From: Clostridiaceae bacterium | GTDB taxonomy: Bacteria; Bacillota; Clostridia; Lachnospirales; Lachnospiraceae | Reading direction: 5' to 3' | Assembly: GCA_910575585.1 (NCBI GenBank) | Contig: CAJTGF010000012.1 | Span: forward strand, 1-64,000 | Length of the DNA: 64,000 bases | Shown here: positions 1-64,000 of the stretch, one piece after another | Numbering within the stretch: position 1 is the stretch's first letter | Layout: each line of letters begins with the position of its first letter | The notes under the pieces: model-generated | The model's database searches: none | What the model was told of the DNA's origin: nothing | Seen by the model: only the letters and a program-made list of their open reading frames with translations | Made by a program: the position numbers and the translations under genes

Positions 1-379
1 CTGGCAAAACCAGAATTCGCTGGCTAAGGTTTGCTCACTTAAGGTGGTTTCGGTAGGGGACGCTGCCTCAGCTTTGCTGCGAAAAAAAAAGCTGTTTTTA
101 TGGCCTCAAGTATATTGTTGAGTAATGGTAAGGTGATGTTGTTGGGAACCTGAAAGGATCTGCCGCCAAAGCAGTTATCTTTTCACTACAGAGTCGAAAC
201 AGCGTCCCCTATCAAAAACACCTTAAGCGAGCAAATCCCGGCCAGCCAATATCTGCTTTTGCCCGGGAGGGAAGGCAGGCTGTGTGCCGTCCCTCCCGGG
301 CTCCGCCACAATCCCCGCCTATTGCTCACTCAACCATACAGCAATATGACGAATTGAAAGTTCCGTTTTATCCAGGTTA
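1..379 (+). repeat. Large palindromic repeat family A, copy 1 (cut by window start)
   Basis: This is the right-hand part of the roughly 0.7 kb element seen complete near 6.1 and 27.3 kb. It starts inside the end of the left hairpin, has the central spacer (about 61-200), the inner arm and a right hairpin. The right hairpin lost its apical part compared with copies 2 and 3 but keeps a perfect 12-base stem (261-272 with 290-301). Its right flank, about 330-379, resembles the left flank of copy 2 in reverse complement. I see no protein gene in it. Confidence 0.85.
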
Positions 380-396
380 AGGTTTTTCCACATTTA

Positions 397-1659
397 TTAC
401 GTAAACGGTATATGACTCCCTGCCGCCCATCCCGTAGACCAGGCGATCTGCAGATTAAATCCCCCCGTGACCCCGTCCAGATCCAGCACCTCCCCCGCGA
501 AATACAGCCCTTCCACCAGCCTGGACTCCATGGTCTTTGGCTTTATCTCCTTCACCGAAACCCCGCCCTGGGTGATAATAGCCTCCTTAAAGTCCCGCAG
601 CCCCGTCAAAGTCCAGGTAAGCCCTTTTGTCACATCCACAAGCCGCTGCCGCTCCGTTTTGGTGATCTCATTGACCTTTTTCTCCGGCGGGATGCCGCTT
701 CGCTCCACCATCACCGGGATCAGCTTTGCCGGATAAAGCCTCCCAAGAACGTTCTTAAACTGTTTGTTGGAAAATCCCTTAAAATCCCGCAGGATCCGGT
801 CATCCAGCTGCTCCTTGTCAAGGGCAGGCTTTAAGTCAATGGACAACGTAAGGGGCCTTTCTTTCAGCGTCCTGGCCACAAAGCTGCTGGCGCTTAAAAT
901 CACCGGCCCGCTGACCCCGAAATGGGTAAACAACAACTCCCCGAACTCCCGGTAAAGCTCCCTGCCATTGTCCCAAATCGCTGCCTCCACGTTTTTCAGA
1001 GACAGTCCCATAAGCTCCTTTACCTGGGAACCCTCAACCTGAAAGGGGACCAGGGCAGGCACAAGGTCCGTAACCTTGTGGCCGCAGGCTCTGGCAAACC
1101 GATAGCCGTCTCCGGTGGAGCCGGTAGCCTCATAAGACATGCCGCCGGTGGCCACGACCACCGCGTCGCCCTGCTCCTCAAACTCCACTGCCTTCGTCTC
1201 CTTCCCCCTTCTTCGTAAAAAGCGGGCCCCCCGGCAGATCCCCTCCCGGATAATCAGCCCCTGGGCCTCGCACAGCAGATGGGTGGTAACCCCCAGATCC
1301 CCCATCCCCTTAGCCAGGGCCGCGATGACATCGTAAGATTTGTCGGAGACCGGAAACACCCGACCGCCCCGCTCCACCTTTAAAGGACACCCGTTTTGCT
1401 CCAAAAGCTCCATCATATCCCGGTTGGTAAATCCGGAAAAACTGCTGTACAAAAAACGGGAGTTGGACACCACATGCCCCATCAGTTCTTCCATATCGCA
1501 GGCATTGGTCACGTTGCACCGACCTTTGCCTGTGATAAACAATTTCTTCCCCAGCTTCTCATTCTTCTCAAACACGTGGACCTCATGCCCACAACCTGCG
1601 GCGGCGATGGCCGCTGCCATAGAGGCCGCGCCACCGCCGATAATCAACACTCTGCTCAT
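397..1659 (-). CDS. HI0933-like NAD(P)/FAD-dependent oxidoreductase (YhiN/BaiN family)
   Basis: This 420-residue flavoprotein belongs to the HI0933/YhiN family, which binds FAD and mostly has no proven substrate; BaiN of bile-acid 7-dehydroxylating clostridia is a relative. The N terminus has the Rossmann dinucleotide-binding glycines (IIGGGAASMAAA, residues 6-17), followed by the family motif GKKLFITGKGRCNVTN near residues 37-52. A second motif, VVVATGGMSYEATGSTGDGY (about 166-185), and the C-terminal GEVLDLDGVTGGFNLQ (about 392-407) close the FAD site. Length is normal for the family. It lies 4 bases after the VOC gene and is probably cotranscribed with it. The substrate cannot be told from sequence. 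Confidence 0.88.
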   Translation of the reverse strand: MSRVLIIGGGAASMAAAIAAAGCGHEVHVFEKNEKLGKKLFITGKGRCNVTNACDMEELMGHVVSNSRFLYSSFSGFTNRDMMELLEQNGCPLKVERGGRVFPVSDKSYDVIAALAKGMGDLGVTTHLLCEAQGLIIREGICRGARFLRRRGKETKAVEFEEQGDAVVVATGGMSYEATGSTGDGYRFARACGHKVTDLVPALVPFQVEGSQVKELMGLSLKNVEAAIWDNGRELYREFGELLFTHFGVSGPVILSASSFVARTLKERPLTLSIDLKPALDKEQLDDRILRDFKGFSNKQFKNVLGRLYPAKLIPVMVERSGIPPEKKVNEITKTERQRLVDVTKGLTWTLTGLRDFKEAIITQGGVSVKEIKPKTMESRLVEGLYFAGEVLDLDGVTGGFNLQIAWSTGWAAGSHIPFT

Positions 1660-1663
1660 ACTG

Positions 1664-2029
1664 CTATGCCTGATTCAGATGGATCGCGAATCCCGCAATC
1701 TCCTCTTCAAAATAGATAAATACGGTCCTGCCGTTTTCCACTTTCCTTGTCTCTTCCACCGGCGTCATGCCCCGATCCTTAAAATACGCGATCGCCTTGT
1801 CGCAGTCATTGACCTTGATGGCGATATGGCCCACGGTCCCTCTGCCGTCGCCCTTCATGATCTCCACCAACTGGCCTGCCCACACGGATTTCTCGCCTGC
1901 CTTTGTGGGAAGTCCCAAAAGCCTGAAAAAGTCCTCCGCCCAGGCAGCCGCCTGCCGGGGACTGTCCCCGTTGATGCCGATATGGCCGATCTTCATGTCA
2001 AATGTAGCTGCCGCGTCCTGTATGCTCAT
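1664..2029 (-). CDS. VOC (glyoxalase-like) family protein
   Basis: A 121-residue single vicinal-oxygen-chelate domain protein. It shows the beta-alpha-beta-beta-beta pattern of the fold: KIGHIGING at the start, GHIAIKVNDCDKAIAYFKDRG in the second module (histidine near 86), and a terminal strand ending in GFAIHLNQ. VOC proteins are metal-dependent lyases, isomerases or dioxygenases, or metal-free binding proteins; the reaction is not evident here. Similar domains occur beside sugar-acid aldolases in Firmicutes, but no such partner is present. It lies 15 bases downstream of the polyphosphate kinase-like gene and 4 bases before the flavoprotein, so a three-gene transcript is likely. Confidence 0.75.
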   Translation of the reverse strand: MSIQDAAATFDMKIGHIGINGDSPRQAAAWAEDFFRLLGLPTKAGEKSVWAGQLVEIMKGDGRGTVGHIAIKVNDCDKAIAYFKDRGMTPVEETRKVENGRTVFIYFEEEIAGFAIHLNQA

Positions 2030-2044
2030 CTCTGCCGATCCTCC

Positions 2045-3547
2045 TTATCTCTTCTTCTTTACTTCCTTGATCTTCTTCTCCAACGCCTCAACCACGGTCC
2101 TTAACACCTTCACCCTGGCATAATACTTGGAATTGCCTTCCACCACGATCCACGGCGCGTAGGTGGTGGAGGTCCTTACCAGCATCTCGTCCACGGCCTG
2201 CTCGTACTGATCCCACTTTTCCCGGTTGCGCCAGTCCTCATCGGTGATCTTCCACTGCTTGGCCGGGTTCTCCATCCGCTCCTTAAACCGCCGCTCCTGC
2301 TCGTCCTTGTCAATGTGGAGCCAGAACTTTAAGACCACGGCTCCGAAATTGGCCATGTGGGATTCCATCTCATTGATCTCCTGGTAGGCCCTTTTCCACT
2401 CCGCCTCCGTGCAGAATCCCTCGATCCGCTCCACCATGACGCGGCCGTACCAGGTCCTGTCAAAGATGGCGATATGGCCTGCCTTGGGCATGTTGTTCCA
2501 GAACCGCCACAGATAATGGTGTACTTTCTCGATATCGTTGGGGGAGGCTGTGGGATTTACCTGATACCCTCTGGGGTCCAGATGGCTGGTAAGGCGCTTA
2601 ATGGCTCCGCCCTTTCCTCCCGCGTCCCAGCCCTCAAAGCCCAAGACCACAGGGATCCGCAGCCGGTACAACTCATTGTGCAGGGCCTCCAGCCGTTTCT
2701 GCAAAGAGGCCAGCTCCTTTTTGTACTCCTCCTTGGTAAGGCTCCTGGACAGATCAATGCCTGAAAGGACTCCGTTGTGGAACCGCTCATCCTTCCGCTT
2801 GCCCTTGCTCTTTTGGGACGCCTTCCCTCCGTCCTGCCTCTCCTCCAGGGCAAGGGCCAGACAGTCGGCCACCGTGGTCAGGATCTTCATGGCCGCGTAA
2901 TCCTTGTCCGTGGACTCGATAATGGTCCAGGGCGCGTACTCGGTGTCGGTGCGCTCCAGCATTTCCTCATTGATCTTCAAATACGCGTCGTACTCTTTAT
3001 TTCTCTTCCAGTCCTGCTTGTTCACCCGCCAGGAAGTCCCTTTGGATCCGTCCAGTTTCTTGAACCGCTTTTTCTGCTCCTCTTTGGAAATGTGCAGAAA
3101 CAGCTTGATGATCACCGTCCCGTCATCCGTCAGCTGTTTCTCAAAAGAAAGGATATCCTGAAACGCCCCCTCCAGATCCAGTTCCTTGTCTGGATAATCA
3201 AATCGGTCCCTCTGCACAATGCTGTACCAGCTTCTGTCATAAACGGCTATGCGGCCCTTGGCCGGGGTCTTGGTCCAGTATCTCCACAGAAACGGCCTCA
3301 TCTGTTCCTCTTCATTGGAAGAGTTGGTGGCATACACCGCAAACCCTCTGGGATCCAGCGCCTGGATCAGACGGTTGATCTGCACGCCTTTTCCCGCGGC
3401 CCCCATGCCCTCAAAGACGATCATCACCGGGATCCCTGCCGCCTTGCATTCCCTCTGAAGTTCCGCCAGCCGGGCGCCTTCCGTCTCCACCACCTGCTTA
3501 AACGTGCTTTTGTCCACCTTTTTCGATAGATCGATTTTCTCCAGCAT
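2045..3547 (-). CDS. pap: Polyphosphate:AMP phosphotransferase, two-domain PPK2
   Basis: This 500-residue protein contains two tandem PPK2 domains. Each has a Walker A loop (GMGAAGKG near residue 47 and GWDAGGKG near 306) and a lid/Walker B segment (DRSWYS near 103 and DRTWYG near 364). Two-domain PPK2 enzymes of class II (PAP) transfer phosphate from polyphosphate to AMP, giving ADP; this is family knowledge. The start has a good ribosome-binding site (AAGGAGGG). A long palindromic repeat (family B) begins 23 bases upstream of the start codon, so the mRNA leader probably carries a stable hairpin. The upstream neighbour on the same strand is a phosphoesterase. Confidence 0.9.
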   Translation of the reverse strand: MLEKIDLSKKVDKSTFKQVVETEGARLAELQRECKAAGIPVMIVFEGMGAAGKGVQINRLIQALDPRGFAVYATNSSNEEEQMRPFLWRYWTKTPAKGRIAVYDRSWYSIVQRDRFDYPDKELDLEGAFQDILSFEKQLTDDGTVIIKLFLHISKEEQKKRFKKLDGSKGTSWRVNKQDWKRNKEYDAYLKINEEMLERTDTEYAPWTIIESTDKDYAAMKILTTVADCLALALEERQDGGKASQKSKGKRKDERFHNGVLSGIDLSRSLTKEEYKKELASLQKRLEALHNELYRLRIPVVLGFEGWDAGGKGGAIKRLTSHLDPRGYQVNPTASPNDIEKVHHYLWRFWNNMPKAGHIAIFDRTWYGRVMVERIEGFCTEAEWKRAYQEINEMESHMANFGAVVLKFWLHIDKDEQERRFKERMENPAKQWKITDEDWRNREKWDQYEQAVDEMLVRTSTTYAPWIVVEGNSKYYARVKVLRTVVEALEKKIKEVKKKR

Positions 3548-3570
3548 AAAAATACCCTCCTTATAATATT

Positions 3571-3804
3571 GATGTACTCTCGGAATCTCTCTTGCCCCTG
3601 CCTTTGTGGAAGATTGGTTGATTTTCCGTCATATGCACATAAATTTAACCAGCGTACGTTCCACGTACGCCTCATAAATTTATACCTTGTGGTACAAAGT
3701 GCCGCCGCTCCGTAGGAGCATGTGTTACGATATGCCCTTGGGTATGCGCATCTGACAAAAAATCATCTCACAAAATCAGGCAGAAAGAGACTCCAAGAGT
3801 ACAT
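3571..3804 (-). repeat. Palindromic repeat family B, copy 1, in the pap leader
   Basis: The ends are inverted repeats (GTACTCTCGGAATCTCTCTT on the left; AAAGAGACTCCAAGAGTAC on the right) and most of the interior also pairs, for example ATAAATTTA around the inner GTACGT / ACGTAC core near 3655-3668. It matches 23347-23509 over almost its whole length, except for an insertion of about 65 bases (roughly 3684-3747) that contains its own small inverted repeats. It ends 23 bases before the pap start codon, just upstream of the ribosome-binding site. No ORF of note. It could be a MITE-like element or a structured leader. Confidence 0.8.
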
Positions 3805-3932
3805 ATTGCCGAACTCGTCTGTATCTGTTAGTATATCACATTTTTTACGAAAATAAAACGGCCAAAGGATAAGTTTTCTTACATTTTCACAGGCCTCTGG
3901 GGATGTAACTTCATATGCCCAGAGAAACAAAT

Positions 3933-5600
3933 TTACGGCCGCCCCGGTACATGGATGGCGTTGTAATCCCTGGAGCAGTCCCCGATCATGGCCCGCAGCT
4001 CCTGGGCCTGTTTACTCTGAGGCCAGCAGTCCTCCCACTGCCTGTACTCCCGCGACCGCATCCGCTCCCGCTCATCGATCTCCACTCCGGCGCAGTAATC
4101 GGCGTACACGTCCGCATAGATCTCTGCCATCTCCCCTGCGGTCTTCTCCCGAACCTGCTTTGCCTCCCCTTTGATCTGGTCCTCCACGATCTTCCTGATA
4201 TACTCCTGCCCGTAGGAAACAAAGCGCAGCAGATTCTCGTCCTCCTCCCCCCGGCCAGCGGCCCAAGCCTCAACATCCGTTCTGCGGGTGCAATAATTCA
4301 TATCCTTATTGTCCTGCCAGGTCAGGATCCCGTACTGACACGGCGGAATACTGACCGCGTCGCTGACGATCTCATAGATCCCATACCCTGTATCCCCAGG
4401 TCCCTTTTTGTGCTGGTTGGTCCGCTGGAGATGCAGGTGGCCGCTGATATACAAAGGTACCTGATAGTGTTCCAAAAGCCCTGTAACCGCCTCCCCGTTT
4501 TCCAAGGTACACATGGTCGTGAACATGCGGCTTTCCGACAAAAGATTGTGATGGCCCAATACCACCACCTGAATATCCCCGGCTTTTGCCGCCTTTAAAT
4601 TCTCCTCCATCCACAAAAGGGTCCCGGGCCTTACCGCGCCCTCCACCAGATTTCTCGGCTCATACTGGGCGGTATCCAGAAGCATCAGCCATACATCGTC
4701 CCGCAGGGCATAGACATAGCTGAAAGAACCCTCATCCCGGCTAATGGCCTGATCCGGGCCAAAGCACCGGTAAATATCCTCAAATTCCCGGGGATCCACT
4801 GCATCCGCCTTCTGGGCCTTCTCCCCAAAATAGACCGCCGCGTCCGGGTTATTGATATCATGGTTCCCCGGGATCACCAGCACCTGGATACCGGCCTCCT
4901 GGACCCGGGCTAGTATTTGAGCCAGTTCCTGGTGGTTGATTCTTTCCCCGTTCATGGTGATATCTCCGGTCAGCACAAGGGCGTCCGGCCTGTCCCTAAT
5001 CGCCTCCTCCAAAAGAGCGTCCAGGACCTGGGGAAGATACCGTATAACTTTCCCGTCACTTTTGGCCTCAAATGTCTCGAAAGCCTTCTGGTAATCTGTA
5101 GAAGCAGCAGACATGTAGTGCAGATCCGACACCAGGTAAATCACCGGAGGTCCCGGCTCCTGGTCCTTTGTCTGCTCCGGCGGCGGCAATGTTTCTGGCA
5201 GCTTAGGATATGTTGCTGCCTCTTTATCCTCCGCCAGCGCCACCGCAATCCCCCGCCGGGCCATGGCCACGCTCCCCTTTACGATCCCCTGGACCCCAAG
5301 GAAGAATTTTCCCTTATTTTGACTGTCCTCCTGCTGTTTTTCTCCTCCGTCCTCTTCTTGGGACGAAGAGATCCCATCCTTCTCCTGGACAGATTCCCCA
5401 ACGGAAATGGTAATATCCCCATCCGACGGCGTCTCAATAAATCCCTTTGCCCTTCTTCCAAAGCCTGCCATAAGGCTTAGGAGGCAGAAACCGACAGCAA
5501 TACCTGCCGCGATCCATAGCCGTTTTTTTCCATCTTTTTGATTATTTTTACTCTCCACTTTTTGTCTCTTTTCTCTACTTAGATTACGGTACCTCAACAA
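3933..5600 (-). CDS. Membrane-anchored calcineurin-like metallophosphoesterase
   Basis: A protein of up to 555 residues with a short basic cytoplasmic N terminus, one transmembrane helix (about residues 27-46) and a low-complexity linker, then a metallophosphoesterase domain outside the membrane. The metal-binding motifs are in order: DLHYMS (about 161), GDITMNGE (about 212), GNHDINN (about 247), GHHN (about 350) and GHLHLQ (about 389). The C-terminal 130 residues are helical. The substrate is unknown; relatives cleave phosphodiesters or pyrophosphates. The start is uncertain: the long frame opens with TTG codons at 5600 and 5597, while a GTG about 13 codons in is an alternative. It precedes the family B repeat and pap. 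Confidence 0.82.
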   Translation of the reverse strand: MLRYRNLSREKRQKVESKNNQKDGKKRLWIAAGIAVGFCLLSLMAGFGRRAKGFIETPSDGDITISVGESVQEKDGISSSQEEDGGEKQQEDSQNKGKFFLGVQGIVKGSVAMARRGIAVALAEDKEAATYPKLPETLPPPEQTKDQEPGPPVIYLVSDLHYMSAASTDYQKAFETFEAKSDGKVIRYLPQVLDALLEEAIRDRPDALVLTGDITMNGERINHQELAQILARVQEAGIQVLVIPGNHDINNPDAAVYFGEKAQKADAVDPREFEDIYRCFGPDQAISRDEGSFSYVYALRDDVWLMLLDTAQYEPRNLVEGAVRPGTLLWMEENLKAAKAGDIQVVVLGHHNLLSESRMFTTMCTLENGEAVTGLLEHYQVPLYISGHLHLQRTNQHKKGPGDTGYGIYEIVSDAVSIPPCQYGILTWQDNKDMNYCTRRTDVEAWAAGRGEEDENLLRFVSYGQEYIRKIVEDQIKGEAKQVREKTAGEMAEIYADVYADYCAGVEIDERERMRSREYRQWEDCWPQSKQAQELRAMIGDCSRDYNAIHVPGRP

Positions 5601-6072
5601 ACTATATTCGTCTGCACTGCAGATAGATCCCTAAAAATTAAAATCCAAACCGCATATATCGACAATTATACGTGGAAATATCCGGATGGTCAAATTAAAA
5701 AAATTTTAAGACCGGCAGGCAGGAATCAGAACAGAGCAAACCCATAAAAGCAACCGGAAGGAGCCATGGGAGAGCAGTGGAAATGGGATTGAAACCTGGA
5801 AATAACCTGTTTATATTTGCTTGTTTCTTGTTTAACCTTGTCTGATAATTTTAGGTTACATTGTAACCTATCTTTTTATTCGAATTAACCTTTAATATTT
5901 TCTGATAATTTAACAATTATATGTTTATTTTACAGTTTTATTTTCTTTATAGGTTACATCTGTTTTGTACCCTATTTTTCTATAATCAATAGGATACCAA
6001 TCCCCTCTCCCACTCCCATAAAGGGGATGCAAAAATATAGGATCCATGCAAAACGAGTTAATAACTACCTAA
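5601..6072. other. AT-rich intergenic region with TAGGTTACA palindromes
   Basis: No gene is visible. The striking feature is a perfect palindrome at 5852-5870, arms TAGGTTACA and TGTAACCTA around one base. A related, imperfect repeat lies about 100 bases on (5950-5975: TAGGTTACA, 8-base gap, GTACCCTA). Such paired palindromes resemble operators for a dimeric repressor, but no adjacent promoter can be assigned with confidence. The region lies between the phosphoesterase start and the palindromic repeat. Confidence 0.45.
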
Positions 6073-6786
6073 CCCGGATAAACCGGAACTTTAAATTCGT
6101 TATGTTGCTGTATTGTTGAGTGAGCAAAGGCGGGGATTGTCGTGAGGCCAGTCAGAGGAGAGCTGTCCCGTCCGGGTTCAGATATGCCGAACATTCCGAT
6201 GAGCCCAAAGCGGAAAACACTCGGGGTGAGGCCCTCCTGTTTTCCTGGTCTCATCTCCATGGCATAGATTCACCCTGCCGGGACAGCTCTCCTCTGCCTG
6301 GCAAAACCAGAATTCGCTGGCTAAGGTTTGCTCACTTAAGGTGGTTTCGGTAGGGACGCTGCCTCAACTTTGCAGCGAAAAAACAGCTGTTTTTTATGGC
6401 GTCAGGTATATTGTTGAGTAAGGTTAAGGCGATGTTGTTGGGAACCTGAAAGGATCTGCCACCAAAGCAGTTATCTTTTCACTATAGAGTCGAAACAGCG
6501 TTCCCTATCGAAACCACCTTAAGTGAGCAAATCCCGGCCAGCGAATTCTGCTTTTGCCCGGGAGGGAAGGCAGGCTGTGTGCCGGCAGGGTGAATCTATG
6601 CCATGGAGATGAGACCAGGAAAGCAGGAGGGATGATACCCGACTGATTTCCGCTTTGGGCTCATCGGAATGTCTGGCATATCTGAACCCGGACGGCACAC
6701 AGCCTGCCTTCACTCCCTGGCTCCGCGACTATCCCCGCCTTTGCTCGCTCAACAATACAGCAATTCCATTATTTTGCCATTTCGCC
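6073..6786 (+). repeat. Large palindromic repeat family A, copy 2 (complete)
   Basis: A complete element of about 0.71 kb. The ends carry TTGAGTGAGCAAA (near 6116) and TTTGCTCGCTCAA (near 6740). It consists of a left hairpin (stem 6150-6171 pairing with 6278-6299), an inner inverted repeat (6327-6358 with 6490-6521), a central spacer of about 130 bases, and a right hairpin (stem 6559-6585 with 6691-6717). Apical parts of both hairpins share TATGCC/GGCATA and GATGAG/CTCATC pairs. Short ORFs crossing it on both strands are by-products of the symmetry. Same orientation as copy 1 in its central spacer, opposite to copy 3. Confidence 0.88.
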
Positions 6787-6924
6787 CAAGAAATCAATCT
6801 TAAGGATCTAATTGATACTGAATGATCCTATTAATCTAACGCCTTGTGAAGTTATGAGGCGGAATATCTGCCGGAATAGGCTTTAGCAGAAGAACCGAGG
6901 ATATCCTTCCAAAACACGCTCTAG

Positions 6925-7389
6925 AAAGGAATACAGAAAAGTGGATTTAAAAATCAGAAAAATTTGTGGCTAACGCAGACAAAGATGGCAGAATTAACCG
7001 AAGCGCAAAAGGCAGCTGTTTCAAAACATTTGAAAAACATCTTTCAATCCAACGAATTGCCGTCTGATACCGTGTTAGTTTTAAAAAAGGCTACGATGTT
7101 CTGCATTTGGGCAAGTCTGGTATTAAAAGAGTTCATCATTAAAGCTTACGTCATGGATGATGAACGGCTGCGGGAGCCGGAAAACTTCTTTGGCAAAGAC
7201 TTTTTTGAGGAGCAATTGGAGCGTATTTGTGACATTCGCTCCAGTGGTGAACACCGTTTTTATCAAAAAATCGCGGACATTTACTCCCAGTGCAACGCTG
7301 ACTATAAGGTAAACAGTCCTGTTACAAAAGATTTTTTGAGTGATTTTGACCGGCTTATGATAAATGTTCAAAAAACGATAACTCTTCAA
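6925..7389 (+). pseudogene. RhuM-family protein remnant
   Basis: The frame reads NLWLTQTKMAEL, then SKHLKNIFQSNELP, FCIWASLVLKEFIIKAYVMDDERL, and ERICDIRSSGEHRFYQKIADIY, all typical of the N-terminal and middle parts of RhuM (virulence/Fic-associated) proteins. Three defects point to a relic: no ATG start precedes the WLTQ motif back to the stop at 6922; the roughly 40-residue segment that normally lies between NELP and the IWA motif is missing; and similarity ends near 7385, where the frame runs into the rpoD terminator. It sits between a family A repeat and rpoD, suggesting a former mobile or plasmid-derived insertion here. Confidence 0.7.
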
Positions 7390-7400
7390 AATAATCAGAA

Positions 7401-7440
7401 AACCCCACACTTCCGATTTTGTTGTCAGAAGTGTGGGGTT
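7401..7440 (-). terminator. Rho-independent terminator of rpoD
   Basis: Perfect 13-base inverted repeat (AACCCCACACTTC at 7401-7413 and its complement at 7428-7440) with a 14-base loop, followed on the minus strand by a T-rich run. It lies 30 bases after the rpoD stop codon. Confidence 0.85.
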
Positions 7441-7470
7441 GTTTCTATTCTCTTGCCACATCTATGTCTG

Positions 7471-8601
7471 TCACAGAAAATCCCGTATCCGCTTGCTCCT
7501 CACCGGATTACGCAGCTTGCGAAGAGCCTTTGCCTCGATCTGCCGGATCCTCTCTCTGGTGACGTTAAACGCTTTGCCAACCTCCTCCAGGGTCCTTGGA
7601 TGGCCGTCCTCCAAGCCAAAGCGCAGGACAATAACCTGCCGCTCCCGCTCCTTAAGATCGCCCAAAAGCGCGTCAATATGCTCTTTCAGCATAACAGACT
7701 CCACATTGCCCTCAGGAGTCAGCACGTTGCTGTCCGCCACAAAATCGCCCAGATTGGAGTCGTCCTCCTCGCCGATGGGCGTCTCTAAAGAAGCCGGTTC
7801 CCTGGCGATCTGCATGATCTCCATCACCTTCTCCTCGGACATATCAAGAGCGTCCGCCAGCTCCGCCACAGACGGCTCATATCCAAGCTCCAGAGTCAGC
7901 TTCCTCTGCATCTTGGACATCTTATTGATCGTCTCCACCATATGCACCGGCACCCGGATGGTCCTGGCCTGGTCTGCCAGGGCTCTGGTCACGGACTGAC
8001 GAATCCACCAGGTCGCATATGTACTTAGCTTATAACCTTTTGTATAGTCAAACTTCTCCACGCCCTTAATAAGGCCCAGGTTCCCCTCCTGAACCAGATC
8101 CAGAAAGCTCATGCCTCTTCCCGTGTACCGCTTGGCAATGCTGACCACCAGACGCAGGTTGGCCTCAATAAGCCTGTCCTTAGCCCTCTCGTCGCCGTCC
8201 GCCTTCCGCTTAGCCAGCTCCAGCTCCTCGTCCGCATTGAGAAGAGGAACGGTGCCGATCTCCTTCAGATACATGCGGACCGGGTCCTCGGTACCGATCC
8301 CCTCCAGAAGGTCGATGGCATCCAAATCGATGTCCTCCTCCTCCGGATCCTTCATAAAGCTGTCGTCAAGATCGTCGTCCAGGAGTATCGGCTCCTCCGA
8401 CAGGATGCTTTCGTCAATGACAGGGATGACGTCGATCCCCCTCTTCTCCAGATACGAGTAGATCTGCTCCATCTGCTCCGTGGAAAGCTCATCCCCGGTA
8501 AAGAAGTTGTTAATCTCTGTTACGTCCAGCGCATTGTGTTTTCCCTTTGCAACCTCTACAAGTTTGCCCAGTTTTTCCAAAAAAATATTTTTTTCCACCA
8601 A
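7471..8601 (-). CDS. rpoD: Primary RNA polymerase sigma factor RpoD (SigA)
   Basis: A 376-residue group 1 sigma factor. Region 1.1 is at the N terminus ([17 protein letters not shown]), region 1.2 has [11 protein letters not shown], region 2 has the [12 protein letters not shown] and TYATWWIRQ motifs used for core binding and -10 recognition, and region 4.2 ends in a helix-turn-helix ([17 protein letters not shown]) for the -35 element. As in other Firmicutes the long region between 1.2 and 2 found in proteobacteria is absent. The N-terminal linker is very acidic (residues 65-90). The frame opens with TTG then GTG after AAAGGGCG; either could be the start. dnaG, the usual upstream partner, is not next to it. 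Confidence 0.97.
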
Positions 8602-8786
8602 ACAACGCCCTTTCGCTTATGGTTTCTTTCTCATGACAATATATAACTAACTTATTATATACTACAACTCTTGATATTTCAACCATTTCTTTCATTTCAT
8701 GACAAAAAATTTTTCCATTCGTCAGAAATCGTTATTGTTCTTGACCTGTGAACGTAACCATAAATCAGCAGGTTCGGCCCAAAAGG

Positions 8787-9677
8787 TCATCGGGGAGTCA
8801 TGATATGGATCTTTCTGGTCAGATTTTCGATCTCCACCTGGGTCCTGGAGCCTCCGAACTCCCCGTCCAGCACCCAGTCCGCCGGTTCCGCAAATGACAC
8901 CGAAAGGCGGGAGGTCTTAAATCGGTACACATACTCGCTCTGGACCTCCTTTAAGATCATGGAGGACAAAATATCCTTAAGCTCCATGGCTGTTCTGGGC
9001 GTGCGGATCATCAGCACCTCAAAAAGCCCGTCATTCAGCGCCACATCCCGCTTCACCAGCCCCTTAAATCCGCCGACGCTGACGGTGTTGGTCACCATGC
9101 CGAAGACAAAATCCCCCTCCAGGGTTATCTCCTCTGACTGAAGGGTCATGGCGTAGGACTTGATGTTGGTCAGGCTCTTCATGCCCTCCAGCATGTAAGC
9201 CTGGTGGCCCAGAAGATTCTTCTTCTCCTGAGGCGTCATATAGGACACCTCCGTGAACATGCCGAAAGCCGCCACATACACAAAATTCCTCTCCCCGCAA
9301 AAATACCCGATATCCACCGGGAAAGGACTTCCGTTTACCACATTCCCGGCAGCCGAGGCCATGTTGGAGGGGATCCTAAGGCTGGCGGCAAAATCATTGG
9401 TTGAGCCTGCGGGAATGTATCCAAGGACAGGAGGCGCATCCAACCGCATGATGCCGGAGATGGTCTCGCTCAAAGTCCCGTCCCCGCCGCTGCACACCAC
9501 CATGTCCGCCCCGCTGCCTTTTTCCTTGGCTGTCTTCATGGCATCCAAAGGCTCCTGGGTCGTGTGTACTTCCACCTCCCACCCGCCTTTTATGAAAATA
9601 TCCACAATATCCAGAAAATGACTTTTGATCCGCCCTTTTCCGGCCCTGGGGTTGACGATAAAAAGCAACCTGCCCAT
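8787..9677 (-). CDS. Diacylglycerol/lipid kinase family protein (YegS/BmrU-like)
   Basis: A 296-residue lipid kinase-like protein. The N terminus has the nucleotide-binding NPRAGKG motif (about 8-14 from the chosen start) and VVCSGGDGTLSETISG (about 60-75), the diacylglycerol kinase catalytic signature. A second, beta-rich domain follows, with VDIGYFCGERNFVYVAAFGM. These enzymes phosphorylate diacylglycerol, sphingoid bases or undecaprenol-like lipids at the membrane; the substrate is not known here. I chose ATG at 9677 rather than 9701 because AGAAGGAGG lies 7 bases before it. The mutY stop codon lies 20 bases upstream, so the two probably share a transcript. Confidence 0.87.
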   Translation of the reverse strand: MGRLLFIVNPRAGKGRIKSHFLDIVDIFIKGGWEVEVHTTQEPLDAMKTAKEKGSGADMVVCSGGDGTLSETISGIMRLDAPPVLGYIPAGSTNDFAASLRIPSNMASAAGNVVNGSPFPVDIGYFCGERNFVYVAAFGMFTEVSYMTPQEKKNLLGHQAYMLEGMKSLTNIKSYAMTLQSEEITLEGDFVFGMVTNTVSVGGFKGLVKRDVALNDGLFEVLMIRTPRTAMELKDILSSMILKEVQSEYVYRFKTSRLSVSFAEPADWVLDGEFGGSRTQVEIENLTRKIHIMTPR

Positions 9678-9697
9678 GGCCCTGCCTCCTTCTTCTC

Positions 9698-10846
9698 TCA
9701 TGATTCTCCGTTTATCACATTTCTATACGCCAAAAACGCGTTTGGTATCGGATATTTATCCGTTAGCTCCTGTTTTTGCACAAAAAGATACGACTCCTTA
9801 GGCAGACCGGAAAGGACCACCCGGTATCCCGTCATATGCCACTCCACATGGCTGAAGATATGCTTTGCCTCCCCAGCAGGCTCCACCTGGGATATGCCTG
9901 CGCCCCAGGACGTTAAAAGCGCCCTTACATCCGCCTCCCCTAACTTCCCCTCCACGTTGGGGAACTGGTACAGGGAAGCCAAAAGGCCCTGATCCGGCCT
10001 CTTTTCAATGGCCACCCGGTCCCCTTCCAAAAGAAGAAGCACGGTCCGTTCTTCCACTTTCCTGGGCTTTTTCGGCGTCTTAACGGGGATGGAGTCCAAA
10101 AGCCCCTGCTTTCTTCCAAGGCACAAGGAAGACAACGGACACTCCCCGCACTTTGGCCGGCCATTTGGCACACACACCATGGCCCCGATCTCAAAAAGGG
10201 CCTGGTTAAAGATACCGGGCCTGTCCTTTGGCATGATCGCCTTAAGAGACGCCTCCATGCGGCGCTTTACCCCCTGATTTAAGATGTCGTCCCAGCTGGC
10301 CAAAACTCTGGAAATGACCCGCAGCACATTGCCGTCCACCGCAGGCACAGGAATATCCCAGGCAATGGACGCGATGGCCCCAGCCGTGTAGCTGCCGATG
10401 CCCGGAAGCTTTAAAAGCTCCTCATAGGAATCCGGCAGACATCCCTGGTAATCGTTAACCATGATCTGGGCCGCCTTCTTCAGATTTCTGGCCCGGTTAT
10501 AATAACCAAGGCCCTCCCACAGCTTTAAAAGCCGCTGGTCCTCCACCTGGGCCAGGGCGTTTACGTCCGGCAGCTCCTCCATAAACCGGTTAAAATAAGG
10601 CTTTACCGCCTCCACCCTGGTCTGCTGCAGCATGATCTCCGAGATCCACACCCGGTAAGGCTTCGGGCTGTCCCGCCACGGCAGGCTCCGGGCGTGGCTG
10701 TCATACCAGGAAAGCAGCGGCCCCGCCATGGCCCCAAGCCGATCCTGTGGGGATAACGGCGCCTCCTCCCGCTCCAGCACCGGAAGGGCCTCATATGCCT
10801 TTTCCGGCGCATGGAAGGCATCCTTGCGGCTGTTTTCAATCTTCAT
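9698..10846 (-). CDS. mutY: A/G-specific adenine glycosylase MutY
   Basis: A 382-residue base-excision repair enzyme that removes adenine opposite 8-oxoguanine. The helix-hairpin-helix segment reads LLKLPGIGSYTAGAIASIAW (about 140-160), followed by the catalytic aspartate in VDGNVLRVISR. The iron-sulfur cluster cysteines are seen in CVPNGRPKCGECPLSSLC (C-x8-C-x2-C-x5-C in this reading). A C-terminal NUDIX-like domain with HIFSHVEWHMTGY recognises 8-oxoG. Length is normal. It is followed at once by the lipid kinase gene and preceded by birA with a 38-base gap. Confidence 0.94.
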   Translation of the reverse strand: MKIENSRKDAFHAPEKAYEALPVLEREEAPLSPQDRLGAMAGPLLSWYDSHARSLPWRDSPKPYRVWISEIMLQQTRVEAVKPYFNRFMEELPDVNALAQVEDQRLLKLWEGLGYYNRARNLKKAAQIMVNDYQGCLPDSYEELLKLPGIGSYTAGAIASIAWDIPVPAVDGNVLRVISRVLASWDDILNQGVKRRMEASLKAIMPKDRPGIFNQALFEIGAMVCVPNGRPKCGECPLSSLCLGRKQGLLDSIPVKTPKKPRKVEERTVLLLLEGDRVAIEKRPDQGLLASLYQFPNVEGKLGEADVRALLTSWGAGISQVEPAGEAKHIFSHVEWHMTGYRVVLSGLPKESYLFVQKQELTDKYPIPNAFLAYRNVINGES

Positions 10847-10884
10847 ATGGATCTTTCCCTGTCCTCTTTGTTTCTTATGTTAAG

Positions 10885-11865
10885 TTAAACGTACCCGTAG
10901 ATCCCGCGGACCGACACCTCCCCGGAGAGCACGCGGCTTATATGGCCGTCCTCTTTCTCCACCAAAAGCTCCCCCTGGCTGTCAATGCCGCGGCAAATGC
11001 CGTTATAAGCTCCCTCTCTGGCCAAAACGGTCACCTGGCGGTCCAGGTTGGCCAGCCGTTTTTCATACTCCTCCTTTAGAAGGCTTAGATCTTTAGCGGC
11101 CAGAAACTGTTCATAGTACATGCCAAACGCCTGGGCCATAGCCCCCATCAAAGGCCCTCTCTTCCAGGTCTTCCCGGTCTCCAGATACAAAGACGACGCC
11201 TTGTCCGTAAGCTCCTGTGGAAATCCATGGGTATTTACGTTGATCCCCATGCCCACCACCACATACTGGATGACATCCAGTTCCGTGGTCATCTCTGTCA
11301 GGATCCCGCAGATCTTTTTGCCGGAAAGCACCAGGTCGTTGGGCCATTTGATCTGGGGCATGATGCCTGTGACCCTGCAGATCCCTTCCGACACCCCCAA
11401 GGCCGCCACCAACGTCACCATAGACGCCCGGGAGGGTTCCAGATCAGGCCGCAGGATCACGCTCATCCAGATACCGCTGCCAGGCGGTGAGGACCATCCC
11501 CGTCCCCTGCGGCCTTTTCCCGCGTTCTGCGTCTCCGCCGCCACTATGGTCCCCTCCGGCGCCCCCTCCTCCGCCAGGGCTTTTGCCCTGGTGTTGGTGG
11601 AATCCGTCTCCTCATAATACACCACCCTGGCGCCTATTGGCCCGCCGTTTATGCAGCTTTCGATCTCCGCCCCGGAAAGGACGTCTCTCATATCCACCAG
11701 GCGGTACCCTTTATTCCGCACAGCCTCAATGATATAGCCTTCGGCCTCAAGCTGCTTAATAACCTTCCACACAGCGGTCCTGGACACGCCCAGCCGGCAG
11801 CACAGCTCCTGCCCTGACACATATCCCTGCCGTTCTTTCAAAAGCTTGATGATCTCTGCTTTCAT
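10885..11865 (-). CDS. birA: Biotin ligase / biotin operon repressor BirA
   Basis: A 326-residue bifunctional BirA. Residues 1-65 form a winged helix (GYVSGQELCCRLGVSRTAVWKVIKQLE) able to bind biotin operators. The ligase core has the biotinoyl-AMP loop GKGRRGRGWSSPPGSGIW (about 117-134), KWPNDL (about 167-172) and a KKICGIL segment, ending in the SH3-like C-terminal domain with GEVSVRGIYGY. It attaches biotin to acetyl-CoA carboxylase or related carboxylases. Its start overlaps the stop of the upstream small membrane protein gene by four bases (ATGA), indicating translational coupling. Confidence 0.94.
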   Translation of the reverse strand: MKAEIIKLLKERQGYVSGQELCCRLGVSRTAVWKVIKQLEAEGYIIEAVRNKGYRLVDMRDVLSGAEIESCINGGPIGARVVYYEETDSTNTRAKALAEEGAPEGTIVAAETQNAGKGRRGRGWSSPPGSGIWMSVILRPDLEPSRASMVTLVAALGVSEGICRVTGIMPQIKWPNDLVLSGKKICGILTEMTTELDVIQYVVVGMGINVNTHGFPQELTDKASSLYLETGKTWKRGPLMGAMAQAFGMYYEQFLAAKDLSLLKEEYEKRLANLDRQVTVLAREGAYNGICRGIDSQGELLVEKEDGHISRVLSGEVSVRGIYGYV

Positions 11866-12176
11866 GCCCGCCTCCAGATGCTGACGGCACTGATCACCAT
11901 AACGGCCAGGAGAAACAGCGCAATTGCCATCAGTCCCATGGCCGACGCCTTTTTCCGCCTGTCCCTTCCGCTCTGCTGGTACCGGTACACGCCGTTTACC
12001 ATGTTCAGAACAGAGGCCAGGAAAAAGATGATAGGAAACAGGACCCGGTTGCTTTCCGGATCAATAAACGCCGCCACCGCCATGATCACCACCAGCGCGC
12101 CGATGATGATGTGTACCCAGTCCAGGATCAGCGACACGTTCCTGGGACTGTTCCTCCTTGCCTGCCTGTATCTCAT
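11862..12176 (-). CDS. Small membrane protein, three predicted helices
   Basis: A 104-residue protein with a basic N terminus and three hydrophobic segments (about 19-40, 46-63 and 80-99), the last two separated by a strongly basic loop (RRKKAS). It resembles uncharacterised short membrane proteins often found next to birA in clostridia. Function unknown. The stop codon overlaps the birA start, so they form one transcription unit. Confidence 0.7.
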   Translation of the reverse strand: MRYRQARRNSPRNVSLILDWVHIIIGALVVIMAVAAFIDPESNRVLFPIIFFLASVLNMVNGVYRYQQSGRDRRKKASAMGLMAIALFLLAVMVISAVSIWRRA

Positions 12177-12221
12177 AGATCACCACTCCTAACCCGGATG
12201 CCCCGAAATCCAAAATCCATA

Positions 12222-13220
12222 TCAGTCCCGCTTTACCCCAAGCGTTGCCGCCATGACCGCCTTGATGGTGTGCATGCGGTTTTCCGCCTCGTCAAACACC
12301 TTGGAACACGGGGACTCAAACACCTCGTTCGTCACCTCCATATCGGTGATCCGGAACCGCTCTCCCATCTCTTTTCCGATCTTTGTTTTTTGATCGTGGA
12401 AGGCAGGCAGACAGTGGAGGAAAATGGCCTGTTTTCCGGCATTGTCCATAACCGCTTTTGTCACCTTGTAAGGAGTCAGCTCCCGGATGCGCTCCTCCCA
12501 CACCTGGTCCGGCTCTCCCATGGACACCCACACATCGGTGTAGATCACGTCCGCCCCTTTGGTCCCCTCCGTCACATCCTCCGTCAGGGTAATGGAAGCC
12601 CCCGACTGGGCGGCATAGCCTTTGCACTGCTCCACCAATGCCTTGTCCGGAAAATACTTTTGGGGCGCGCAGGCCACAAAATCAAGCCCCATCTTAGAGC
12701 AGGCCACCATCAGGGAGTTTCCCATGTTGTACCGCGCATCCCCCATATACACTAACTTCACGCCCTTTAACCTGCCAAGGTGCTCCCGGATGGTCAGAAG
12801 ATCCGCCAGCATCTGGGTGGGGTGATACTCGTTAGTAAGGCCGTTCCACACCGGGACTCCTGCGTTCCTTGCCAGCTCCTCCACAATCTCCTGGCCGTAC
12901 CCCCGGTACTCGATCCCCTCGTACATGCGGCCCAGCACCCTGGCCGTGTCCGCGATGCTCTCCTTTTTTCCGATCTGGGACCCGGAAGGATCCAGATACG
13001 TGGTCCCCATGCCCAGATCGTGGGCAGCCGTCTCAAAGGCGCACCTGGTCCTGGTGCTGGTCTTCTCAAAGATCAGGGCCACATTTTTCCCTCTGTGCAT
13101 ATCCACCGGGATGCCTTTTTTCTTCTTGTCTTTTAACTCTGCCGCCAGATCCAGAAGATAGGCGATCTCCTGGGGTGTGTAATCCTTCAGCGTCAAAAAA
13201 TGTCTTCCTTTTAAGTCCAT
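12222..13220 (-). CDS. argF: Ornithine carbamoyltransferase
   Basis: A 332-residue enzyme converting ornithine and carbamoyl phosphate to citrulline in arginine synthesis (or the reverse in the arginine deiminase pathway). The carbamoyl-phosphate loop is [11 protein letters not shown] (about 53-63), with HPTQMLADL (about 133-141) and the ornithine-site segment [10 protein letters not shown] (about 268-277). No other arg genes or arc genes are adjacent. A promoter with arginine-box-like sequences lies upstream (see 13290-13330), which favours a biosynthetic, ArgR-controlled role. Confidence 0.95.
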
Positions 13221-13289
13221 TGTAAAACCCTCCCTCGTTATGGCGATACGCTTTTCTTGTGAAAGCTTTTATGTCATCTCTTGAAATTG

Positions 13290-13330
13290 AATATACAAAA
13301 TAATAGTATATTTTGGATGAATATGCAAGT
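13290..13330 (-). promoter_or_regulatory. argF promoter with ARG-box-like operator
   Basis: Reading the minus strand, TTGCAT (13328-13323) and TATTAT (13305-13300) are spaced by 17 bases. The -35 overlaps GCATATTCATC and the sequence just after the -10 is TTGTATATTCAA; both resemble half of the ArgR/AhrC box (consensus-like TGAATATTCA). ArgR control is inferred from this and from the argF position. Confidence 0.6.
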
Positions 13331-14478
13331 TATTTCTTTTCTTTCCTCTGGATCTCCAAAAGAAGCTCCCCTGGCCGGTACACCTGAAACCGGCCGATCC
13401 GCCTGCTTCTGGCCCCATGTTCCAAAAGCGTCAGATACAACTCCTTGTAGTCCCAGTCCTCTTTCAGCTTCCACTCCCTGGCAAGCCTTGGAAAAACCTG
13501 CTCTGTATAGACCCGGTATCCCTTATCCTCGTCCAAAACATCCTCCATGCCCTTTAAGGCTTCCCTGGGGATCAGCGCCTTAAGAACCGGCAATTCCCCA
13601 ACAAGCCGTTCAAAATAATACGCCTCCGACTCCGGCGCGTCCAGATAATACCACTTTCCCTGAAGCCCGTACAAAAGCCGAAGGCCGTCAAAATACCCCA
13701 GCCTCATATTCTTTCTGGCCTGCTTCTTGTCAAACTGTAAAAGCCCTCCCAGGCTCTGGCGGGGGGCGATGTGGTACACGTTCACATCCTCCGGGATCTT
13801 TGTCACCTTCTCCGAGTCAAATCCCAGGCCGTAGATCCGGATAATGATAATGTCCTTGTACCCTTCCTCCAAAAGGACATCCACCGGCACATTGTTCCAT
13901 CCGCCTCCGTCCAGATACCGCTTCCCGCCCAACTTCTCCTTCTTGAACATAGGGAGATAGGCGCTGGCCATCAGCATATCCCCGATCTCCCCTTCCGGCA
14001 CCTTCTTGGCGTCAATGGTCAGCAGCTCCCGGTCGCTGACCGAGTAGGTGGTGATAAAAAGCTCCCGGTCAGAATGCCGTATGGCGCTCTCGTCCAGCAC
14101 TTCCCCGATCAGCTGCCGCAGCGGGGTGATGTCAAACCCCTTATCCTTTAAGACCCGTTTTGCCTCCTGGACCAGGGCCGCCATATTGACTCCCTTCCAA
14201 TCCAGCTGCCGCACCGTCTCCATCACGTCGTCATCAATATCCATGACCCTGGAGTAGCTGATATTCTCCCAGATGTACTCCGCCTTCTTTGGTTCGTCCA
14301 TACAGATCATGGCCCCGTTCAGGGCGCCCACGGAAGCCCCCGCAATCCCTTTGATAGCGATCTTCGCCTCCCGGATGGCTCTCCACGCCCCGATCTGATA
14401 GGACCCTTTTGCCCCTCCGCCTTCCAGTACAAGGCCATACTCCCTGGCAGGATCCATTACAAGTCTCAAAAAAGACAA
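13330..14478 (-). CDS. Patatin-like phospholipase
   Basis: A protein of up to 382 residues with a patatin domain. The oxyanion hole GGGAKGSYQIG (about 21-31), the nucleophile elbow GASVGALNG (about 47-55, serine in G-x-S-x-G) and the DGG of the catalytic dyad (about 190) are all present, so it should be an active serine lipid acyl hydrolase. Such proteins act on membrane phospholipids or on host lipids. The C-terminal 150 residues are charged and helical. The start is uncertain: TTG at 14478 follows AAAGGGGG closely, ATG at 14457 has no clear ribosome-binding site. It stands alone between a terminator and argF. Confidence 0.87.
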   Translation of the reverse strand: MSFLRLVMDPAREYGLVLEGGGAKGSYQIGAWRAIREAKIAIKGIAGASVGALNGAMICMDEPKKAEYIWENISYSRVMDIDDDVMETVRQLDWKGVNMAALVQEAKRVLKDKGFDITPLRQLIGEVLDESAIRHSDRELFITTYSVSDRELLTIDAKKVPEGEIGDMLMASAYLPMFKKEKLGGKRYLDGGGWNNVPVDVLLEEGYKDIIIIRIYGLGFDSEKVTKIPEDVNVYHIAPRQSLGGLLQFDKKQARKNMRLGYFDGLRLLYGLQGKWYYLDAPESEAYYFERLVGELPVLKALIPREALKGMEDVLDEDKGYRVYTEQVFPRLAREWKLKEDWDYKELYLTLLEHGARSRRIGRFQVYRPGELLLEIQRKEKK

Positions 14479-14521
14479 TCCCCCTTTCTGTTGCCCTCAA
14501 ATTCTCCAATTATTTAACAAA

Positions 14522-14552
14522 GCGCAGGACCTTAAACATCTAAGCCCTGCGC
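14522..14552 (-). terminator. Probable terminator of the SPFH/NfeD operon
   Basis: GCGCAGG (14522-14528) pairs with CCTGCGC (14546-14552), followed on the minus strand by TTTGTTAAAT. It lies 34 bases after the SPFH gene stop. Confidence 0.55.
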
Positions 14553-14585
14553 CTTAACAATCAAACGCTGTCTATGCTTTTGTCC

Positions 14586-15518
14586 TTATTCCCCCGCGAT
14601 CTCCTTCACCGAGCTTACCAGTCCGGCCAGGCTCTGGATCTCCGACGGGATGATGATCTTGGTGGCCTTGCCGTCCGCCGCCTTGGCGAAGGCTTCCAGC
14701 CCTTTCAGCTTCAGCACCGCCTCGTCGGCTCCCACTTCCTTAATATACCGAAGGCCCTCAGCCGTAGCCTGCTGGATCTTAAGGATGGCCTCCGCCTGGC
14801 CTTCCGCCTCCTTGATCCGCTTCTCCTTCTCGGCCTCCGCCCGAAGGATGGCAGACTGCTTATCCGCCTCCGCGTCCAGGATCACCGACTCCTTCTTGCC
14901 TTCCGCCACCAGGATCGTGGACTTCTTCTCGCCTTCCGCCTTCAGGATGGCCTCCCGCCGCTCCCGCTCCGCTTTCATCTGCTTCTCCATGGCGTCCTGG
15001 ATGGCAGCAGGCGGGATGATATTCTTAAGCTCCACCCGGTTCACCTTGATGCCCCAGGGATCTGTGGCCACGTCCAGAGACGCCCGCATCTTGGTGTTGA
15101 TAGTCTCCCTGGAAGTAAGAGTCTGATCCAGCTCCAGATCGCCGATGATGTTGCGCAATGTGGTGGCTGTCAGATTCTCAATGGCCATAATGGGATTCTC
15201 CACCCCATAGGTAAACAGTTTCGGATCCGTGATCTGGAAGAACACCACAGTGTCGATCCTCATGGTAACATTATCCTTGGTGATCACCGGCTGAGGCGCA
15301 AAATCCACCACCTGCTCCTTAAGGATGACCCTTTTGGCCACCCGGTCGATAAAAGGCGCCTTTACATGGAGCCCCACGGACCAGGTCTCCCGGTATGCCC
15401 CCAGACGCTCCACCACCATGGCCTGGGCCTGGGGAACGATCTTCACGCAGGACGACAAAATGATCAAGATAATGATGGCTAAAATGATAAACCCCGTAAA
15501 TCCAACTAAAAATCCCAT
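14586..15518 (-). CDS. SPFH/band 7 membrane protein (QmcA/paraslipin type)
   Basis: A 310-residue stomatin-like protein: one N-terminal membrane helix (about 5-26), a band 7 domain starting at VPQAQAMVVERLGAY, and a long charged coiled coil (about 180-260) rich in glutamate, lysine and alanine with repeated ILxAEGEKKS-type segments. Members oligomerise at lipid microdomains and scaffold proteases or other membrane proteins. It begins one base after the NfeD gene, the standard pairing of SPFH proteins with NfeD. A good ribosome-binding site (AGGAGGAAG) lies inside the end of the NfeD gene. Confidence 0.9.
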   Translation of the reverse strand: MGFLVGFTGFIILAIIILIILSSCVKIVPQAQAMVVERLGAYRETWSVGLHVKAPFIDRVAKRVILKEQVVDFAPQPVITKDNVTMRIDTVVFFQITDPKLFTYGVENPIMAIENLTATTLRNIIGDLELDQTLTSRETINTKMRASLDVATDPWGIKVNRVELKNIIPPAAIQDAMEKQMKAERERREAILKAEGEKKSTILVAEGKKESVILDAEADKQSAILRAEAEKEKRIKEAEGQAEAILKIQQATAEGLRYIKEVGADEAVLKLKGLEAFAKAADGKATKIIIPSEIQSLAGLVSSVKEIAGE

Positions 15519-15519
15519 A

Positions 15520-15960
15520 CTACTCTTCCTCCTTCACAGCTTTGACGATCAACTTTACCCCCTGTATGGCGCAGATCTCAACGGCTGCCCCCACAGGATA
15601 CACACTGTCTTCATCCTCTGTCCTGGCGGTCCACTCCTGTCCGCCTACCATCGCTGTCCCGGTGCCAAGGGCGTTGTTCACCTCTTCGGTGATTCTGGCC
15701 CTTTTGCCTACCAGACTGTCCGCATTGGTCTTCACCGTACGTCTGTTCACATGCTGTAAGGCCCAGGGTCTGGTAAAGATCAAAAGAACAAAAGATACCA
15801 GGACAAACACCGACAGCTGGGCATTGACGCTGAACCCGGCCTTTGCCACGAAAAAGGCCGCCAGCGCCCCGCCGGCAAACCACACCGTCGTCAGCGCCAT
15901 GGTCGCCGCCTCCACGCCTGCCAGGATTACAAACAAAATGATCCAATATACCGACTCCAT
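15520..15960 (-). CDS. NfeD family membrane protein
   Basis: A 146-residue short-form NfeD. Three hydrophobic segments occupy about residues 2-75, followed by a C-terminal OB-fold domain (LVGKRARITEEVNNALGTGTAMVGGQEWTAR). NfeD proteins partner SPFH proteins, here encoded immediately downstream, in membrane microdomain organisation. I chose ATG at 15960 because AAAGGAGGGA precedes it; a longer reading frame to 16017 has no such site. No serine protease domain is present, so this is the 1b short type. Confidence 0.87.
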   Translation of the reverse strand: MESVYWIILFVILAGVEAATMALTTVWFAGGALAAFFVAKAGFSVNAQLSVFVLVSFVLLIFTRPWALQHVNRRTVKTNADSLVGKRARITEEVNNALGTGTAMVGGQEWTARTEDEDSVYPVGAAVEICAIQGVKLIVKAVKEEE

Positions 15961-16078
15961 GGAATCCCTCCTTTTTTCTCCGGCATGCCGGATCTTTCTT
16001 ATGTTTATTATAAACAATTACGGAGATTCCAGCAACAAAACAATTCTTACGATTTCCGCGGTCCGGCCACGGGGGGTT

Positions 16079-16867
16079 TTATCCCCGCCTCTGTCTTGCG
16101 GCCTCAAACATCAGAACCGCCGAAGCCACCGCCGCGTTAAGGGACTCCACCTGTCCCTCCATGGGGATCCTGACCCAGGCGTCGGCCATGTCCGCCGTCT
16201 CCTTCAAAAGCCCTTTGGCCTCATTTCCCACCAAAAAACCACAGGCTTTGGTGTAGTCCTCTTTATCATAGGAACGTTTCCCGTCCAGGTGGGCCGCGTA
16301 CAGCCGCACACCGTCCTTTTTAAGCCCTTTTAAAGTGTCCCGCCAGTCTTCTGCGTACAAAAAAGGCACCCGGTATATGGAGCCCATGGTGGAGCGGATC
16401 ACCTTGGGATTGTAGATGTCCGCCGTCCCCCGGTCCATGATGACCCCGGTTATGCCGGCTCCCTCGCCGGCCCGCAGGATCGTCCCCAGATTCCCCGGGT
16501 CCTGAATGGTCTCCAATAGCATAAAAAGAGGTTTTCTTTCGCTGTTTTTCAGATCCTCCATGGAATACCGGTACTGCCTGGCCACTGCCGCCACGCCTTG
16601 GGGCGTCTGGGTATCGGATATGGATTTTAGCACCTCTTCGGTTACTATCTCCACTTTTTTCTTTTCCATTCCGTCAACCATCTTTTGATGATCCGGATCT
16701 TCCAAAAAACGCTCCGTCACAAAAATCTGCTGGATCCTCTCCCGCTCCAGCTCCTGAAACATCTTTGGGCCTTCCACCAGAAAAAGCCCTGACTCCTTTC
16801 TGTACCTGGCCTTTTTTCCAAGGGCCGCCGCCTGCTTTACCTGGCTGTTTGCCGCGCTGGTGATCAT
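16079..16867 (-). CDS. TrmH/SpoU family RNA 2'-O-methyltransferase
   Basis: A 262-residue SpoU-class methyltransferase. The N-terminal substrate-binding domain reads SANSQVKQAAALGKKARYRK and FLVEGPKMF; the C-terminal SPOUT domain has the three motifs: motif 1 IQDPGNLGTILRAGEGAG (about 122-139), motif 2 LVGNEAKGL (about 217-225), motif 3 IPMEGQVESLNAAVASAVLMF (about 238-258). These form the knotted S-adenosylmethionine site. Target is probably a ribose in 23S rRNA or tRNA, not determined. I chose ATG at 16867, which overlaps the nadE stop by four bases and implies translational coupling. Confidence 0.91.
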   Translation of the reverse strand: MITSAANSQVKQAAALGKKARYRKESGLFLVEGPKMFQELERERIQQIFVTERFLEDPDHQKMVDGMEKKKVEIVTEEVLKSISDTQTPQGVAAVARQYRYSMEDLKNSERKPLFMLLETIQDPGNLGTILRAGEGAGITGVIMDRGTADIYNPKVIRSTMGSIYRVPFLYAEDWRDTLKGLKKDGVRLYAAHLDGKRSYDKEDYTKACGFLVGNEAKGLLKETADMADAWVRIPMEGQVESLNAAVASAVLMFEAARQRRG

Positions 16868-18786
16868 GACAGAGCCTCCGCCTGTTTCAGCCACAGGCTA
16901 CTGCTGGCGTCGCTGGGCATCCGCAGATCCCCTCTGGGAGACACGGCCACCGAACCCACTTTTGGGCCGTCCGGCAGGCAGGACCGCTTAAACTGCTGGG
17001 AGAAGAACCGGCGGTAGAACACCTTCATCCATTTCAGGATTACCTCCCTTTGGTACTCCCCCTCAAAGGCATGGACGGCCATGCGCAGGATCCTGGCCGG
17101 TTCGTACCCAAACCGCAAAACATAATATAGGAAGAAATCGTGGAGCTCATAGGGGCCTACCAGATCCTCGGTCTTCTGGGAGATGACTCCGCCGTCCGGC
17201 GGCAGCAGTTCCGGGCTTACAGGCGTATCCAAAACATCCAAAAGCACCCGGCCAAGCTCCTCCTCTTTACAGGTATCGGCGCAGTATCTTACCAGATGGC
17301 GCACCAGCGTCTTGGGGACCGAGCTGTTGACCCCATACATGGACATGTGATCCCCGTTGTAGGTAGCCCATCCCAGAGCCAGTTCCGACATATCCCCTGT
17401 GCCGATGACCAGACCCCCCATCTGGTTGGCCACGTCCATGAGAACCTGGGTGCGCTCTCTGGCCTGTCCGTTCTCATAGGTCACGTCATGGTTGTCTTTG
17501 TCCTGCCCGATATCCCGAAAATGGGCCAAAACAGACTCCCGGATATCAATTTCCCGAAGTTTTGCCCCCAGTTTTTCGGTCATGACACAGGCATTTTGGT
17601 ATGTCCGGTCCGTAGTCCCAAAACAGGGCATGGTCACTCCAAGAATGTGATCCCTGGGAATGCCCAGGCTGTCAAAGGCCCTTGCGGTCACCAAAAGGGC
17701 CAGGGTGGAGTCAAGCCCTCCGGAGATCCCCAGGACGGCATGGCGCGTCCCCGTATGCTCCAGCCTCTTTTTCAGCCCCATGGCCTGGATGGACAAGATC
17801 TCCTCGCATCTTCTTTCCCGCTCCCCCGGGTCACTGGGCACAAAGGGCAGAGGCGCAATATGGCGCCGCAGCTGCAGATGCTCTCTCCGAAGCCGAAACT
17901 CCACCGTCATATGATCCCCGTCTTCCCCCGGCCAATCAAAACCATGGGTATTCATCCTGCGCCGCTCATTGACCAGGCGCCGCAAGTCCAGATCCCCATA
18001 AATAATCCCGTGGCCCAACCGTTTGGACTCTCCAAGGCAGGTCCCGTTCTCCGCGATGATGTTATGGCCGCCAAACACCAGATCCTGGGTAGACTCCCCC
18101 TCCCCCGCGTTGGCATAAACATACCCGCACACCAGCCGGGCCGACTGGCCGCAGATCAGAGACTTACGATATTGGTCCTTTCCCACGGTCTCGTCGCTGG
18201 CGGAACAGTTGGCCACCACCGTGGCCCCGGCGCAGACATGACGGATGCTGGGAGGCGCTGGGACCCACACGTCCTCGCAGATCTCCGCCGCCAGCACAAG
18301 GCCCGGCACCGTAGAGCAGGCAAACAAAAGATTGGCCCCCATAGGCACTGACTGCCCCTCAAACTCCACCCACACCGGCTTTTGGCTGCCGGCGGTAAAA
18401 TGGCGCAGCTCGTAGAACTCGGAATAATTGGGGATATTCTGTTTCGGCACAAGCCCCAAAAGCTTTCCCCCCGCCGCCACGGCCGCCGTGTTGTAAAGCT
18501 TTCCCTGATGCTGGAAGGGAAGGCCCAAAAACGCTATCATATCAAAATGGGCGGATTCTTTGACGATCCTTGCCAGCTGCCTTTTGGCGCACTCCAAAAG
18601 GCTGTCCTGCAAAAACAGATCCCCGCAGGTGTACCCCGTAAGGCACAGCTCCGGGAACACCATAATCTTTGCCCTTTGCTTTGCTCCCTGCTCCATCATT
18701 GTTAAGATCTGTCCGGCATTGTACTCCGGATCAGCCACCTGAATCTTCGGCGTCCCAGCCGCCGCCCTGATAAATCCCTGTTCCAT
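16864..18786 (-). CDS. nadE: Glutamine-dependent NAD+ synthetase
   Basis: A 640-residue two-domain NadE. The N-terminal nitrilase-type glutaminase domain has the glutamate in FPELCLTGY (about 45-53) and the nucleophilic cysteine in AAEICEDVW (about 165-173). The C-terminal synthetase has the PP-loop GISGGLDSTLALLV (about 350-363) and the GTGDMSELALGW segment (about 461-472). It amidates nicotinic acid adenine dinucleotide with ammonia channelled from glutamine. The first gene of a two-gene unit with the RNA methyltransferase. Confidence 0.95.
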   Translation of the reverse strand: MEQGFIRAAAGTPKIQVADPEYNAGQILTMMEQGAKQRAKIMVFPELCLTGYTCGDLFLQDSLLECAKRQLARIVKESAHFDMIAFLGLPFQHQGKLYNTAAVAAGGKLLGLVPKQNIPNYSEFYELRHFTAGSQKPVWVEFEGQSVPMGANLLFACSTVPGLVLAAEICEDVWVPAPPSIRHVCAGATVVANCSASDETVGKDQYRKSLICGQSARLVCGYVYANAGEGESTQDLVFGGHNIIAENGTCLGESKRLGHGIIYGDLDLRRLVNERRRMNTHGFDWPGEDGDHMTVEFRLRREHLQLRRHIAPLPFVPSDPGERERRCEEILSIQAMGLKKRLEHTGTRHAVLGISGGLDSTLALLVTARAFDSLGIPRDHILGVTMPCFGTTDRTYQNACVMTEKLGAKLREIDIRESVLAHFRDIGQDKDNHDVTYENGQARERTQVLMDVANQMGGLVIGTGDMSELALGWATYNGDHMSMYGVNSSVPKTLVRHLVRYCADTCKEEELGRVLLDVLDTPVSPELLPPDGGVISQKTEDLVGPYELHDFFLYYVLRFGYEPARILRMAVHAFEGEYQREVILKWMKVFYRRFFSQQFKRSCLPDGPKVGSVAVSPRGDLRMPSDASSSLWLKQAEALS

Positions 18787-18871
18787 AATCGCTCCTTTTT
18801 CTTCTTATTGATAGATATCCCGGCTGTGATCAGCTAATCAGCCATAATCTGGGTCTATTGTGCAGGGTTTT

Positions 18872-18996
18872 GGAAAAGATGTCAAGAGGAATCCTGAAAA
18901 TCCGTTGACATCTTTTCCGCTCCCCGGTATAATGAGGGCGTGTCTTAGGAAAAACAGTCATCACCGGCAAAAGGGACGATAGGTGTCGTCCCTTTT
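18872..18996 (+). promoter_or_regulatory. Consensus promoter inside an inverted repeat, with following hairpin
   Basis: TTGACA (18905-18910), 17 bases, TATAAT (18928-18933) is a perfect sigma-A promoter pointing at tcdA. The -35 lies in the right arm (18905-18918) of a perfect 14-base inverted repeat whose left arm is GGAAAAGATGTCAA (18872-18885). About 35 bases after the expected start of transcription, AAAAGGGACGA (18969-18979) pairs with its complement at 18986-18996. The layout fits a repressed or attenuated promoter, or a short RNA. Confidence 0.7.
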
Positions 18997-19041
18997 GTCT
19001 GTTATCACTACGAAAACGAAAACGGAAACAGAAAGGCATTT

Positions 19042-19821
19042 ATGGACAAACGAAACCTTTATACCAATACACCCCCCGGCGCAGGCAGGAAAGAGTCCCG
19101 GGACGAAAATGAGTTTTCCAGGACAAAGCTGCTGATGGGCTCCCAGGCTCTGGCACGCTTAAACGGCTCCGCCGTCCTTATATTCGGCGCAGGCGGCGTA
19201 GGCTCCCACTGCATCGAAGCCCTGGCACGCAGCGGCGTGGGACGTCTCATGGTAGCAGACCCGGACCGGGTATCCATTACCAACATCAACCGCCAGAGCA
19301 TTGCCCTCCACAGCACTGTGGGCCGCCTAAAGACCCATGTGATCAAGGAGCGCATCCTGGACATCAACCCAAAGGCAGGCGTATACACCAGCGACACCTT
19401 TGTGCTGCCTGACAATCTGGACGCCTTTTTCGCCTGTATCCCCTGGCAGCCGGACTATATCATCGACGCCATTGACACCGTGTCCGCCAAGCTGGCCATA
19501 GCCGCCTATGCCTACAGCCGCCAGATTCCCATGATCTCCTCCATGGGCACCGGCAACAAGCTCCATCCGGAGCTGTTTGAGATCGCCGATATCCAAAACA
19601 CCTCCGTCTGCCCCTTGTGCCGGGTCATGCGGCGGGAGTTGAAGGGCCTTGGCGTTCCTCATCTCACCGTCCTCTATTCCAGGGAAAAACCACGAAAGCC
19701 GGACATTTCCCCGAAAGAGGACCCCAAAGAGCGTCCCGTCCCCGGAAGCGTCTCCTTTGTGCCTCCCGTAGCGGGCCTTCTCATAGCCGGTGAGGTGATT
19801 CGCCGGCTGGCCGGCCTTTAA
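19042..19821 (+). CDS. tcdA: tRNA threonylcarbamoyladenosine dehydratase (TcdA/CsdL family)
   Basis: A 259-residue ThiF/MoeB-type E1-like ATPase. The nucleotide-binding loop is IFGAGGVGSHCIEALARSGV (about 48-67), followed by DPDRVSITNINRQ, the adenylating arginine/asparagine segment. TcdA cyclises t6A37 in tRNA to ct6A; this is family knowledge. The segment CPLCRVMRRELKG (about 192-204) has the C-x2-C pair. Length is close to other Firmicutes members. Transcription starts probably from the consensus promoter about 110 bases upstream; the gene is divergent from nadE. Confidence 0.9.
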   Translation: MDKRNLYTNTPPGAGRKESRDENEFSRTKLLMGSQALARLNGSAVLIFGAGGVGSHCIEALARSGVGRLMVADPDRVSITNINRQSIALHSTVGRLKTHVIKERILDINPKAGVYTSDTFVLPDNLDAFFACIPWQPDYIIDAIDTVSAKLAIAAYAYSRQIPMISSMGTGNKLHPELFEIADIQNTSVCPLCRVMRRELKGLGVPHLTVLYSREKPRKPDISPKEDPKERPVPGSVSFVPPVAGLLIAGEVIRRLAGL

Positions 19822-20178
19822 TTACAAATATTTGATAAAAATACAAAAAGAATTTGGCAAAAATCTTTACTGTTTGTAAAATTTGTGTTACCATTACATT
19901 ATATAATGTACGCAGCCATGCTGCAAAACGGCAGGGCGGATTTTGTTTGCCTTGCCGGAGAACGTTTTCGAGAATCCTGTCGTACCCGTTTTTGCATCTG
20001 ATTTTCCGCCAGAAGCATTGAGATCCGTTCCTTATCTATACTCCTGACAAAAACCCTTGCAGACTCAGTGCGTAAGATTTCCCGAAACGCTCCCAAATCA
20101 TATGGCAGAGGGAAATACAAACGCATAAAGCGTCCCTCTGTACCATAGTGCGCAACGCACGGTAATGGAGGTATAAGT
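19822..20178 (+). other. Intergenic region before the chemoreceptor gene
   Basis: 357 bases without a gene. The first 90 bases are AT-rich and may hold the chemoreceptor promoter; the rest is GC-rich with short inverted repeats, including GTGCG-CAA-CGCAC just before the ribosome-binding site (GGAGG, about 20167). I looked for a c-di-GMP riboswitch and did not find its conserved core. Confidence 0.4.
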
Positions 20179-21864
20179 ATGAAGAATCTAAAAATCTTTA
20201 TCAAGTTCATGTTTGCCTTTGGCTCCATACTGCTGGCCACATTTATCTTAGGCATAACAGCGCTGGTGTCCATTAACTCTCTGAACAACATTTCCAACAA
20301 CTACGCCGAGGTATCCGTTCCCAGCGTTAGCTACCTGTGGACAGCCCGCCGGGCCATCCAGGCTACGGAAAAGATGGCTCTGGAAGCCACCATTGTCATG
20401 ACGGAACAGGAATTAAAGGACATTGAGAGCACCCTGATGACGGAAAGAAACTCCTTAGACCAGGCGCTGAAAGATCTGCTATCTGTTGCTCCCCAGTACC
20501 AGCCCCAGATCGATGCCATCCAGAAGGAACTGGCCGACGTATCCATGTACCGCCAGCAGATACTGGACGAAGCGTACAAGTTTACCGCAGAGGGCAATGC
20601 CCGGGCCTATGAGATCTACAAAGAGGATTACCATGAAGCCTTTGAGCAGGTAAGGCTTTCTTTGGTATCGCTTACCCAGGATGTGGACAACCAGATAGAC
20701 GAGGATTACAACAACGCCGTAAGGACCAAGACCATCTCCACCACCATAACCGTGCTGATCCTTTTACTGGCCATCGCTGTAATCGTATTTTATATCATGC
20801 TGCTGACCAAGCAGATCGTAACCCCTGTGAGAGAGCTGGAGCAGGCGGCTACCCTGGTATCCCAGGGCAAACTTGACACGGAGATCCACTATGAAGCCGA
20901 CGACGAGATCGGTCTTCTGGCCAACAGCATCCGCGTACTGGTCAACACCCTGAAAAGCATTATCAATGACGTGGATTACCTGTTGAACGAGATGGCAGCC
21001 GGCGACTTTACGGTCAGGACCAAAAGCGAGGAGTCCTATGTTGGTTCCTTCCATAATATCCTGATCTCCATGCGTAAGTTAAAGAACCGCTTAAGCGAGA
21101 CCCTGCAGCAGATTGACACCTCCGCAGACCAGGTGAACTCCGGCGGCGGACAAGTTTCCAGCGGCGCTCAGGCTTTGGCCCAGGGGGCTACCGAGCAGGC
21201 TTCCTCCGTGGAAGAGCTGGCCGCTACCATTAAAGAGATCTCCTATAAGATCGACGCCACGGCAGAGCATGCCAAGACCGCAAAAGCAGAGAACGTTCAG
21301 TCCCACGAGATGATCAATGTCTGCTCTCAGTATATGTCCGACCTGATGAAGGCCATGGGCGCCATCAACGATAAGTCCAAGGAGATCGGCAAAGTCATCA
21401 AGACCATTGAGGATATCGCGTTCCAGACCAACATCCTTGCCCTTAACGCCGCGGTGGAGGCCGCCAGAGCCGGAAGCGCGGGCAAAGGCTTCGCCGTTGT
21501 TGCCGATGAAGTGCGCAACCTGGCTACCAAGTCTCAGGAAGCGTCCAAGAGCAGCGCCGCCCTGATTGAGGAGACGGTAAACGCTGTGGACGAGGGCAGC
21601 AGATTGTCCGAGGCCACCGACAAGGCGCTCCAGAACGTGGTTGACAGCGCTCAGAAGATTCTGGATGCCGTGTCCCTGATCTCTGACGCCACCGAGGAGC
21701 AGTCTTATGCCGTATCCCAGGTGACCACAGGCATTGACCAGATCTCAAGCGTGGTGCAGACCAACTCCGCCACGGCCGAGGAAAGCGCCGCTGCCAGCGA
21801 GGAGCTGTCCAGCCAGGCCAACATCCTGAAAGATCTGGTGGGACAATTCCGGTTTGCCAGATAA
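20179..21864 (+). CDS. Methyl-accepting chemotaxis protein
   Basis: A 561-residue transmembrane chemoreceptor. Helix 1 is at about residues 9-31, an extracellular four-helix-bundle sensor of about 155 residues follows, helix 2 lies at about 190-212, then HAMP ([20 protein letters not shown]) and the cytoplasmic signalling coiled coil. The tip that binds CheA and CheW is conserved: [23 protein letters not shown]-like second module ([18 protein letters not shown]) follows the first. Ligand unknown. No chemotaxis or flagellar genes are in the window, so it is an orphan receptor. Confidence 0.94.
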
Positions 21865-21897
21865 ATACCGGAAAGTTCCGTAACAAAATCCCATAAC

Positions 21898-21942
21898 AAA
21901 AAGAGACGGTGACGCGATTTATCGCGCCACCGTCTCTTTTTA
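21898..21942. terminator. Bidirectional terminator between the chemoreceptor and trpB2
   Basis: AAAAAGAGACGGTG pairs with CACCGTCTCTTTTT, and the interior CGCGAT/ATCGCG also pairs, giving a long hairpin with A- and T-tracts on both sides. It serves the two convergent genes. Confidence 0.88.
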
Positions 21943-21951
21943 TATCCGCCT

Positions 21952-23322
21952 CTACTCTGTCTTTGGAAGGGAGGCGAAAGACTTTTTAAGCTCCTCGTCA
22001 GTCGGAACATAATCTGTCATATTGCCGTCGTTGAACCGCTGGTAAGCCACCATGTCAAAATATCCTGTTCCCGTAAGGCCGAACACGATATTCTTCTCCT
22101 GACCTGTCTCTCTGCACCTGATGGCTTCATCAATGGCCACGCGGATGGCATGGCTGCTCTCCGGAGCGGGAAGGATGCCTTCCACCTTGGCAAACATGGC
22201 AGCCGCCTCAAACACCTGGGTCTGGTCCACGCTCCTGGCTGTTAAATACCCCTGGTCATACAGCTCGGACACCGTGGAGCTCATGCCGTGATACCGAAGT
22301 CCCCCTGCGTGGCTTGCGGAGGGGATGAAACCGCTGCCCAGGGTGTACATCTTGGAAAGAGGACACACCTTTCCCGTGTCGCAGTAGTCGTAGGCATAGA
22401 CTCCCCTTGTAAGGCTGGGGCAGGAAGCCGGCTCCACGGCGATGATCTCGTAATCCGCCTCCCCCCTGACCATCTGGCCCGCAAAAGGCGAGATCAGGCC
22501 GCCTAAGTTGGAACCGCCGCCTGCGCATCCGATGATCATATCCGCCTTGATTCCGTATTTGTCAAGAGCCGCCTTTGTCTCCAGGCCGATGATAGACTGG
22601 TGCAGCAGCACCTGGTTTAACACAGACCCCAGCACATACCGGTATCCCTCCTGCCCCAAAGCCGCTTCCACTGCTTCCGAGATGGCGCAGCCAAGGCTTC
22701 CTGTAGTTCCCGGAAACTCCTGGTTGATCTTTCGTCCCACCTCTGTCTCCATAGACGGCGACGGCGTCACCTTTGCCCCGTAGGTCCGCATCACCTCCCG
22801 GCGGAAAGGCTTTTGCTCATAGGAACATTTGACCATGTAGACCTGGCAGTCCAGCTCCAGATACGCGCAGGCCATAGACAGCGCGGTCCCCCACTGCCCC
22901 GCTCCCGTCTCCGTGGTCACGCCTTTCAGGCCCTGGGCCTTGGCGTAGTATGCCTGGGCGATGGCGGAGTTCAGTTTGTGGCTGCCTGATGTGTTGTTGC
23001 CCTCAAACTTATAGTAGATGTGGGCCGGGGTGTCCAGCTTTTTCTCCAGGCAGTAAGCCCTGGTAAGGGGCGAGGGGCGGTACATCTTGTAAAAACTGCG
23101 GATGTCATGGGGAATGTCAATATAGGCAGTGGTATCGTCCAGCTCCTGTTTTGCCAGCTCCCGGCAGAAAATGCCTGACAGCTCATCAAGGGTGATGGGC
23201 TTTAACGTCCGGGGATCTAAAATGGGAGCCGGCTTTTTCTTCATGTCAGCCCGCACATTATACCACTGCCTGGGCATCTCCTGCTCTTCCAGATAAATTT
23301 TGTAAGGGATCTCCTTTTTCAT
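21952..23322 (-). CDS. TrpB2-type tryptophan synthase beta-like PLP enzyme
   Basis: A 456-residue fold-type II pyridoxal-phosphate enzyme of the TrpB2 group, longer than normal TrpB (about 400). The PLP lysine sits in NNTSGSHKLNSA (about 109-120); the phosphate-binding glycine loop is CAGGGSNLGGL (about 270-280). TrpB2 proteins can make tryptophan from indole and serine and are often found without TrpA, as here. No trp operon is adjacent. The gene is preceded by a family B palindrome that ends 24 bases before the start codon, just upstream of the ribosome-binding site (GGAAGG). Confidence 0.88.
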   Translation of the reverse strand: MKKEIPYKIYLEEQEMPRQWYNVRADMKKKPAPILDPRTLKPITLDELSGIFCRELAKQELDDTTAYIDIPHDIRSFYKMYRPSPLTRAYCLEKKLDTPAHIYYKFEGNNTSGSHKLNSAIAQAYYAKAQGLKGVTTETGAGQWGTALSMACAYLELDCQVYMVKCSYEQKPFRREVMRTYGAKVTPSPSMETEVGRKINQEFPGTTGSLGCAISEAVEAALGQEGYRYVLGSVLNQVLLHQSIIGLETKAALDKYGIKADMIIGCAGGGSNLGGLISPFAGQMVRGEADYEIIAVEPASCPSLTRGVYAYDYCDTGKVCPLSKMYTLGSGFIPSASHAGGLRYHGMSSTVSELYDQGYLTARSVDQTQVFEAAAMFAKVEGILPAPESSHAIRVAIDEAIRCRETGQEKNIVFGLTGTGYFDMVAYQRFNDGNMTDYVPTDEELKKSFASLPKTE

Positions 23323-23346
23323 CGTGTATCCTTCCTTTCCATATTC

Positions 23347-23509
23347 ATGTACTCTCGGAATCTCTCTTGCACCTGCCTTTGTGGATGATTTTCCGTCATA
23401 TGCACATAAATTTAATCAACGTACGTTCCACGTACGCCTCATAAATTTATGCACATCTGACAAAAAATCATCTCACAAAATCAGGCACAAAGAGACTCCG
23501 AGAGTACAT
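23347..23509 (-). repeat. Palindromic repeat family B, copy 2, in the trpB2 leader
   Basis: A 163-base near-complete palindrome. The ends GTACTCTCGG and CCGAGAGTAC pair perfectly and the arms meet at an inner GTACGTTCCACGTAC core (about 23421-23435). It lacks the 65-base insertion of copy 1 and so represents the simple form. It fills the whole space between the phosphoesterase stop (23519) and the trpB2 ribosome-binding site. Confidence 0.82.
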
Positions 23510-23518
23510 ATTCCTGTC

Positions 23519-24325
23519 TCAAACGTCTCTCTTATCTCCTTTTGTCCGCAGCGTCACCAGGACCAGCTCCGCCGGATTCATGACTCTCACCAAAAAATGG
23601 TTCCCCAGCCCCCGGCTCACCACCAGATGCCGCCCCGACTCATGAAAACAACCGCCGTCATACTTGGGAAACAGCGTCAGATCCGGCGACAAAAGACCCC
23701 CAAGCCCGGGGATGCGGATGATGCCTCCGTGTATATGGCCGGACAGGGTCAGATCAGCTCCCCAGTCTCTGTAGGACGGAAAATACAAAGGGTTGTGGCA
23801 CAAAAGGATATTGAACCGGCTCTCCTTTGCCTCCCCCAGGGCCTGCCTGGTATCTTCCGTCGAAAAATGGATCCCCTTTACATAGTCCTCCCTCATTGGA
23901 TCCTTGTAGTAGGTCATGGCCATGACAAGGCCATACACCTCCACGCAGGCTTCCCGACGCCAAATGGAGCGCCGCTGGTTTGCAAGCATCAAAACTCCCA
24001 GGTCCTTTAAAGTCCCCATAAGCCATGCCTGCTCCTCCGGCTTCATGGCCTGCTCATGATTCCCGGGAACATAGTACACCGGATACGTTTCCAAAAGCCG
24101 GCGGCACAGATCAATAAGCCCCAGGGCGGAACCGTCCCCGGCATCGGCCATATCCCCTGTCATGACCACCAGATCCGGCTGTAGTTCTCTTATTTTCTCT
24201 ATCAGCAAACGGTTCTTTTCCCCGTACACGGCCCCGTGAAGGTCCGACAAATGGACCATGGAAAATCCGTCAAAGGGCTCCGGAACCTTGGGGGATCTGA
24301 TTTCATAATGAACTGTCCGAAACAA
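23519..24325 (-). CDS. YkuE-like metallophosphoesterase
   Basis: A 268-residue calcineurin-like phosphoesterase without a membrane anchor. Motifs in order: HLSDLHG (about 25-31), MTGDMADAGDG (about 55-65), YYVPGNHE (about 84-91), LLCHNP (about 174-179) and LSGHIHGG (about 194-201), giving a complete two-metal site. The group includes YkuE and UDP-diacylglucosamine hydrolase-like enzymes; substrate not known. It follows pyrD by 24 bases on the same strand and may be transcribed with the pyr genes. Its stop lies 9 bases from the family B repeat. Confidence 0.88.
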   Translation of the reverse strand: MFRTVHYEIRSPKVPEPFDGFSMVHLSDLHGAVYGEKNRLLIEKIRELQPDLVVMTGDMADAGDGSALGLIDLCRRLLETYPVYYVPGNHEQAMKPEEQAWLMGTLKDLGVLMLANQRRSIWRREACVEVYGLVMAMTYYKDPMREDYVKGIHFSTEDTRQALGEAKESRFNILLCHNPLYFPSYRDWGADLTLSGHIHGGIIRIPGLGGLLSPDLTLFPKYDGGCFHESGRHLVVSRGLGNHFLVRVMNPAELVLVTLRTKGDKRDV

Positions 24326-24349
24326 AAAGCTTCCTTTCCGGCCCGGGCG

Positions 24350-25252
24350 TCACCTTACCGCCCCGACCAATTCCTTGATATCCTTAACACCGTAACGGTC
24401 CATGTACGCCTGGATCCCCCCAATGACCTTAACCGTCGCGCAGGGATCGTGGAAATTGGCCGTGCCAACGGAAACAGCCGTGGCTCCCGCCAGGATAAAT
24501 TCCAGGGCATCTTCCGCCGTCATGATCCCACCCATGCCGATGATGGGCAGATCCACGGCACTGGCCGTCTGATATACCATCCGCACCGCCACGGGACGGA
24601 TGGCCGGGCCTGACAGCCCTCCCGTCTTATTGGCCACCGCAAACGTCCTTCTGTGGACGTCGATCTTCATCCCGGTCAGGGTGTTGATCAGGGACAGGGC
24701 GTCCGCTCCCCCGTCTTTGGCTGCCCTGGCCATCTCCGTGATGTCGGTGACATTGGGGCTTAATTTCATGATGATGGGCTGCTTTGCGCGGCGCTTTACC
24801 TCCCTGGTAATGGCCTCCACCGCTTTCGGATCCTGGCCGAAAGCGATGCCGCCCTCTTTTACGTTGGGGCAGGAGATGTTGATCTCCAGAAGGTCCACCG
24901 GCTCATCCCTTAGCCGCTCCACCACCTCCACGTAATCTTCTGTGGTCTTGCCGCAGACATTGACGATGATCTTGGTGTCAAACTGTCTTAAATAGGGGAT
25001 ATCCCGCTTTACAAACACATCGATTCCCGGATTCTGAAGCCCGATGGCGTTGATCATGCCGCCGTAGGTCTCCGCGATCCTGGGAGCGGCGTTGCCGGGC
25101 CACGGCACATTGGACACTCCTTTGGTGACCACGGCCCCTAACAGGTTCAAGTCCACAAATTCCCCGTACTCCTGTCCGGAGCCGAAGGTGCCGGAGGCTG
25201 TCATCACCGGATTTTTTAATTCCACCCCCGCGATATTCACCGCAGTATTCAT
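24350..25252 (-). CDS. pyrD: Dihydroorotate dehydrogenase, class 1B catalytic subunit
   Basis: A 300-residue PyrD of the NAD+-dependent class 1B. It has the FMN-site start TASGTFGSGQEYGEF (about 19-33), the catalytic cysteine in NISCPNVKEGG (about 124-134) and the C-terminal GMGGIMTAEDALEFILAGA phosphate-binding segment (about 240-258). It oxidises dihydroorotate to orotate and passes electrons to PyrK, encoded directly upstream. The pyrK stop codon is immediately followed by the pyrD ATG. Confidence 0.96.
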   Translation of the reverse strand: MNTAVNIAGVELKNPVMTASGTFGSGQEYGEFVDLNLLGAVVTKGVSNVPWPGNAAPRIAETYGGMINAIGLQNPGIDVFVKRDIPYLRQFDTKIIVNVCGKTTEDYVEVVERLRDEPVDLLEINISCPNVKEGGIAFGQDPKAVEAITREVKRRAKQPIIMKLSPNVTDITEMARAAKDGGADALSLINTLTGMKIDVHRRTFAVANKTGGLSGPAIRPVAVRMVYQTASAVDLPIIGMGGIMTAEDALEFILAGATAVSVGTANFHDPCATVKVIGGIQAYMDRYGVKDIKELVGAVR

Positions 25253-26023
25253 CTACAACTCCACCTCCTCTGCCAAAAACACCGGGCCGTCCTTGCAAAT
25301 GCGGGCATTGCGGACATTGGAATGATGATCCACATCCTTTGTCCTGCAGACGCAGGCCAGACACGCGCCGACGCCGCAGGCCATCTTCTCTTCCAGGGAA
25401 ACGTAGCACTCCATATCCATTTCCCTGGCATACTGCTTTAAGGCCCTAAGCATAGGCAGCGGCCCGCAGGCCATGATGATGTCTGCCGTCAGCCCATGGG
25501 CTTTTACCACATCCAGCACATTGCCCTTGATGCCCTGGCTTCCGTCCTCTGTGGCCACATAGACCTGCCCGAAGGGCTCAAATTCCCGGTCCATGAACAC
25601 CTGATCCCGATATCCCAGGATCACCTGCTTTTGGCAGTTTAAGCTCTTTGCCAGCTGCAGCATGGGCGGGATGCCGATGCCTCCTCCGATCAAAAATACC
25701 TTCTTGTCATCCGAAACATTAGGGAACCCGTTGCCAAGGGGTCCCATAATCGAAATCGTGTCCCCGGCCTTGTAGGCGGAAAACTCTTCTGTCCCCTGGC
25801 CTGCCACCCGGTAGACTACCCGCAGCTCCCCCACATCCCCGCGGATCTCGCAGATGCTGATGGGCCTTGGCAGCAGACGGGAACCGTCTTTTGAGTAAAT
25901 GGAGATAAACTGCCCTGCCCTGGCCTCCCCGGCCATATCCCCCGCCTGGATCCACATGGTAAATATGTCCGTTCCAAGACACTCCTGGCTTTTTACCAAA
26001 GCCGTCTTCTTTTCCTTTGCCAT
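25253..26023 (-). CDS. pyrK: Dihydroorotate dehydrogenase electron transfer subunit PyrK
   Basis: A 256-residue ferredoxin-reductase-like protein. It has the FAD motif RPISICEIRG (about 48-57), the NAD-binding IGGGIGIPPML (about 110-120) and a C-terminal [2Fe-2S] site in CGVGACLACVCRT plus a later cysteine (RICKDGP). It accepts electrons from PyrD and reduces NAD+. I chose ATG at 26023 because AAGGAGC precedes it; the frame extends 12 codons further without a better site. Part of the pyrF-pyrK-pyrD unit. Confidence 0.95.
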   Translation of the reverse strand: MAKEKKTALVKSQECLGTDIFTMWIQAGDMAGEARAGQFISIYSKDGSRLLPRPISICEIRGDVGELRVVYRVAGQGTEEFSAYKAGDTISIMGPLGNGFPNVSDDKKVFLIGGGIGIPPMLQLAKSLNCQKQVILGYRDQVFMDREFEPFGQVYVATEDGSQGIKGNVLDVVKAHGLTADIIMACGPLPMLRALKQYAREMDMECYVSLEEKMACGVGACLACVCRTKDVDHHSNVRNARICKDGPVFLAEEVEL

Positions 26024-26062
26024 ATACCTATGCTCCTTTTTTGTACCCATTCGCCGCAAGTA

Positions 26063-26980
26063 TCACAGCACCCGGTTAATGTCAGCCACCATGTCTGCCA
26101 CCGCCTGTCTGGATGCCTCACCGAAGTGTTCGGCTCCAAATGCCGCGTACTTTTCCTGCTTATAAGCCGCAATGATGCCCCTGGAAGAATTGACAATAGC
26201 CCCAAGCCCGTCCTGGTTAAAACAGGGCTTCAGATCTTCGGCAGTCCCTCCCTGAGCCCCGTAGCCCGGTACCAGGAAGTAGGTCTTTGGCATCAGCTTC
26301 CGAAGGATCCGGCTCATCTCCGGGTAAGTGGCTCCCACTACGGCGCCTACATTGCTGTAATCACCGTCCATGGACGCATTTCCCCACTCCACCACCTTCT
26401 CGGCTACCAGCTCATACAGCGGCCTGCCGTCAATCAGCTTATCCTGAAATTCGCCGCTGGAGGGGTTGGATGTCTTTACCAGGACAAAAAGACCTTTGTC
26501 CTCCTGATTGCACACATCCACAAAAGGCTTAACCCCGTCGGTGCCAAAATACGGGTTCACGGTCATAAAATCGGCTCCAAGGCCGGACAAAGCCCGGCTC
26601 CCCACCTGCACATGGCCCAGATGGCCTGTGGCGTAGGCGGCAGAGGTGGATCCGATGTCGCCTCTCTTCACGTCCCCGATGACAATCAGCCCTTTCTGGC
26701 GGCAGTAATCCACCGTCCGCTTATACACGGAAAGCCCCTCTATGCCGAACTGCTCGTACATGGCGATCTGAGGCTTTACGGCCGGGATCAGGTCATAGGT
26801 ATGGTCAATGATCTCCTTGTTAAACTGCCACACGGCTTCTGCCGCCCCCTCAAGGGTCTCCCCATGGTCGTTCAGCGCTTTCTTGGTAATGTGCTCCGGG
26901 ATGTAGCTTAACATGGGGTCCAGTCCCACGCACACAGGCGCCTTGGTCTTCTGGATCTTCTCAATCAATTGACTTATCAT
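26063..26980 (-). CDS. pyrF: Orotidine 5'-phosphate decarboxylase, PyrF subfamily 2
   Basis: A 305-residue decarboxylase of the longer bacterial subfamily (TIGR02127-like). The start region reads APVCVGLDPMLSYIP and the catalytic lysine/aspartate array is DVKRGDIGSTSAAYA (about 94-108). It converts OMP to UMP, the last step of de novo UMP synthesis. GGAGG precedes ATG codons at 26983 and 26980; the second has better spacing. The frame continues 47 codons upstream but those residues look non-coding. First gene of the pyrF-pyrK-pyrD unit; pyrE is not in the window. Confidence 0.95.
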   Translation of the reverse strand: MISQLIEKIQKTKAPVCVGLDPMLSYIPEHITKKALNDHGETLEGAAEAVWQFNKEIIDHTYDLIPAVKPQIAMYEQFGIEGLSVYKRTVDYCRQKGLIVIGDVKRGDIGSTSAAYATGHLGHVQVGSRALSGLGADFMTVNPYFGTDGVKPFVDVCNQEDKGLFVLVKTSNPSSGEFQDKLIDGRPLYELVAEKVVEWGNASMDGDYSNVGAVVGATYPEMSRILRKLMPKTYFLVPGYGAQGGTAEDLKPCFNQDGLGAIVNSSRGIIAAYKQEKYAAFGAEHFGEASRQAVADMVADINRVL

Positions 26981-27283
26981 CATGTCCTCCTTTGCGCCGG
27001 TCCTTTTCGGCGGATCCGGCCTGTTATTTTTCTTCCTGAAGCGGCATCCCTGAAACCGCCGCGTTTTTATATCTTCTCTATTGTAATAGAAAATCCCAAG
27101 GGTGTAAAGTGTTTCTTGGAGCAACTGTTGTGATGCGGATTCATGGTTTTTGTGGTATAATGTTTAAGGAAAAGACCCTGGGCCCGCCCCGCCTTTAATG
27201 GCTGGCGGGGCGCTGTATTCGTGCCTTGTGAGACAAAACTATACTAAAAATGATATAAGGGGTTTGGGAACGATTTTTTGCGT
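26981..27283. other. Intergenic region between pyrF and repeat A3
   Basis: About 300 bases without a gene. A TATAAT (27156-27161) on the plus strand is followed by a GC-rich hairpin (GCCCCGCC 27186-27193 with GGCGGGGC 27204-27211). No good -35 was found, and no PyrR-type attenuator with anti-terminator pairing could be drawn by eye on the pyrF side. Confidence 0.35.
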
Positions 27284-27996
27284 GAGATGGGAAAATAGTT
27301 TAATTGCTGGATTGTTGAGCGAGCAATGGGCGGGGATTGTGGCGGAGCCCGGGAGGGAAGGCAGGCTGTGTGCCGGGCGGGTTCAGATATGCCAGACATT
27401 TCGATGAGCCCAAAACGGGAACCAGGAGGGGTTAGTCCCTCCTGGTTCCCTGGTCTCATCTTCATGGCATAGATTCACCCGCCCGGCACACAGCCTGCCT
27501 TCCCTCCCGGGCAAAAGCAGAATTCGCTGGCCGGGATTTGCTCACTTAAGGTGATTTCGATAGGGAACGCTGTTTCGACTCTGTAGTGAAAAGATAACTG
27601 CTTTGGCGGCAGATCTTTCAGGTTTGCAGCAACATCGCCTTAACCTTACTCAACAATATACCTGACGCCGTAAAAAGAAGCTATTTTTTCGCTGCAAAGT
27701 CGAAACAGCGTCCCCTACCGAAACCACCTTAAGTGAGCAAACCTTAGCCAGCGAATTCTGGTTTTGCCAGTCAGAGGAGAGCTGTCCCGTCCGGGTGAAT
27801 CTATGCCATGGAGATGAGACCAAGAAAACAGGAGGGCCTCACCCCGAGTGTTTTCCGCTTTAGGCTCATCGGAATGTTTGGCATATCTGAACCCGGACGG
27901 GACAGCTCTCCTCTGACTGGCCTCACGACAATCCCCGCCCCTACTTTGCTCACTCAACTAAACAGCAATATGACAAAATAAAAGCTCCATTTTAAT
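27284..27996 (-). repeat. Large palindromic repeat family A, copy 3 (complete)
   Basis: A complete element of about 0.71 kb, inverted relative to copy 2. Left hairpin: a perfect 36-base stem (27347-27382 with 27477-27512) and an apical perfect 14-base stem (27417-27430 with 27437-27450). Right hairpin: a perfect 30-base stem (27767-27796 with 27891-27920). Between them is a 43-base inner inverted repeat (27537-27579 with 27699-27741) with three differences, and a spacer of about 120 bases. All three differences become G-U pairs if the minus strand is the RNA. No convincing protein gene. It lies between pyrF and an acetyltransferase gene. Confidence 0.9.
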
Positions 27997-28088
27997 TCGA
28001 ACTAATACAGCGGTACAATACACCAGAGACAGACACATCTAAGCATATCCGGGGACACCACTATAAAAACAGACAGGAGTTTAACGCC

Positions 28089-28853
28089 ATGAACCTGATC
28101 CACACCACAAAACCATCAAAAATCCAGAAAGCACACATGACAAACCTTGTGAATACCTGCAAAGCCGCGGAGCCCCTATCCCTCTCCGCCCCTGTGGAGG
28201 ACGACTTGGGATATGATATCCTTCTCCTCTATGAGGATGGGGATCAGGGGTCTTTGGCCGCCATGTCCTTTCTCTTTTTCCCCCAGGAAGGACCTTGCGA
28301 GTGCTGTGTGTTCGTAGACCCGAAAAAACGCCGCAGAGGCCATTTCTCCTTACTGCTGGACAAGACTCTGGACCTTGTGGACGCATACGAAAAGGCCAAA
28401 AAGACTTCGGTGGACTTCTGCTTCCTGGCCGATGAGCGGACGCCCTCGGCCATGGCCGCCCTTACGGCCATTGGCGCCAAATACTGGTACTCCGAGCACC
28501 GGATGGAGCGGCCCCTGACTTCAAAGGACAAACAGTTCTCCTTATGTTCCCTGACCATTGAAACAGACAGCCAGGATCCTAACCTTTACTGCGCCATGCA
28601 AGAGGGCCGGATCATAGGGACCTGCGCCATTCTCCCATGGAACAGCCAGATCTATCTGTACGCCTTCCAGATCCATGAGGCGTACCGGGGACAGGGCCTG
28701 GGACAGGAGTTTCTCCTTGGCATGTTAAGCATTTTGGCGGACATGGGGACCCAGGTGACCATCCAGGTATCGGGCCAGAACTACATTGCCAGAAATCTGT
28801 ACAAAAAGACAGGGTTCCGAACTACGGAATCCCTGTCCTATTATCTGTATTAA
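28089..28853 (+). CDS. GNAT family N-acetyltransferase
   Basis: A 254-residue protein with two GNAT-like halves. The first half contains CCVFVDPKKRRRGHFSLLLD (about 75-94), a degenerate acetyl-CoA loop; the second has the clear motif EAYRGQGLGQEFLLGML (about 197-213) and the terminal NYIARNLYKKTGFRTTESL. Tandem GNAT architecture with one or both sites active is known in this superfamily; substrate unknown. AGGAG lies upstream of the ATG. The gene is convergent with, and overlaps by four bases, the alarmone synthetase gene. Confidence 0.85.
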   Translation: MNLIHTTKPSKIQKAHMTNLVNTCKAAEPLSLSAPVEDDLGYDILLLYEDGDQGSLAAMSFLFFPQEGPCECCVFVDPKKRRRGHFSLLLDKTLDLVDAYEKAKKTSVDFCFLADERTPSAMAALTAIGAKYWYSEHRMERPLTSKDKQFSLCSLTIETDSQDPNLYCAMQEGRIIGTCAILPWNSQIYLYAFQIHEAYRGQGLGQEFLLGMLSILADMGTQVTIQVSGQNYIARNLYKKTGFRTTESLSYYLY

Positions 28854-29560
28854 TCCCGCTTCACCTGGATGCCCTGGGACTCGATGCTCTGGCGGATGGA
28901 AAGCATCTTTTCATCCGTCTGGGCAATGACATCCGCGCACAGCTTCAGCTCCCGGCTTATTTCCTCCGAATCAATAAGGGGTTTTTTATATTTCAGCTGA
29001 TGGTCCAAACTGGCCCAGAAATCCATGGCAATGGTGCGGATCTGCACCTCCACCCGCATCATCCGCTTCTCGTCGGAAAAAAACACGGGGATCTCCACGA
29101 TCATGTGGTAGCTCCGATACCCGTTGTCTTTCGGATTCATAATATAGTCCTTGATGGCAATGACCCGGATATCATCCTGGCGCATCAGCATCTCCGCCAC
29201 CTGGTAGATATCGTCCACAAAGGAACAGATAACCCTGACTCCCGCAATATCGTCCAAATGGTTGATCATGGACTCCACGGACAGCTCTAAGTTTCTCCTT
29301 CTTAGCTTCTCCACAATGCTGATCGGCTTTTTTACTCTGGACTTGATCATCTCAATGGGATTTCTCTGGTTCCGCACCGAAAGCTCGTCGTTGAGCACTT
29401 CCAGCTTGGTCTTTACCTCGCGGATGGCGCAGGTATACATCATCATGGCTTCCTGAAACTGGTGGGCCTGGACCAGAAAGTTGTCCGGCACCTGAACCAG
29501 GTGGGGGACGCTTACAATGGACTGCACCAGTTCGCTGTTGGGGTTCATATTAATCCTCAT
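28850..29560 (-). CDS. Small alarmone synthetase (RelA/SpoT synthetase domain, RelQ-like)
   Basis: A 236-residue single-domain (p)ppGpp synthetase with no hydrolase or TGS/ACT domains. Motifs: RVKKPISIVEKLRRR (about 74-88), DDIAGVRVICSFVDD (about 102-116), the catalytic NPKDNGYRSYHMIVE (about 142-156) and VEVQIRTIAMDFWASL (about 170-185). It transfers pyrophosphate from ATP to GDP or GTP and is usually controlled at the level of transcription. The 236-residue length fits RelQ/YjbM-type enzymes. No partner toxin or hydrolase lies beside it. Confidence 0.92.
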   Translation of the reverse strand: MRINMNPNSELVQSIVSVPHLVQVPDNFLVQAHQFQEAMMMYTCAIREVKTKLEVLNDELSVRNQRNPIEMIKSRVKKPISIVEKLRRRNLELSVESMINHLDDIAGVRVICSFVDDIYQVAEMLMRQDDIRVIAIKDYIMNPKDNGYRSYHMIVEIPVFFSDEKRMMRVEVQIRTIAMDFWASLDHQLKYKKPLIDSEEISRELKLCADVIAQTDEKMLSIRQSIESQGIQVKRD

Positions 29561-29594
29561 GGCCGCACCTCTGTCTCACATCCGCAAGCGCCCA

Positions 29595-30458
29595 TCAGGC
29601 GCCCGCATTCATCCGGGCCGCCTTCTCGGCCGCCTCGTCAAGCCAATCCTCCTCCAGATACTCCACGGTCCCCTCATCCACCATCCTGGCGATCTTAGGA
29701 TCAATGGGGATCCTGGCCAGCACCGGGATCTTGTACTCCTCGGCCACCTGGTCGATGCGGCTCTCCCCAAACACGGAGATCTTCTTTCCGCAGTCGGGAC
29801 ACGCAAGATAGCTCATATTCTCCACAATGCCCAGAATGGGGATATCCATCTTCTTTGCCATATTCACCGCCTTGCCCACGATCATGGACACCAGCTCCTG
29901 GGGGGATGTGACGATGATGATGCCGTCCACAGGAAGGGACTGGAACACGGTCAGAGGCACATCCCCGGTCCCCGGCGGCATATCCACAAACATAAAGTCA
30001 ATATCCTTCCACAGCGTCTCGCTCCAGAACTGCTTCACCGCCCCCGCGATCACAGGCCCTCTCCAGATCACCGGATCCCTCTCGTCGTCAAGGAGCAGGT
30101 TGGCGGAAATGAGCTGGATGCCTGTGCTTGTGGTGGCCGGGACCATCAGCTTCTCGTCCGTCAAACCGATATCGCCGCTTATGCCAAATGCCTTGGGGAT
30201 GGAGGGCCCCGTGATATCGGCGTCAAGGATGGCTGTTTTGTATCCCTTGCCGTTCATCTTCACCGCCATCATGGAAGTCACCAGGGATTTCCCCACCCCG
30301 CCTTTTCCACTGACAATGCCGATGACCTTTTTCACGGAACTTAAGGGATGGAGAGCCTCCAGAAAGCTTTCCTGTTCCTGGGTCCTGCTGCTGCAGTTCT
30401 CCCCGCAGGTGCTGCAGTTGTGAGTGCAGTTTTCAATCTCATTTTCATTCGCGCTCAT
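29595..30458 (-). CDS. Mrp/NBP35-type iron-sulfur carrier ATPase
   Basis: A 287-residue P-loop ATPase of the Mrp/ApbC/Nbp35 group that carries and delivers Fe-S clusters. The deviant Walker A motif is GKGGVGKS (about 48-55), with VDMPPGTGD as switch segment. The N terminus is cysteine-rich (CTHNCSTCGENC), as in Nbp35-like proteins, and the C-terminal CPDCGKK gives the C-x2-C pair that bridges a cluster between subunits. ATG at 30458 follows GAGGAGG by 12 bases; a longer frame has no site. Monocistronic by position. Confidence 0.91.
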   Translation of the reverse strand: MSANENEIENCTHNCSTCGENCSSRTQEQESFLEALHPLSSVKKVIGIVSGKGGVGKSLVTSMMAVKMNGKGYKTAILDADITGPSIPKAFGISGDIGLTDEKLMVPATTSTGIQLISANLLLDDERDPVIWRGPVIAGAVKQFWSETLWKDIDFMFVDMPPGTGDVPLTVFQSLPVDGIIIVTSPQELVSMIVGKAVNMAKKMDIPILGIVENMSYLACPDCGKKISVFGESRIDQVAEEYKIPVLARIPIDPKIARMVDEGTVEYLEEDWLDEAAEKAARMNAGA

Positions 30459-30721
30459 ATTGTCTGTAAACCTCCTCAATCTCAAATGTCATAACTTGTA
30501 ATATCTCTATTATAGATTACTTTTGTTAAAAAGTCTATATACATGGAAAAATCTCCGGCTCTGGAGTTCCATCTGGGTTACGCTGCCCGCAGCCTTCTGT
30601 GAACGTAACCGCATATGCCCGTTTAAAACCGCCTGGGGCCATGGGGCATCTGCTTTGGCCCTATAACGATACTGATCCATGACAGAGCGGAAAAGCGGCC
30701 GGTCATGGCGCATGCGGGAAT

Positions 30722-31279
30722 CTACGCTGACCTGCGGATCAGCCGGATGATCCCGGTCTGCTCCATGGCAACGGTCATAGTGTAGAACAGGAACGTATTG
30801 ACCGGCAGCATGGCGAGATTTTTGACGACCCGCATGGGCAGCAGCGCGAAAAACCCTTTCCCGTACATCATATCCAGCCATAAAGTCCCCAGGAACATGT
30901 TGCACACCACGGACACCGTCAGCTCTGCCGCCAAAACCCGGACAATGGTTATCTTCTTCTTGTAAAAGAAACATCCGTAGATCCCCCCTGCCGCCATGGC
31001 CCCCAGGGTCCATCCGGGGAAAAACGCCCCGGTAGGCTTGATGATATATTTCAGGATGTCCAAAGCCCCTCCGTAAAAACACCCTACTGCCGGTCCGAAC
31101 AGATAGTACACGAACTGATTGGCAATGCTGGAAAACCCGATCTTGATAAAATCACCGATCTGCACGGTCAAAGACCCCAGCAAAATGCCTATGGCCCCAA
31201 ACATGGCCATGGTGGTAATGGTCCCCACCTTTTTCAGCTCACCGTAAGAATCCTGAAACAAAGTTGCCAATTTTTTCAT
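30722..31279 (-). CDS. folT: Folate ECF transporter S component FolT
   Basis: A 185-residue integral membrane protein with about six hydrophobic segments, of the folate-specific ECF transporter S-component family. Typical features are GDFIKIGFSSIANQFVYYLFGP (about 41-62) and the C-terminal NTFLFYTMTVAM region. S components bind the vitamin and use shared EcfA/EcfA'/EcfT energy-coupling proteins, which are not in this window. Assignment to folate is supported by a tetrahydrofolate-type riboswitch in the leader. Strong ribosome-binding site AAAGGAGG. Confidence 0.9.
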   Translation of the reverse strand: MKKLATLFQDSYGELKKVGTITTMAMFGAIGILLGSLTVQIGDFIKIGFSSIANQFVYYLFGPAVGCFYGGALDILKYIIKPTGAFFPGWTLGAMAAGGIYGCFFYKKKITIVRVLAAELTVSVVCNMFLGTLWLDMMYGKGFFALLPMRVVKNLAMLPVNTFLFYTMTVAMEQTGIIRLIRRSA

Positions 31280-31330
31280 AAAAAAATTACCTCCTTTGCA
31301 GACCTCTTACTACAACAGGAGATAATCCTA

Positions 31331-31437
31331 TCTTCCATTGCAGCGGGATGCGGCCTGCGCACCGCAAGAATCCTCCTTTTCGTCCGGCTGGCAACTCCCC
31401 GTCCAGCCGGCACTTAACGCGCGCGGGCCTACTCTGC
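31331..31437 (-). promoter_or_regulatory. Tetrahydrofolate (THF) riboswitch
   Basis: On the minus strand the leader reads AGAGTAG, then GCGCGTTAAGTG, a variable GC stem (CCGGCTGG / CCAGCCGG) around a CGGGGAGTTG loop, then ACGAA and GCGGTG, closing in GCATCCCGCT. Order and core motifs match the THF riboswitch class, which controls folT and folate genes in Firmicutes. Placed 50-160 bases before the folT start; the region between contains a possible expression platform with the AGGAGG. Confidence 0.85.
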
Positions 31438-31656
31438 TTTTCTGTATTTTATTTTTTTGTCGCCCTTTTATGGTATCTTGATGGATGATATCGGTAGGGC
31501 TGGTTCCTGTATTAGGATATCATATCTTTGGCAAAATGCAAGTATTTTTGTAAGTTCTGTGTTCATTTGCGTTCATTTGCATATATTCCTTTTATACGCA
31601 TGCCACAGTGAAACACCATTCTCCCTAAGGTTCTCTCCAATCCATAAACAGATTTC

Positions 31657-32517
31657 TTACCAGGATCGAATCATATCAACCGGAAGTTCCAGAATCTCAG
31701 CAATCTCATCAAAAGTACTTCCCCGCTTTAGCATATTAGCTGCGGTTTTCTTTGCTTGTTTCATGCGGCCTTCCTCGCGGCCTTCTTCACGACCTTCTTC
31801 TCGGATCATCTGCATAGTCTTTGCTTCATTATATTCTGTGATGCACAAGTCTTTTACCTCCGCCCTGTGTCCAATCAAAAACTCCTGGATCTCAAAATTC
31901 TCCGGCATATCCCGAACTGCCTTGTCTACCGCGTCTTCAATTCCCATATATCGCTGGTTTTCCCGAATCTGATCAATCAGCCACGCATATTCTTCTAATG
32001 GTCTGCAGGAAGACATCAAGCTTTTGTTCTTTCCATAGTTGATATTGACTATACGAACCCTTGCCTCAATATCCGCCTCCAACTGGTTTTCCTCATGAAT
32101 AAACGCATCGCTCAGCCTTAAAATCTGGTCATCCTCCCCCTCTGTTCCATTATAAAACGCCACCAATTTCGGGATGGGGAGACGTGCCAGCTTTTTCCCG
32201 TAAATATTTAGCTTTTTCTGCTGAATATATTTATCATACAGCTTCGCCGCATACATCAGCTGACGCACTGGCATGTTCGGGTTGTAACTGCTCTGCTGTT
32301 CATAAACATTCATGACATGGCAAAGGATAAAGGAAATGTCATTCTTCATCCCCATGTAAACGGCGTCCTCTATGGTCGAAAACTCAATGCTGTCCGGATC
32401 CGTATATTGGGTATTGTTTACCGCATTATATAGGCTCAATGTTCATGCCTTATTCCCCCTCTCGCCAAACAGGAACGTGAATAAGCGGTCTTTATGGTTT
32501 CTGTTTACTGCTGCCAT
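31657..32517 (-). pseudogene. Rpn-family (PD-(D/E)XK) nuclease, interrupted by one TGA
   Basis: The full frame starts at ATG 32517 and encodes the typical opening (NRNHKDRLFTFLFGE, ending NKA), then an in-frame TGA at 32445-32443 stands where a tryptophan codon (TGG) is expected before TLSLYNAVNNTQYTD. The rest, about 260 residues, is open to 31657. Hallmarks are the YAAKLYDKYIQQ, RLPIPKLVAFYNG and EEGREEGREEGR segments and a C-terminal helix pair (NMLKRGSTFDEIAEILELP) shared with Rpn/DUF4351-type nucleases linked to recombination and horizontal transfer. A restart at the TTG at 32439 could still yield a shortened protein. Confidence 0.78.
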
Positions 32518-32618
32518 CCTAAAGCACTCACTCCTTTCCCAACTGACCAGAACACGCCGAAATCGTTTTTTACATTGACATTATAACCGAAATTATAGTA
32601 AAAGATTTTTTTTGTTGA

Positions 32619-32782
32619 TTAGAGCGTGTTTGAAAATTACTTTCCATCAGATGTGTGCCCCAGTTTGTGGAAGATTTAACCCCAATGAGGAAGGCGTAGT
32701 GGGCTGCGTTGGCCGAATGAGGGGCAAATATACCGCAAAGTGAGGAGTGCATTTGATGGGATGAATTTTCAAACATGCTCTA
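32619..32782. repeat. MITE-like inverted-repeat element, family C
   Basis: About 164 bases bounded by TAGAGCGTGTTTGAAAATT (32620-32638) and its complement with one difference (32764-32782). The interior contains GTTGGCCGAATGAGGG, also found in reverse at about 35195-35215. No ORF. It lies between two degraded Rpn genes and touches the end of the second. Confidence 0.7.
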
Positions 32783-33250
32783 GACTAACGGGCTGGCTTC
32801 CTCGCTCCAAGAGCGGATCATCTCTATTGGAAGTTCCAAGATCTCTGCCACTTCATTTAAGGATGATCCTCGCTTTAGCATATTGGATGCCGTTTTCTTT
32901 GCCTGTCTAATACGCCCTTCTTCACGGCCTTCCTGCCTTTTCTCGTATCCAAACTGTTCCACTGCTTTTTCCTGATCGAAAATGCCATCATGATGCTCAC
33001 AACCTCCTTTTCACGACCTGACAGATACTCTTTTAACACTCCCCTATCCTTACAAATATGGATTGTCTCCCAAATAGCTTTCCTGGTCCTTCCATGGAGC
33101 TCTGACTGCTGCTGGTATACTCTGGTGAAATTTACATATTGACTGATAATGTCATCTTCCCCATCTCCATAGAGCATCTTTACTTTGATGTCCAGGCTTC
33201 CTGCATTTAAGCCTCCTGTTTTCTTGTTGTACGAAATACGCCCTTCTCAT
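32780..33250 (-). pseudogene. Second Rpn-family nuclease, frameshifted and truncated
   Basis: Two overlapping frames together make a C-terminal Rpn fragment: ISYNKKTGGLNAGSLDIKVK and DDIISQYVNFTRVYQQQSEL in one frame up to EVVSIMMAF, then, after a frameshift near 32980, DQEKAVEQFGYEKRQEGREE and the terminal QAKKTASNMLKRGSSLNEVA. The N-terminal nuclease half is missing. The final 55 residues closely resemble the C terminus of the pseudogene at 31657-32517, so they are paralogues. Confidence 0.75.
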
Positions 33251-33356
33251 CCATAGTTTCTTTTTTTCTATTATAGTGGAAAAACAATCAGAAAGCAATA
33301 TTTTTTCCGCAAAGAAGACTGCTTACTGATCAAGAGTCATATCCCCACATTCCCCC

Positions 33357-34166
33357 TCAATACTCATACAAAAGCCTCCTCTTCTCCAGATACCGCAGCG
33401 CCCAGTAAGGATCCACGCTCATCTCCTCATAATGGTCTGTCCTCAAATACATCCCCAGATGAAGATGCACGTCAAAATTCCCCACCGTCCCCTCCACTGC
33501 CGAATACCCGGAATCCCCCATAAATCCCAAAAGCTCCCCCGCCCGCACCGTATCCCCCTCCTGCCACTGCCTGGCATAATCATACAAGTGAGCGTAATAA
33601 ATATACAGCCCCAAAGGCGCCCGGATCCCGATGCGCCAGCCGCCCTGTTCCAGCCAGCCCACCTTTTCCACCACCCCGTCCGTCATGCTGACCACAGGAT
33701 AAAAGCCACGCCCCCGTTCCATGCCCATAATATCACAGCCCTCATGACCCCTTTCGCCGCCGTAAGTCCTTCTGTCCATCCAGCTGTCCTCATAGATCAC
33801 GTCCGGCGTCTCAACTTTGCTGCTTTTGGGTATGGGAAAATATTTCAGATCCCCAAACACGGTCTCGTAGGCGCGGCAAAGCTTCCGGTACTCCGCGGGC
33901 CTTCTCCTTTCAATGGCCGGATCCTCCTCAAACGCATCCTTTTGTCCAAGATCCGTCAGATCATACTCCCACTGGATCATCATGGAAGTCAGGGCGCCCA
34001 TGTCAAGGTCGTCCTTGGCTGCCCCATTCTCCCCCAATCTCATGGCCCGGAAGCCGTCGCTTTCCCAGGTATAGGCATCCAGCTGGTAGAAATCCGGATT
34101 CTCCACCAGATATCCGGTCATGATCACCTGAAAGACTGCCAGAAGGATCAGCAAAACCACCTGCAT
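33357..34166 (-). CDS. M23 family metallopeptidase, membrane-anchored
   Basis: A 269-residue protein with an N-terminal hydrophobic helix (about 1-19, signal anchor) and a C-terminal LytM/peptidase M23 domain. The zinc ligands are seen as GHEGCDIMG (H and D, about 143-151) and VHLHLGMY (H-x-H, about 238-245), so the site is complete. M23 enzymes cleave peptidoglycan cross-bridges; the middle segment (DLTDLGQKDAFEED) is an extracytoplasmic linker. ATG at 34166 follows AGGGAGAAC; the longer frame from 34187 is less likely. It is divergent from the YlbJ-like gene. Confidence 0.87.
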   Translation of the reverse strand: MQVVLLILLAVFQVIMTGYLVENPDFYQLDAYTWESDGFRAMRLGENGAAKDDLDMGALTSMMIQWEYDLTDLGQKDAFEEDPAIERRRPAEYRKLCRAYETVFGDLKYFPIPKSSKVETPDVIYEDSWMDRRTYGGERGHEGCDIMGMERGRGFYPVVSMTDGVVEKVGWLEQGGWRIGIRAPLGLYIYYAHLYDYARQWQEGDTVRAGELLGFMGDSGYSAVEGTVGNFDVHLHLGMYLRTDHYEEMSVDPYWALRYLEKRRLLYEY

Positions 34167-34218
34167 ATCCCGTTCTCCCTCTCTCATATAGTGTACAAAA
34201 CATCTTATTCCGGTGATT

Positions 34219-35133
34219 ATGAAAAAATCCTTCCTGCCGGCAATGGCAATTATGATCTTATTCCTTCTGCTGACCCATCCGGCCCTGTCCCTGGAAGGGG
34301 CCAGAAACGGCCTGCTTTTGTGGTATCAGACCGTGCTCCCCACGTTGCTCCCCTTTATGATCTGTTCCAATGTGATCGTGTCTTTAGACGGCATCCGTCT
34401 CATGACCGCCCCTGTGCGTCCTGTTCTTAGGAAATGCTTTTACCTGTCCGAAAACGGCTCTTATGTATTTCTGTCCGGCCTTCTGTGCGGCTATCCCATG
34501 GGAGCCAAAACCTGCAGCGAGTTCGTAAGCCAGGAAAAGCTTTCCCCCAGGGAAGGACAGTACCTTTTATCCATCTGCAACCATCCAAGCCCCATGTTCC
34601 TTTTAGGCTACGCCGCCGCCCTGATGGACCCTTCCATTCCGGCGTCTTTGCTGATGCTTGCCGTCTATCTGCCTGTGATCCCTCTGGCTTTTTTGGCCCG
34701 GTCCCTGTACCGCATCCAGGCATCTTCCCGGTTTCGGGTACAAAAAACACAGCCTTGCCATAACTTCGACGATTCCATGATGAAGTCCTTTGAAGTCATG
34801 ATAAAGATCGGAGGATATCTTATGCTATTTTCCATTCTGGCCCGATTTATCGGGCAGCTTTCCTTCCTTCCGTCCAAGACACAGGCCATGCTTTTGGGCG
34901 CAGTGGAGATCACCACCGGCATACAGGCCGTCACCCACACATTCACCGGCCCCATCCAGGGAATGCTTGTGTGCGTTACGGCTGTATTCGGCGGCATCTG
35001 CGGGCTGTTCCAGACAAAAAGCGTGGTGACAGACCACCGCTTGTCCCTGGCCCACTATATTCTGTGGAAACTGCTCCACGGGTTTCTCTCCGCGGCTGCT
35101 TTCCTGGCGCTGACGCCGTATTTTATGCCGTGA
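34219..35133 (+). CDS. YlbJ-like nucleoside-recognition (Gate) domain membrane protein
   Basis: A 304-residue polytopic membrane protein, with about six or seven hydrophobic segments. It has the Gate-domain signature YQTVLPTLLPFMICSNVIVS (about 36-55) and SGLLCGYPMGAKTCSEF (about 92-108), followed by SICNHPSPMFLLGY. Closest to the sporulation membrane protein YlbJ of Firmicutes, but shorter than the typical 400 residues. In Bacillus ylbJ lies near coaD (ylbI) and rsmD (ylbH), which are also close here, supporting the assignment. ATG at 34219 is preceded two codons earlier by a GTG. Confidence 0.75.
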   Translation: MKKSFLPAMAIMILFLLLTHPALSLEGARNGLLLWYQTVLPTLLPFMICSNVIVSLDGIRLMTAPVRPVLRKCFYLSENGSYVFLSGLLCGYPMGAKTCSEFVSQEKLSPREGQYLLSICNHPSPMFLLGYAAALMDPSIPASLLMLAVYLPVIPLAFLARSLYRIQASSRFRVQKTQPCHNFDDSMMKSFEVMIKIGGYLMLFSILARFIGQLSFLPSKTQAMLLGAVEITTGIQAVTHTFTGPIQGMLVCVTAVFGGICGLFQTKSVVTDHRLSLAHYILWKLLHGFLSAAAFLALTPYFMP

Positions 35134-35138
35134 CCTTA

Positions 35139-35262
35139 AAGCCTGTTTGAAAATCCAGCCCTATTAGACGCATGCCCTGCTTTTGGGCATAATCGGCCCT
35201 CATTCGGCCAACGAAACCCTCTGCCAAACGCCTTTCCACACGAAAAACATTCGGCCAACGCT
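35139..35262. repeat. Partial family C repeat with hairpin
   Basis: Begins AAGCCTGTTTGAAAATCC, similar to the family C end at 32620, and contains the same CATTCGGCCAAC motif twice (about 35200 and 35249). ATGCCC/GGGCAT forms a hairpin at about 35172-35190 that may end the YlbJ-like transcript. Only part of the element seems left. Confidence 0.5.
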
Positions 35263-35269
35263 TACCGCG

Positions 35270-35860
35270 TCACCCCTGCGCAGTCCCGTCCATCTCCTGC
35301 CCTGCCGCCGCCTCTGCCGTCATATCCTGAACCAGCTGGCTGCGGTTGTTGGCCACCACGTCGCAGGTGGACTGGAGGGTGCTCATAAAGGCGTCAAACC
35401 GCCCCTGGGCTCCCTCCATGGTCCCTACCATGATGCTCTGCAGACTCCGCAGCATATCATCCGTATACTGGATCGCCCCCTGGCGGATGTTGTTGGCGTC
35501 ATTGACCGCAGCCTCAAGGATGACCTGGGCCTGGGCCTGGGCATCCTCCACCACCTGGTTGGCCGCCGCGTAGGCCCTCTGCATGATCTCGTGCTCATTG
35601 ACCAGGTCGTTGGTCTGGGCCGTGGCTTCCTGGATCATGTTGTCCGCCTGATACCGGGCCTCATTTAAGATAGCTTCCTGGTTGCTGATGATCTTCTGGT
35701 ACTGCTTGATCTCATCGGGGACCCTGAGGCGAAGCTCCACCAAAAGCTCCTCCAGCTCCTCCTTATTAACAATAATTTTCGTATTATTAGACAATGCCTG
35801 ATACTTGCATGTGTCGATATATTCTTCAATCTCACCAATCAACTGTTCAATCCTGCTCAT
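35270..35860 (-). CDS. Coiled-coil protein, DivIVA/ATPase-subunit-like
   Basis: A 196-residue soluble protein, mostly helical. After a short N-terminal segment (MSRIEQLIGEIEEYIDTCK) comes a long alanine-, glutamine- and glutamate-rich coiled coil (about 55-150) with NQEAILNEARYQADNMIQEA. Such proteins are often called vacuolar ATPase subunit H-like or DivIVA-like in clostridia, and lie next to coaD; the true role is unknown and a cell-division or membrane-curvature role is a guess. I chose ATG at 35860 after AAGGGG; the longer frame from 35977 looks non-coding. Confidence 0.72.
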   Translation of the reverse strand: MSRIEQLIGEIEEYIDTCKYQALSNNTKIIVNKEELEELLVELRLRVPDEIKQYQKIISNQEAILNEARYQADNMIQEATAQTNDLVNEHEIMQRAYAAANQVVEDAQAQAQVILEAAVNDANNIRQGAIQYTDDMLRSLQSIMVGTMEGAQGRFDAFMSTLQSTCDVVANNRSQLVQDMTAEAAAGQEMDGTAQG

Positions 35861-36020
35861 AGTATGTACCCCTTTCTTATACATGGTAAGACATGCCATG
35901 GCCTTTATGGGCAATGACATGTCCGCATCAAAAATCGTCCGCAGGCTGTCCTTCTCCCTCCGGCGCTCTTCGTCCATTCGAAAATCCGCAAATCTGCTAA
36001 TCTGCCAATCTGCTAATCTG

Positions 36021-36506
36021 TCAATCTATGCCATCCATCTTCTCTCTCACCCTGCGGGCGATATCCGGATGGAGGAACGCGCTGATATCCCCATGATACG
36101 TGGCGATCTCTTTTACAATGCTGGAACTCAAATAAGAATACTTCAGATTCGTGGTCAAAAACATGGTGTCTACTTCCGGCGCAATGACCCGGTTAGTCTG
36201 GGATAACTGCAGCTCATACTCAAAGTCCGTAATGGCCCGCAGCCCCCTGACGATCACATCCCCGCGGCACTGGCGGACAAAATCCACCAAAAGCCCGTCA
36301 AACGCCTGAATCTCTACATTGGGCAGATGTCCGATCACGCCCAATAACATAGTAACACGTTCCTCCACGGAAAACAACGGAGATTTTGAATTATTCCGCA
36401 AAACCCCCACGATGACTTTATCCATGATCTTGGAACATCTCTCAATAATATCCTGGTGACCCAGGGTAACCGGGTCAAAACTGCCCGGATAGATCGCTAC
36501 TGCCAT
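36021..36506 (-). CDS. coaD: Phosphopantetheine adenylyltransferase
   Basis: A 161-residue enzyme making dephospho-CoA from 4'-phosphopantetheine and ATP. It contains the nucleotidyltransferase motif [15 protein letters not shown] (T/H-x-G-H, about 6-20), [14 protein letters not shown] (about 88-101) and the C-terminal [13 protein letters not shown] (about 122-134). ATG at 36506 is preceded by GGAGGAAA. It lies 37 bases after rsmD, the usual rsmD-coaD pair. A 9-base tandem repeat overlaps its stop codon. Confidence 0.96.
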
Positions 36507-36543
36507 ACTTTCCTCCGTTTGGCTCCTGCCGCGCCAAAACGCC

Positions 36544-37110
36544 TTACGCGTCCCTTTTTTGCGCCTGCAGAAACACGTGTTTATTGGTCTTATAGTTTTT
36601 ACACCTGATGATCTCAAAGCCTGCCTCTTCCCAATAGGAAAGATCTGTCTTTAAAGAAGCTTCCACGATGATCAGCGTCTCATTGCTGACCAGCTTGGAA
36701 TCCGCCAAACAGGCCAGTACTTTTTTCTCCCACTGGTGATCATAGGGGGGATCCATAAAAATGATGTCAAAACAATATCCTTTCTCCTCCAGGCTCCTAA
36801 GACCTGCCAGTGCATCCCGCTTTATCACCAGCGCGTTCTCTTCCAGGCGGGTCTTTGCAAGGTTCTCCCGTATGCACTCCGCCGCTTTCTGGTTATGCTC
36901 GATAAAAACGGCCTGGGACGCCCCTCTGCTTAAGGCTTCGATGCCAATGGCCCCGCTGCCTGCAAAACAGTCCAAAAACCGGCTCCTGATCAGCCGGTCC
37001 TGGATCATATTGAAAAGAGTCTCCTTGATCCGGTCCGTGGTGGGCCGGGTGTCAAGGCCCTCTATGGTCTTTAGTTGGATTCTTCTGGCGCTGCCTGCTA
37101 TCACTCTCAT
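36544..37110 (-). CDS. rsmD: 16S rRNA (guanine966-N2)-methyltransferase RsmD
   Basis: A 188-residue class I methyltransferase. The N terminus [15 protein letters not shown] and [14 protein letters not shown] are diagnostic for RsmD; the SAM-binding motif I is [20 protein letters not shown] (about 41-60) and the catalytic motif is DPPYDH (about 121-126). It methylates G966 of 16S rRNA in assembled 30S subunits. First gene of the rsmD-coaD pair. Confidence 0.96.
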
Positions 37111-37369
37111 GATTCACCTCTGTCCTTTTATGGAGTACTCTTATGTTTACCAGTATAATATGATTTTTCTCTGACCACAAGGGGATATTTTCTGAATTTT
37201 TTGTGTACCGGACCATTGCAGTTTTTGTTCCAAAGCCTATGCCCCATGGCCCCGCCTATTTCCCTCCCCAAACTCCATGCAACAAAATCCCCTCTTCCCT
37301 TATCTAATAGATGTAATTATAATTATGATCGATCTATTTTAACAGCCGGCGGAAAGAAGGATACATACT

Positions 37370-37876
37370 ATGGAACTATTGGTTAAGCGCGCCATGGGCG
37401 GCGACGGAGAAAGCTTTATCCAGCTGATGGAACAGCACAGACAGTCCATGCTGAAAGTTGCCTGGGGATTCTTTTCCAACCAGGAAGACGTGGCGGACGT
37501 GATGCAGCAGACCATACTCAACGCCTATGAACATATTGGGGAGCTAAGGCAGACAAGATACTTTAAGACCTGGCTCATACGCATCCTCATCAACAACTGC
37601 ACCAAACTATACAACAGCCAGAAGCGCATGACAGACCAGGATACGGTCAGGGAGGAAGGTTATTATGACGCCTATCCGGGGGAGAACTCGTTTTTCTATC
37701 TTTTATCTCTCCTGGACAGACAAGACCGGGTCATCTTCCAGCTGTACTTTGGCCAGGAGTACACCACGAAAGAGATCGGTGAATTTCTCGGCATCAAGGA
37801 GAGCACCATCCGCAGCCGGATCCGCCGCGGAAAGGAACAATTGAGAAAACAGATTCAAAGAGAGGAGTGGGCTTAG
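37370..37876 (+). CDS. ECF-type RNA polymerase sigma factor
   Basis: A 168-residue sigma factor with region 2 (GDGESFIQLMEQHRQSMLKV and DVMQQTILNAYEHIGEL) and region 4 (LYFGQEYTTKEIGEFLGIKESTIRSRIRRGKEQL), and no regions 1 or 3. Clostridial ECF factors of this kind answer envelope or antimicrobial stress. The anti-sigma gene overlaps its stop codon, the usual coupled arrangement. It has no zinc-finger anti-sigma partner in the strict sense, see next entry. Confidence 0.92.
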   Translation: MELLVKRAMGGDGESFIQLMEQHRQSMLKVAWGFFSNQEDVADVMQQTILNAYEHIGELRQTRYFKTWLIRILINNCTKLYNSQKRMTDQDTVREEGYYDAYPGENSFFYLLSLLDRQDRVIFQLYFGQEYTTKEIGEFLGIKESTIRSRIRRGKEQLRKQIQREEWA

Positions 37877-39084
37877 TGGACAGATGGCAGCAGACAGACC
37901 AGATCGATGATATCATAAGAGACCACATGACAAGAAAGGTTCCGGAATCAAAGGTGGTAAACAAAAAAATACAGAACGCTTATGAAGAAATACGGGCCAG
38001 ACAGGCCAAAGAATCCGTTTCCCCGCCGGCAGACAGATCCCTGTCAAAAAGGCCGGGAAAAACCGGCGGGGCGGCCAAATACGCGGCAACGGCAGCCTTA
38101 TTTATGACCGTGATCCTGTTTTTTGTAAAGAATCCGGCCCTGGCCGCTCAGCTTCCCCTTATCGGCCATATTTTTAAGGACCTGGAGCAGGAAGTGTCCT
38201 ACCCGGGAAACTACAGCGAAAATTCCATAACCATTCCGGCTATGCCCCAGGAGACCGGCGCCCAGGATGATCTCTCCAGCTCCAGCACAGCCACAGCAGG
38301 CCCCGTGACCGTCACGCTTTCGGAAATAAGCTATGACAGCAACGCCATTTATCTGGCTCTCCTTATTGAAAACCAGAACGGGTTTGCGGATAATGCCCAG
38401 AGCGATACCAGCATGTACCTGGAATGTGAGACCGACATGTACCGGACCGACGGGACCAAAAAAACATTCAGCAAGGAATACGGCAATATGCTGGCTTACC
38501 TGGCGGAGGGGACTTTTACGGACTCCCACACCTTTACCGGCCTTGTACAGCTGACCGACACCAACCTTTTGCTGTCAGACTATGCCAGCTGTGATATTAC
38601 CTTCCAGACGTTTATCCAGGAGCTGACAACCGGCACAATGCTCACCGGTACCCTTGACGGGGAGAGCGAGACTATTTCCTACATGGAATATGACCGCCGA
38701 ATCTATGACGGCCCCTGGACCTTCCATCTGGATCTTTCCCAATTGGACCATACGTCACAGGACATCCCTGTCAACCGGACCAATGACCAGGGCTTTGGCA
38801 TTGAGAAGCTGGTAAAGACAAAATACGAGCTTTATGCCGTCCCCATCTTCCCGGACGGGATATCTGCCCAGGAAGACTATGTGGTCACCATATGGGACGC
38901 GGACGGAAACCCTTTGGAAAGCCACGGAAGCAGCCTGGAGATCCGAAGCATCTACGGGCGGGATATCTCCAAGGTCACCGTGTACATCCTAACATGGGAT
39001 GATTTTGTGGAATGCAAAGGCAATAATTCTTACCTGCAGCCGCAAAAAGCCGTCTTTGGGACTACGGTGGATCTGACGAAGTAG
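37876..39084 (+). CDS. DUF4179-type anti-sigma factor, single-pass membrane protein
   Basis: A 402-residue protein: cytoplasmic N terminus of about 60 residues, one transmembrane helix (about 65-83), then an extracytoplasmic DUF4179-like region and a C-terminal beta-rich region. Coupling to the sigma gene and topology indicate an anti-sigma factor. The N-terminal part lacks the H-x3-C-x2-C zinc motif of ZAS-type anti-sigmas and probably binds the sigma factor through its short helices. GTG at 37876 with AGAGGAG 8 bases upstream is the best start; a GTG at 37867 is possible. Convergent with the DUF4132 gene, 6 bases away. Confidence 0.82.
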   Translation: MDRWQQTDQIDDIIRDHMTRKVPESKVVNKKIQNAYEEIRARQAKESVSPPADRSLSKRPGKTGGAAKYAATAALFMTVILFFVKNPALAAQLPLIGHIFKDLEQEVSYPGNYSENSITIPAMPQETGAQDDLSSSSTATAGPVTVTLSEISYDSNAIYLALLIENQNGFADNAQSDTSMYLECETDMYRTDGTKKTFSKEYGNMLAYLAEGTFTDSHTFTGLVQLTDTNLLLSDYASCDITFQTFIQELTTGTMLTGTLDGESETISYMEYDRRIYDGPWTFHLDLSQLDHTSQDIPVNRTNDQGFGIEKLVKTKYELYAVPIFPDGISAQEDYVVTIWDADGNPLESHGSSLEIRSIYGRDISKVTVYILTWDDFVECKGNNSYLQPQKAVFGTTVDLTK

Positions 39085-39090
39085 CTATGT

Positions 39091-42000
39091 TTACACGATC
39101 TGATCCAGGATGGATGGGTCTTTGATCTTTTTATCCTCCGCCAGCATGACGATCTTGGACATGATCTCCGCTGTCTTGGGGTCCTCATCTACAAAGGGCA
39201 AAAACAGCTTTCCCCTCTTCTGGCTGTGAACCGGAAGGATATGGAGCATAGCCCCGCCTTTTTGGTGTACCACGCCGCTGCCCAGATGGACCGTGTAGCT
39301 GCCTCTGGCGCCATCAATCATCGCATGGCTGTCGGTAAGCGTCACATTGGTCAGTCCGAACAGCGGCAGATTGAACTCCGCGATCGCGCGCCGCATCTGG
39401 ATGGTGGAATGGCTGGTCTCCGGGTCCACGCCTCCTGCGTGGGCCACGCTGACCGCCAGATCCACATCCCGCATGACCTCGCTGTAGATCAGATCCGGCA
39501 CTTTCTCGATGGTCAGGACCTCATAGCTTTTCCGGTCGGAAAATTCCACCCACTCCAGCGTGGGAGCTTCCACATCGCTGGGCGAGAACCAGTCTGCCAG
39601 GGCATAGATCCTGGCCACGATATTTTCCTTATAATAGACTTTCTGAAGCCCTTCCTCATAATCCGCCACCCAGCGCCTGCCTTTCAGGCATCCCACCGTT
39701 TTCTGGGGCTGGATCTGGTTGCCTGCGAACATCCGTGAATACCGCTGCCCCAGCTCCTCCGGCAGCTTCACGTACAGCTCCCGAAACACCTGCTTAAAGG
39801 GCTGGCGGATCTGATGCGCAAACAGATAGTTCTGGTACTGATGCCAAACCCCTGCCCGGTACATGTCAAGGGGATGGGCGATACGGATCTTCTCGTCCCC
39901 GTCCAGGGTCCGGACCGCTCCGTCCCAGGAAATCAGGGTCACGGCATCGGCGGCGTCATCCTGCCCCTGCATAAGCCTTCCGCCTCCCGGCCCGGCACCG
40001 TCATCCAAAACGCCTGTAGCCGAAACATTTCCGGGCTCTGCCTGAATAAATCCCATAAAATCCCCGCACACAAACACCAGAGGCCCCAGCACGGCTCCCA
40101 CCACCGGGTTCTCCATCAATGCCGCCGTCTCCGCCGCCGTAAACCACGCGCCGCTTTCCATGGACTCTTCCATCAGCTTTTTGGCGCGCCCATGCTGGTC
40201 TTTCAGTTTCCGGTGGGCATCCTTTACCTTTGTCACATAGGGGTCTTTCCCCAGCCGCGAAGGCACGGACTTTAACAGCTTCCCGTTCTTCCGGCACAGA
40301 ATCTCGCTCTTGCCATCCCTGCTGATCTGGAGGCATAGTTCCACATCATCCGTCTGATGCCACTGCATATACGACATAAACTCTCCGGCCAGCCGGCTCT
40401 CCATCCGAAGGGTCAGCCTGGTGACGTCGGCAAATCCCGCGTGGACGCTTAGATTCACCAGGGCGATCTGGGCCGCCTTCGTCTCGCTGGCCCGCCGCTG
40501 GGCCCCAAACTGCCTGGCCTCCTTGGCGAAATTCTGGATAAACTGATACCGTTCCAACAGATCCGACTCCATGTCAGGGCCAAAGGGCGCCAGGCCGTAA
40601 CTCATGACCAGGTCCTTATTTCTTTTGGCGCCGATCTCCGCCCGCAGAGCTTCCAGGTTTACCTTGCCTGTGGCAGCGTCCGCGTACTTCCTGGCCCTGG
40701 AATGTTTCTGCCCGTCGCAGATATACTTGGCCGCCTTGTAAAGGCTGCCGAAGTTTTTCTCCCCCAAAAGCCCGTAGCACTCCCGAAACCAGTCAATGTC
40801 AAAGGCCCCGTCCTGCAGTTCTTCGTCGGACAGCGGCGTGTATCTGGTGATGACCGCCTTTTTCTGGTCGTCAAACTTCTCGTTCATGTGGGCCATAAAA
40901 TAGTAACACCCGCTTTTTAACCCGGCCCACCCCAGATAACGTTCAATGATATCGATCCACTGAGGCGCGTACATGGCAACCTCCACCAGACGGTCCGCCT
41001 TGATACTGGTTCCCTTTAAAGCTTCTCCAAGGGCCTTTCCGTCGTCTCCCTGGGCCGGATAGCAGGCTTTCAGCAGCTGGCTTAAAACGCCCCGCTTGGA
41101 CTGATCCCGGCCGTAGGACCAGTAATAGTACACGTCCCGGCTTAAGGGGTCTTTTCCCAGGGCCATAAGGATGCGGATCAGCCAGGGTATCCCCCGGATA
41201 TAGGAGATCCCGGCCATATCAAAGGAAACCCGGGTCTCGCCCTCGCCCCGCCGCAGCTCCATATCCACAAGCACCGGGATGATGGCCTCATAAAGCTGGC
41301 GGGCCAGTTTTCCGCACCAGGTATCCGGCCCTGCCACAGCCTCTCCCTGGTCCAAGATCCGCTCTGCCAGGTCATTTCCAAAAAACTGGTTCCAGACCCG
41401 CCTGTTCCAGGGCTTTTTGTACTCCCCTTTCACCAGACTGCAGATGGCCTCAAGGACAGTGCGTCTGTGAAAATAATTCATCACTGCCTTGTACAGAATG
41501 TCCTTTCCCACCAGCCCCATGTCATAAGCCTTGAAAAACCAGTAGGGGACCATGGCCGTCATATTGGGCGCTCCCCACCGCATATGATCCCTTCCTCCTG
41601 ACTCAAACTGGGATCTCTCCCGGTCCTCCCGGCAGGCAAGCTCCAGGCCCCAGGCCCCAAAGAAGGCCCGCTGAAACTCCTCATCCGTCTCCCAGTACTG
41701 AAGTCCCTCAAAAAACCGGTCGAAAAACCGCAGGCCCGAAATGCAGATCTGAGCATCGGAGATATTTCCCCTCCAATCCTTATACGGGTAGGTGATCATC
41801 ATCGTTTTTCGGTCAAGCAGCGGCGTCAGCATCACCATGGCCGCGATGCCAGCCTCTAAAAGAAGCTTTCGGTCCATAAATTCCATGCGGTAAATAAGCC
41901 GGATCTCGTTTAGCTGCTTTTGGTACTCCACGGTGTAGGGCTCCGGCTTAAATGGCATCTTGCCCATGACTGCCCGGTAAAAGCTGCCGCCGTTTTCGTA

Positions 42001-44283
42001 GGACTGGCTGTTTCCTAAGAGCATCCTGGCCTCCATCTCGATAAATACGCCGTAGTCCCCGATCTCCTCCTCGTAAAAAGCCCTTAGCTCCTTTTCCAGG
42101 GGATAATTCTCCAGACGGTACTCCGCCGGCCGGTCTTTTAACCGCCAAAACGTGTCGCCTACCAGCTGCGTCTCCCCTATGGCGGACACATACTCCACAT
42201 CTTTGTGCTGCCCGATGAGGCGGTCCAGCTTTTTGATCTTCTCGATAATGGCTTTCTCCGGCAGCGGAATGCACCGTTTTATGGCGTCCGTTTGGATCTT
42301 CACGGCCCTTGGCCTTTCCTGGCTGTCATAATCGTAGAGACCAAATCCCATATCATCCGCGGCCGGATCCTTTTCCTCCCCCAGGATCTCCTGAAGGAGC
42401 ACTTTTTCCTTGTCTGTCGGATCCTTTACAGACAGGGCCATGGTCCTGGCGCTGGTAAACAGAGCCGCCCGGGTTTCATCTTTGGACAGCCGCAAAAGGA
42501 TGTCAAGGCCCGCGCTGCGCTTCTCCTCCCGCTTATCCTCCAAAAGCCTTTTTAAGCACTCCTTAAGCCCCTCGTCGTCCTGGCCCATGAGGAATTTCAG
42601 CAGTTCCCTGCGCAGTCCGCTGCGCTTAAACCGCAGCATATCTTCCATAAGGCGGTAATCGTCTCTGTTAAGGTCCATCCTCTTTACCAGGGAAATGGCC
42701 TTTGCCGACGCGTTTTCCTGGGTAAGGCCCATGTAGCCGATCAGAAGTTCCCTCTGAGCCCGGTTGACGGGATCGCGCAAAAGCAGGGTCAGATAGTCGC
42801 TTCTGCCGTAATGCCCTGACATTTCCCCTAAAAGGGCCGCCGCCCGGGTCACCTTCTCCTCGTCCCCCAGGACATAGGCCAAAAATGCCAGGTGCTCAAT
42901 AACCTTGGCCTGAGTTAGCTCCACCCGATACCAGGGGAAAATGCAGGGGTCAAACACCAGCCCCTTTTTCGGCAGCTTTTCGTAGATGGCAGTAAATCTC
43001 CCGTACAGATCAAGGGCCTCCTGCCGGTCTTTATAATAATCCGTCACCGCCGGCCGTTCCGCCTTAGGGGATCCTGCCTCTTTGTCCGCCTTTTCGATCT
43101 TCCCGGCCATATCCCGCACCCATCCTCCCAGGGGATAGGAAAGGGCAGGCAGAAAAGCCGCCGCCAGCTCTAAGTCGTCCCCGTATTCCAGGATGACCTT
43201 TTTAGCCGCCCGGCTCCGTATGCGGTCGTCAAACAAGGTCTGGTTATAGTACGCGCAGGTCAGTCTCTGATTCTTGGTGCCGCAGTCAATGAGCCGCAGC
43301 ATCACCTCCACAGCCTGGTTTGCCTCCTCAAATCCCAGGGCCCACAGCCCCACGCTGATGGCGATGGAATCATTTGCGGTAAACTGCTCCATGCAAAATG
43401 CCCGGTCCCTTAAGCATCTTCCCATCAGATCAAGGATCTTTCCATTGATCCTGTCCACATGATTTTCGTCAAAGATGCCGATCCAGGTGGACACGGCACG
43501 CTTCACCGAGGAATAGCGGATCAGATCATGGTCCTGGATCACCTTGAAAAGCGTCAGAAACGCCTCCTTGGTCCCCTGGTCCATGGTCTCGCATATGCTT
43601 TGGCGCAGCCCTTCCTGGAGCCTGGCAGCCAAAAGAAGGTCCCCCAAAAGCTTGTGCAGCTCCCCGTTGTCGCTGCGGACGATCCCCAGCATCATCGTCC
43701 TGTCCAGGTACGCCGTGTTATTCTCGCTTAAGATCAGTTCCTTTAAAGCGTCTATGACCTTTTTATTGCCCCTGTCGATCTCCGCCGCATAGATGTAGCT
43801 GAATCCGTTGTCAAAATTCCAGTTGTGGCCTATGTAGTCTAACTTCTCCTCATCCATCCGCCTTAGCAAATAGTCCTCCACCGGCACGCCGCAAAAGCCC
43901 AGGTTCTCGTAAGCGGTCAGCAGGGAAAATGCCTGCCGCGCCGAAGGCCCCCTGTCAAGGGTGCGCACGGTCCTGCAGTGCCATCCCCTGGAAAATGGGA
44001 ATTGGTTTAATTTATCGATGATATACCAAAAGGACTCCCTGTACGCTTGAGGCACAAACGCTTCTGTCAGCCTGCGGGCCTTAAACCACTTGGACAGCGC
44101 CTCCGATGTCCCATAAAACTGTGCCACCGTCTGCGTGATGTGGGCTCCTCTCGCTGCCGAAGCTCCCACCAGATCCTGGGCCAAAAGCTTATCCTCCCCG
44201 CCAAGCTTCCCGATCCTTTTTCCCTGTTCCTCTTTTCGCTTTTTGTCAATGGCCAGCCTGGTTCTGGCATCGTACTCTCCCAT
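39091..44283 (-). CDS. Giant DUF4132 domain protein with helical repeats
   Basis: A 1730-residue, apparently cytoplasmic protein with no signal or membrane helix. Residues 1 to about 1000 are almost all helical, with HEAT-like repeats (for example RRELLKFLMGQDDEGLKECL). The central part has the DUF4132-like region, and the C-terminal 200 residues (EEGLQKVYYKENIVARIYAL, VAHAGGVDPETSHSTIQMR, SGVVHQKGGAMLHILPVHSQ) are the most conserved. Related proteins include MolR/YehI-type DUF4132 members of enterobacteria, whose biochemical role is unproven. The upstream gene encodes a small protein 35 bases away that is probably its partner. Confidence 0.8.
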   Translation of the reverse strand: MGEYDARTRLAIDKKRKEEQGKRIGKLGGEDKLLAQDLVGASAARGAHITQTVAQFYGTSEALSKWFKARRLTEAFVPQAYRESFWYIIDKLNQFPFSRGWHCRTVRTLDRGPSARQAFSLLTAYENLGFCGVPVEDYLLRRMDEEKLDYIGHNWNFDNGFSYIYAAEIDRGNKKVIDALKELILSENNTAYLDRTMMLGIVRSDNGELHKLLGDLLLAARLQEGLRQSICETMDQGTKEAFLTLFKVIQDHDLIRYSSVKRAVSTWIGIFDENHVDRINGKILDLMGRCLRDRAFCMEQFTANDSIAISVGLWALGFEEANQAVEVMLRLIDCGTKNQRLTCAYYNQTLFDDRIRSRAAKKVILEYGDDLELAAAFLPALSYPLGGWVRDMAGKIEKADKEAGSPKAERPAVTDYYKDRQEALDLYGRFTAIYEKLPKKGLVFDPCIFPWYRVELTQAKVIEHLAFLAYVLGDEEKVTRAAALLGEMSGHYGRSDYLTLLLRDPVNRAQRELLIGYMGLTQENASAKAISLVKRMDLNRDDYRLMEDMLRFKRSGLRRELLKFLMGQDDEGLKECLKRLLEDKREEKRSAGLDILLRLSKDETRAALFTSARTMALSVKDPTDKEKVLLQEILGEEKDPAADDMGFGLYDYDSQERPRAVKIQTDAIKRCIPLPEKAIIEKIKKLDRLIGQHKDVEYVSAIGETQLVGDTFWRLKDRPAEYRLENYPLEKELRAFYEEEIGDYGVFIEMEARMLLGNSQSYENGGSFYRAVMGKMPFKPEPYTVEYQKQLNEIRLIYRMEFMDRKLLLEAGIAAMVMLTPLLDRKTMMITYPYKDWRGNISDAQICISGLRFFDRFFEGLQYWETDEEFQRAFFGAWGLELACREDRERSQFESGGRDHMRWGAPNMTAMVPYWFFKAYDMGLVGKDILYKAVMNYFHRRTVLEAICSLVKGEYKKPWNRRVWNQFFGNDLAERILDQGEAVAGPDTWCGKLARQLYEAIIPVLVDMELRRGEGETRVSFDMAGISYIRGIPWLIRILMALGKDPLSRDVYYYWSYGRDQSKRGVLSQLLKACYPAQGDDGKALGEALKGTSIKADRLVEVAMYAPQWIDIIERYLGWAGLKSGCYYFMAHMNEKFDDQKKAVITRYTPLSDEELQDGAFDIDWFRECYGLLGEKNFGSLYKAAKYICDGQKHSRARKYADAATGKVNLEALRAEIGAKRNKDLVMSYGLAPFGPDMESDLLERYQFIQNFAKEARQFGAQRRASETKAAQIALVNLSVHAGFADVTRLTLRMESRLAGEFMSYMQWHQTDDVELCLQISRDGKSEILCRKNGKLLKSVPSRLGKDPYVTKVKDAHRKLKDQHGRAKKLMEESMESGAWFTAAETAALMENPVVGAVLGPLVFVCGDFMGFIQAEPGNVSATGVLDDGAGPGGGRLMQGQDDAADAVTLISWDGAVRTLDGDEKIRIAHPLDMYRAGVWHQYQNYLFAHQIRQPFKQVFRELYVKLPEELGQRYSRMFAGNQIQPQKTVGCLKGRRWVADYEEGLQKVYYKENIVARIYALADWFSPSDVEAPTLEWVEFSDRKSYEVLTIEKVPDLIYSEVMRDVDLAVSVAHAGGVDPETSHSTIQMRRAIAEFNLPLFGLTNVTLTDSHAMIDGARGSYTVHLGSGVVHQKGGAMLHILPVHSQKRGKLFLPFVDEDPKTAEIMSKIVMLAEDKKIKDPSILDQIV

Positions 44284-44318
44284 AAGTCATTCTCCTTCCC
44301 TGATCCGTTCTCCATGGA

Positions 44319-44750
44319 TCACCACAATCGCCCTGCAAGCATGGTGAGCCTTACAAAGGTAAAGATCCCCTGCTGCGCTGCCTCTCCAAGCTGCTGCTCC
44401 AGCATCTCTAAGGGCTGGTCATCCAGAAAGATCCGGTAGATCCCGTCCTCAAAACACTGGACGGCATTGTCCTGGGCCTGTTTTAGGTCCGCCTTCTTCT
44501 CCCCGTGCAGCTCCCCGAAGGCAATCTTCCCTGTCTGGGCCTTATCCGCAATCTCCTGACTTGTAAGGCACTGGAGCAGTTTATGGGACTCCTGGTCCGC
44601 AAGCCTTTCCTTGTATTCCTGCACGCCTGCCTCTACCACTGCCAGAATCAGATCCCGCACCGTGGCCGGGGTCGTTAAGAGATGATACGTCTTTGGCTCC
44701 ACGGATCTTCGCCGTTTTCCCATGTGTTTTACGTTAACTCTTATGTCCAT
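44319..44750 (-). CDS. Small protein upstream of the DUF4132 gene, possible beta-grasp
   Basis: A 143-residue protein that I do not recognise as a named family. Its N terminus reads as strand (DIRVNVKHMG), strand (KTYHLLTTP), helix (VRDLILAVVEAGVQEYKERL), reminiscent of a ubiquitin-like or ThiS-like beta-grasp; later DGIYRIFLDDQPL and GIFTFVRLTMLAGRL give more strands, with a helical insert between. There is no C-terminal di-glycine. ATG at 44750 follows GGGGGAGG. It is cotranscribed with the giant gene and probably binds it. The fold is a guess from pattern only. Confidence 0.7.
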   Translation of the reverse strand: MDIRVNVKHMGKRRRSVEPKTYHLLTTPATVRDLILAVVEAGVQEYKERLADQESHKLLQCLTSQEIADKAQTGKIAFGELHGEKKADLKQAQDNAVQCFEDGIYRIFLDDQPLEMLEQQLGEAAQQGIFTFVRLTMLAGRLW

Positions 44751-45162
44751 GGCCTCCCCCTTTCCATACCTGTATTTTATCATAACCCTTTGTATTTATC
44801 TATGATTTTTGGAAACGGGCATTTCCTGGATATTCATTGCAAAAACGCAAACTGAAATGAGCAATGCTATAATCACTGTCTTGTTATTTGGGGGTGTCTG
44901 CGCAGATTTGCCTTCCATGACTTAAGAGTGGGTATTAGAATGACCGTTTTGGTCTGTCTCTTTTTGTGACGGTTCTTGGGAGATGGGAATTTTTTAGATG
45001 TGCGTAAATTGTAAATTTATGAGACACATGGGGAACCTGCGATCGCTTTTTATCAGATACATGTCACAGTTTAGGGAAGCTTTGGCGTTCCTTGGAGGAA
45101 GGCCAAAGTTTCCCCAAAGCGGGGCATGCATTGCGCTGCTTTTCCCATGAAAAACAGCGCCT
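44751..45162. other. Gene-free stretch with terminal hairpin
   Basis: About 410 bases without a clear gene. Several short frames lack ribosome-binding sites. A hairpin (GCGCTG 45133-45138 and TTTTC paired with GAAAA and CAGCGC up to 45160) sits directly after the DUF2461 stop on the minus strand and may end that transcript. The rest is unremarkable. Confidence 0.45.
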
Positions 45163-45846
45163 TTACCTGGCAGGCATGGAAAAGCCTTCAAGGGCCCGGT
45201 TGAGATAATCATTAAAGGGCTTCATGATCTGAAAGATCTTTACCGCCTGTCTCACAAACGCCTCCCCATCCCGGATATCTTCGTCACAGACGGGATATTC
45301 CAGATACCAGCTTTTAAATTTCAAATATTGGGCCTGGGGGTGTTCCTTGTCAAATCCGGCGGGAACATTTTTCAGCGCCGTCCCCTGCACGGTAAACATT
45401 TTCTGAAAATCAGGAGTCTGCAAGATGTCCTCCCACTCCCTTCCGTGTTCTGCAATGTACGTTCTTATCATGGCCGTAGCGTCTTTAAACATGTCCGCAA
45501 ACAAACCGCCTCCCAGAAACGATCCGCTGCCCGGCTTGATCATCACGTAATACCCCACTGGCACAGGCAGTTTTCCCTTGGAGGAAATATGGGCCCGAAA
45601 TGCCGGGTTGTAGGGGGATTTGTCATGGCCAAACCTGGTATCCCGCACCAGCTTAAAGGTCAGATCCCCCGGCTCGTTGTGGAGCACGCTCTGGTCAAAT
45701 GTCCCGATCCCTGCGATCAATTCCCGTATCAGGTCCTCAAACTCCTTATTGGCTTCCTTGTATTCCTGCTTGTGGGCGTGATACCACTCCCGGTCATTAT
45801 TCTCCCTTAAATTTTCCAGATAACCTAACATCTTTCCTGTGTCCAT
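45163..45846 (-). CDS. DUF2461 family protein
   Basis: A 227-residue protein of the DUF2461/TIGR02453 family. Conserved segments: YLENLRENNDREWYHAHKQEY (about 8-28), FKLVRDTRFGHDKSPYNPAFR (about 62-82) and MIKPGSGSFLGGGLF (about 101-115). The basic and aromatic residues suggest a nucleic-acid or nucleotide role, but none is proven. ATG at 45846 follows GGAGGGAAAA; the frame extends upstream into the sigma factor gene but without support. It follows the sigma gene by 13 bases and is probably in the same transcript. Confidence 0.86.
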   Translation of the reverse strand: MDTGKMLGYLENLRENNDREWYHAHKQEYKEANKEFEDLIRELIAGIGTFDQSVLHNEPGDLTFKLVRDTRFGHDKSPYNPAFRAHISSKGKLPVPVGYYVMIKPGSGSFLGGGLFADMFKDATAMIRTYIAEHGREWEDILQTPDFQKMFTVQGTALKNVPAGFDKEHPQAQYLKFKSWYLEYPVCDEDIRDGEAFVRQAVKIFQIMKPFNDYLNRALEGFSMPAR

Positions 45847-45859
45847 AGTCTTTTCCCTC

Positions 45860-46705
45860 CTATCCGTTTTCCACAACCGAAAACGTGGCCTCATTTAAAA
45901 AATCCACAAGAAACTGTTTCAGCCTCTCCGGAGACTCATAGGTGCGGCAGAACGAAAACTCCTGGGAGATATCATCGATCTCTTCCATGGCCGCTGTCAC
46001 GTCAAGCATGACCTGCTTTGGCACGGCATTGTGAAAATCCAGCCTGGAGGGATGGATCCGGTGGTTTTTAATGGCGTAGTTGACCCTTTCCTCACAATGG
46101 CAGGCCCCCTTTCCGAACTCACCGCAGTATTCCCTTAAGAACTCTGCCATCTTCTTCCTCACTCTGGACAGCCGCTGCCGGTAGGCTTCCGGTGTGATCC
46201 CCAAAATATCCCCGGCCATCCGGCTGTCCACGCGAAACATGGTTCCCAGAATAAAGATGCACCGGCTCTCGCTGTCTAAACACTGCAGCATAACATTGGT
46301 GCAGGACAGTTTCAGTTCCTGCGCCAGGATGGCCTTCTCCACGTTCTGGGTCAGATCCGGCACTTCCTGGATCTTCGCGTGGAGGATATCGTCCCCGTAG
46401 TACTCAAAGCTTAAGGGATACTTGGCAAACATGTGCTTCTTGTAGTTTTTCAGATGGTTCACCGCAATGGCAAATACCCAGGTGGAAAACGAGCTGTCCC
46501 CCTTAAAGGATGAAAGATGGGTCATGACCTTCAGCAAAATATCCTGGGAAGCGTCCTCCGCGTCCGGAAAGGTCCCAAGCATCCTAAGGGAAAGGTTAAA
46601 CACCAGATCCTGTATGCCTGCAAGCAGCGTTTCCAATGACTGCTTGTCCCCAGCCGTTGCCTGGTCGATCAATACCTGCAATCCGTTGTCTGTTGATTGG
46701 TTCAT
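45860..46705 (-). CDS. Sigma-70 family RNA polymerase factor with C-terminal extension
   Basis: A 281-residue sigma factor: region 2 (DLVFNLSLRMLGTFPDAEDA and DILLKVMTHLSSFKGDSSFSTWVF) and region 4 (MAGDILGITPEAYRQRLSRVRKKMAEFL). Beyond residue 195 it has an unusual extension with CGEFGKGACHCEERVNYAI, a possible metal-binding cysteine/histidine cluster, and an acidic tail. The class is seen in Clostridia beside DUF2461, but the regulon is unknown. No anti-sigma gene is adjacent. It marks the left edge of the AT-rich island. Confidence 0.87.
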   Translation of the reverse strand: MNQSTDNGLQVLIDQATAGDKQSLETLLAGIQDLVFNLSLRMLGTFPDAEDASQDILLKVMTHLSSFKGDSSFSTWVFAIAVNHLKNYKKHMFAKYPLSFEYYGDDILHAKIQEVPDLTQNVEKAILAQELKLSCTNVMLQCLDSESRCIFILGTMFRVDSRMAGDILGITPEAYRQRLSRVRKKMAEFLREYCGEFGKGACHCEERVNYAIKNHRIHPSRLDFHNAVPKQVMLDVTAAMEEIDDISQEFSFCRTYESPERLKQFLVDFLNEATFSVVENG

Positions 46706-46962
46706 TTTGTCCTCTTATCCTCTCTTTCTGCTGTCTTTTGGGGTTCATCCATTAGACAGCTGTTATCAGGAATGATATCCTGTATTTTATTAGACAATCG
46801 AAGATCTGGTGTGTGACATGGTTTTTAGAAATTTTTTTTTAAAATTGGGCGTCTATTTTTTAGTTTTTGCTGATCTTTTGGGGAAATCTTTGTTTCCCTA
46901 TTTTATCATATCTTTTTGTGGTTTTCTATGGTTTACGGGGGAATATTTTAACCTGTAAATTG

Positions 46963-47346
46963 CTATTCACTCGTTGGTGCTGTATAATTGCTTTGCACAG
47001 TGGCAGGAAGTTCATCATATTGCACCTCTTTCCATTCAAGAACACCTCGGATCGGCATTACCGTTAAACGGATAAAAGCTCCCTCTTTCAATTCCTTTGA
47101 TGTTCCGAATGTAATGTCTTTTCCTTTTCCATTCTCATCGTAAGAAAATAAAGTGTATGAGTAATCCATACTTCCACTAAAGTTAATTACACCGCCTTTT
47201 GATTCGGTCTGTTCTATTTTACTGTTATCAATCTGTGAATAGTAGTATGTGCTGCCACTTCCCGAAAGAAACCACATACAAAAACCAATAAAACCTACAA
47301 CAATTATTACAACTACCGCAATCCCGATAGATAATTTTTTCTTCAT
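46963..47346 (-). CDS. YxeA family (DUF1093) secreted or anchored protein
   Basis: A 127-residue protein with an N-terminal membrane helix (about 6-29) and an extracytoplasmic OB-like domain with YYYSQIDNS and SYTLFSYDENGKGKDITFGT, features of YxeA proteins. These small proteins are often encoded with immunity-type ABC transporters in Firmicutes, as here, where it follows the second permease by 15 bases. Precise role unknown. Confidence 0.78.
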   Translation of the reverse strand: MKKKLSIGIAVVVIIVVGFIGFCMWFLSGSGSTYYYSQIDNSKIEQTESKGGVINFSGSMDYSYTLFSYDENGKGKDITFGTSKELKEGAFIRLTVMPIRGVLEWKEVQYDELPATVQSNYTAPTSE

Positions 47347-47361
47347 TCCTATATCCTCCGC

Positions 47362-48141
47362 TTACCAACCTTTTTTTGTTATTGTTTTTTTGTGCTTTTT
47401 TGTTGTCTTGACCGGCACGTTTCCTTTTGCCGTGAATACGAAAACAGCAGTAATCATCAATACGGCAATCATGCTAAACAGACAGATTAACACATTCCAA
47501 TGTACAGCCGGATCGTAGCTTCTGTAACTGATTAAGCCTAAACTTGCAGTAACAGGATAAACATTGGCTAATGTAGCATTTCCAGAGGCAAACATACCGC
47601 CATAGCCATAAACAAAAGCAATAATTGTCCCAAGCATATGTCCGTTTGGTATACGGGCAGCGAATGCAATTACAGGCATGACTGCAATATACAAAAACAG
47701 ACAGTTGAGAATAATCTGGATAAATGTCTGTAATACTGATGTTACAGACATTCCCGAAAATCCCATCATCAAATTGGCAATTACCGTGAATGTCGCACTT
47801 ACCATCCCCAAAAATAAAGAAAGCAGCGCACATACAAGCAGTTTCCCCCACAACAGGCTGCTATAAGGAACAGGAATAGTCATAATACTTTTCAGCGTAT
47901 CGTCTTTTCCTTCCCTTGCTATGATATATCCGGCAATGAGGGCAATGCACATGGGGAAAATCGTTGTGACATTATTTTTGATTACCTGCTCTGTAAAAAA
48001 GGAAAATGTCCAAACCGTTCCGTCCAATGCAGTTGTGGAAAAAAGCGTTAATACGACAGAAAGCAGCATTAGAAAAACACCTGCCCATATCATATGATAC
48101 CGCTTTAATTTCCATATTTCGGTCTTAACCATGCGAAACAT
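47362..48141 (-). CDS. Lantibiotic-immunity-type ABC transporter permease (MutG/EpiG-like)
   Basis: A 259-residue permease with six hydrophobic segments, opening MFRMVKTEIWKLKRYHM. It resembles the second permease of SpaFEG/MutFEG/NisFEG immunity transporters. ATG at 48141 follows GAGAGGGG; the longer frame from 48177 overlaps the previous gene more and is unlikely. Together with the next two genes it makes a two-permease, one-ATPase exporter that would remove a cationic peptide antibiotic from the membrane. Confidence 0.82.
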   Translation of the reverse strand: MFRMVKTEIWKLKRYHMIWAGVFLMLLSVVLTLFSTTALDGTVWTFSFFTEQVIKNNVTTIFPMCIALIAGYIIAREGKDDTLKSIMTIPVPYSSLLWGKLLVCALLSLFLGMVSATFTVIANLMMGFSGMSVTSVLQTFIQIILNCLFLYIAVMPVIAFAARIPNGHMLGTIIAFVYGYGGMFASGNATLANVYPVTASLGLISYRSYDPAVHWNVLICLFSMIAVLMITAVFVFTAKGNVPVKTTKKHKKTITKKGW

Positions 48142-48142
48142 A

Positions 48143-48940
48143 TCATTCATCCCCTCTCTTTTTATACATATAATCAATCACTATAACGGAAAGCAAAGCG
48201 ATAACGGCTAAAATACTGATTGTCTGAAATGTAGTCGGAATTAAATTTTCCAACATCCCCACACCGTCCATAGTGCCATGCGCGGTTAAATTTCCTGCGC
48301 TCCACAGGGTTGTAAGCGGAATTGGCATTAGCCAGCACATCATTTTAGGAAGTGCGCCAAAAGATGATTCGGCTGTCATACTTAAAACACTGTAAAAAAC
48401 GCACAATAAAACAGAAAATATATAATTTTTGCTAAAGAAAACAACAAGAACTATTAACGGCAACGTCCCGGCTGTAATAAAAATCCCCATTTCCAGAGCA
48501 AAAAATAATCTGTAAGCAATATTGTTTACTTCTGCAATCAGCCCGCCGCAAAGGATTGTTATAAGAGCCGATGTCAGACTGAAAATAATTCCAAAAAAGA
48601 ACAGGACAATAATCTTTGCCAAAATCATCTGTGTGCTTGTTATGGGAATTGTACGCAGATTTTTAAATGTATCATTATCCCGTTCCATAAAAAAGAGCAT
48701 GGCTGCAATTACCCCGATCATGCATGGTAAAAGCAATTCTACTCCATATCCCATAACCGACTGAAAATAATCATTAAAAATCGCTATTTTGCTGTCGTAT
48801 CGTTCTGCTGTCTGCGGCATTGTCATCAATACTGTCAGCGGCACGGGAAATAAAAATGCCGAAAGAACAACCAGCCATATAAATTTTTTCCGCTTTAATT
48901 TTGCAAATTCGCACATAACCAGTTTAAGCAATCCCTTCAC
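48143..48940 (-). CDS. Lantibiotic-immunity-type ABC transporter permease (MutE/EpiE-like)
   Basis: A 265-residue permease with about six membrane segments, starting at a GTG (reading KGLLKLVMCEFAKLKRKKFI), overlapping the ATPase gene end by 17 bases. The segment ERDNDTFKNLRTIPITSTQMI (about 91-111), shared in form with the next permease (GKDDTLKSIMTIPVPYSSLL), is typical of these paired subunits, which arose by duplication. Function inferred from the operon. Confidence 0.82.
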   Translation of the reverse strand: MKGLLKLVMCEFAKLKRKKFIWLVVLSAFLFPVPLTVLMTMPQTAERYDSKIAIFNDYFQSVMGYGVELLLPCMIGVIAAMLFFMERDNDTFKNLRTIPITSTQMILAKIIVLFFFGIIFSLTSALITILCGGLIAEVNNIAYRLFFALEMGIFITAGTLPLIVLVVFFSKNYIFSVLLCVFYSVLSMTAESSFGALPKMMCWLMPIPLTTLWSAGNLTAHGTMDGVGMLENLIPTTFQTISILAVIALLSVIVIDYMYKKRGDE

Positions 48941-49847
48941 CCCCTGTTACACGTTTGAAATAATCTTCAAGGCTTTCTTCACAAGTATGGGCTTCCGATA
49001 CTTCTAAGCCAATTTCCACAAAGGCGGTAACAATTTTTCCTATTGGTAAATCAAGATTATGCACCTGTATATTGTGGTCGTCCTGTATGGTAAACCGGTT
49101 CTCATGGAATATACGCTCTAAAATTCTTGCCGCCTGTGCCGTATCAGAAACAATAAACCGGATATGCTTGCTGCTCTTTGCTTCCAGTTCTGCAAGACCT
49201 TCTTCTTCCAGCAATGTACCGTGGTCGATAATGCCTATATCGTCTGCCAAAAGTGCAATTTCGGAAAGGATATGGCTGGAAATCAATATTGTTTTTCCAC
49301 GCTCATTGCAGAGATCACGGATAAAGGAACGGACTTCTGCAATTCCGATCGGGTCAAGACCGTTGATCGGTTCATCCAAAATCAAAAGCTCCGGGTCGTG
49401 CATAATGGCAAGTGCAATCGCCAGCCGCTGCTTCATACCAAGTGAATATTGGGAAAACAGCTTTTTATCTTTGTAAGGCAGACCAACTAAATCAAGTGCA
49501 TTTTTAATTGCGTTGCGGTTCGGCACTCCCCGCAGGGTAGCAAAAATGCGCAGATTTTCGGTAGCTGTGAGATTAGGATAGAAGCCGGGGGATTCAATCA
49601 GACTGCCAATACGGGGCAACAGCTTTTTTTCATTTGCCTGTAAGGGCTTCCCCCAAATCGTCACTTCCCCGGAAGTTGGCTGTGTAAGTCCAAGCAGCAT
49701 CTTCATGGTTGTTGTCTTTCCGGCTCCATTTCTGCCAAGCAGACCATAGATACGCCCTTTTTGAACATGAATGTTCAGATTGGCAACACTTTTTTGTGTT
49801 CCGTATTGCTTTGTAAGATTTTTCGTTTCAATTACATATTTGCTCAT
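48924..49847 (-). CDS. Lantibiotic-immunity-type ABC transporter ATPase (MutF/SpaF-like)
   Basis: A 307-residue ABC ATPase. Walker A GRNGAGKTT (about 38-46), signature FSQYSLGMKQRLAIALAIMH (about 128-147), Walker B LLILDEPINGLDP (about 151-163) and the switch histidine in ILISSHILSEIA. The C-terminal 90 residues form the regulatory extension of the BcrA/SpaF group. First gene of the operon with MutE-, MutG- and YxeA-like genes. Upstream 11-base repeats suggest control by the response regulator encoded next door. Confidence 0.9.
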   Translation of the reverse strand: MSKYVIETKNLTKQYGTQKSVANLNIHVQKGRIYGLLGRNGAGKTTTMKMLLGLTQPTSGEVTIWGKPLQANEKKLLPRIGSLIESPGFYPNLTATENLRIFATLRGVPNRNAIKNALDLVGLPYKDKKLFSQYSLGMKQRLAIALAIMHDPELLILDEPINGLDPIGIAEVRSFIRDLCNERGKTILISSHILSEIALLADDIGIIDHGTLLEEEGLAELEAKSSKHIRFIVSDTAQAARILERIFHENRFTIQDDHNIQVHNLDLPIGKIVTAFVEIGLEVSEAHTCEESLEDYFKRVTGGEGIA

Positions 49848-49888
49848 TGCGAAACCTCCTTTTCATATCTGCCATTCTATCACACCAA

Positions 49889-49930
49889 CCTTGCATTAAC
49901 CTTGCACTAATCTTGCATTAACCTTGTAAT
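49889..49930 (-). promoter_or_regulatory. Direct repeats, likely response-regulator operator
   Basis: CCTTGCATTAA, CCTTGCACTAA, TCTTGCATTAA and a decayed fourth unit CCTTGTAAT follow each other with an exact 11-base period (49889-49930). An 11-base, one-turn direct-repeat array is the classic site for OmpR/PhoB-type regulators. It lies about 42-83 bases before the ATPase start codon. Confidence 0.7.
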
Positions 49931-49960
49931 TTGGAGAAGGAAGATTTTTACAAATAATTA

Positions 49961-49983
49961 CTCCCGCCGTAAGGGGGCGGGAG
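49961..49983 (-). terminator. Terminator after the histidine kinase gene
   Basis: CTCCCGCC (49961-49968) pairs with GGCGGGAG (49976-49983), followed on the minus strand by TAATTATTTG. It separates the two-component operon from the transporter operon. Confidence 0.82.
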
Positions 49984-49987
49984 CTGA

Positions 49988-50911
49988 TTAGTCTATCAAA
50001 GGAAAAAACAAGGTAAAAATTGTTCCTTTCCCCGGTGTGCTGTCTGCCGTTATTGTTCCGTTTAATTTTTCAACAAGCTCATGTACGATAGACAGACCAA
50101 GACCGCTGCCTTTTTCAGACCGCCCCTTATCGCATTTATACAGCCGATCAAAAATATGCTTTAAATCCTCCTTATCAATCCCTATTCCATTATCAGACAG
50201 GAGAATTTTTATATTCCTGTTCTGTTCCGATAAAACTATTTCAATTTTATCTGCATGGCTATGGGAGATTACATTTTGTATAAGGTTGTTTAATATCCGC
50301 ATATATCCGTCCGGGTCAATCTGCACCCGGAAAGGCTGTTCTGGAATGTCAATCGTGAATTCTACTTGTGTATCTTCAAATATCGGTATCCAGTCAATTA
50401 GTATATTGCGTGTCAGCTCTGTTAAATCAATCTCCGCTATGTTCATGGAAAATTCATTAGAACCTAACTTAAACCAATCAAAAAGCACGTCTATATATTC
50501 TTTCAAGTCATGCGCTTTCCGGCGGGCAGTTTCTATATAGTCGTCACGTTCTTTTCCGTCTACAATCCCTTTGTGTGCAGCGTCCAAATACCCAATCAGT
50601 GTGGTAAGCGGTGTCCTTACATCATGGGAAAGGCTCGTCATAAGCTGCCTGTTTGTTTCGTCCGTCTGGTGATAGGCAGAAAGCCTTTTTTCATAAGACA
50701 GGATAATATCATTGATTGCATAAGCAAGTGGGGCAATAAGCTCATGTGTTTCTGCTAAAATACGCCTGTTTCCATTCCCATTTTTTATATCTTCTAAAGC
50801 GTCAGATATTTCCGAAATCTGCTTTTTTACACGCCGGACGGTCAGCGCAGAACTGCAAACAGAAAAAAGGACAATCACTATTCCAATCACAATGATAGCT
50901 TCTGTAAACAA
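49988..50911 (-). CDS. Sensor histidine kinase (SpaK/bacitracin-type family)
   Basis: A 307-residue kinase: one N-terminal membrane helix (about 4-23), a short HAMP-like linker (DALEDIKNGNGNRRILAETHE), the phospho-acceptor H-box SLSHDVRTPLTTLIGYL (about 95-111), N-box NLIQNVISHSHA (about 213-224), and G-boxes LLSDNGIGIDKEDLKHIF and GSGLGLSIVHELV. The minimal extracellular part suggests intramembrane sensing of the antibiotic or of the transporter's activity. Cotranscribed with the response regulator, 3 bases apart. Confidence 0.92.
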   Translation of the reverse strand: MFTEAIIVIGIVIVLFSVCSSALTVRRVKKQISEISDALEDIKNGNGNRRILAETHELIAPLAYAINDIILSYEKRLSAYHQTDETNRQLMTSLSHDVRTPLTTLIGYLDAAHKGIVDGKERDDYIETARRKAHDLKEYIDVLFDWFKLGSNEFSMNIAEIDLTELTRNILIDWIPIFEDTQVEFTIDIPEQPFRVQIDPDGYMRILNNLIQNVISHSHADKIEIVLSEQNRNIKILLSDNGIGIDKEDLKHIFDRLYKCDKGRSEKGSGLGLSIVHELVEKLNGTITADSTPGKGTIFTLFFPLID

Positions 50912-50914
50912 CGG

Positions 50915-51607
50915 TCATACCTCCTTACTGAAACGATAGCCAATCCCTTTTACCGTCTGTATATATTTAGGGCTGCCGGGATTTTCTTCTATTTTTTTCC
51001 GCAAACGGCTAATGATTGCCATAATATTACTATCATCATACACATATTCTTCGCCCCATACTTTTTCATATATTTGCTGTTTTGTCAGTATTTTTCCTTG
51101 ATTTTTAGCAAGGAACAGAAGAAGATCAAATTCTTTCGGGGGAAGTTCATATTCTCCATTTATTGTGACAATGGAACGGCTATTAAAATCAATCGTCAAC
51201 CCGTCAAACTCAAATCTCTGTGTCTGTCCGTCTTTTTGGTTGAAACGGGTATAGCGTCTAATCAATGAAACAATACGGGCAACCAGCTCGTCCATATCAA
51301 AAGGTTTTGTTAAATAATCATCGGCTCCTGTCCGCAAACCACGCACTTTTGAAGCACTGTCATTTTTTGATGTGAACATTAAAATAGGCAGACTGCTTTC
51401 CTGTCTAATCTGTTCTAATGTTTCAAAGCCATCGAAACCGGGCATCATTACGTCCAGTATAACAAGCTGGTATTCCTTTTCTTTTAGTTGCAGCAAGCCG
51501 GATTTCCCGGAATAGCAGCAGTCAGCTTCTATACTCTCTTGTAAAATACTTTGTTTAATCAATGCGCAAAGCTCTTTATCATCATCAATAATTAAAACTT
51601 TATTCAT
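50915..51607 (-). CDS. OmpR-family response regulator
   Basis: A 230-residue regulator: a receiver domain with the phospho-aspartate in QLVILDVMMPGFDGFE (about 48-63) and switch residues KPFDMDEL, and a winged-helix DNA-binding domain (NSRSIVTINGEYELPPKEFD, ILTKQQIYEKVWGEEYVYDD, RLRKKIEENPGSPKYIQTVK). Expected to bind the 11-base repeats upstream of the transporter ATPase gene. Start overlaps the end of the small HTH gene by 8 bases. Confidence 0.93.
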   Translation of the reverse strand: MNKVLIIDDDKELCALIKQSILQESIEADCCYSGKSGLLQLKEKEYQLVILDVMMPGFDGFETLEQIRQESSLPILMFTSKNDSASKVRGLRTGADDYLTKPFDMDELVARIVSLIRRYTRFNQKDGQTQRFEFDGLTIDFNSRSIVTINGEYELPPKEFDLLLFLAKNQGKILTKQQIYEKVWGEEYVYDDSNIMAIISRLRKKIEENPGSPKYIQTVKGIGYRFSKEV

Positions 51608-51791
51608 GTTTTTTCTTCCTTTCTGCTTTCAAGCGGGCATCTGTTGGTTTTTCAGCGTTCTTTGGTATCAACCACAAGCGGCTGAATTTTGCCACACCCG
51701 GTATGCGGTTTTCCTCACATAACTTTTGCACCCGTCTTTCTGAAATGCCCCATTTTTTCGCCGCTTCCGGGGCAGAAATAAACTCTAACAT
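51600..51791 (-). CDS. Small excisionase-like helix-turn-helix protein
   Basis: A 63-residue MerR/excisionase-type protein (ISAPEAAKKWGISERRVQKL, then RIPGVAKFSRLWLIPKNAEK). Such small HTH-17 proteins are carried by clostridial conjugative and mobilisable elements, often directly before two-component genes, as here (8-base overlap). It may be a recombination directionality factor or a local regulator; no integrase gene is adjacent. Confidence 0.82.
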   Translation of the reverse strand: MLEFISAPEAAKKWGISERRVQKLCEENRIPGVAKFSRLWLIPKNAEKPTDARLKAERKKKHE

Positions 51792-51929
51792 TTTCGGTTT
51801 CCCTCGCTTTCCTAAGTTCTATTGCTATAATTATATACGGTCAGCCGAATAAATTCAAGAAATTAAATAATACTTGGCATTTTAATCGTCTTGTACGGTG
51901 TTGTAGGTAGTGAGAGAACTATCACGAGG

Positions 51930-51986
51930 GTTTGGGATATTTCCCAACAAGCAAATCTGTCCGGCAAGCCGCATACGGGCAGATTT
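51930..51986. other. Two adjacent stem-loops in the gene-free mobile-element remnant
   Basis: GTTTGGGA-TAT-TTCCCAAC (51930-51948) and AAATCTGTCC...GGGCAGATTT (51953-51986, nine of ten pairs). They could be transcription attenuators or nick-region hairpins of a transfer origin. Between 51792 and 53028 no complete gene is present; the features found are these stem-loops, the iteron-like array, a protein fragment and another inverted repeat. Confidence 0.5.
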
Positions 51987-52048
51987 ACGGAAAAGGGTTC
52001 TCTTTTTCTATGCTTGCTCCGATTATCAAGAATTATTGACAATCGTAG

Positions 52049-52447
52049 TTATCATGACTTTTTTATTATCACGACTTTTGATGATAAAGCTGATAAACTC
52101 AGAGGATTTCTTTAAAAAAGTCGGGATAATATTTTGCAATAGCCGCCAACTTGGATTTTTTTAAAGCGACAATATTTCTTCAAAAGTCGGGATAACTTTT
52201 TTTAATGATTATATAAAAAACGCAATTTTACTTGAAAATGGGTTCTTTCCTTTTACATTCCTTAATAAATCAAGCATTTTGAGTGATTTATAAAAAAGAT
52301 TATCCCGACTTTTTGCCACTATTGTACCGTTTGAAAAAATCAGAATTTAGCAAAAAGTATTCCATATTATCACGACCTTTTTTCAAAGAAACAGCGTAAA
52401 TACAACATTCTTGATAAGAAGTCATGATACCAAAAAAGTCGGGATAA
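52049..52447. repeat. Iteron-like array, eight 14-base repeats in both orientations
   Basis: The unit is TTATC[AC][CT]GACTTTT or its complement. Forward copies start at 52049, 52066, 52300 and 52367; inverted copies at 52116, 52182, 52417 (weaker) and 52434. Spacing is irregular. The array is inside an AT-rich stretch, as at plasmid origins with initiator-binding iterons. No initiator gene is nearby, so this may be the relic of a replicon. Confidence 0.65.
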
Positions 52448-52650
52448 CTCCGAAACTTATTCTTCTTTGAAAACGTAATTTACGGCGGATTTTCATTACC
52501 CGAAACAACAGCCCTACTCGCATGGAAAAGCATTTTCCGTTTAGAGCAGTAAAAATTCCCCTTGTGTTGACAGAACTGTTGTGCCGGGGATTTCCCGATA
52601 AAGGGCTTTTACTCCCTGTGCATAACAACCGTAACTTTGCTATTATCAGA

Positions 52651-52761
52651 TTATCGGCGCAGGGTAAGCGTTCTCAGTAATTCGGATTGCTGTTCTCTTG
52701 GGGTAAACAGTTCCGGGCATGGAGCCGACAATCGCGTCCAGTCTGTAAATGCTAAACCTTA
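52651..52761 (-). pseudogene. C-terminal fragment of an unrecognised protein
   Basis: Between an in-frame TAA and a TAA at 52651 the minus strand reads GLAFTDWTRLSAPCPELFTP, then REQQSELLRTLTLRRI. The composition looks protein-like, with no start codon. I take it as the end of a gene lost from the element, and cannot name the family. Confidence 0.3.
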
Positions 52762-52958
52762 TACTCTGTTTGAGAATATCATTTTGATACTGATCTTTAG
52801 AATCTCTCTATAAATTTCCAATGTTTTTGTATGCCTGTTCCTTTCGTTTCCATTCCGGCGGCTGTATTGTTTTTCCGATATAGGGAGAGGGAAGGATAGA
52901 AAGGGAAAGGAATAGGTATTTTATAAATCAGTATTTATTTATATCTTTATTTAATTGC

Positions 52959-53003
52959 ATTGGATTTTCCGACGTCGGATTACCCGGTATCGGAAAATCC
53001 AAT
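52959..53003. repeat. Perfect 14-base inverted repeat
   Basis: ATTGGATTTTCCGA (52959-52972) and its exact complement (52990-53003) flank 17 bases that contain CCGACGTCGG-like and TATCGG repeats; further TATCGGG/TATCGGA units follow to 53024. Possible origin, recombination or regulatory site of the element remnant. Confidence 0.55.
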
Positions 53004-53028
53004 ATCGGGTTTCCTAATATCGGACGGT

Positions 53029-53166
53029 TCATGTTGTGTCTTGCTCGGAAAATCGCCATAGCTTCATTACCCATTTTGCTTTGTATTTGTTACGCAATAG
53101 AACGCCATTTGCCGGGTTAAGGTATAAATCCTTGCCCTCAATAAAAATGCGCCCGGAAAGCCGCAT
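53029..53166 (-). CDS. Small hypothetical protein of the mobile-element remnant
   Basis: A 45-residue frame (MRLSGRIFIEGKDLYLNPAN, then GVLLRNKYKAKWVMKLWRF) with an AGGAG about 17 bases upstream. The text is protein-like, lysine- and tryptophan-rich. It follows the 82-residue gene by 21 bases. No family recognised. Confidence 0.4.
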   Translation of the reverse strand: MRLSGRIFIEGKDLYLNPANGVLLRNKYKAKWVMKLWRFSEQDTT

Positions 53167-53187
53167 ATAACAAGGCTCTTGTTGCTC

Positions 53188-53436
53188 CTAATGCGTAACA
53201 TAAGGGTATAAAAAAGCAACGTTCCTGTTCTCCTTGTTTAGAGATAAAGAAACGCCGTGCCTTTGGAGTATTTCTTTATTCAGTTTTTCAATGCTGGGGG
53301 CTGGTGTTTGGGCTTGCAGGATTCCGGGCGGCATATCAAGGCTCTTTCCCTCAAAAGTAGTAAATTGGTAGTAAATTTCGCTTGAAATCCTGCGTGTATA
53401 CCCGTAAATCAAGGCTTTTTTGAAATAATCAACCAT
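53188..53436 (-). CDS. Small hypothetical protein, probable conjugative-element cargo or fragment
   Basis: An 82-residue frame starting MVDYFKKALIYGYTRRISSE and containing LDMPPGILQAQTPAPSIEKL. Weak ribosome-binding site. It begins 15 bases after the PIN-like gene on the same strand. Not recognised; the proline-rich middle suggests the edge of a domain, so it may be a truncated gene. Confidence 0.4.
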   Translation of the reverse strand: MVDYFKKALIYGYTRRISSEIYYQFTTFEGKSLDMPPGILQAQTPAPSIEKLNKEILQRHGVSLSLNKENRNVAFLYPYVTH

Positions 53437-53451
53437 TTTAACATACTACTT

Positions 53452-54390
53452 CTAAAATATAATATTAATTCCATTCGGTTCCATTATCTTTTGAACCAGT
53501 TCCCTACTAGTCATTGATATCTTTTCATCAACTTTCAAATCAAATGCTGTCGTCCCCATTACAGCAATATTCCCAGATACCCCTTGAGAAATAAAATTTA
53601 TCATCTCCGCTTCAGATATCTCTACATGTTCCTGGAACATATGCTGTACCAACTTTGGTGTACTAAACACAATAATCCGGGCACCCCGATTATGCGGATT
53701 GGTTCTTCCCATCATGGAACCAATCTTTCCTACAGCACCTTTATCATCAGTCAGAACGCAGAGTTTTCCGTCTCCCACTCCAGGCAAATAGGATAAAATA
53801 TGTACACATATCGATATTAATTCTTCGCCCAGATTATCGTCATGTTCTTTATTTCCTCTCACTGCAGTAAAGAATCTTTGATATAAGTCAGAGGACTTTA
53901 AATTCTTTCCTTTCATTACTTCCGAAGTAAGTTTTCCGTCGGCATTCAAGGTTTCTTCTATGGTGCTTACCGGCGATTTAGCTGTTCTGACAGCCCACAT
54001 CAAATATTCATTTATTTTTTCATTCGTCGAAAAGCACTCCGAAAGGATGTCATATAGATACTCTTCATTAAATATCACAACATTGACTCCGGCACCACTC
54101 ATTTCTTTAAAGAATTCAATATACTCTTCTGTCAGCTTATGCTGATCCGACGCCAATTCCATCAAAATACCTCTTGAAATGAAAATTACGATTCCACGAT
54201 CCTTAAAATATTTTATCAAGATCCTCTTTTCTTTATCTGCCAGATTAGAATGTCTTTGAAATGAACAGGCATCATAAAAAAATACTCTTTCAGCAGAGAA
54301 AAAGATACTCTTTATTTCCTTAATCTCGATTTTAACGAATGCCTCTATCTCACAAAAATTGCCGGGAGTTTCAGTATATATTGTCGCCAT
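53452..54390 (-). CDS. PIN-like domain protein, third gene of an HTH/ImmA operon
   Basis: A 312-residue protein. The order of strands and acids fits a PIN-like nuclease: VFFYDACSF (D40), IVIFISRGILMELASD (E78), an acidic helix LGEELISICVHILSYL (E189, E190) and KLCVLTDDKGAVGKIG (D215, D216). A C-terminal 70-residue extension follows. If the fold is right it should be an RNase. The gene starts 3 bases after the ImmA-like gene. The family is not one I can name, and no direct homology search was possible. Confidence 0.65.
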   Translation of the reverse strand: MATIYTETPGNFCEIEAFVKIEIKEIKSIFFSAERVFFYDACSFQRHSNLADKEKRILIKYFKDRGIVIFISRGILMELASDQHKLTEEYIEFFKEMSGAGVNVVIFNEEYLYDILSECFSTNEKINEYLMWAVRTAKSPVSTIEETLNADGKLTSEVMKGKNLKSSDLYQRFFTAVRGNKEHDDNLGEELISICVHILSYLPGVGDGKLCVLTDDKGAVGKIGSMMGRTNPHNRGARIIVFSTPKLVQHMFQEHVEISEAEMINFISQGVSGNIAVMGTTAFDLKVDEKISMTSRELVQKIMEPNGINIIF

Positions 54391-54393
54391 ACC

Positions 54394-55197
54394 TTACTCC
54401 CCCTGTATCTTCGCATATAATTTACGCATATTGTGAAGAACTTTCTTCAGTGTACACTCATTAATATATTCGTCTTCAATATATATTCTTCCTAATCTCT
54501 CAACAATAGTCTCTATATGAGAATAGTCATCCCTATTGGAAGCATCCATGATACTTTCATCCAGCCATAAATCAGCCAATTTTTTTCTGATTTGAACTCT
54601 GTCAAAATTAAATAGCTGCTTGGGAAGTGCATTTCCGGAAATCAGTTCCAATTCAAGACACCGAATCAAAACTGCCATGTATGGTGCCTGATAGTATGAC
54701 ATCAATTGAATGATTATATCAACTTCATTTCCACACGATTCATCTTTAAATTTTGAATACATCCTTCTGAAACTAACCTCAGGCATTAACAATATTCCCG
54801 CAAACAGGTTTGCCGCATATTCTTCCTCATGTTCATAATAATGATCATTTGCAAATTCAACTTTTAAAACAAATTCGCTTTCTCCAAAAAAGACATGGTA
54901 TATTTCATGTGCTATGGCAAAATTCACATTTACTCTGGGCAATGATGTATTAACTACTACATACCCCAAGCCATCGCCTCGATAGCACAATGCTCCTATC
55001 TCATCATCTGCAAAGGGCATTTCAAAAACAAAATATCCCTTCTTCCGAAATGATGATCTAACAATCTGTAAAATGTTAAGAAGGCCGCTATCATATTCAA
55101 TTCCGGAAAATGCGCAGAATCGTTTTACCATGGAATATATTTCTTCATGATTCTTATCACTATATGCAATAACTTTTCGTAAGCGTTCTACATCCAT
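54394..55197 (-). CDS. ImmA/IrrE family metallo-endopeptidase
   Basis: A 267-residue protein. The zinc site is AIAHEIYHVFFGE (H97-E98-x2-H101) with the third ligand in EEEYAANLFAGILLMPE (about 124-140). ImmA/IrrE peptidases cleave a partner repressor, usually an HTH protein coded next door, and so switch on mobile-element or stress genes. Here the HTH gene is 3 bases upstream and the PIN-like gene 3 bases downstream. Confidence 0.88.
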   Translation of the reverse strand: MDVERLRKVIAYSDKNHEEIYSMVKRFCAFSGIEYDSGLLNILQIVRSSFRKKGYFVFEMPFADDEIGALCYRGDGLGYVVVNTSLPRVNVNFAIAHEIYHVFFGESEFVLKVEFANDHYYEHEEEYAANLFAGILLMPEVSFRRMYSKFKDESCGNEVDIIIQLMSYYQAPYMAVLIRCLELELISGNALPKQLFNFDRVQIRKKLADLWLDESIMDASNRDDYSHIETIVERLGRIYIEDEYINECTLKKVLHNMRKLYAKIQGE

Positions 55198-55200
55198 TCC

Positions 55201-55566
55201 TTATCCCCTTGCTACATTCTCAAATCGACTTTTTGCGCTTATTACTTCATCGATATTTTCCATAAGCTCCATTAACTGCTTTGCGATTTGTTCCTGCTTG
55301 CGGGATGGTTCTCCGGCATAAAACGCAATTTTATTTATCGCGAAATTTCCCAGTTGTGGGATGCTGACAGATTCCGCTAAAAAGAATTCCACACTTTTTC
55401 CCAGTCCGCGGGCAATTTTTTCCATATCTGTGCCACTTTCTTCTTGGGAACCAGTCAATAAGCGTGACATTTTATTTTTATCTATACCCGTGATCATGCT
55501 GAGATAGGTCTGCTTAATCTTCATTTCAGATAAGTACTTGTTAACATTGCTTATAAACTTTGTCAT
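55201..55566 (-). CDS. Xre-family HTH regulator
   Basis: A 121-residue protein with an N-terminal helix-turn-helix (IKQTYLSMITGIDKNKMSRL) and a short C-terminal coiled coil (EPSRKQEQIAKQLMELMENI). It is the probable repressor and cleavage target of the ImmA-like peptidase. ATG at 55566 follows AAAGGAG by 8 bases; the frame runs 10 codons further upstream. First gene of the three-gene operon. Confidence 0.86.
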   Translation of the reverse strand: MTKFISNVNKYLSEMKIKQTYLSMITGIDKNKMSRLLTGSQEESGTDMEKIARGLGKSVEFFLAESVSIPQLGNFAINKIAFYAGEPSRKQEQIAKQLMELMENIDEVISAKSRFENVARG

Positions 55567-56113
55567 GACACCTACTCCTTTCCTAATCCTTGTCAAGCGG
55601 ATATTTGCAATCCGCTCCGCTGCCTGCTCATAACCGAATAGCTGCTCTGCAGCTTGATTCGGTTAAATTATGGGATTTTATTTCCCTCAACTACTATTAT
55701 ACGCTTCCCATGACACGATGCAACCATTTTATCTCAAATTCTAATATTTTTCAACAACATTTATCTTGTTTCTATTTTGTTCAATTATACTTTTATTAAA
55801 ATACTCTCAAATTTTAATATATTTAATCAAAAACCACTATTAATTGATATCCACCAATCTCATTTCCCATTCCACGACTATACACGCACCATCCGCCGCT
55901 ATCCTTCCTAGAGCGACAGGCTTATCCCTATGGGGCAGCCAGTGCCATTAAGATAATAGTTTCTATGACAAAGAAAAAAACGCCTGTCATATACAAAACA
56001 AATAGGTGGACTTCTTTCTTGTTTTTAAAATCGGAATTTTAGGGCGCGATTTTTCGGAAAGTCTTCGGAAAACCCCCTAAAAACTTTTCGGAAAGCCGAA
56101 TTATGTAAACAAA
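55567..56113. other. AT-rich gene-free right end of the island
   Basis: About 550 bases without a gene. The first 200 hold the HTH operon promoter region. Near 56050-56100 the unit TTCGGAAA occurs three times (followed by GTC, ACC and GCC). AT-rich composition ends at the rpmF terminator, so the island boundary is probably here. No attachment-site duplication was identified by eye. Confidence 0.45.
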
Positions 56114-56141
56114 GGCTCCTGGAGAAAAACCCCAGAAGCCC
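56114..56141 (-). terminator. Terminator of the DUF177-rpmF operon
   Basis: GGCT-C-CTGG pairs with CCAG-A-AGCC around an A-rich loop, followed on the minus strand by TTTGTTTAC. It lies 43 bases after rpmF. Confidence 0.7.
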
Positions 56142-56183
56142 CATGTTTCCTAGCTTTTTTCAATTTTGCCAATTTTTCAAATC

Positions 56184-56366
56184 TTAATCTTCAACGCTGA
56201 CGATCTCTCTCTTATTATAGCTGCCGCAAGCCTTGCAGACTCTGTGCGGCATCATCAAAGCGCCGCACTTGCTGCACTTCACCAGATTCACAGGTCCCAT
56301 CTTCCAGTTGGCTCTGCGCTTATCTCTTCTTCCTTTTGAAGATTTATTCTTTGGACAGATAGACAT
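56184..56366 (-). CDS. rpmF: 50S ribosomal protein L32, zinc-binding type
   Basis: A 60-residue L32. The start MSICPKNKSSKGRRDKRRAN is typical and the zinc ribbon is complete (CSKCG and CKACG). The strain thus uses the C+ form. It follows the DUF177 gene by 3 bases, the conserved pairing. Confidence 0.97.
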   Translation of the reverse strand: MSICPKNKSSKGRRDKRRANWKMGPVNLVKCSKCGALMMPHRVCKACGSYNKREIVSVED

Positions 56367-56369
56367 GGT

Positions 56370-56897
56370 TCACACCTCCTTAAACTGTTTAAAAATATCC
56401 TGGATAACAGACATTCTCGGGTCCGGCACACTGCGGTCGCAGTCGCACGTCTCATGGTTGAGATTCGCCCCACATCTATTACAGATCCCTTTGCAATCTT
56501 CATCACACAGGACTTTCATAGGTAAGTTCAGCAACAGTTCGTCTCGAACCAGCTGGTCAACATCCAGATTATAACCTTGCAAATACGGCTGTTCGTCCAA
56601 ATCCTTGGCTCTGTCCTCCTCCGTCTGGCTCATATCCAGCACACGGTCTAAAGTCAGAGAAAAGGGAACTTTCACAAGTTCCAGGCATCGGCTGCACGGG
56701 ATCATCAGGGCAAACGCTGCGCTGCCCGACAATACCAGCATCCGGTCGCCGGTATTTACCACATGGAGCCTGACCGGCTTTACGTCTGTCAGACTGCACA
56801 CGCCCTCCGGAAGAGAAATCGTCTCCCCCTCAAGTGAAAGTGTGTAATCCTTCTCTTTCCCATCTCTGGTAAACAGCTCTGTCAAGTTGATAAGCAT
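56370..56897 (-). CDS. DUF177/YceD family protein
   Basis: A 175-residue protein of the YceD family, encoded almost universally before rpmF and linked to 23S rRNA accumulation. It has the cysteine cluster CDEDCKGICNRCGANLNHE (about 142-160) and the MIPCSRCLELVKVPFSLTLD segment (about 69-88). Expected to act in large-subunit assembly. Confidence 0.9.
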   Translation of the reverse strand: MLINLTELFTRDGKEKDYTLSLEGETISLPEGVCSLTDVKPVRLHVVNTGDRMLVLSGSAAFALMIPCSRCLELVKVPFSLTLDRVLDMSQTEEDRAKDLDEQPYLQGYNLDVDQLVRDELLLNLPMKVLCDEDCKGICNRCGANLNHETCDCDRSVPDPRMSVIQDIFKQFKEV

Positions 56898-56991
56898 ATT
56901 AATCTCCTAATACGCACCTTTGTCATTATACATAGGCAGAAAGTATTTGTCAACCGATTCTTTCTAAAACTTATCCTAAACTTTTCCAAAA

Positions 56992-57026
56992 TGGTTACGT
57001 TCACAGGTACCCTGTGAACGTAACCA
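56992..57026 (-). repeat. GGTTACGTTCACAG palindrome after ackA
   Basis: TGGTTACGTTCACAGG and its exact complement are separated by three bases, forming a 16-base-pair stem just after the ackA stop. Single half copies of CTGTGAACGTAACC lie at about 8742 and 30597. It may end ackA transcription, though there is only a short A-tract. Confidence 0.6.
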
Positions 57027-57042
57027 AAAATGTTGCCGTTTC

Positions 57043-58239
57043 CTATTTTACAAGAGCCAGGGTCTCCCTTGCAATGGCAAGTTCCTCGTTGGTGGGGATC
57101 AGCATCACTTTCACCTTGGAGTCCGGGGCGGAGATAACGGTCTTTTTGCCTCTCACGTCGTTGGCCGCGTCGTCGATCTTCACGCCCAGATAGCCCAGAT
57201 ACTCACAGATGGCTTTTCTCCCTGCCTTATCGTTCTCGCCTACGCCTGCGGTAAACGCGATGGCGTCCACGCCGTTCATGGCTGCGGTGTATGCTCCGAT
57301 GTATTTGGCCACCCGGTAGACAAATGCCTCCAGCGCCACCTCTGCCAGATGGTTGCCTTCCTTCTTGGCGTTCTCAATGTCGCGGAAGTCGCTGGACACT
57401 CCGCCGCTCATGCCCAGAACGCCGGATTTCTTGTTGAGGATGTTCAGAACCTCGTTTATATCCTTGCCCTCTTTGTTGCAGATAAACTGCGCCACAGCCG
57501 GGTCGATGTCGCCGCTTCTGGTACCCATAATAAGGCCCTCAAGAGGGGTAAGTCCCATACTGGTATCCACGCACTTGCCGCCGATAGAAGCGGACACGCT
57601 GGCGCCGTTGCCCAAATGGCACACGATCACCTTCGCGTTCTCGGGATCAAGGCCGCCGAACTTAATGGCCTCGCCGGACACGAACATATGGCTGGTCCCG
57701 TGGAAGCCGTATCTGCGGATGCTGTATTTCTCGTAGTACTCGTGGGGAATGGCATAGAGATATGCCTTCTCCGGCATCTTCATGCCAAATGCCGTATCCC
57801 ACACCGCCACATTGGGCTTGCCCGGCATGGCCTTCTCGCAGGCTTCGATGCCCATAAGGTTTGCCGGGTTGTGCAGCGGGCCAAGGTCAAAGCACTCGCG
57901 GATGACTTTCTTTACGTCCTCATTGACAACACAGGAATCGCTGTAAATGGTGCCGCCGTGAAGGACTCTGTGGCCGATGGCCGTGATCTCGTCCGTATTC
58001 TCGATAACGCCGTGATCTTTATCCTGCAGCGCTTCCATGACCATCTGGATGGCAACCGTGTGGTCAGGCATAGGGTTCTCCACCACATACTTGTCCTTGT
58101 CCGCAGGCTGATGGGTCAGCTTAGAGCCGTCGATGCCGATCCTCTCGCACAGCCCTTTTGCGATAACGCTTTCGTTGTCCATGTCAATAAGCTGATATTT
58201 CAGGGAGGAACTTCCGCAGTTAACTACTAAGATTTTCAT
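57043..58239 (-). CDS. ackA: Acetate kinase
   Basis: A 398-residue acetate kinase: start MKILVVNCGSSSLKYQLIDM, phosphate-binding GHRVLHGG (about 88-95), HLGNGASVSA (about 207-216) and MGTRSGDIDPA (about 240-250). It converts acetyl phosphate and ADP to acetate and ATP, the main ATP-yielding end reaction of acetogenic fermentation. It follows the pduL-like gene by 49 bases, so the pair provides acetyl-CoA to acetate conversion. Confidence 0.97.
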   Translation of the reverse strand: MKILVVNCGSSSLKYQLIDMDNESVIAKGLCERIGIDGSKLTHQPADKDKYVVENPMPDHTVAIQMVMEALQDKDHGVIENTDEITAIGHRVLHGGTIYSDSCVVNEDVKKVIRECFDLGPLHNPANLMGIEACEKAMPGKPNVAVWDTAFGMKMPEKAYLYAIPHEYYEKYSIRRYGFHGTSHMFVSGEAIKFGGLDPENAKVIVCHLGNGASVSASIGGKCVDTSMGLTPLEGLIMGTRSGDIDPAVAQFICNKEGKDINEVLNILNKKSGVLGMSGGVSSDFRDIENAKKEGNHLAEVALEAFVYRVAKYIGAYTAAMNGVDAIAFTAGVGENDKAGRKAICEYLGYLGVKIDDAANDVRGKKTVISAPDSKVKVMLIPTNEELAIARETLALVK

Positions 58240-58288
58240 GTCTCACATGTCTCCTTTATGGTTCTTATTCTTTTCCCCCAGGGGGCCT

Positions 58289-58858
58289 TTATTTAACGAT
58301 CTCGCCGTACACTTCCCTGCCGCAGCCGGCCGCGTTGGACTCGTCGGTGTCAATGTGCATAGCCAGGGCGTAAGTATCGCTGACGCGCACCACCACGTCG
58401 CCGAATACCAGGCTTCTTCCGTCGGTGTCGATCTTAACGGACACAACTTCCCCGTTCTCCACGCCTAAGTCCTTGGCATCCTGGGTGGTGGCGTGGATGT
58501 GGCGCTTCGCGGCGATAACGCCCTCGGTGATCTCGATCTCGCCCTGGGGTCCCACGATCTTGCAGGGAGCGCTGCCGGCAATATCCCCGGACTCGCGCAC
58601 AGGAGCCGTAACGCCGATGGAGCGGGCATCGGTCAGGGACAGCTCAACCTGGGTATCTTTTCTCACAGGCCCTAAAATGGAAACGCCCTTCAACTCCTTC
58701 TTTGGGCCGACGATGGTAACTCTCTCCTCGCAGGCATACTGCCCTGGCTGGGATAAATCTTTCTTTCTGGTCAGAACGTAGCCTTTGCCGAAAAGAGTCT
58801 CCAGGTGGTCCTGGGACAGATGTACGTGACGCGCGCTTGTCTCAACAATAAAATTCAT
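58289..58858 (-). CDS. pduL: PduL-type phosphate acyltransferase (phosphotransacetylase)
   Basis: A 189-residue PduL protein. Histidine pairs that hold zinc are seen in ETSARHVHLSQDHLE (about 5-19) and KRHIHAT (about 124-130). PduL replaces Pta in exchanging CoA for phosphate on acyl groups. There is no encapsulation peptide before ETSARHVHLS, so it is the free cytoplasmic type, coupled here to acetate kinase. I chose ATG at 58858, after AGAGGAGAG; the longer frame from 58894 is unlikely. Confidence 0.92.
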   Translation of the reverse strand: MNFIVETSARHVHLSQDHLETLFGKGYVLTRKKDLSQPGQYACEERVTIVGPKKELKGVSILGPVRKDTQVELSLTDARSIGVTAPVRESGDIAGSAPCKIVGPQGEIEITEGVIAAKRHIHATTQDAKDLGVENGEVVSVKIDTDGRSLVFGDVVVRVSDTYALAMHIDTDESNAAGCGREVYGEIVK

Positions 58859-59173
58859 GATTGCTTCTCTCCTCTTCCACTGTAATGAATTCAACAGGTC
58901 TGCTTTGATCCTATCCTATATTTTAGGGGTTTCGCCATGTTTTTTCAAGCCCTGGGCAGGAAATAATTTGCATTTTTTACAAAACAATGATTTTTTTACA
59001 AGGTTGTGGTAAACTATAGGGATAATCCGGACCGGTCCATGCATTTACCGCGCCGGCCAAACGAAGTCAACCTGACAGCAGCGATCCGTCCAAGACGGTC
59101 AACTCATGCCCCGCCGAAGGCCCGGCAGTTTATGGCCCCCTGGACTGTCATGAATCACCCAAAGGAGTCCTTT
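58859..59173. other. Divergent promoter region of pduL-ackA and tmcAL
   Basis: 315 bases without a gene. The pduL-side half is AT-rich (58915-59000), the tmcAL-side half GC-rich with a long in-frame extension of tmcAL that lacks coding character. No clear promoter pair with 17-base spacing was found by eye. Confidence 0.35.
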
Positions 59174-60490
59174 ATGCCGCAGCATCTCTTAGAACCCCCC
59201 TGGCCTGTGGCCGGGATCATAGCAGAATACAACCCCTTTCACAACGGCCACGGCTATCTGATCCAGGAAGCCAAACGGCTGTCCAATGCCCCCTACTGCG
59301 TTGTGGCCATGAGCGGCGACTTCGTCCAGCGGGGCGAACCTGCCGTCTTTGACAAATATGCCAGAACCTACATGGCCCTGGCAGCGGGAGCGGATCTGGT
59401 GGTGGAGCTGCCTCCGGCCTTTGCCCTGGCAAGCGCCGAGGATTTCGCGTCCTGCGGCATTTCCCTTCTGGACAGTCTGGGCGTTGTCAGCCACGTGTGT
59501 TTCGGCAGCGAATGCGGCAGCCTTTCCCCGCTTATGGACCTGGCCCGCATCCTTGCCCGGGAGCCGGAATCCTTTCAGGCGGCCCTAAGGCACGAGACGG
59601 CCTTAGGCCAGTCCTATCCCAAGGCAAGGCAGACGGCCTTATCCCGCTACCTTTCCTCCTGCCAAAAACAGGAAGACACATCCGCCCTTTTGGCCTTGCC
59701 CAACAACATCCTGGCCGTGGAGTATTTAAAGGCTCTGATCCGCGCCCACAGCCCCATGACCCCTGTGACCATTCCCAGAAAAGGGGCCGGGTATCATGAC
59801 GAAACCCCGGGCTTTGGATTTAGCTCCGCCACGGCCATACGCAAGATTATCTTTGACCGATACAAAGAACATGCCCCAGTCCCCGGCCAATCCGCCCTCC
59901 TGTCACGCGGCGGGCTTACAGAAGCTTTAAAAGATCAGATCCCCCCCTGCTGCCTGGAAGCGGCCGCTGCCGCCGTTCCCCTAAACGCCAATGATTTCTC
60001 CCTCCTTCTCTCCTACCGCCTTCTTGAGCATTTTGGCGATCCACAGGAGCTTTGCCGGTTTGCCGACGTGTCCCCGGACCTGGCCCGACGCATAAACAGA
60101 CAGACCTATTCCTTTTCTTCCTTTGACCAGCGCGCCGCCGCCTTAAAGACACGGCAGTATACCTACACCCGCATCAGCCGCTGCCTCATGCATATCCTGC
60201 TCCATATGACCCGTGAGGACATAGATGCCAGAAAGCGCATGGGATATGTAACCTCCATCCGCATATTGGGGTTTCGCAAAAACGCTTCGCCGCTTCTCGG
60301 AGCAGTAAAACGGGGGGCCAGACTGCCTCTTGTCACCAAGACAGCCGACGCCCCCCGCATCCTTTCCTCCCATGCCTTAAGCCAGTTCCAACAAGATCTG
60401 TTCTGCTCCCATGTCTACCAGGCCGCAGCGGAGCAAAAATGCGGCCTGCGGCCTAAAAATGAATACACCCGCTCCGTGATCATTGTCTGA
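59174..60490 (+). CDS. tmcAL: tRNA(Met) cytidine acetate ligase TmcAL
   Basis: A 438-residue nucleotidyltransferase-like protein (formerly YlbM/DUF795). The ATP-binding motif is IIAEYNPFHNGHGYLI (H-x-G-H type, about 13-28), followed by SGDFVQRGEPAVFDKY (about 50-65). TmcAL makes acetyl-AMP from acetate and ATP and acetylates C34 of elongator tRNA-Met. It is divergent from ackA-pduL, enzymes that produce acetate. ATG at 59174 with AAAGGAG is far better than the frame opening at 59006. Confidence 0.9.
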   Translation: MPQHLLEPPWPVAGIIAEYNPFHNGHGYLIQEAKRLSNAPYCVVAMSGDFVQRGEPAVFDKYARTYMALAAGADLVVELPPAFALASAEDFASCGISLLDSLGVVSHVCFGSECGSLSPLMDLARILAREPESFQAALRHETALGQSYPKARQTALSRYLSSCQKQEDTSALLALPNNILAVEYLKALIRAHSPMTPVTIPRKGAGYHDETPGFGFSSATAIRKIIFDRYKEHAPVPGQSALLSRGGLTEALKDQIPPCCLEAAAAAVPLNANDFSLLLSYRLLEHFGDPQELCRFADVSPDLARRINRQTYSFSSFDQRAAALKTRQYTYTRISRCLMHILLHMTREDIDARKRMGYVTSIRILGFRKNASPLLGAVKRGARLPLVTKTADAPRILSSHALSQFQQDLFCSHVYQAAAEQKCGLRPKNEYTRSVIIV

Positions 60491-60496
60491 CGATTT

Positions 60497-61615
60497 TCAG
60501 GTCTTTTCAAAAGCCGCGCCCTCCTCCAGCAGGCAGGCCCCCGCTTTTTTGGCCAAGATCTTCACGTTCCCCAAAAGCCGTTGATCCTTGGGCGCTAAGG
60601 CCAGGGCTTTGGCGGCTTCCTCCAGCGCCTGCCCGGGCCGTCCCGTGCTGTAAAACGCCATTGCCCGCAGATCGTGGGGAAGGCTGCCCCACGCCGAAGC
60701 CTCGCAGATATAGCTGACAGGCCGGTTGGTTATGGCAAGGGCGCATTCGGTAAAATACAGCACGCCTTCCCACTGCTTTTCTTCATAAAGCGCATGGGCC
60801 AGGTCCGTGTAAGGCTCCCGTAAATAGGGCGCCTGGACAATGGCTTTCAGATACCAGTCCCTGGCCTTTTTCCTCTCCCCCTTCATCAGATACGATCTGG
60901 CAATGTAGCGCATGGACGCCGCCCTCTCGTCCGCCCAACGGGCCGACGGCATGGCCAGATGCCTTTCAAGGGTCCGGATGCAGTCGTCCCACCGGCCCTT
61001 GTACATATATTCACGTCCAAGATAGTGCATATTCCGGTCATCCTCCGGCTCCTCCTCCACAGACAGCTCCAAAAGGGGCAGATACTGGCCCCGGGATTTT
61101 AAAGGATCGGGAAAATGGTTCAGCTGGACGCCATCGGCCGTTACCATGACGCCCGGATGCCCCTCTCCCGTCCACCTAAGCACCTCATGGACCGGATGGA
61201 CCCACTGATATCCGTGGCGCCTGTGGGCTTTTTCGATCCAGAACACCACCCCTTCCCTGCCCTGTTCCGTAAAGCTCCAGGTATACCGGTATCTGGCCTG
61301 GCCTGCCCCGTCTGTCCACGCTTCCTCCAGGCATTTTCTCCACCCCGGCTCAAACACCTCGTCCAGATCCGTGCAGACGCAGACATCCGCGTCCTCCGGC
61401 ACCAGTTCCAGGGAGCGGTTGCGGGCTTTGTCAAACCGCCACGGCACAATGGCCTCCGTCACCACCTTTACGCCCTTCTCCCGAAGCCGCCTGGCCGTGT
61501 CGTCTTCTGAGCCTGTATCCAGCACCACGATCTCATCCGCCTCCGACATGGAACTGACCCACCGCTCCACAAACCGGGCCTCATTTTTGCAAATCCCATA
61601 TACAACAATTTTCAT
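60497..61615 (-). CDS. Family 2 glycosyltransferase with TPR-like C terminus
   Basis: A 372-residue GT-A fold transferase. The N terminus has IVVYGICKNEARFVERWVSS, the DTGSEDDTARR nucleotide-sugar segment, VPWRFDKARNRSLELVPEDA, and the metal-binding D-x-D-like CTDLDEVFEPGW. The C-terminal half (RSYLMKGERKKARDWYLKAI) reads as tetratricopeptide repeats. It lies 107 bases downstream of the collagen-like gene on the same strand, and may glycosylate its threonine-rich repeats, as occurs for exosporium collagen-like proteins; this link is inference. Confidence 0.88.
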   Translation of the reverse strand: MKIVVYGICKNEARFVERWVSSMSEADEIVVLDTGSEDDTARRLREKGVKVVTEAIVPWRFDKARNRSLELVPEDADVCVCTDLDEVFEPGWRKCLEEAWTDGAGQARYRYTWSFTEQGREGVVFWIEKAHRRHGYQWVHPVHEVLRWTGEGHPGVMVTADGVQLNHFPDPLKSRGQYLPLLELSVEEEPEDDRNMHYLGREYMYKGRWDDCIRTLERHLAMPSARWADERAASMRYIARSYLMKGERKKARDWYLKAIVQAPYLREPYTDLAHALYEEKQWEGVLYFTECALAITNRPVSYICEASAWGSLPHDLRAMAFYSTGRPGQALEEAAKALALAPKDQRLLGNVKILAKKAGACLLEEGAAFEKT

Positions 61616-61722
61616 AAAGCTTGCCTCCGTCAGGTCTGATCATTTTTCTATGGGGCTGTAAGGGAAAGGGCGATGTCCCCCACCGCCCTCTCTGTTTTCG
61701 GGAGCTTGACAGCCCCTTTCTC

Positions 61723-62709
61723 TTAATCCAGTTTTTTGATGGAAAGCAGGGCATTAAGGCCGCTGCCAAGAGTTATCCCTACTGCAAGGAGCGCCGACAG
61801 CGCCATATCCACCACACTGCCTGCCGTCAAGGCCACAACCGTGCTTCCGTTGAACAATGAGCTGGTACCCACGGACAATGCCCTGGAGATAGTCGCGCTG
61901 GGAACATTGGTCCCATTGACCCTTACTGCAAATGTTACCGTCGTAGCCAACGCTGCTGTCAAGGTAGTGTTATAATTGATCTCATACGTGCCTGCGGTCG
62001 TCACCGTAATGCTGTTAGCCGGCGTGTAGGTCACTCCCGCTGACGGCGCATTGGAAGGAAGCGGGATCTGTGTCGTGCCTCCTATGGTCAGATTCAGGGT
62101 CTGGGGCGCCGTGCTGTATAACCCGCCGTATGCTGCCAGCCCGGCTGCCGGACCGGTGGGACCCGTTGGACCGATGGGACCGGTGGGGCCTTCCGCTCCC
62201 GCTGCCCCTGCAGCTCCCGTGGGGCCCGTGGGACCGATGGGGCCTGCTGCTCCGGCGGCTCCCGTTGCTCCCGTGGGACCTGTTGGGCCGGTGGGACCTG
62301 CCGCTCCGGCGGCTCCTGTTGCTCCCGTGGGACCTGTTGGGCCGGTGGGACCTGCCGCTCCTATGGCTCCTGTGGGGCCGGTAGGACCGATGGGGCCAGT
62401 GGGACCTGCCGCTCCGGCGGCTCCCGTGGCTCCTGTGGGGCCGGTAGGACCTATGGGACCTGCTGCCCCTGCTGCCCCCGTTGCTCCGGCTGGACCGGTG
62501 GGACCGGTGGGGCCTGCTGCCCCCGTCGCTCCGGTGGCTCCTGCGGGACCTGCCGGGCCGGTGGGACCTGCAGGACCTGCTGCTCCTGTAGCTCCCGGGG
62601 CTCCTGCCGGACCGGTGGGACCTTCCGCTCCCACGGCTCCCGGGGCTCCTGTAGGACCTGTAGGGCCCATGGGACCTGCCGGACCTACTGCACCCGTGGC
62701 CCCATCCAT
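61723..62709 (-). CDS. Collagen-like surface protein with BclA-type C-terminal domain
   Basis: A 328-residue protein. About residues 3-190 are Gly-X-Y triplets (roughly 60), nearly all [15 protein letters not shown] or GAP, rich in threonine. The last 130 residues ([20 protein letters not shown] and later [20 protein letters not shown]) resemble the beta-sandwich trimerisation domain of exosporium BclA-like proteins. No N-terminal targeting segment or signal peptide: a stop lies directly before the ATG and no strong ribosome-binding site is visible, so the gene may have lost its 5' end. The repeat also causes long mirror frames on the plus strand. Confidence 0.85.
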
Positions 62710-63050
62710 TTATACAAAATCCGATTCTAAAAGATATTTAAAAAACGGGACTGCTATCCCATTTCCCATAATCTCCGGCTTTTGTCATCCTCTTTCACGG
62801 CCCCACGCCCCAGTTTCTACAGTCCCGCAATTCTGATTGGCAAAATTGTTTGATACGCTCCATGTGTTTGTGTTCCCACTGTTCTCCATGGCTTTCCGTT
62901 CCTCCTGCGCCTTCCGCCGGCAGCGGGGCATGCAATAGCCGGAGATTCCATCGTCTTTATAAAACTCATTCCATTCATCTTAATGCTTCAGAAAACGGTC
63001 TTTATATTCTTTTAGAACAGATTCTGCATAGAATCTCACCGCAGCCCCTC
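62710..63050. other. Gene-poor gap upstream of the collagen-like gene
   Basis: About 340 bases. On the minus strand, 62785-62931 carries a 48-residue frame with MPRCRRKAQEERKAMENSGN and TNTWSVSNNFANQNCGTVET, possibly a small exported or leader protein, but without a clear ribosome-binding site; it could be a displaced 5' part of the collagen-like gene. Otherwise nothing is visible. Confidence 0.35.
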
Positions 63051-63890
63051 CTATATCAGATTCATTCTCTTAAATTCAAAATAAACCCCATCTTCCTCAA
63101 CGCTCTCGCAGACAATATCCGCACAGTCTTTTAATTCCTGGCTGGAATTCCCCATTGCAACGGCAACCCCCGCATATTCCAGCATCTGCTGATCATTCAT
63201 ACTGTCGCCAAAGGCAACCGTATCTGCCATATCCGCACCATAGTATTCACAGACACGTTCCATGGCCTCGCCCTTATCCATATCCTTCCGTATAATCTCA
63301 CCATTATAGCAGTCTGCATCTTCTGCATAAGGATGCACTACATAATGAAACTCCTGCTCCAGATACGGTTTTGTTTTCTCAATGTCGGCCAGATCCGTAC
63401 AGATAAAGCCCAGCTTATATGCTCCCTTGTGAGGATATTCCGTATACGGTTTTACCCCCACATCCGAATCCAGTTCCCTCTTCATTCGGATTAACTCCGA
63501 ATTTGACAGATCTGCCGTTGCCCTTGTGAGGATTTCCTGAAGGCTGTCATCAATATAAATCCCTTCCGGACTTTCTATGCGGCAATAAATCCCAAATCGA
63601 TGAAAAATTTCCAGGCACTTCTTAATGGTTTCTTCCGGAAGTACACTGTCACGGATTACTTTCCCGTCAATTTCTATATGCCTTCCCGCACTGGCAACCA
63701 CACCGTCAAACCCTACTTCCAAAACATCCTCGCTTACGATCGGCATATTACGCCCTGTGCTGATCACAATCCTGTGCCCATTTTTTCTTGCCTCCCGTAC
63801 TGCCCTTGACGCAAGCTCCGTCGGTTTTTCCAACGGGACAGTAAATGTCCCGTCGATATCTAAAAATACAATTTTTTTATCTGCCATCAT
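63051..63890 (-). CDS. Cof-type HAD hydrolase
   Basis: A 279-residue HAD superfamily IIB phosphatase. Motif I FLDIDGTFTVP (about 9-19, both aspartates), motif II VISTGRN (about 38-44) and motif IV GDSMNDQQML (about 227-236) are intact, with a cap domain between II and III. Such enzymes dephosphorylate sugar phosphates and similar small molecules. Its ATG overlaps the stop of the upstream PTS gene (ATGA), so it may remove phosphate from sugars brought in by that system. Confidence 0.91.
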   Translation of the reverse strand: MMADKKIVFLDIDGTFTVPLEKPTELASRAVREARKNGHRIVISTGRNMPIVSEDVLEVGFDGVVASAGRHIEIDGKVIRDSVLPEETIKKCLEIFHRFGIYCRIESPEGIYIDDSLQEILTRATADLSNSELIRMKRELDSDVGVKPYTEYPHKGAYKLGFICTDLADIEKTKPYLEQEFHYVVHPYAEDADCYNGEIIRKDMDKGEAMERVCEYYGADMADTVAFGDSMNDQQMLEYAGVAVAMGNSSQELKDCADIVCESVEEDGVYFEFKRMNLI

Positions 63891-64000
63891 GCTTCCTCCA
63901 GTTTAATAAGCGGCTCCATGCAGTGAATCTCACCATTCTTCAGCCCCTCCACCTTTTTATAATCGTGTGTATTGGCAATAATTACCGGAGTGGCTACCGG
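63887..64000 (-). CDS. C-terminal end of a PTS EIIA (glucose-type) domain protein, partial
   Basis: Only the last 37 codons are in the window: PVATPVIIANTHDYKKVEGL followed by KNGEIHCMEPLIKLEEA and TGA. The TPVII-NT pattern fits the end of an EIIA-Glc-type domain, as in single-protein glucoside transporters. The start and any membrane domains lie beyond 64000. Coupled to the HAD gene by a four-base overlap. Confidence 0.6.
   Translation of the reverse strand, partial: PVATPVIIANTHDYKKVEGLKNGEIHCMEPLIKLEEA

Follow-up and report, generated by a model that had tools for sequence, protein, structure and literature searches.

PATEs, known from Haloquadratum walsbyi, are related to IS605-type elements and have a terminal-only version of 52 bp (PMC3119063, in excerpt). 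IS200/IS605 elements have asymmetric ends, a subterminal hairpin and a short target sequence (in part PMC3119063, in excerpt). In the Rep_trans/Rep-Arvir rolling-circle initiators, a TBP-like catalytic domain is found together with a MarR-like winged helix and a KHYYM motif (PMC13107129, in excerpt). REP repeats are 20–40 bp long and bear GTAG or CGTC tags (PMC3733652, in excerpt).

Here, we analyzed a palindromic repeat in a window of 64 kb, the first part of contig C12 in a 6.13-Mb draft assembly of 253 contigs. The repeat is very probably a non-autonomous (MITE/PATE-like) derivative of a one-gene insertion sequence family that is absent from the libraries searched. As far as the excerpted source goes, it resembles PATEs in having palindromes, a non-coding size, many copies and no terminal inverted repeats, and terminal-only versions exist in both (52 bp in PATEs, 65 bp here; PMC3119063). 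It differs from them in that its gene-bearing partner has no Y1_Tnp match, its target is CTA, and its palindromic filling is large and branched (PMC3119063, same excerpt). Asymmetric ends, a subterminal hairpin and a short target are shared with IS200/IS605 (PMC3119063, in excerpt), but the partner, without a Y1_Tnp (PF01797) match, encodes a protein of about 500 aa with a C-terminal winged helix. For Rep_trans/Rep-Arvir, the likeness is one suggested by a structural model, namely a TBP-like domain plus a MarR-like winged helix, and the motif HYYFY of the protein studied here can be compared with KHYYM; unlike those initiators as excerpted, this protein shows no sequence match to them and belongs to an insertion sequence (PMC13107129). 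REP repeats are likewise multicopy palindromes, whereas the elements studied here are hundreds of bp long and have defined left and right ends (PMC3733652, in excerpt). The initial annotation could place the repeat in no known class. This was fair; the closest class found is PATE, but with a different transposase.

Copies of the repeat in the window and among relatives

Three copies are present in the window, as first claimed, at 1–380, 6069–6810 and about 27256–28003 (opposite strand); copy 2 shares 91% identity with copy 3 across 712 bases. Copy 1, on the minus strand, is truncated by the contig start and has its left end at 363–380 with three mismatches. Copy 3, also on the minus strand and inverted relative to copy 2, has degenerate ends, with outer limits judged by eye, and one core module per arm (plus-strand core at 27803–27884). 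Copy 2, on the plus strand, consists of a left end, a palindromic part and a right end. Its left end (6069–6113, plus strand) begins with CTA at 6069–6071, continues with ACCCGGATAAACCGGAACTTTAAATTCG and contains the hairpin CCGG-ATAAA-CCGG. The left arm of the inner inverted repeat, TTGCTGTATTGTTGAGTGAGCAA, lies at 6105–6127 (plus strand) and the right arm at 6741–6763 (minus strand). Between them are hairpin 1 (6136–6313, core on the minus strand at 6184–6265), a middle hairpin with spacer (6289–6569, arms 6289–6356/6502–6569) and hairpin 3 (6556–6721, core on the plus strand at 6598–6679). The right end occupies 6764–6810 (plus strand), and its last triplet is the junction CTA at 6808–6810. 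The opposed hairpins, inner inverted repeat and spacer described at the outset were recovered as inverted-repeat arms: 6164–6285/6578–6699 are 89% complementary, and further arms pair 6105–6160/6708–6763, 6136–6188/6261–6313, 6556–6603/6674–6721 and the middle arms given above. No transposase gene was seen in the element copies that were read, in agreement with the initial annotation.

When the flanks of 18 loci were set side by side, homology extended beyond the limits 6073–6786 given earlier, which miss 4 bases at the left edge and 24 at the right edge. The left end is CTA|ACCCGGATAAACCGG. The right end is different, ..TTTTGCCATTTTGCG..GGGT-CTA, and reads inwards as TAG-ACCCTTAAGAACGATTTCTTGCGCAAAATGGC. 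The two ends are not inverted repeats of each other, and the palindromic part lies between them.

The abundance of the repeat in its own genome is far above chance. With 40 of 150 first-look candidates scored, copy 2 had at least 105 BLAST matches in direct or inverted orientation, several of them per element. The 22-base inner end TGCTGTATTGTTGAGTGAGCAA gave 71 + 65 = 136 matches with up to three mismatches (positions listed for 100), and its reversed control gave 0 + 0. One copy is nested inside another (L073). IS200-type tnpA fragments, probably later insertions, were observed inside or beside palindromic copies of the same genome (L099 at 900–2100, L102 and L104).

A search for additional copies in relatives, as had been advised, found matches to copy 2 in 10 of 61 genomes, nine from the genus (own included) and one from another family, the latter over 26 bases. 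In G003, G007, G011 and G022 these matches were short stretches only, mostly of the hairpin core. The left-end motif was found with up to three mismatches in 8 of the 26 genomes of the genus (own included). A tolerant pattern detected 26 elements with both ends, 24 in the own genome and one each in G005 and G003. The own elements measure 275–1069 bp (n = 24; the 1064 bp of L011 extend to a second right end) and the G005 element 300 bp, and the G003 element (L135) is a left end plus right end of 65 bp without interior. A single hairpin is present in each of L057 and L062. At L112 (~1500) and L126 (~466), which are corresponding positions in two sister genomes, a lone left-end-like motif adjoins what looks by eye like an ornithine carbamoyltransferase gene.

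Common ends, a gene-bearing partner and insertion at CTA

The left-end search led to two copies of a larger element (L123, L124) in the sister genome G006, a MAG labelled uncultured Hungatella sp. They are 95.8% identical over 1650 bp, and the homology stops at the left and right ends, which are of the type carried by the palindromic elements. The order is the same left end, a promoter-like stretch, an ORF of 506 codons (500 aa from an inner ATG) and ..TTTTGCCATTTTGCGTCAAAAATCATT..GCCTAA. Because both ends recur on this one-gene element, the repeats are read as non-autonomous copies of that insertion sequence. Thus, palindromic repeats and gene-bearing elements of ~1.65 kb have common left and right ends, and a palindromic filling of variable size replaces the gene. 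The mobile nature of the repeat is strongly supported, and its gene-bearing partner is well supported.

The G006 protein had no significant match in Pfam (best E 0.16), NCBIfam (0.051), PHROGs (0.27) or the PDB sequences (0.22, antibody chains). Scanning 84,980 species genomes gave 179 relatives, of which we kept the best 80 and built a tree from 48. The rows of this tree are labelled as 11 phyla; near-identical pairs stand under different phylum labels (for example L189/L190) and, since the relatives are mostly MAGs, contamination may lie behind such labels. Against Pfam, 30 of the 48 relatives matched HVO_A0261_N (best E 2.9e-5) and others matched MarR types, all winged-helix families. No relative was found in phage records, and one was found in a scan of viral contigs. 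Eleven plasmid records contain relatives, which are either unannotated or go under the names "hypothetical protein" and "ArsR family transcriptional regulator". A family from genomes labelled as many phyla thus stands in public plasmid records under such names; with its conserved ends and CTA site, it should be straightforward to annotate and test. We found no description of the ~500-aa family, the CTA target or the core hairpin in the open-licence literature.

In the own genome, we found a broken 5' copy of the gene (C3), one match of 35% identity with stops, and four 3' stubs whose last 36 aa share 89% identity. No intact partner was found in this draft; the stubs are located at contig ends and their loci run into them, which suggests that intact copies were collapsed in the assembly. 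In ten genomes reached through the partner loci, the left end matched 48 times. Each of the 19 such loci that were read continues into the upstream region of the gene or to a contig end, so the palindromic expansion is seen only in the genus of the window.

The hairpin just inside the left end shows compensatory changes across phyla. A left end was found in 77 of the 80 relatives (pattern with up to four substitutions; at least one of the 77 is a chance match), in 20 distinct forms. The stem CCGG/CCGG is replaced by CTGG/CCAG in three forms (C-G to T-A), by CCGA/TCGG in one (G-C to A-T) and by GCGG/CCGC in one (C-G to G-C), and one form has a broken pair. These paired changes suggest that the left end may be recognized as a folded strand.

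We then collected 56 insertion sites, 25 of gene-bearing elements, 26 of MITEs and 5 from Anaerolineales. Base −1, preceding CTAACC, was C at 54 of the 56 (gene-bearing 25/25, MITEs 24/26), and base +1, following ..CT, was A at 55 (gene-bearing 25/25, MITEs 25/26). For the gene-bearing elements, the latter count depends in part on the right-end pattern, which contained CTAA. The preference is therefore common to both kinds of element. Five copies in one Anaerolineales genome, 99.9–100% identical pairwise, have a constant ..CTA|ACCC on the left and ..GGCA-CTA|N on the right (N = G, A, T, A, A). Since CTA|A is constant only on the left, the common junction is CTA.

Empty sites had been suggested as a means of defining the ends, and we looked for them by joining reading frames. 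Both sides contributed an ORF of 60 aa or more at 14 of the 49 sites joined. Eleven of the 14 joined ORFs were compatible with one retained CTA (L186 equally with +1; L158 is to be discounted, and some of the remaining frames, though open, may not be genes), and three (L155, L196, L224) fitted no join. At L226, the one-CTA join matched Peptidase_M32 (Pfam M32) over residues 1–120 with 187.9 bits, versus residues 1–60 only and 93.7 bits for the alternative join. The nested copy L073 is ambiguous for this reading. An insertion between C and A without duplication was considered and dropped, as the joined frames favour one retained CTA. The element thus inserts at CTA, and CTA stands at both junctions afterwards.

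The core hairpin and its carriers

Each arm contains a core of about 90 nt, CCATGGAGATGAGACC..AGGAGGG..CCCGA..GGGCTCATCGGAATG, and the cores in opposite arms of one element have opposed orientation. A covariance analysis, also advised at the start, gave strong covariation for this core. We aligned 32 cores, 16 from G003, G007 and G022 and 16 from the own genome, G005, G010 and G016. Paired cells made up 96.3% of the alignment, against 37–46% in slid controls. Two-sided changes occurred in 12 of 26 pairs (0/500 shuffles as high), and the covariation score was 0.263 versus 0.125 (0/500 shuffles reached 0.263). The number of pair types, 17, was no higher than in shuffles (470/500 as high), and the pair at columns 31/49 is formed in 15 of the 32 cores only. 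No Rfam match was found for the core (five loci), nor for the whole element at curated and relaxed thresholds. At the curated threshold, the sole Rfam match in the window is a THF riboswitch (RF01831, 96.7 bits) at 31339–31438.

The same core occurs in other elements of G007, G022 and G003. Its carriers in G007 and G022 are about 216 bp long with ends TAGGTAATTGCGAAA. Direct repeats of 9–12 bases flank core carriers of sister species at 8 of 13 distinct sites (sites with both ends recognized, maximum length 12, two of the eight with one mismatch). Because of these repeats, carriers of the G007/G022 type were probably moved by another, separate transposition system.

With up to 29 candidates scored per genome, a covariance model of the core had matches in 6 of the 150 genomes scanned from the family: the own genome and, in five other genera, genomes with at least 28, 11, 8, 1 and 1 matches. 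In one of these, G166, the core caps an inverted repeat in 19 of the 20 copies fetched (L282–L301), and the twentieth ends at a contig edge. The arms are 82–89% complementary within a copy over 266–380 alignment columns and differ between copies; no common outer-end motif was seen. A tandem GA beside the 3-bp apical stem was present in 25 of 27 pattern matches in other genera and the full GGA/GGA loop in 15 of the 27, which makes the GA pair the better conserved of the two. As for the two matches without tandem GA, L281 (minus strand) looks like chance, and L301 seems to have the GA by eye. Shorter core forms without the apical GA stem were noted in G011 (L265, L266). In G022, a Clostridiales-1 RNA (RF01699, 108.3 bits; L036 at 1154–1313) lies ~120 bases from a core-bearing element, and CGGA-type internal loops are present in both.

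The core may simply be carried along, or it may be a folded module with a function. Its shape is conserved and it is carried by different elements, which raises the question of which folded DNA or RNA module merits carriage by unrelated vectors.

Proposed mechanism and alternative explanations

In an AlphaFold2 model of the ~500-aa protein (pLDDT 87.8), a winged helix is predicted at the C-terminus (residues 385–500), together with a weak TBP-like match. For residues 1–395, taken as a domain within a whole-protein search, TBP chains are among the best structure matches with weak scores. The VIA list consists mostly of winged helices (residues 385–500); an HUH enzyme is not named among the 50 matches listed, which excludes nothing. 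Residues E112, Y141, Y143, E243 and E327 are identical in 7/7 broad members and 48/48 relatives, Y317 is present in 7/7 and in at least 90% of relatives, and the invariant tyrosines lie within HYYFY. The model is no more than suggestive of a TBP-like fold as in the Rep_trans initiators. The Pfam Rep_trans profile did not match the G006 protein up to E = 1, and no Rep_trans match was found in the own genome. We know of no TBP-fold catalysis in insertion sequences; such a fold, if confirmed, would widen the catalytic repertoire known for bacterial transposition.

We propose that this protein, a putative transposase, would bind both ends of the element, the left one in folded form. It would cut beside CTA and join the element to a target CTA, with no need of inverted repeats. 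Joining may take place on single strands and use a tyrosine within a TBP-like fold such as Rep_trans-type initiators have; we infer this chemistry, as we do any function of the core hairpin. As the two ends are apparently sufficient, any filling could travel. The filling itself may be a hairpin that was doubled in inverted orientation and then trimmed by deletions between the arms. A more extended reading, which we offer tentatively and consider possible though doubtful, has two parts. Genomes labelled as eleven phyla would harbour an insertion sequence family whose transposase, a TBP-fold tyrosine endonuclease with a winged helix, recognizes folded ends and targets CTA. The core, in turn, would ride on unrelated vectors: the CTA family in the genus of the window, an inverted-repeat element flanked by direct repeats of 9–12 bp in sister species and, in another genus, long inverted repeats that are specific to each copy.

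Much of the insertion-site evidence would also be expected from a double-strand (DDE-like) mechanism with a true 3-bp target duplication, since CTA stands at both junctions and once in the empty site, and sequence alone cannot discriminate this from single-strand joining. We consider it rather unlikely, because the ends are asymmetric without a terminal inverted repeat, the end hairpin has compensatory changes, and the partner protein matches no transposase family. The same asymmetric ends and end hairpin, with the target triplet at each junction, are reminiscent of IS200/IS605, so the palindromes might instead be mobilized by a Y1 HUH transposase of that type, or be REP/RAYT repeats. The own genome has 11 Y1_Tnp matches, and cores are present in three Y1 loci (L099, L102, L104). 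However, the protein of the same-ended partner has no Y1_Tnp match up to E = 1, and Y1_Tnp is not among the 25 families listed, of 44, for the 48 relatives. The best Y1 loci (L095, L096) have no core by pattern, and the Y1 piece of L099 lies, by eye, in mid-palindrome, as expected of a later insertion. Mobilization by Y1 is thus very improbable.

The initial annotation had left a choice between a large structured RNA and a non-autonomous mobile element. The second part stands, given the defined ends, the common site, the same-ended partner and the nested copy. The first would make the repeats copies of a structured non-coding RNA gene, with the folded RNA under selection and mobility incidental. 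It draws on the strong covariation of the core and on its tandem GA/GA, often within a GGA/GGA loop, which persists in different genera and on different carriers. However, folded DNA would give identical covariation, the cores in the two arms are oppositely oriented, and no Rfam family matches. The whole elements share no single fold, and with interiors ranging from nothing (65 bp) to ~1 kb they do not, at full length, represent a single conserved RNA. Selection for an RNA gene is therefore improbable as the explanation of the repeats, and we retain their derivation from the one-gene insertion sequence.

We also examined GC skew around the elements on the transposase strand. It was negative for 36 and positive for 17 of 53 own MITEs (p-value 0.008), negative for 15 and positive for 14 of 29 gene-bearing copies, and negative for 21 and positive for 25 of 46 distant copies. 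These counts do not support a strong lagging-strand dependence; by this measure a lagging-strand bias is weak or absent. Short tandem repeats with CTAA, in units of 7 and 8 bases, were observed directly after the right end at L142 and L194, in two unrelated genomes.
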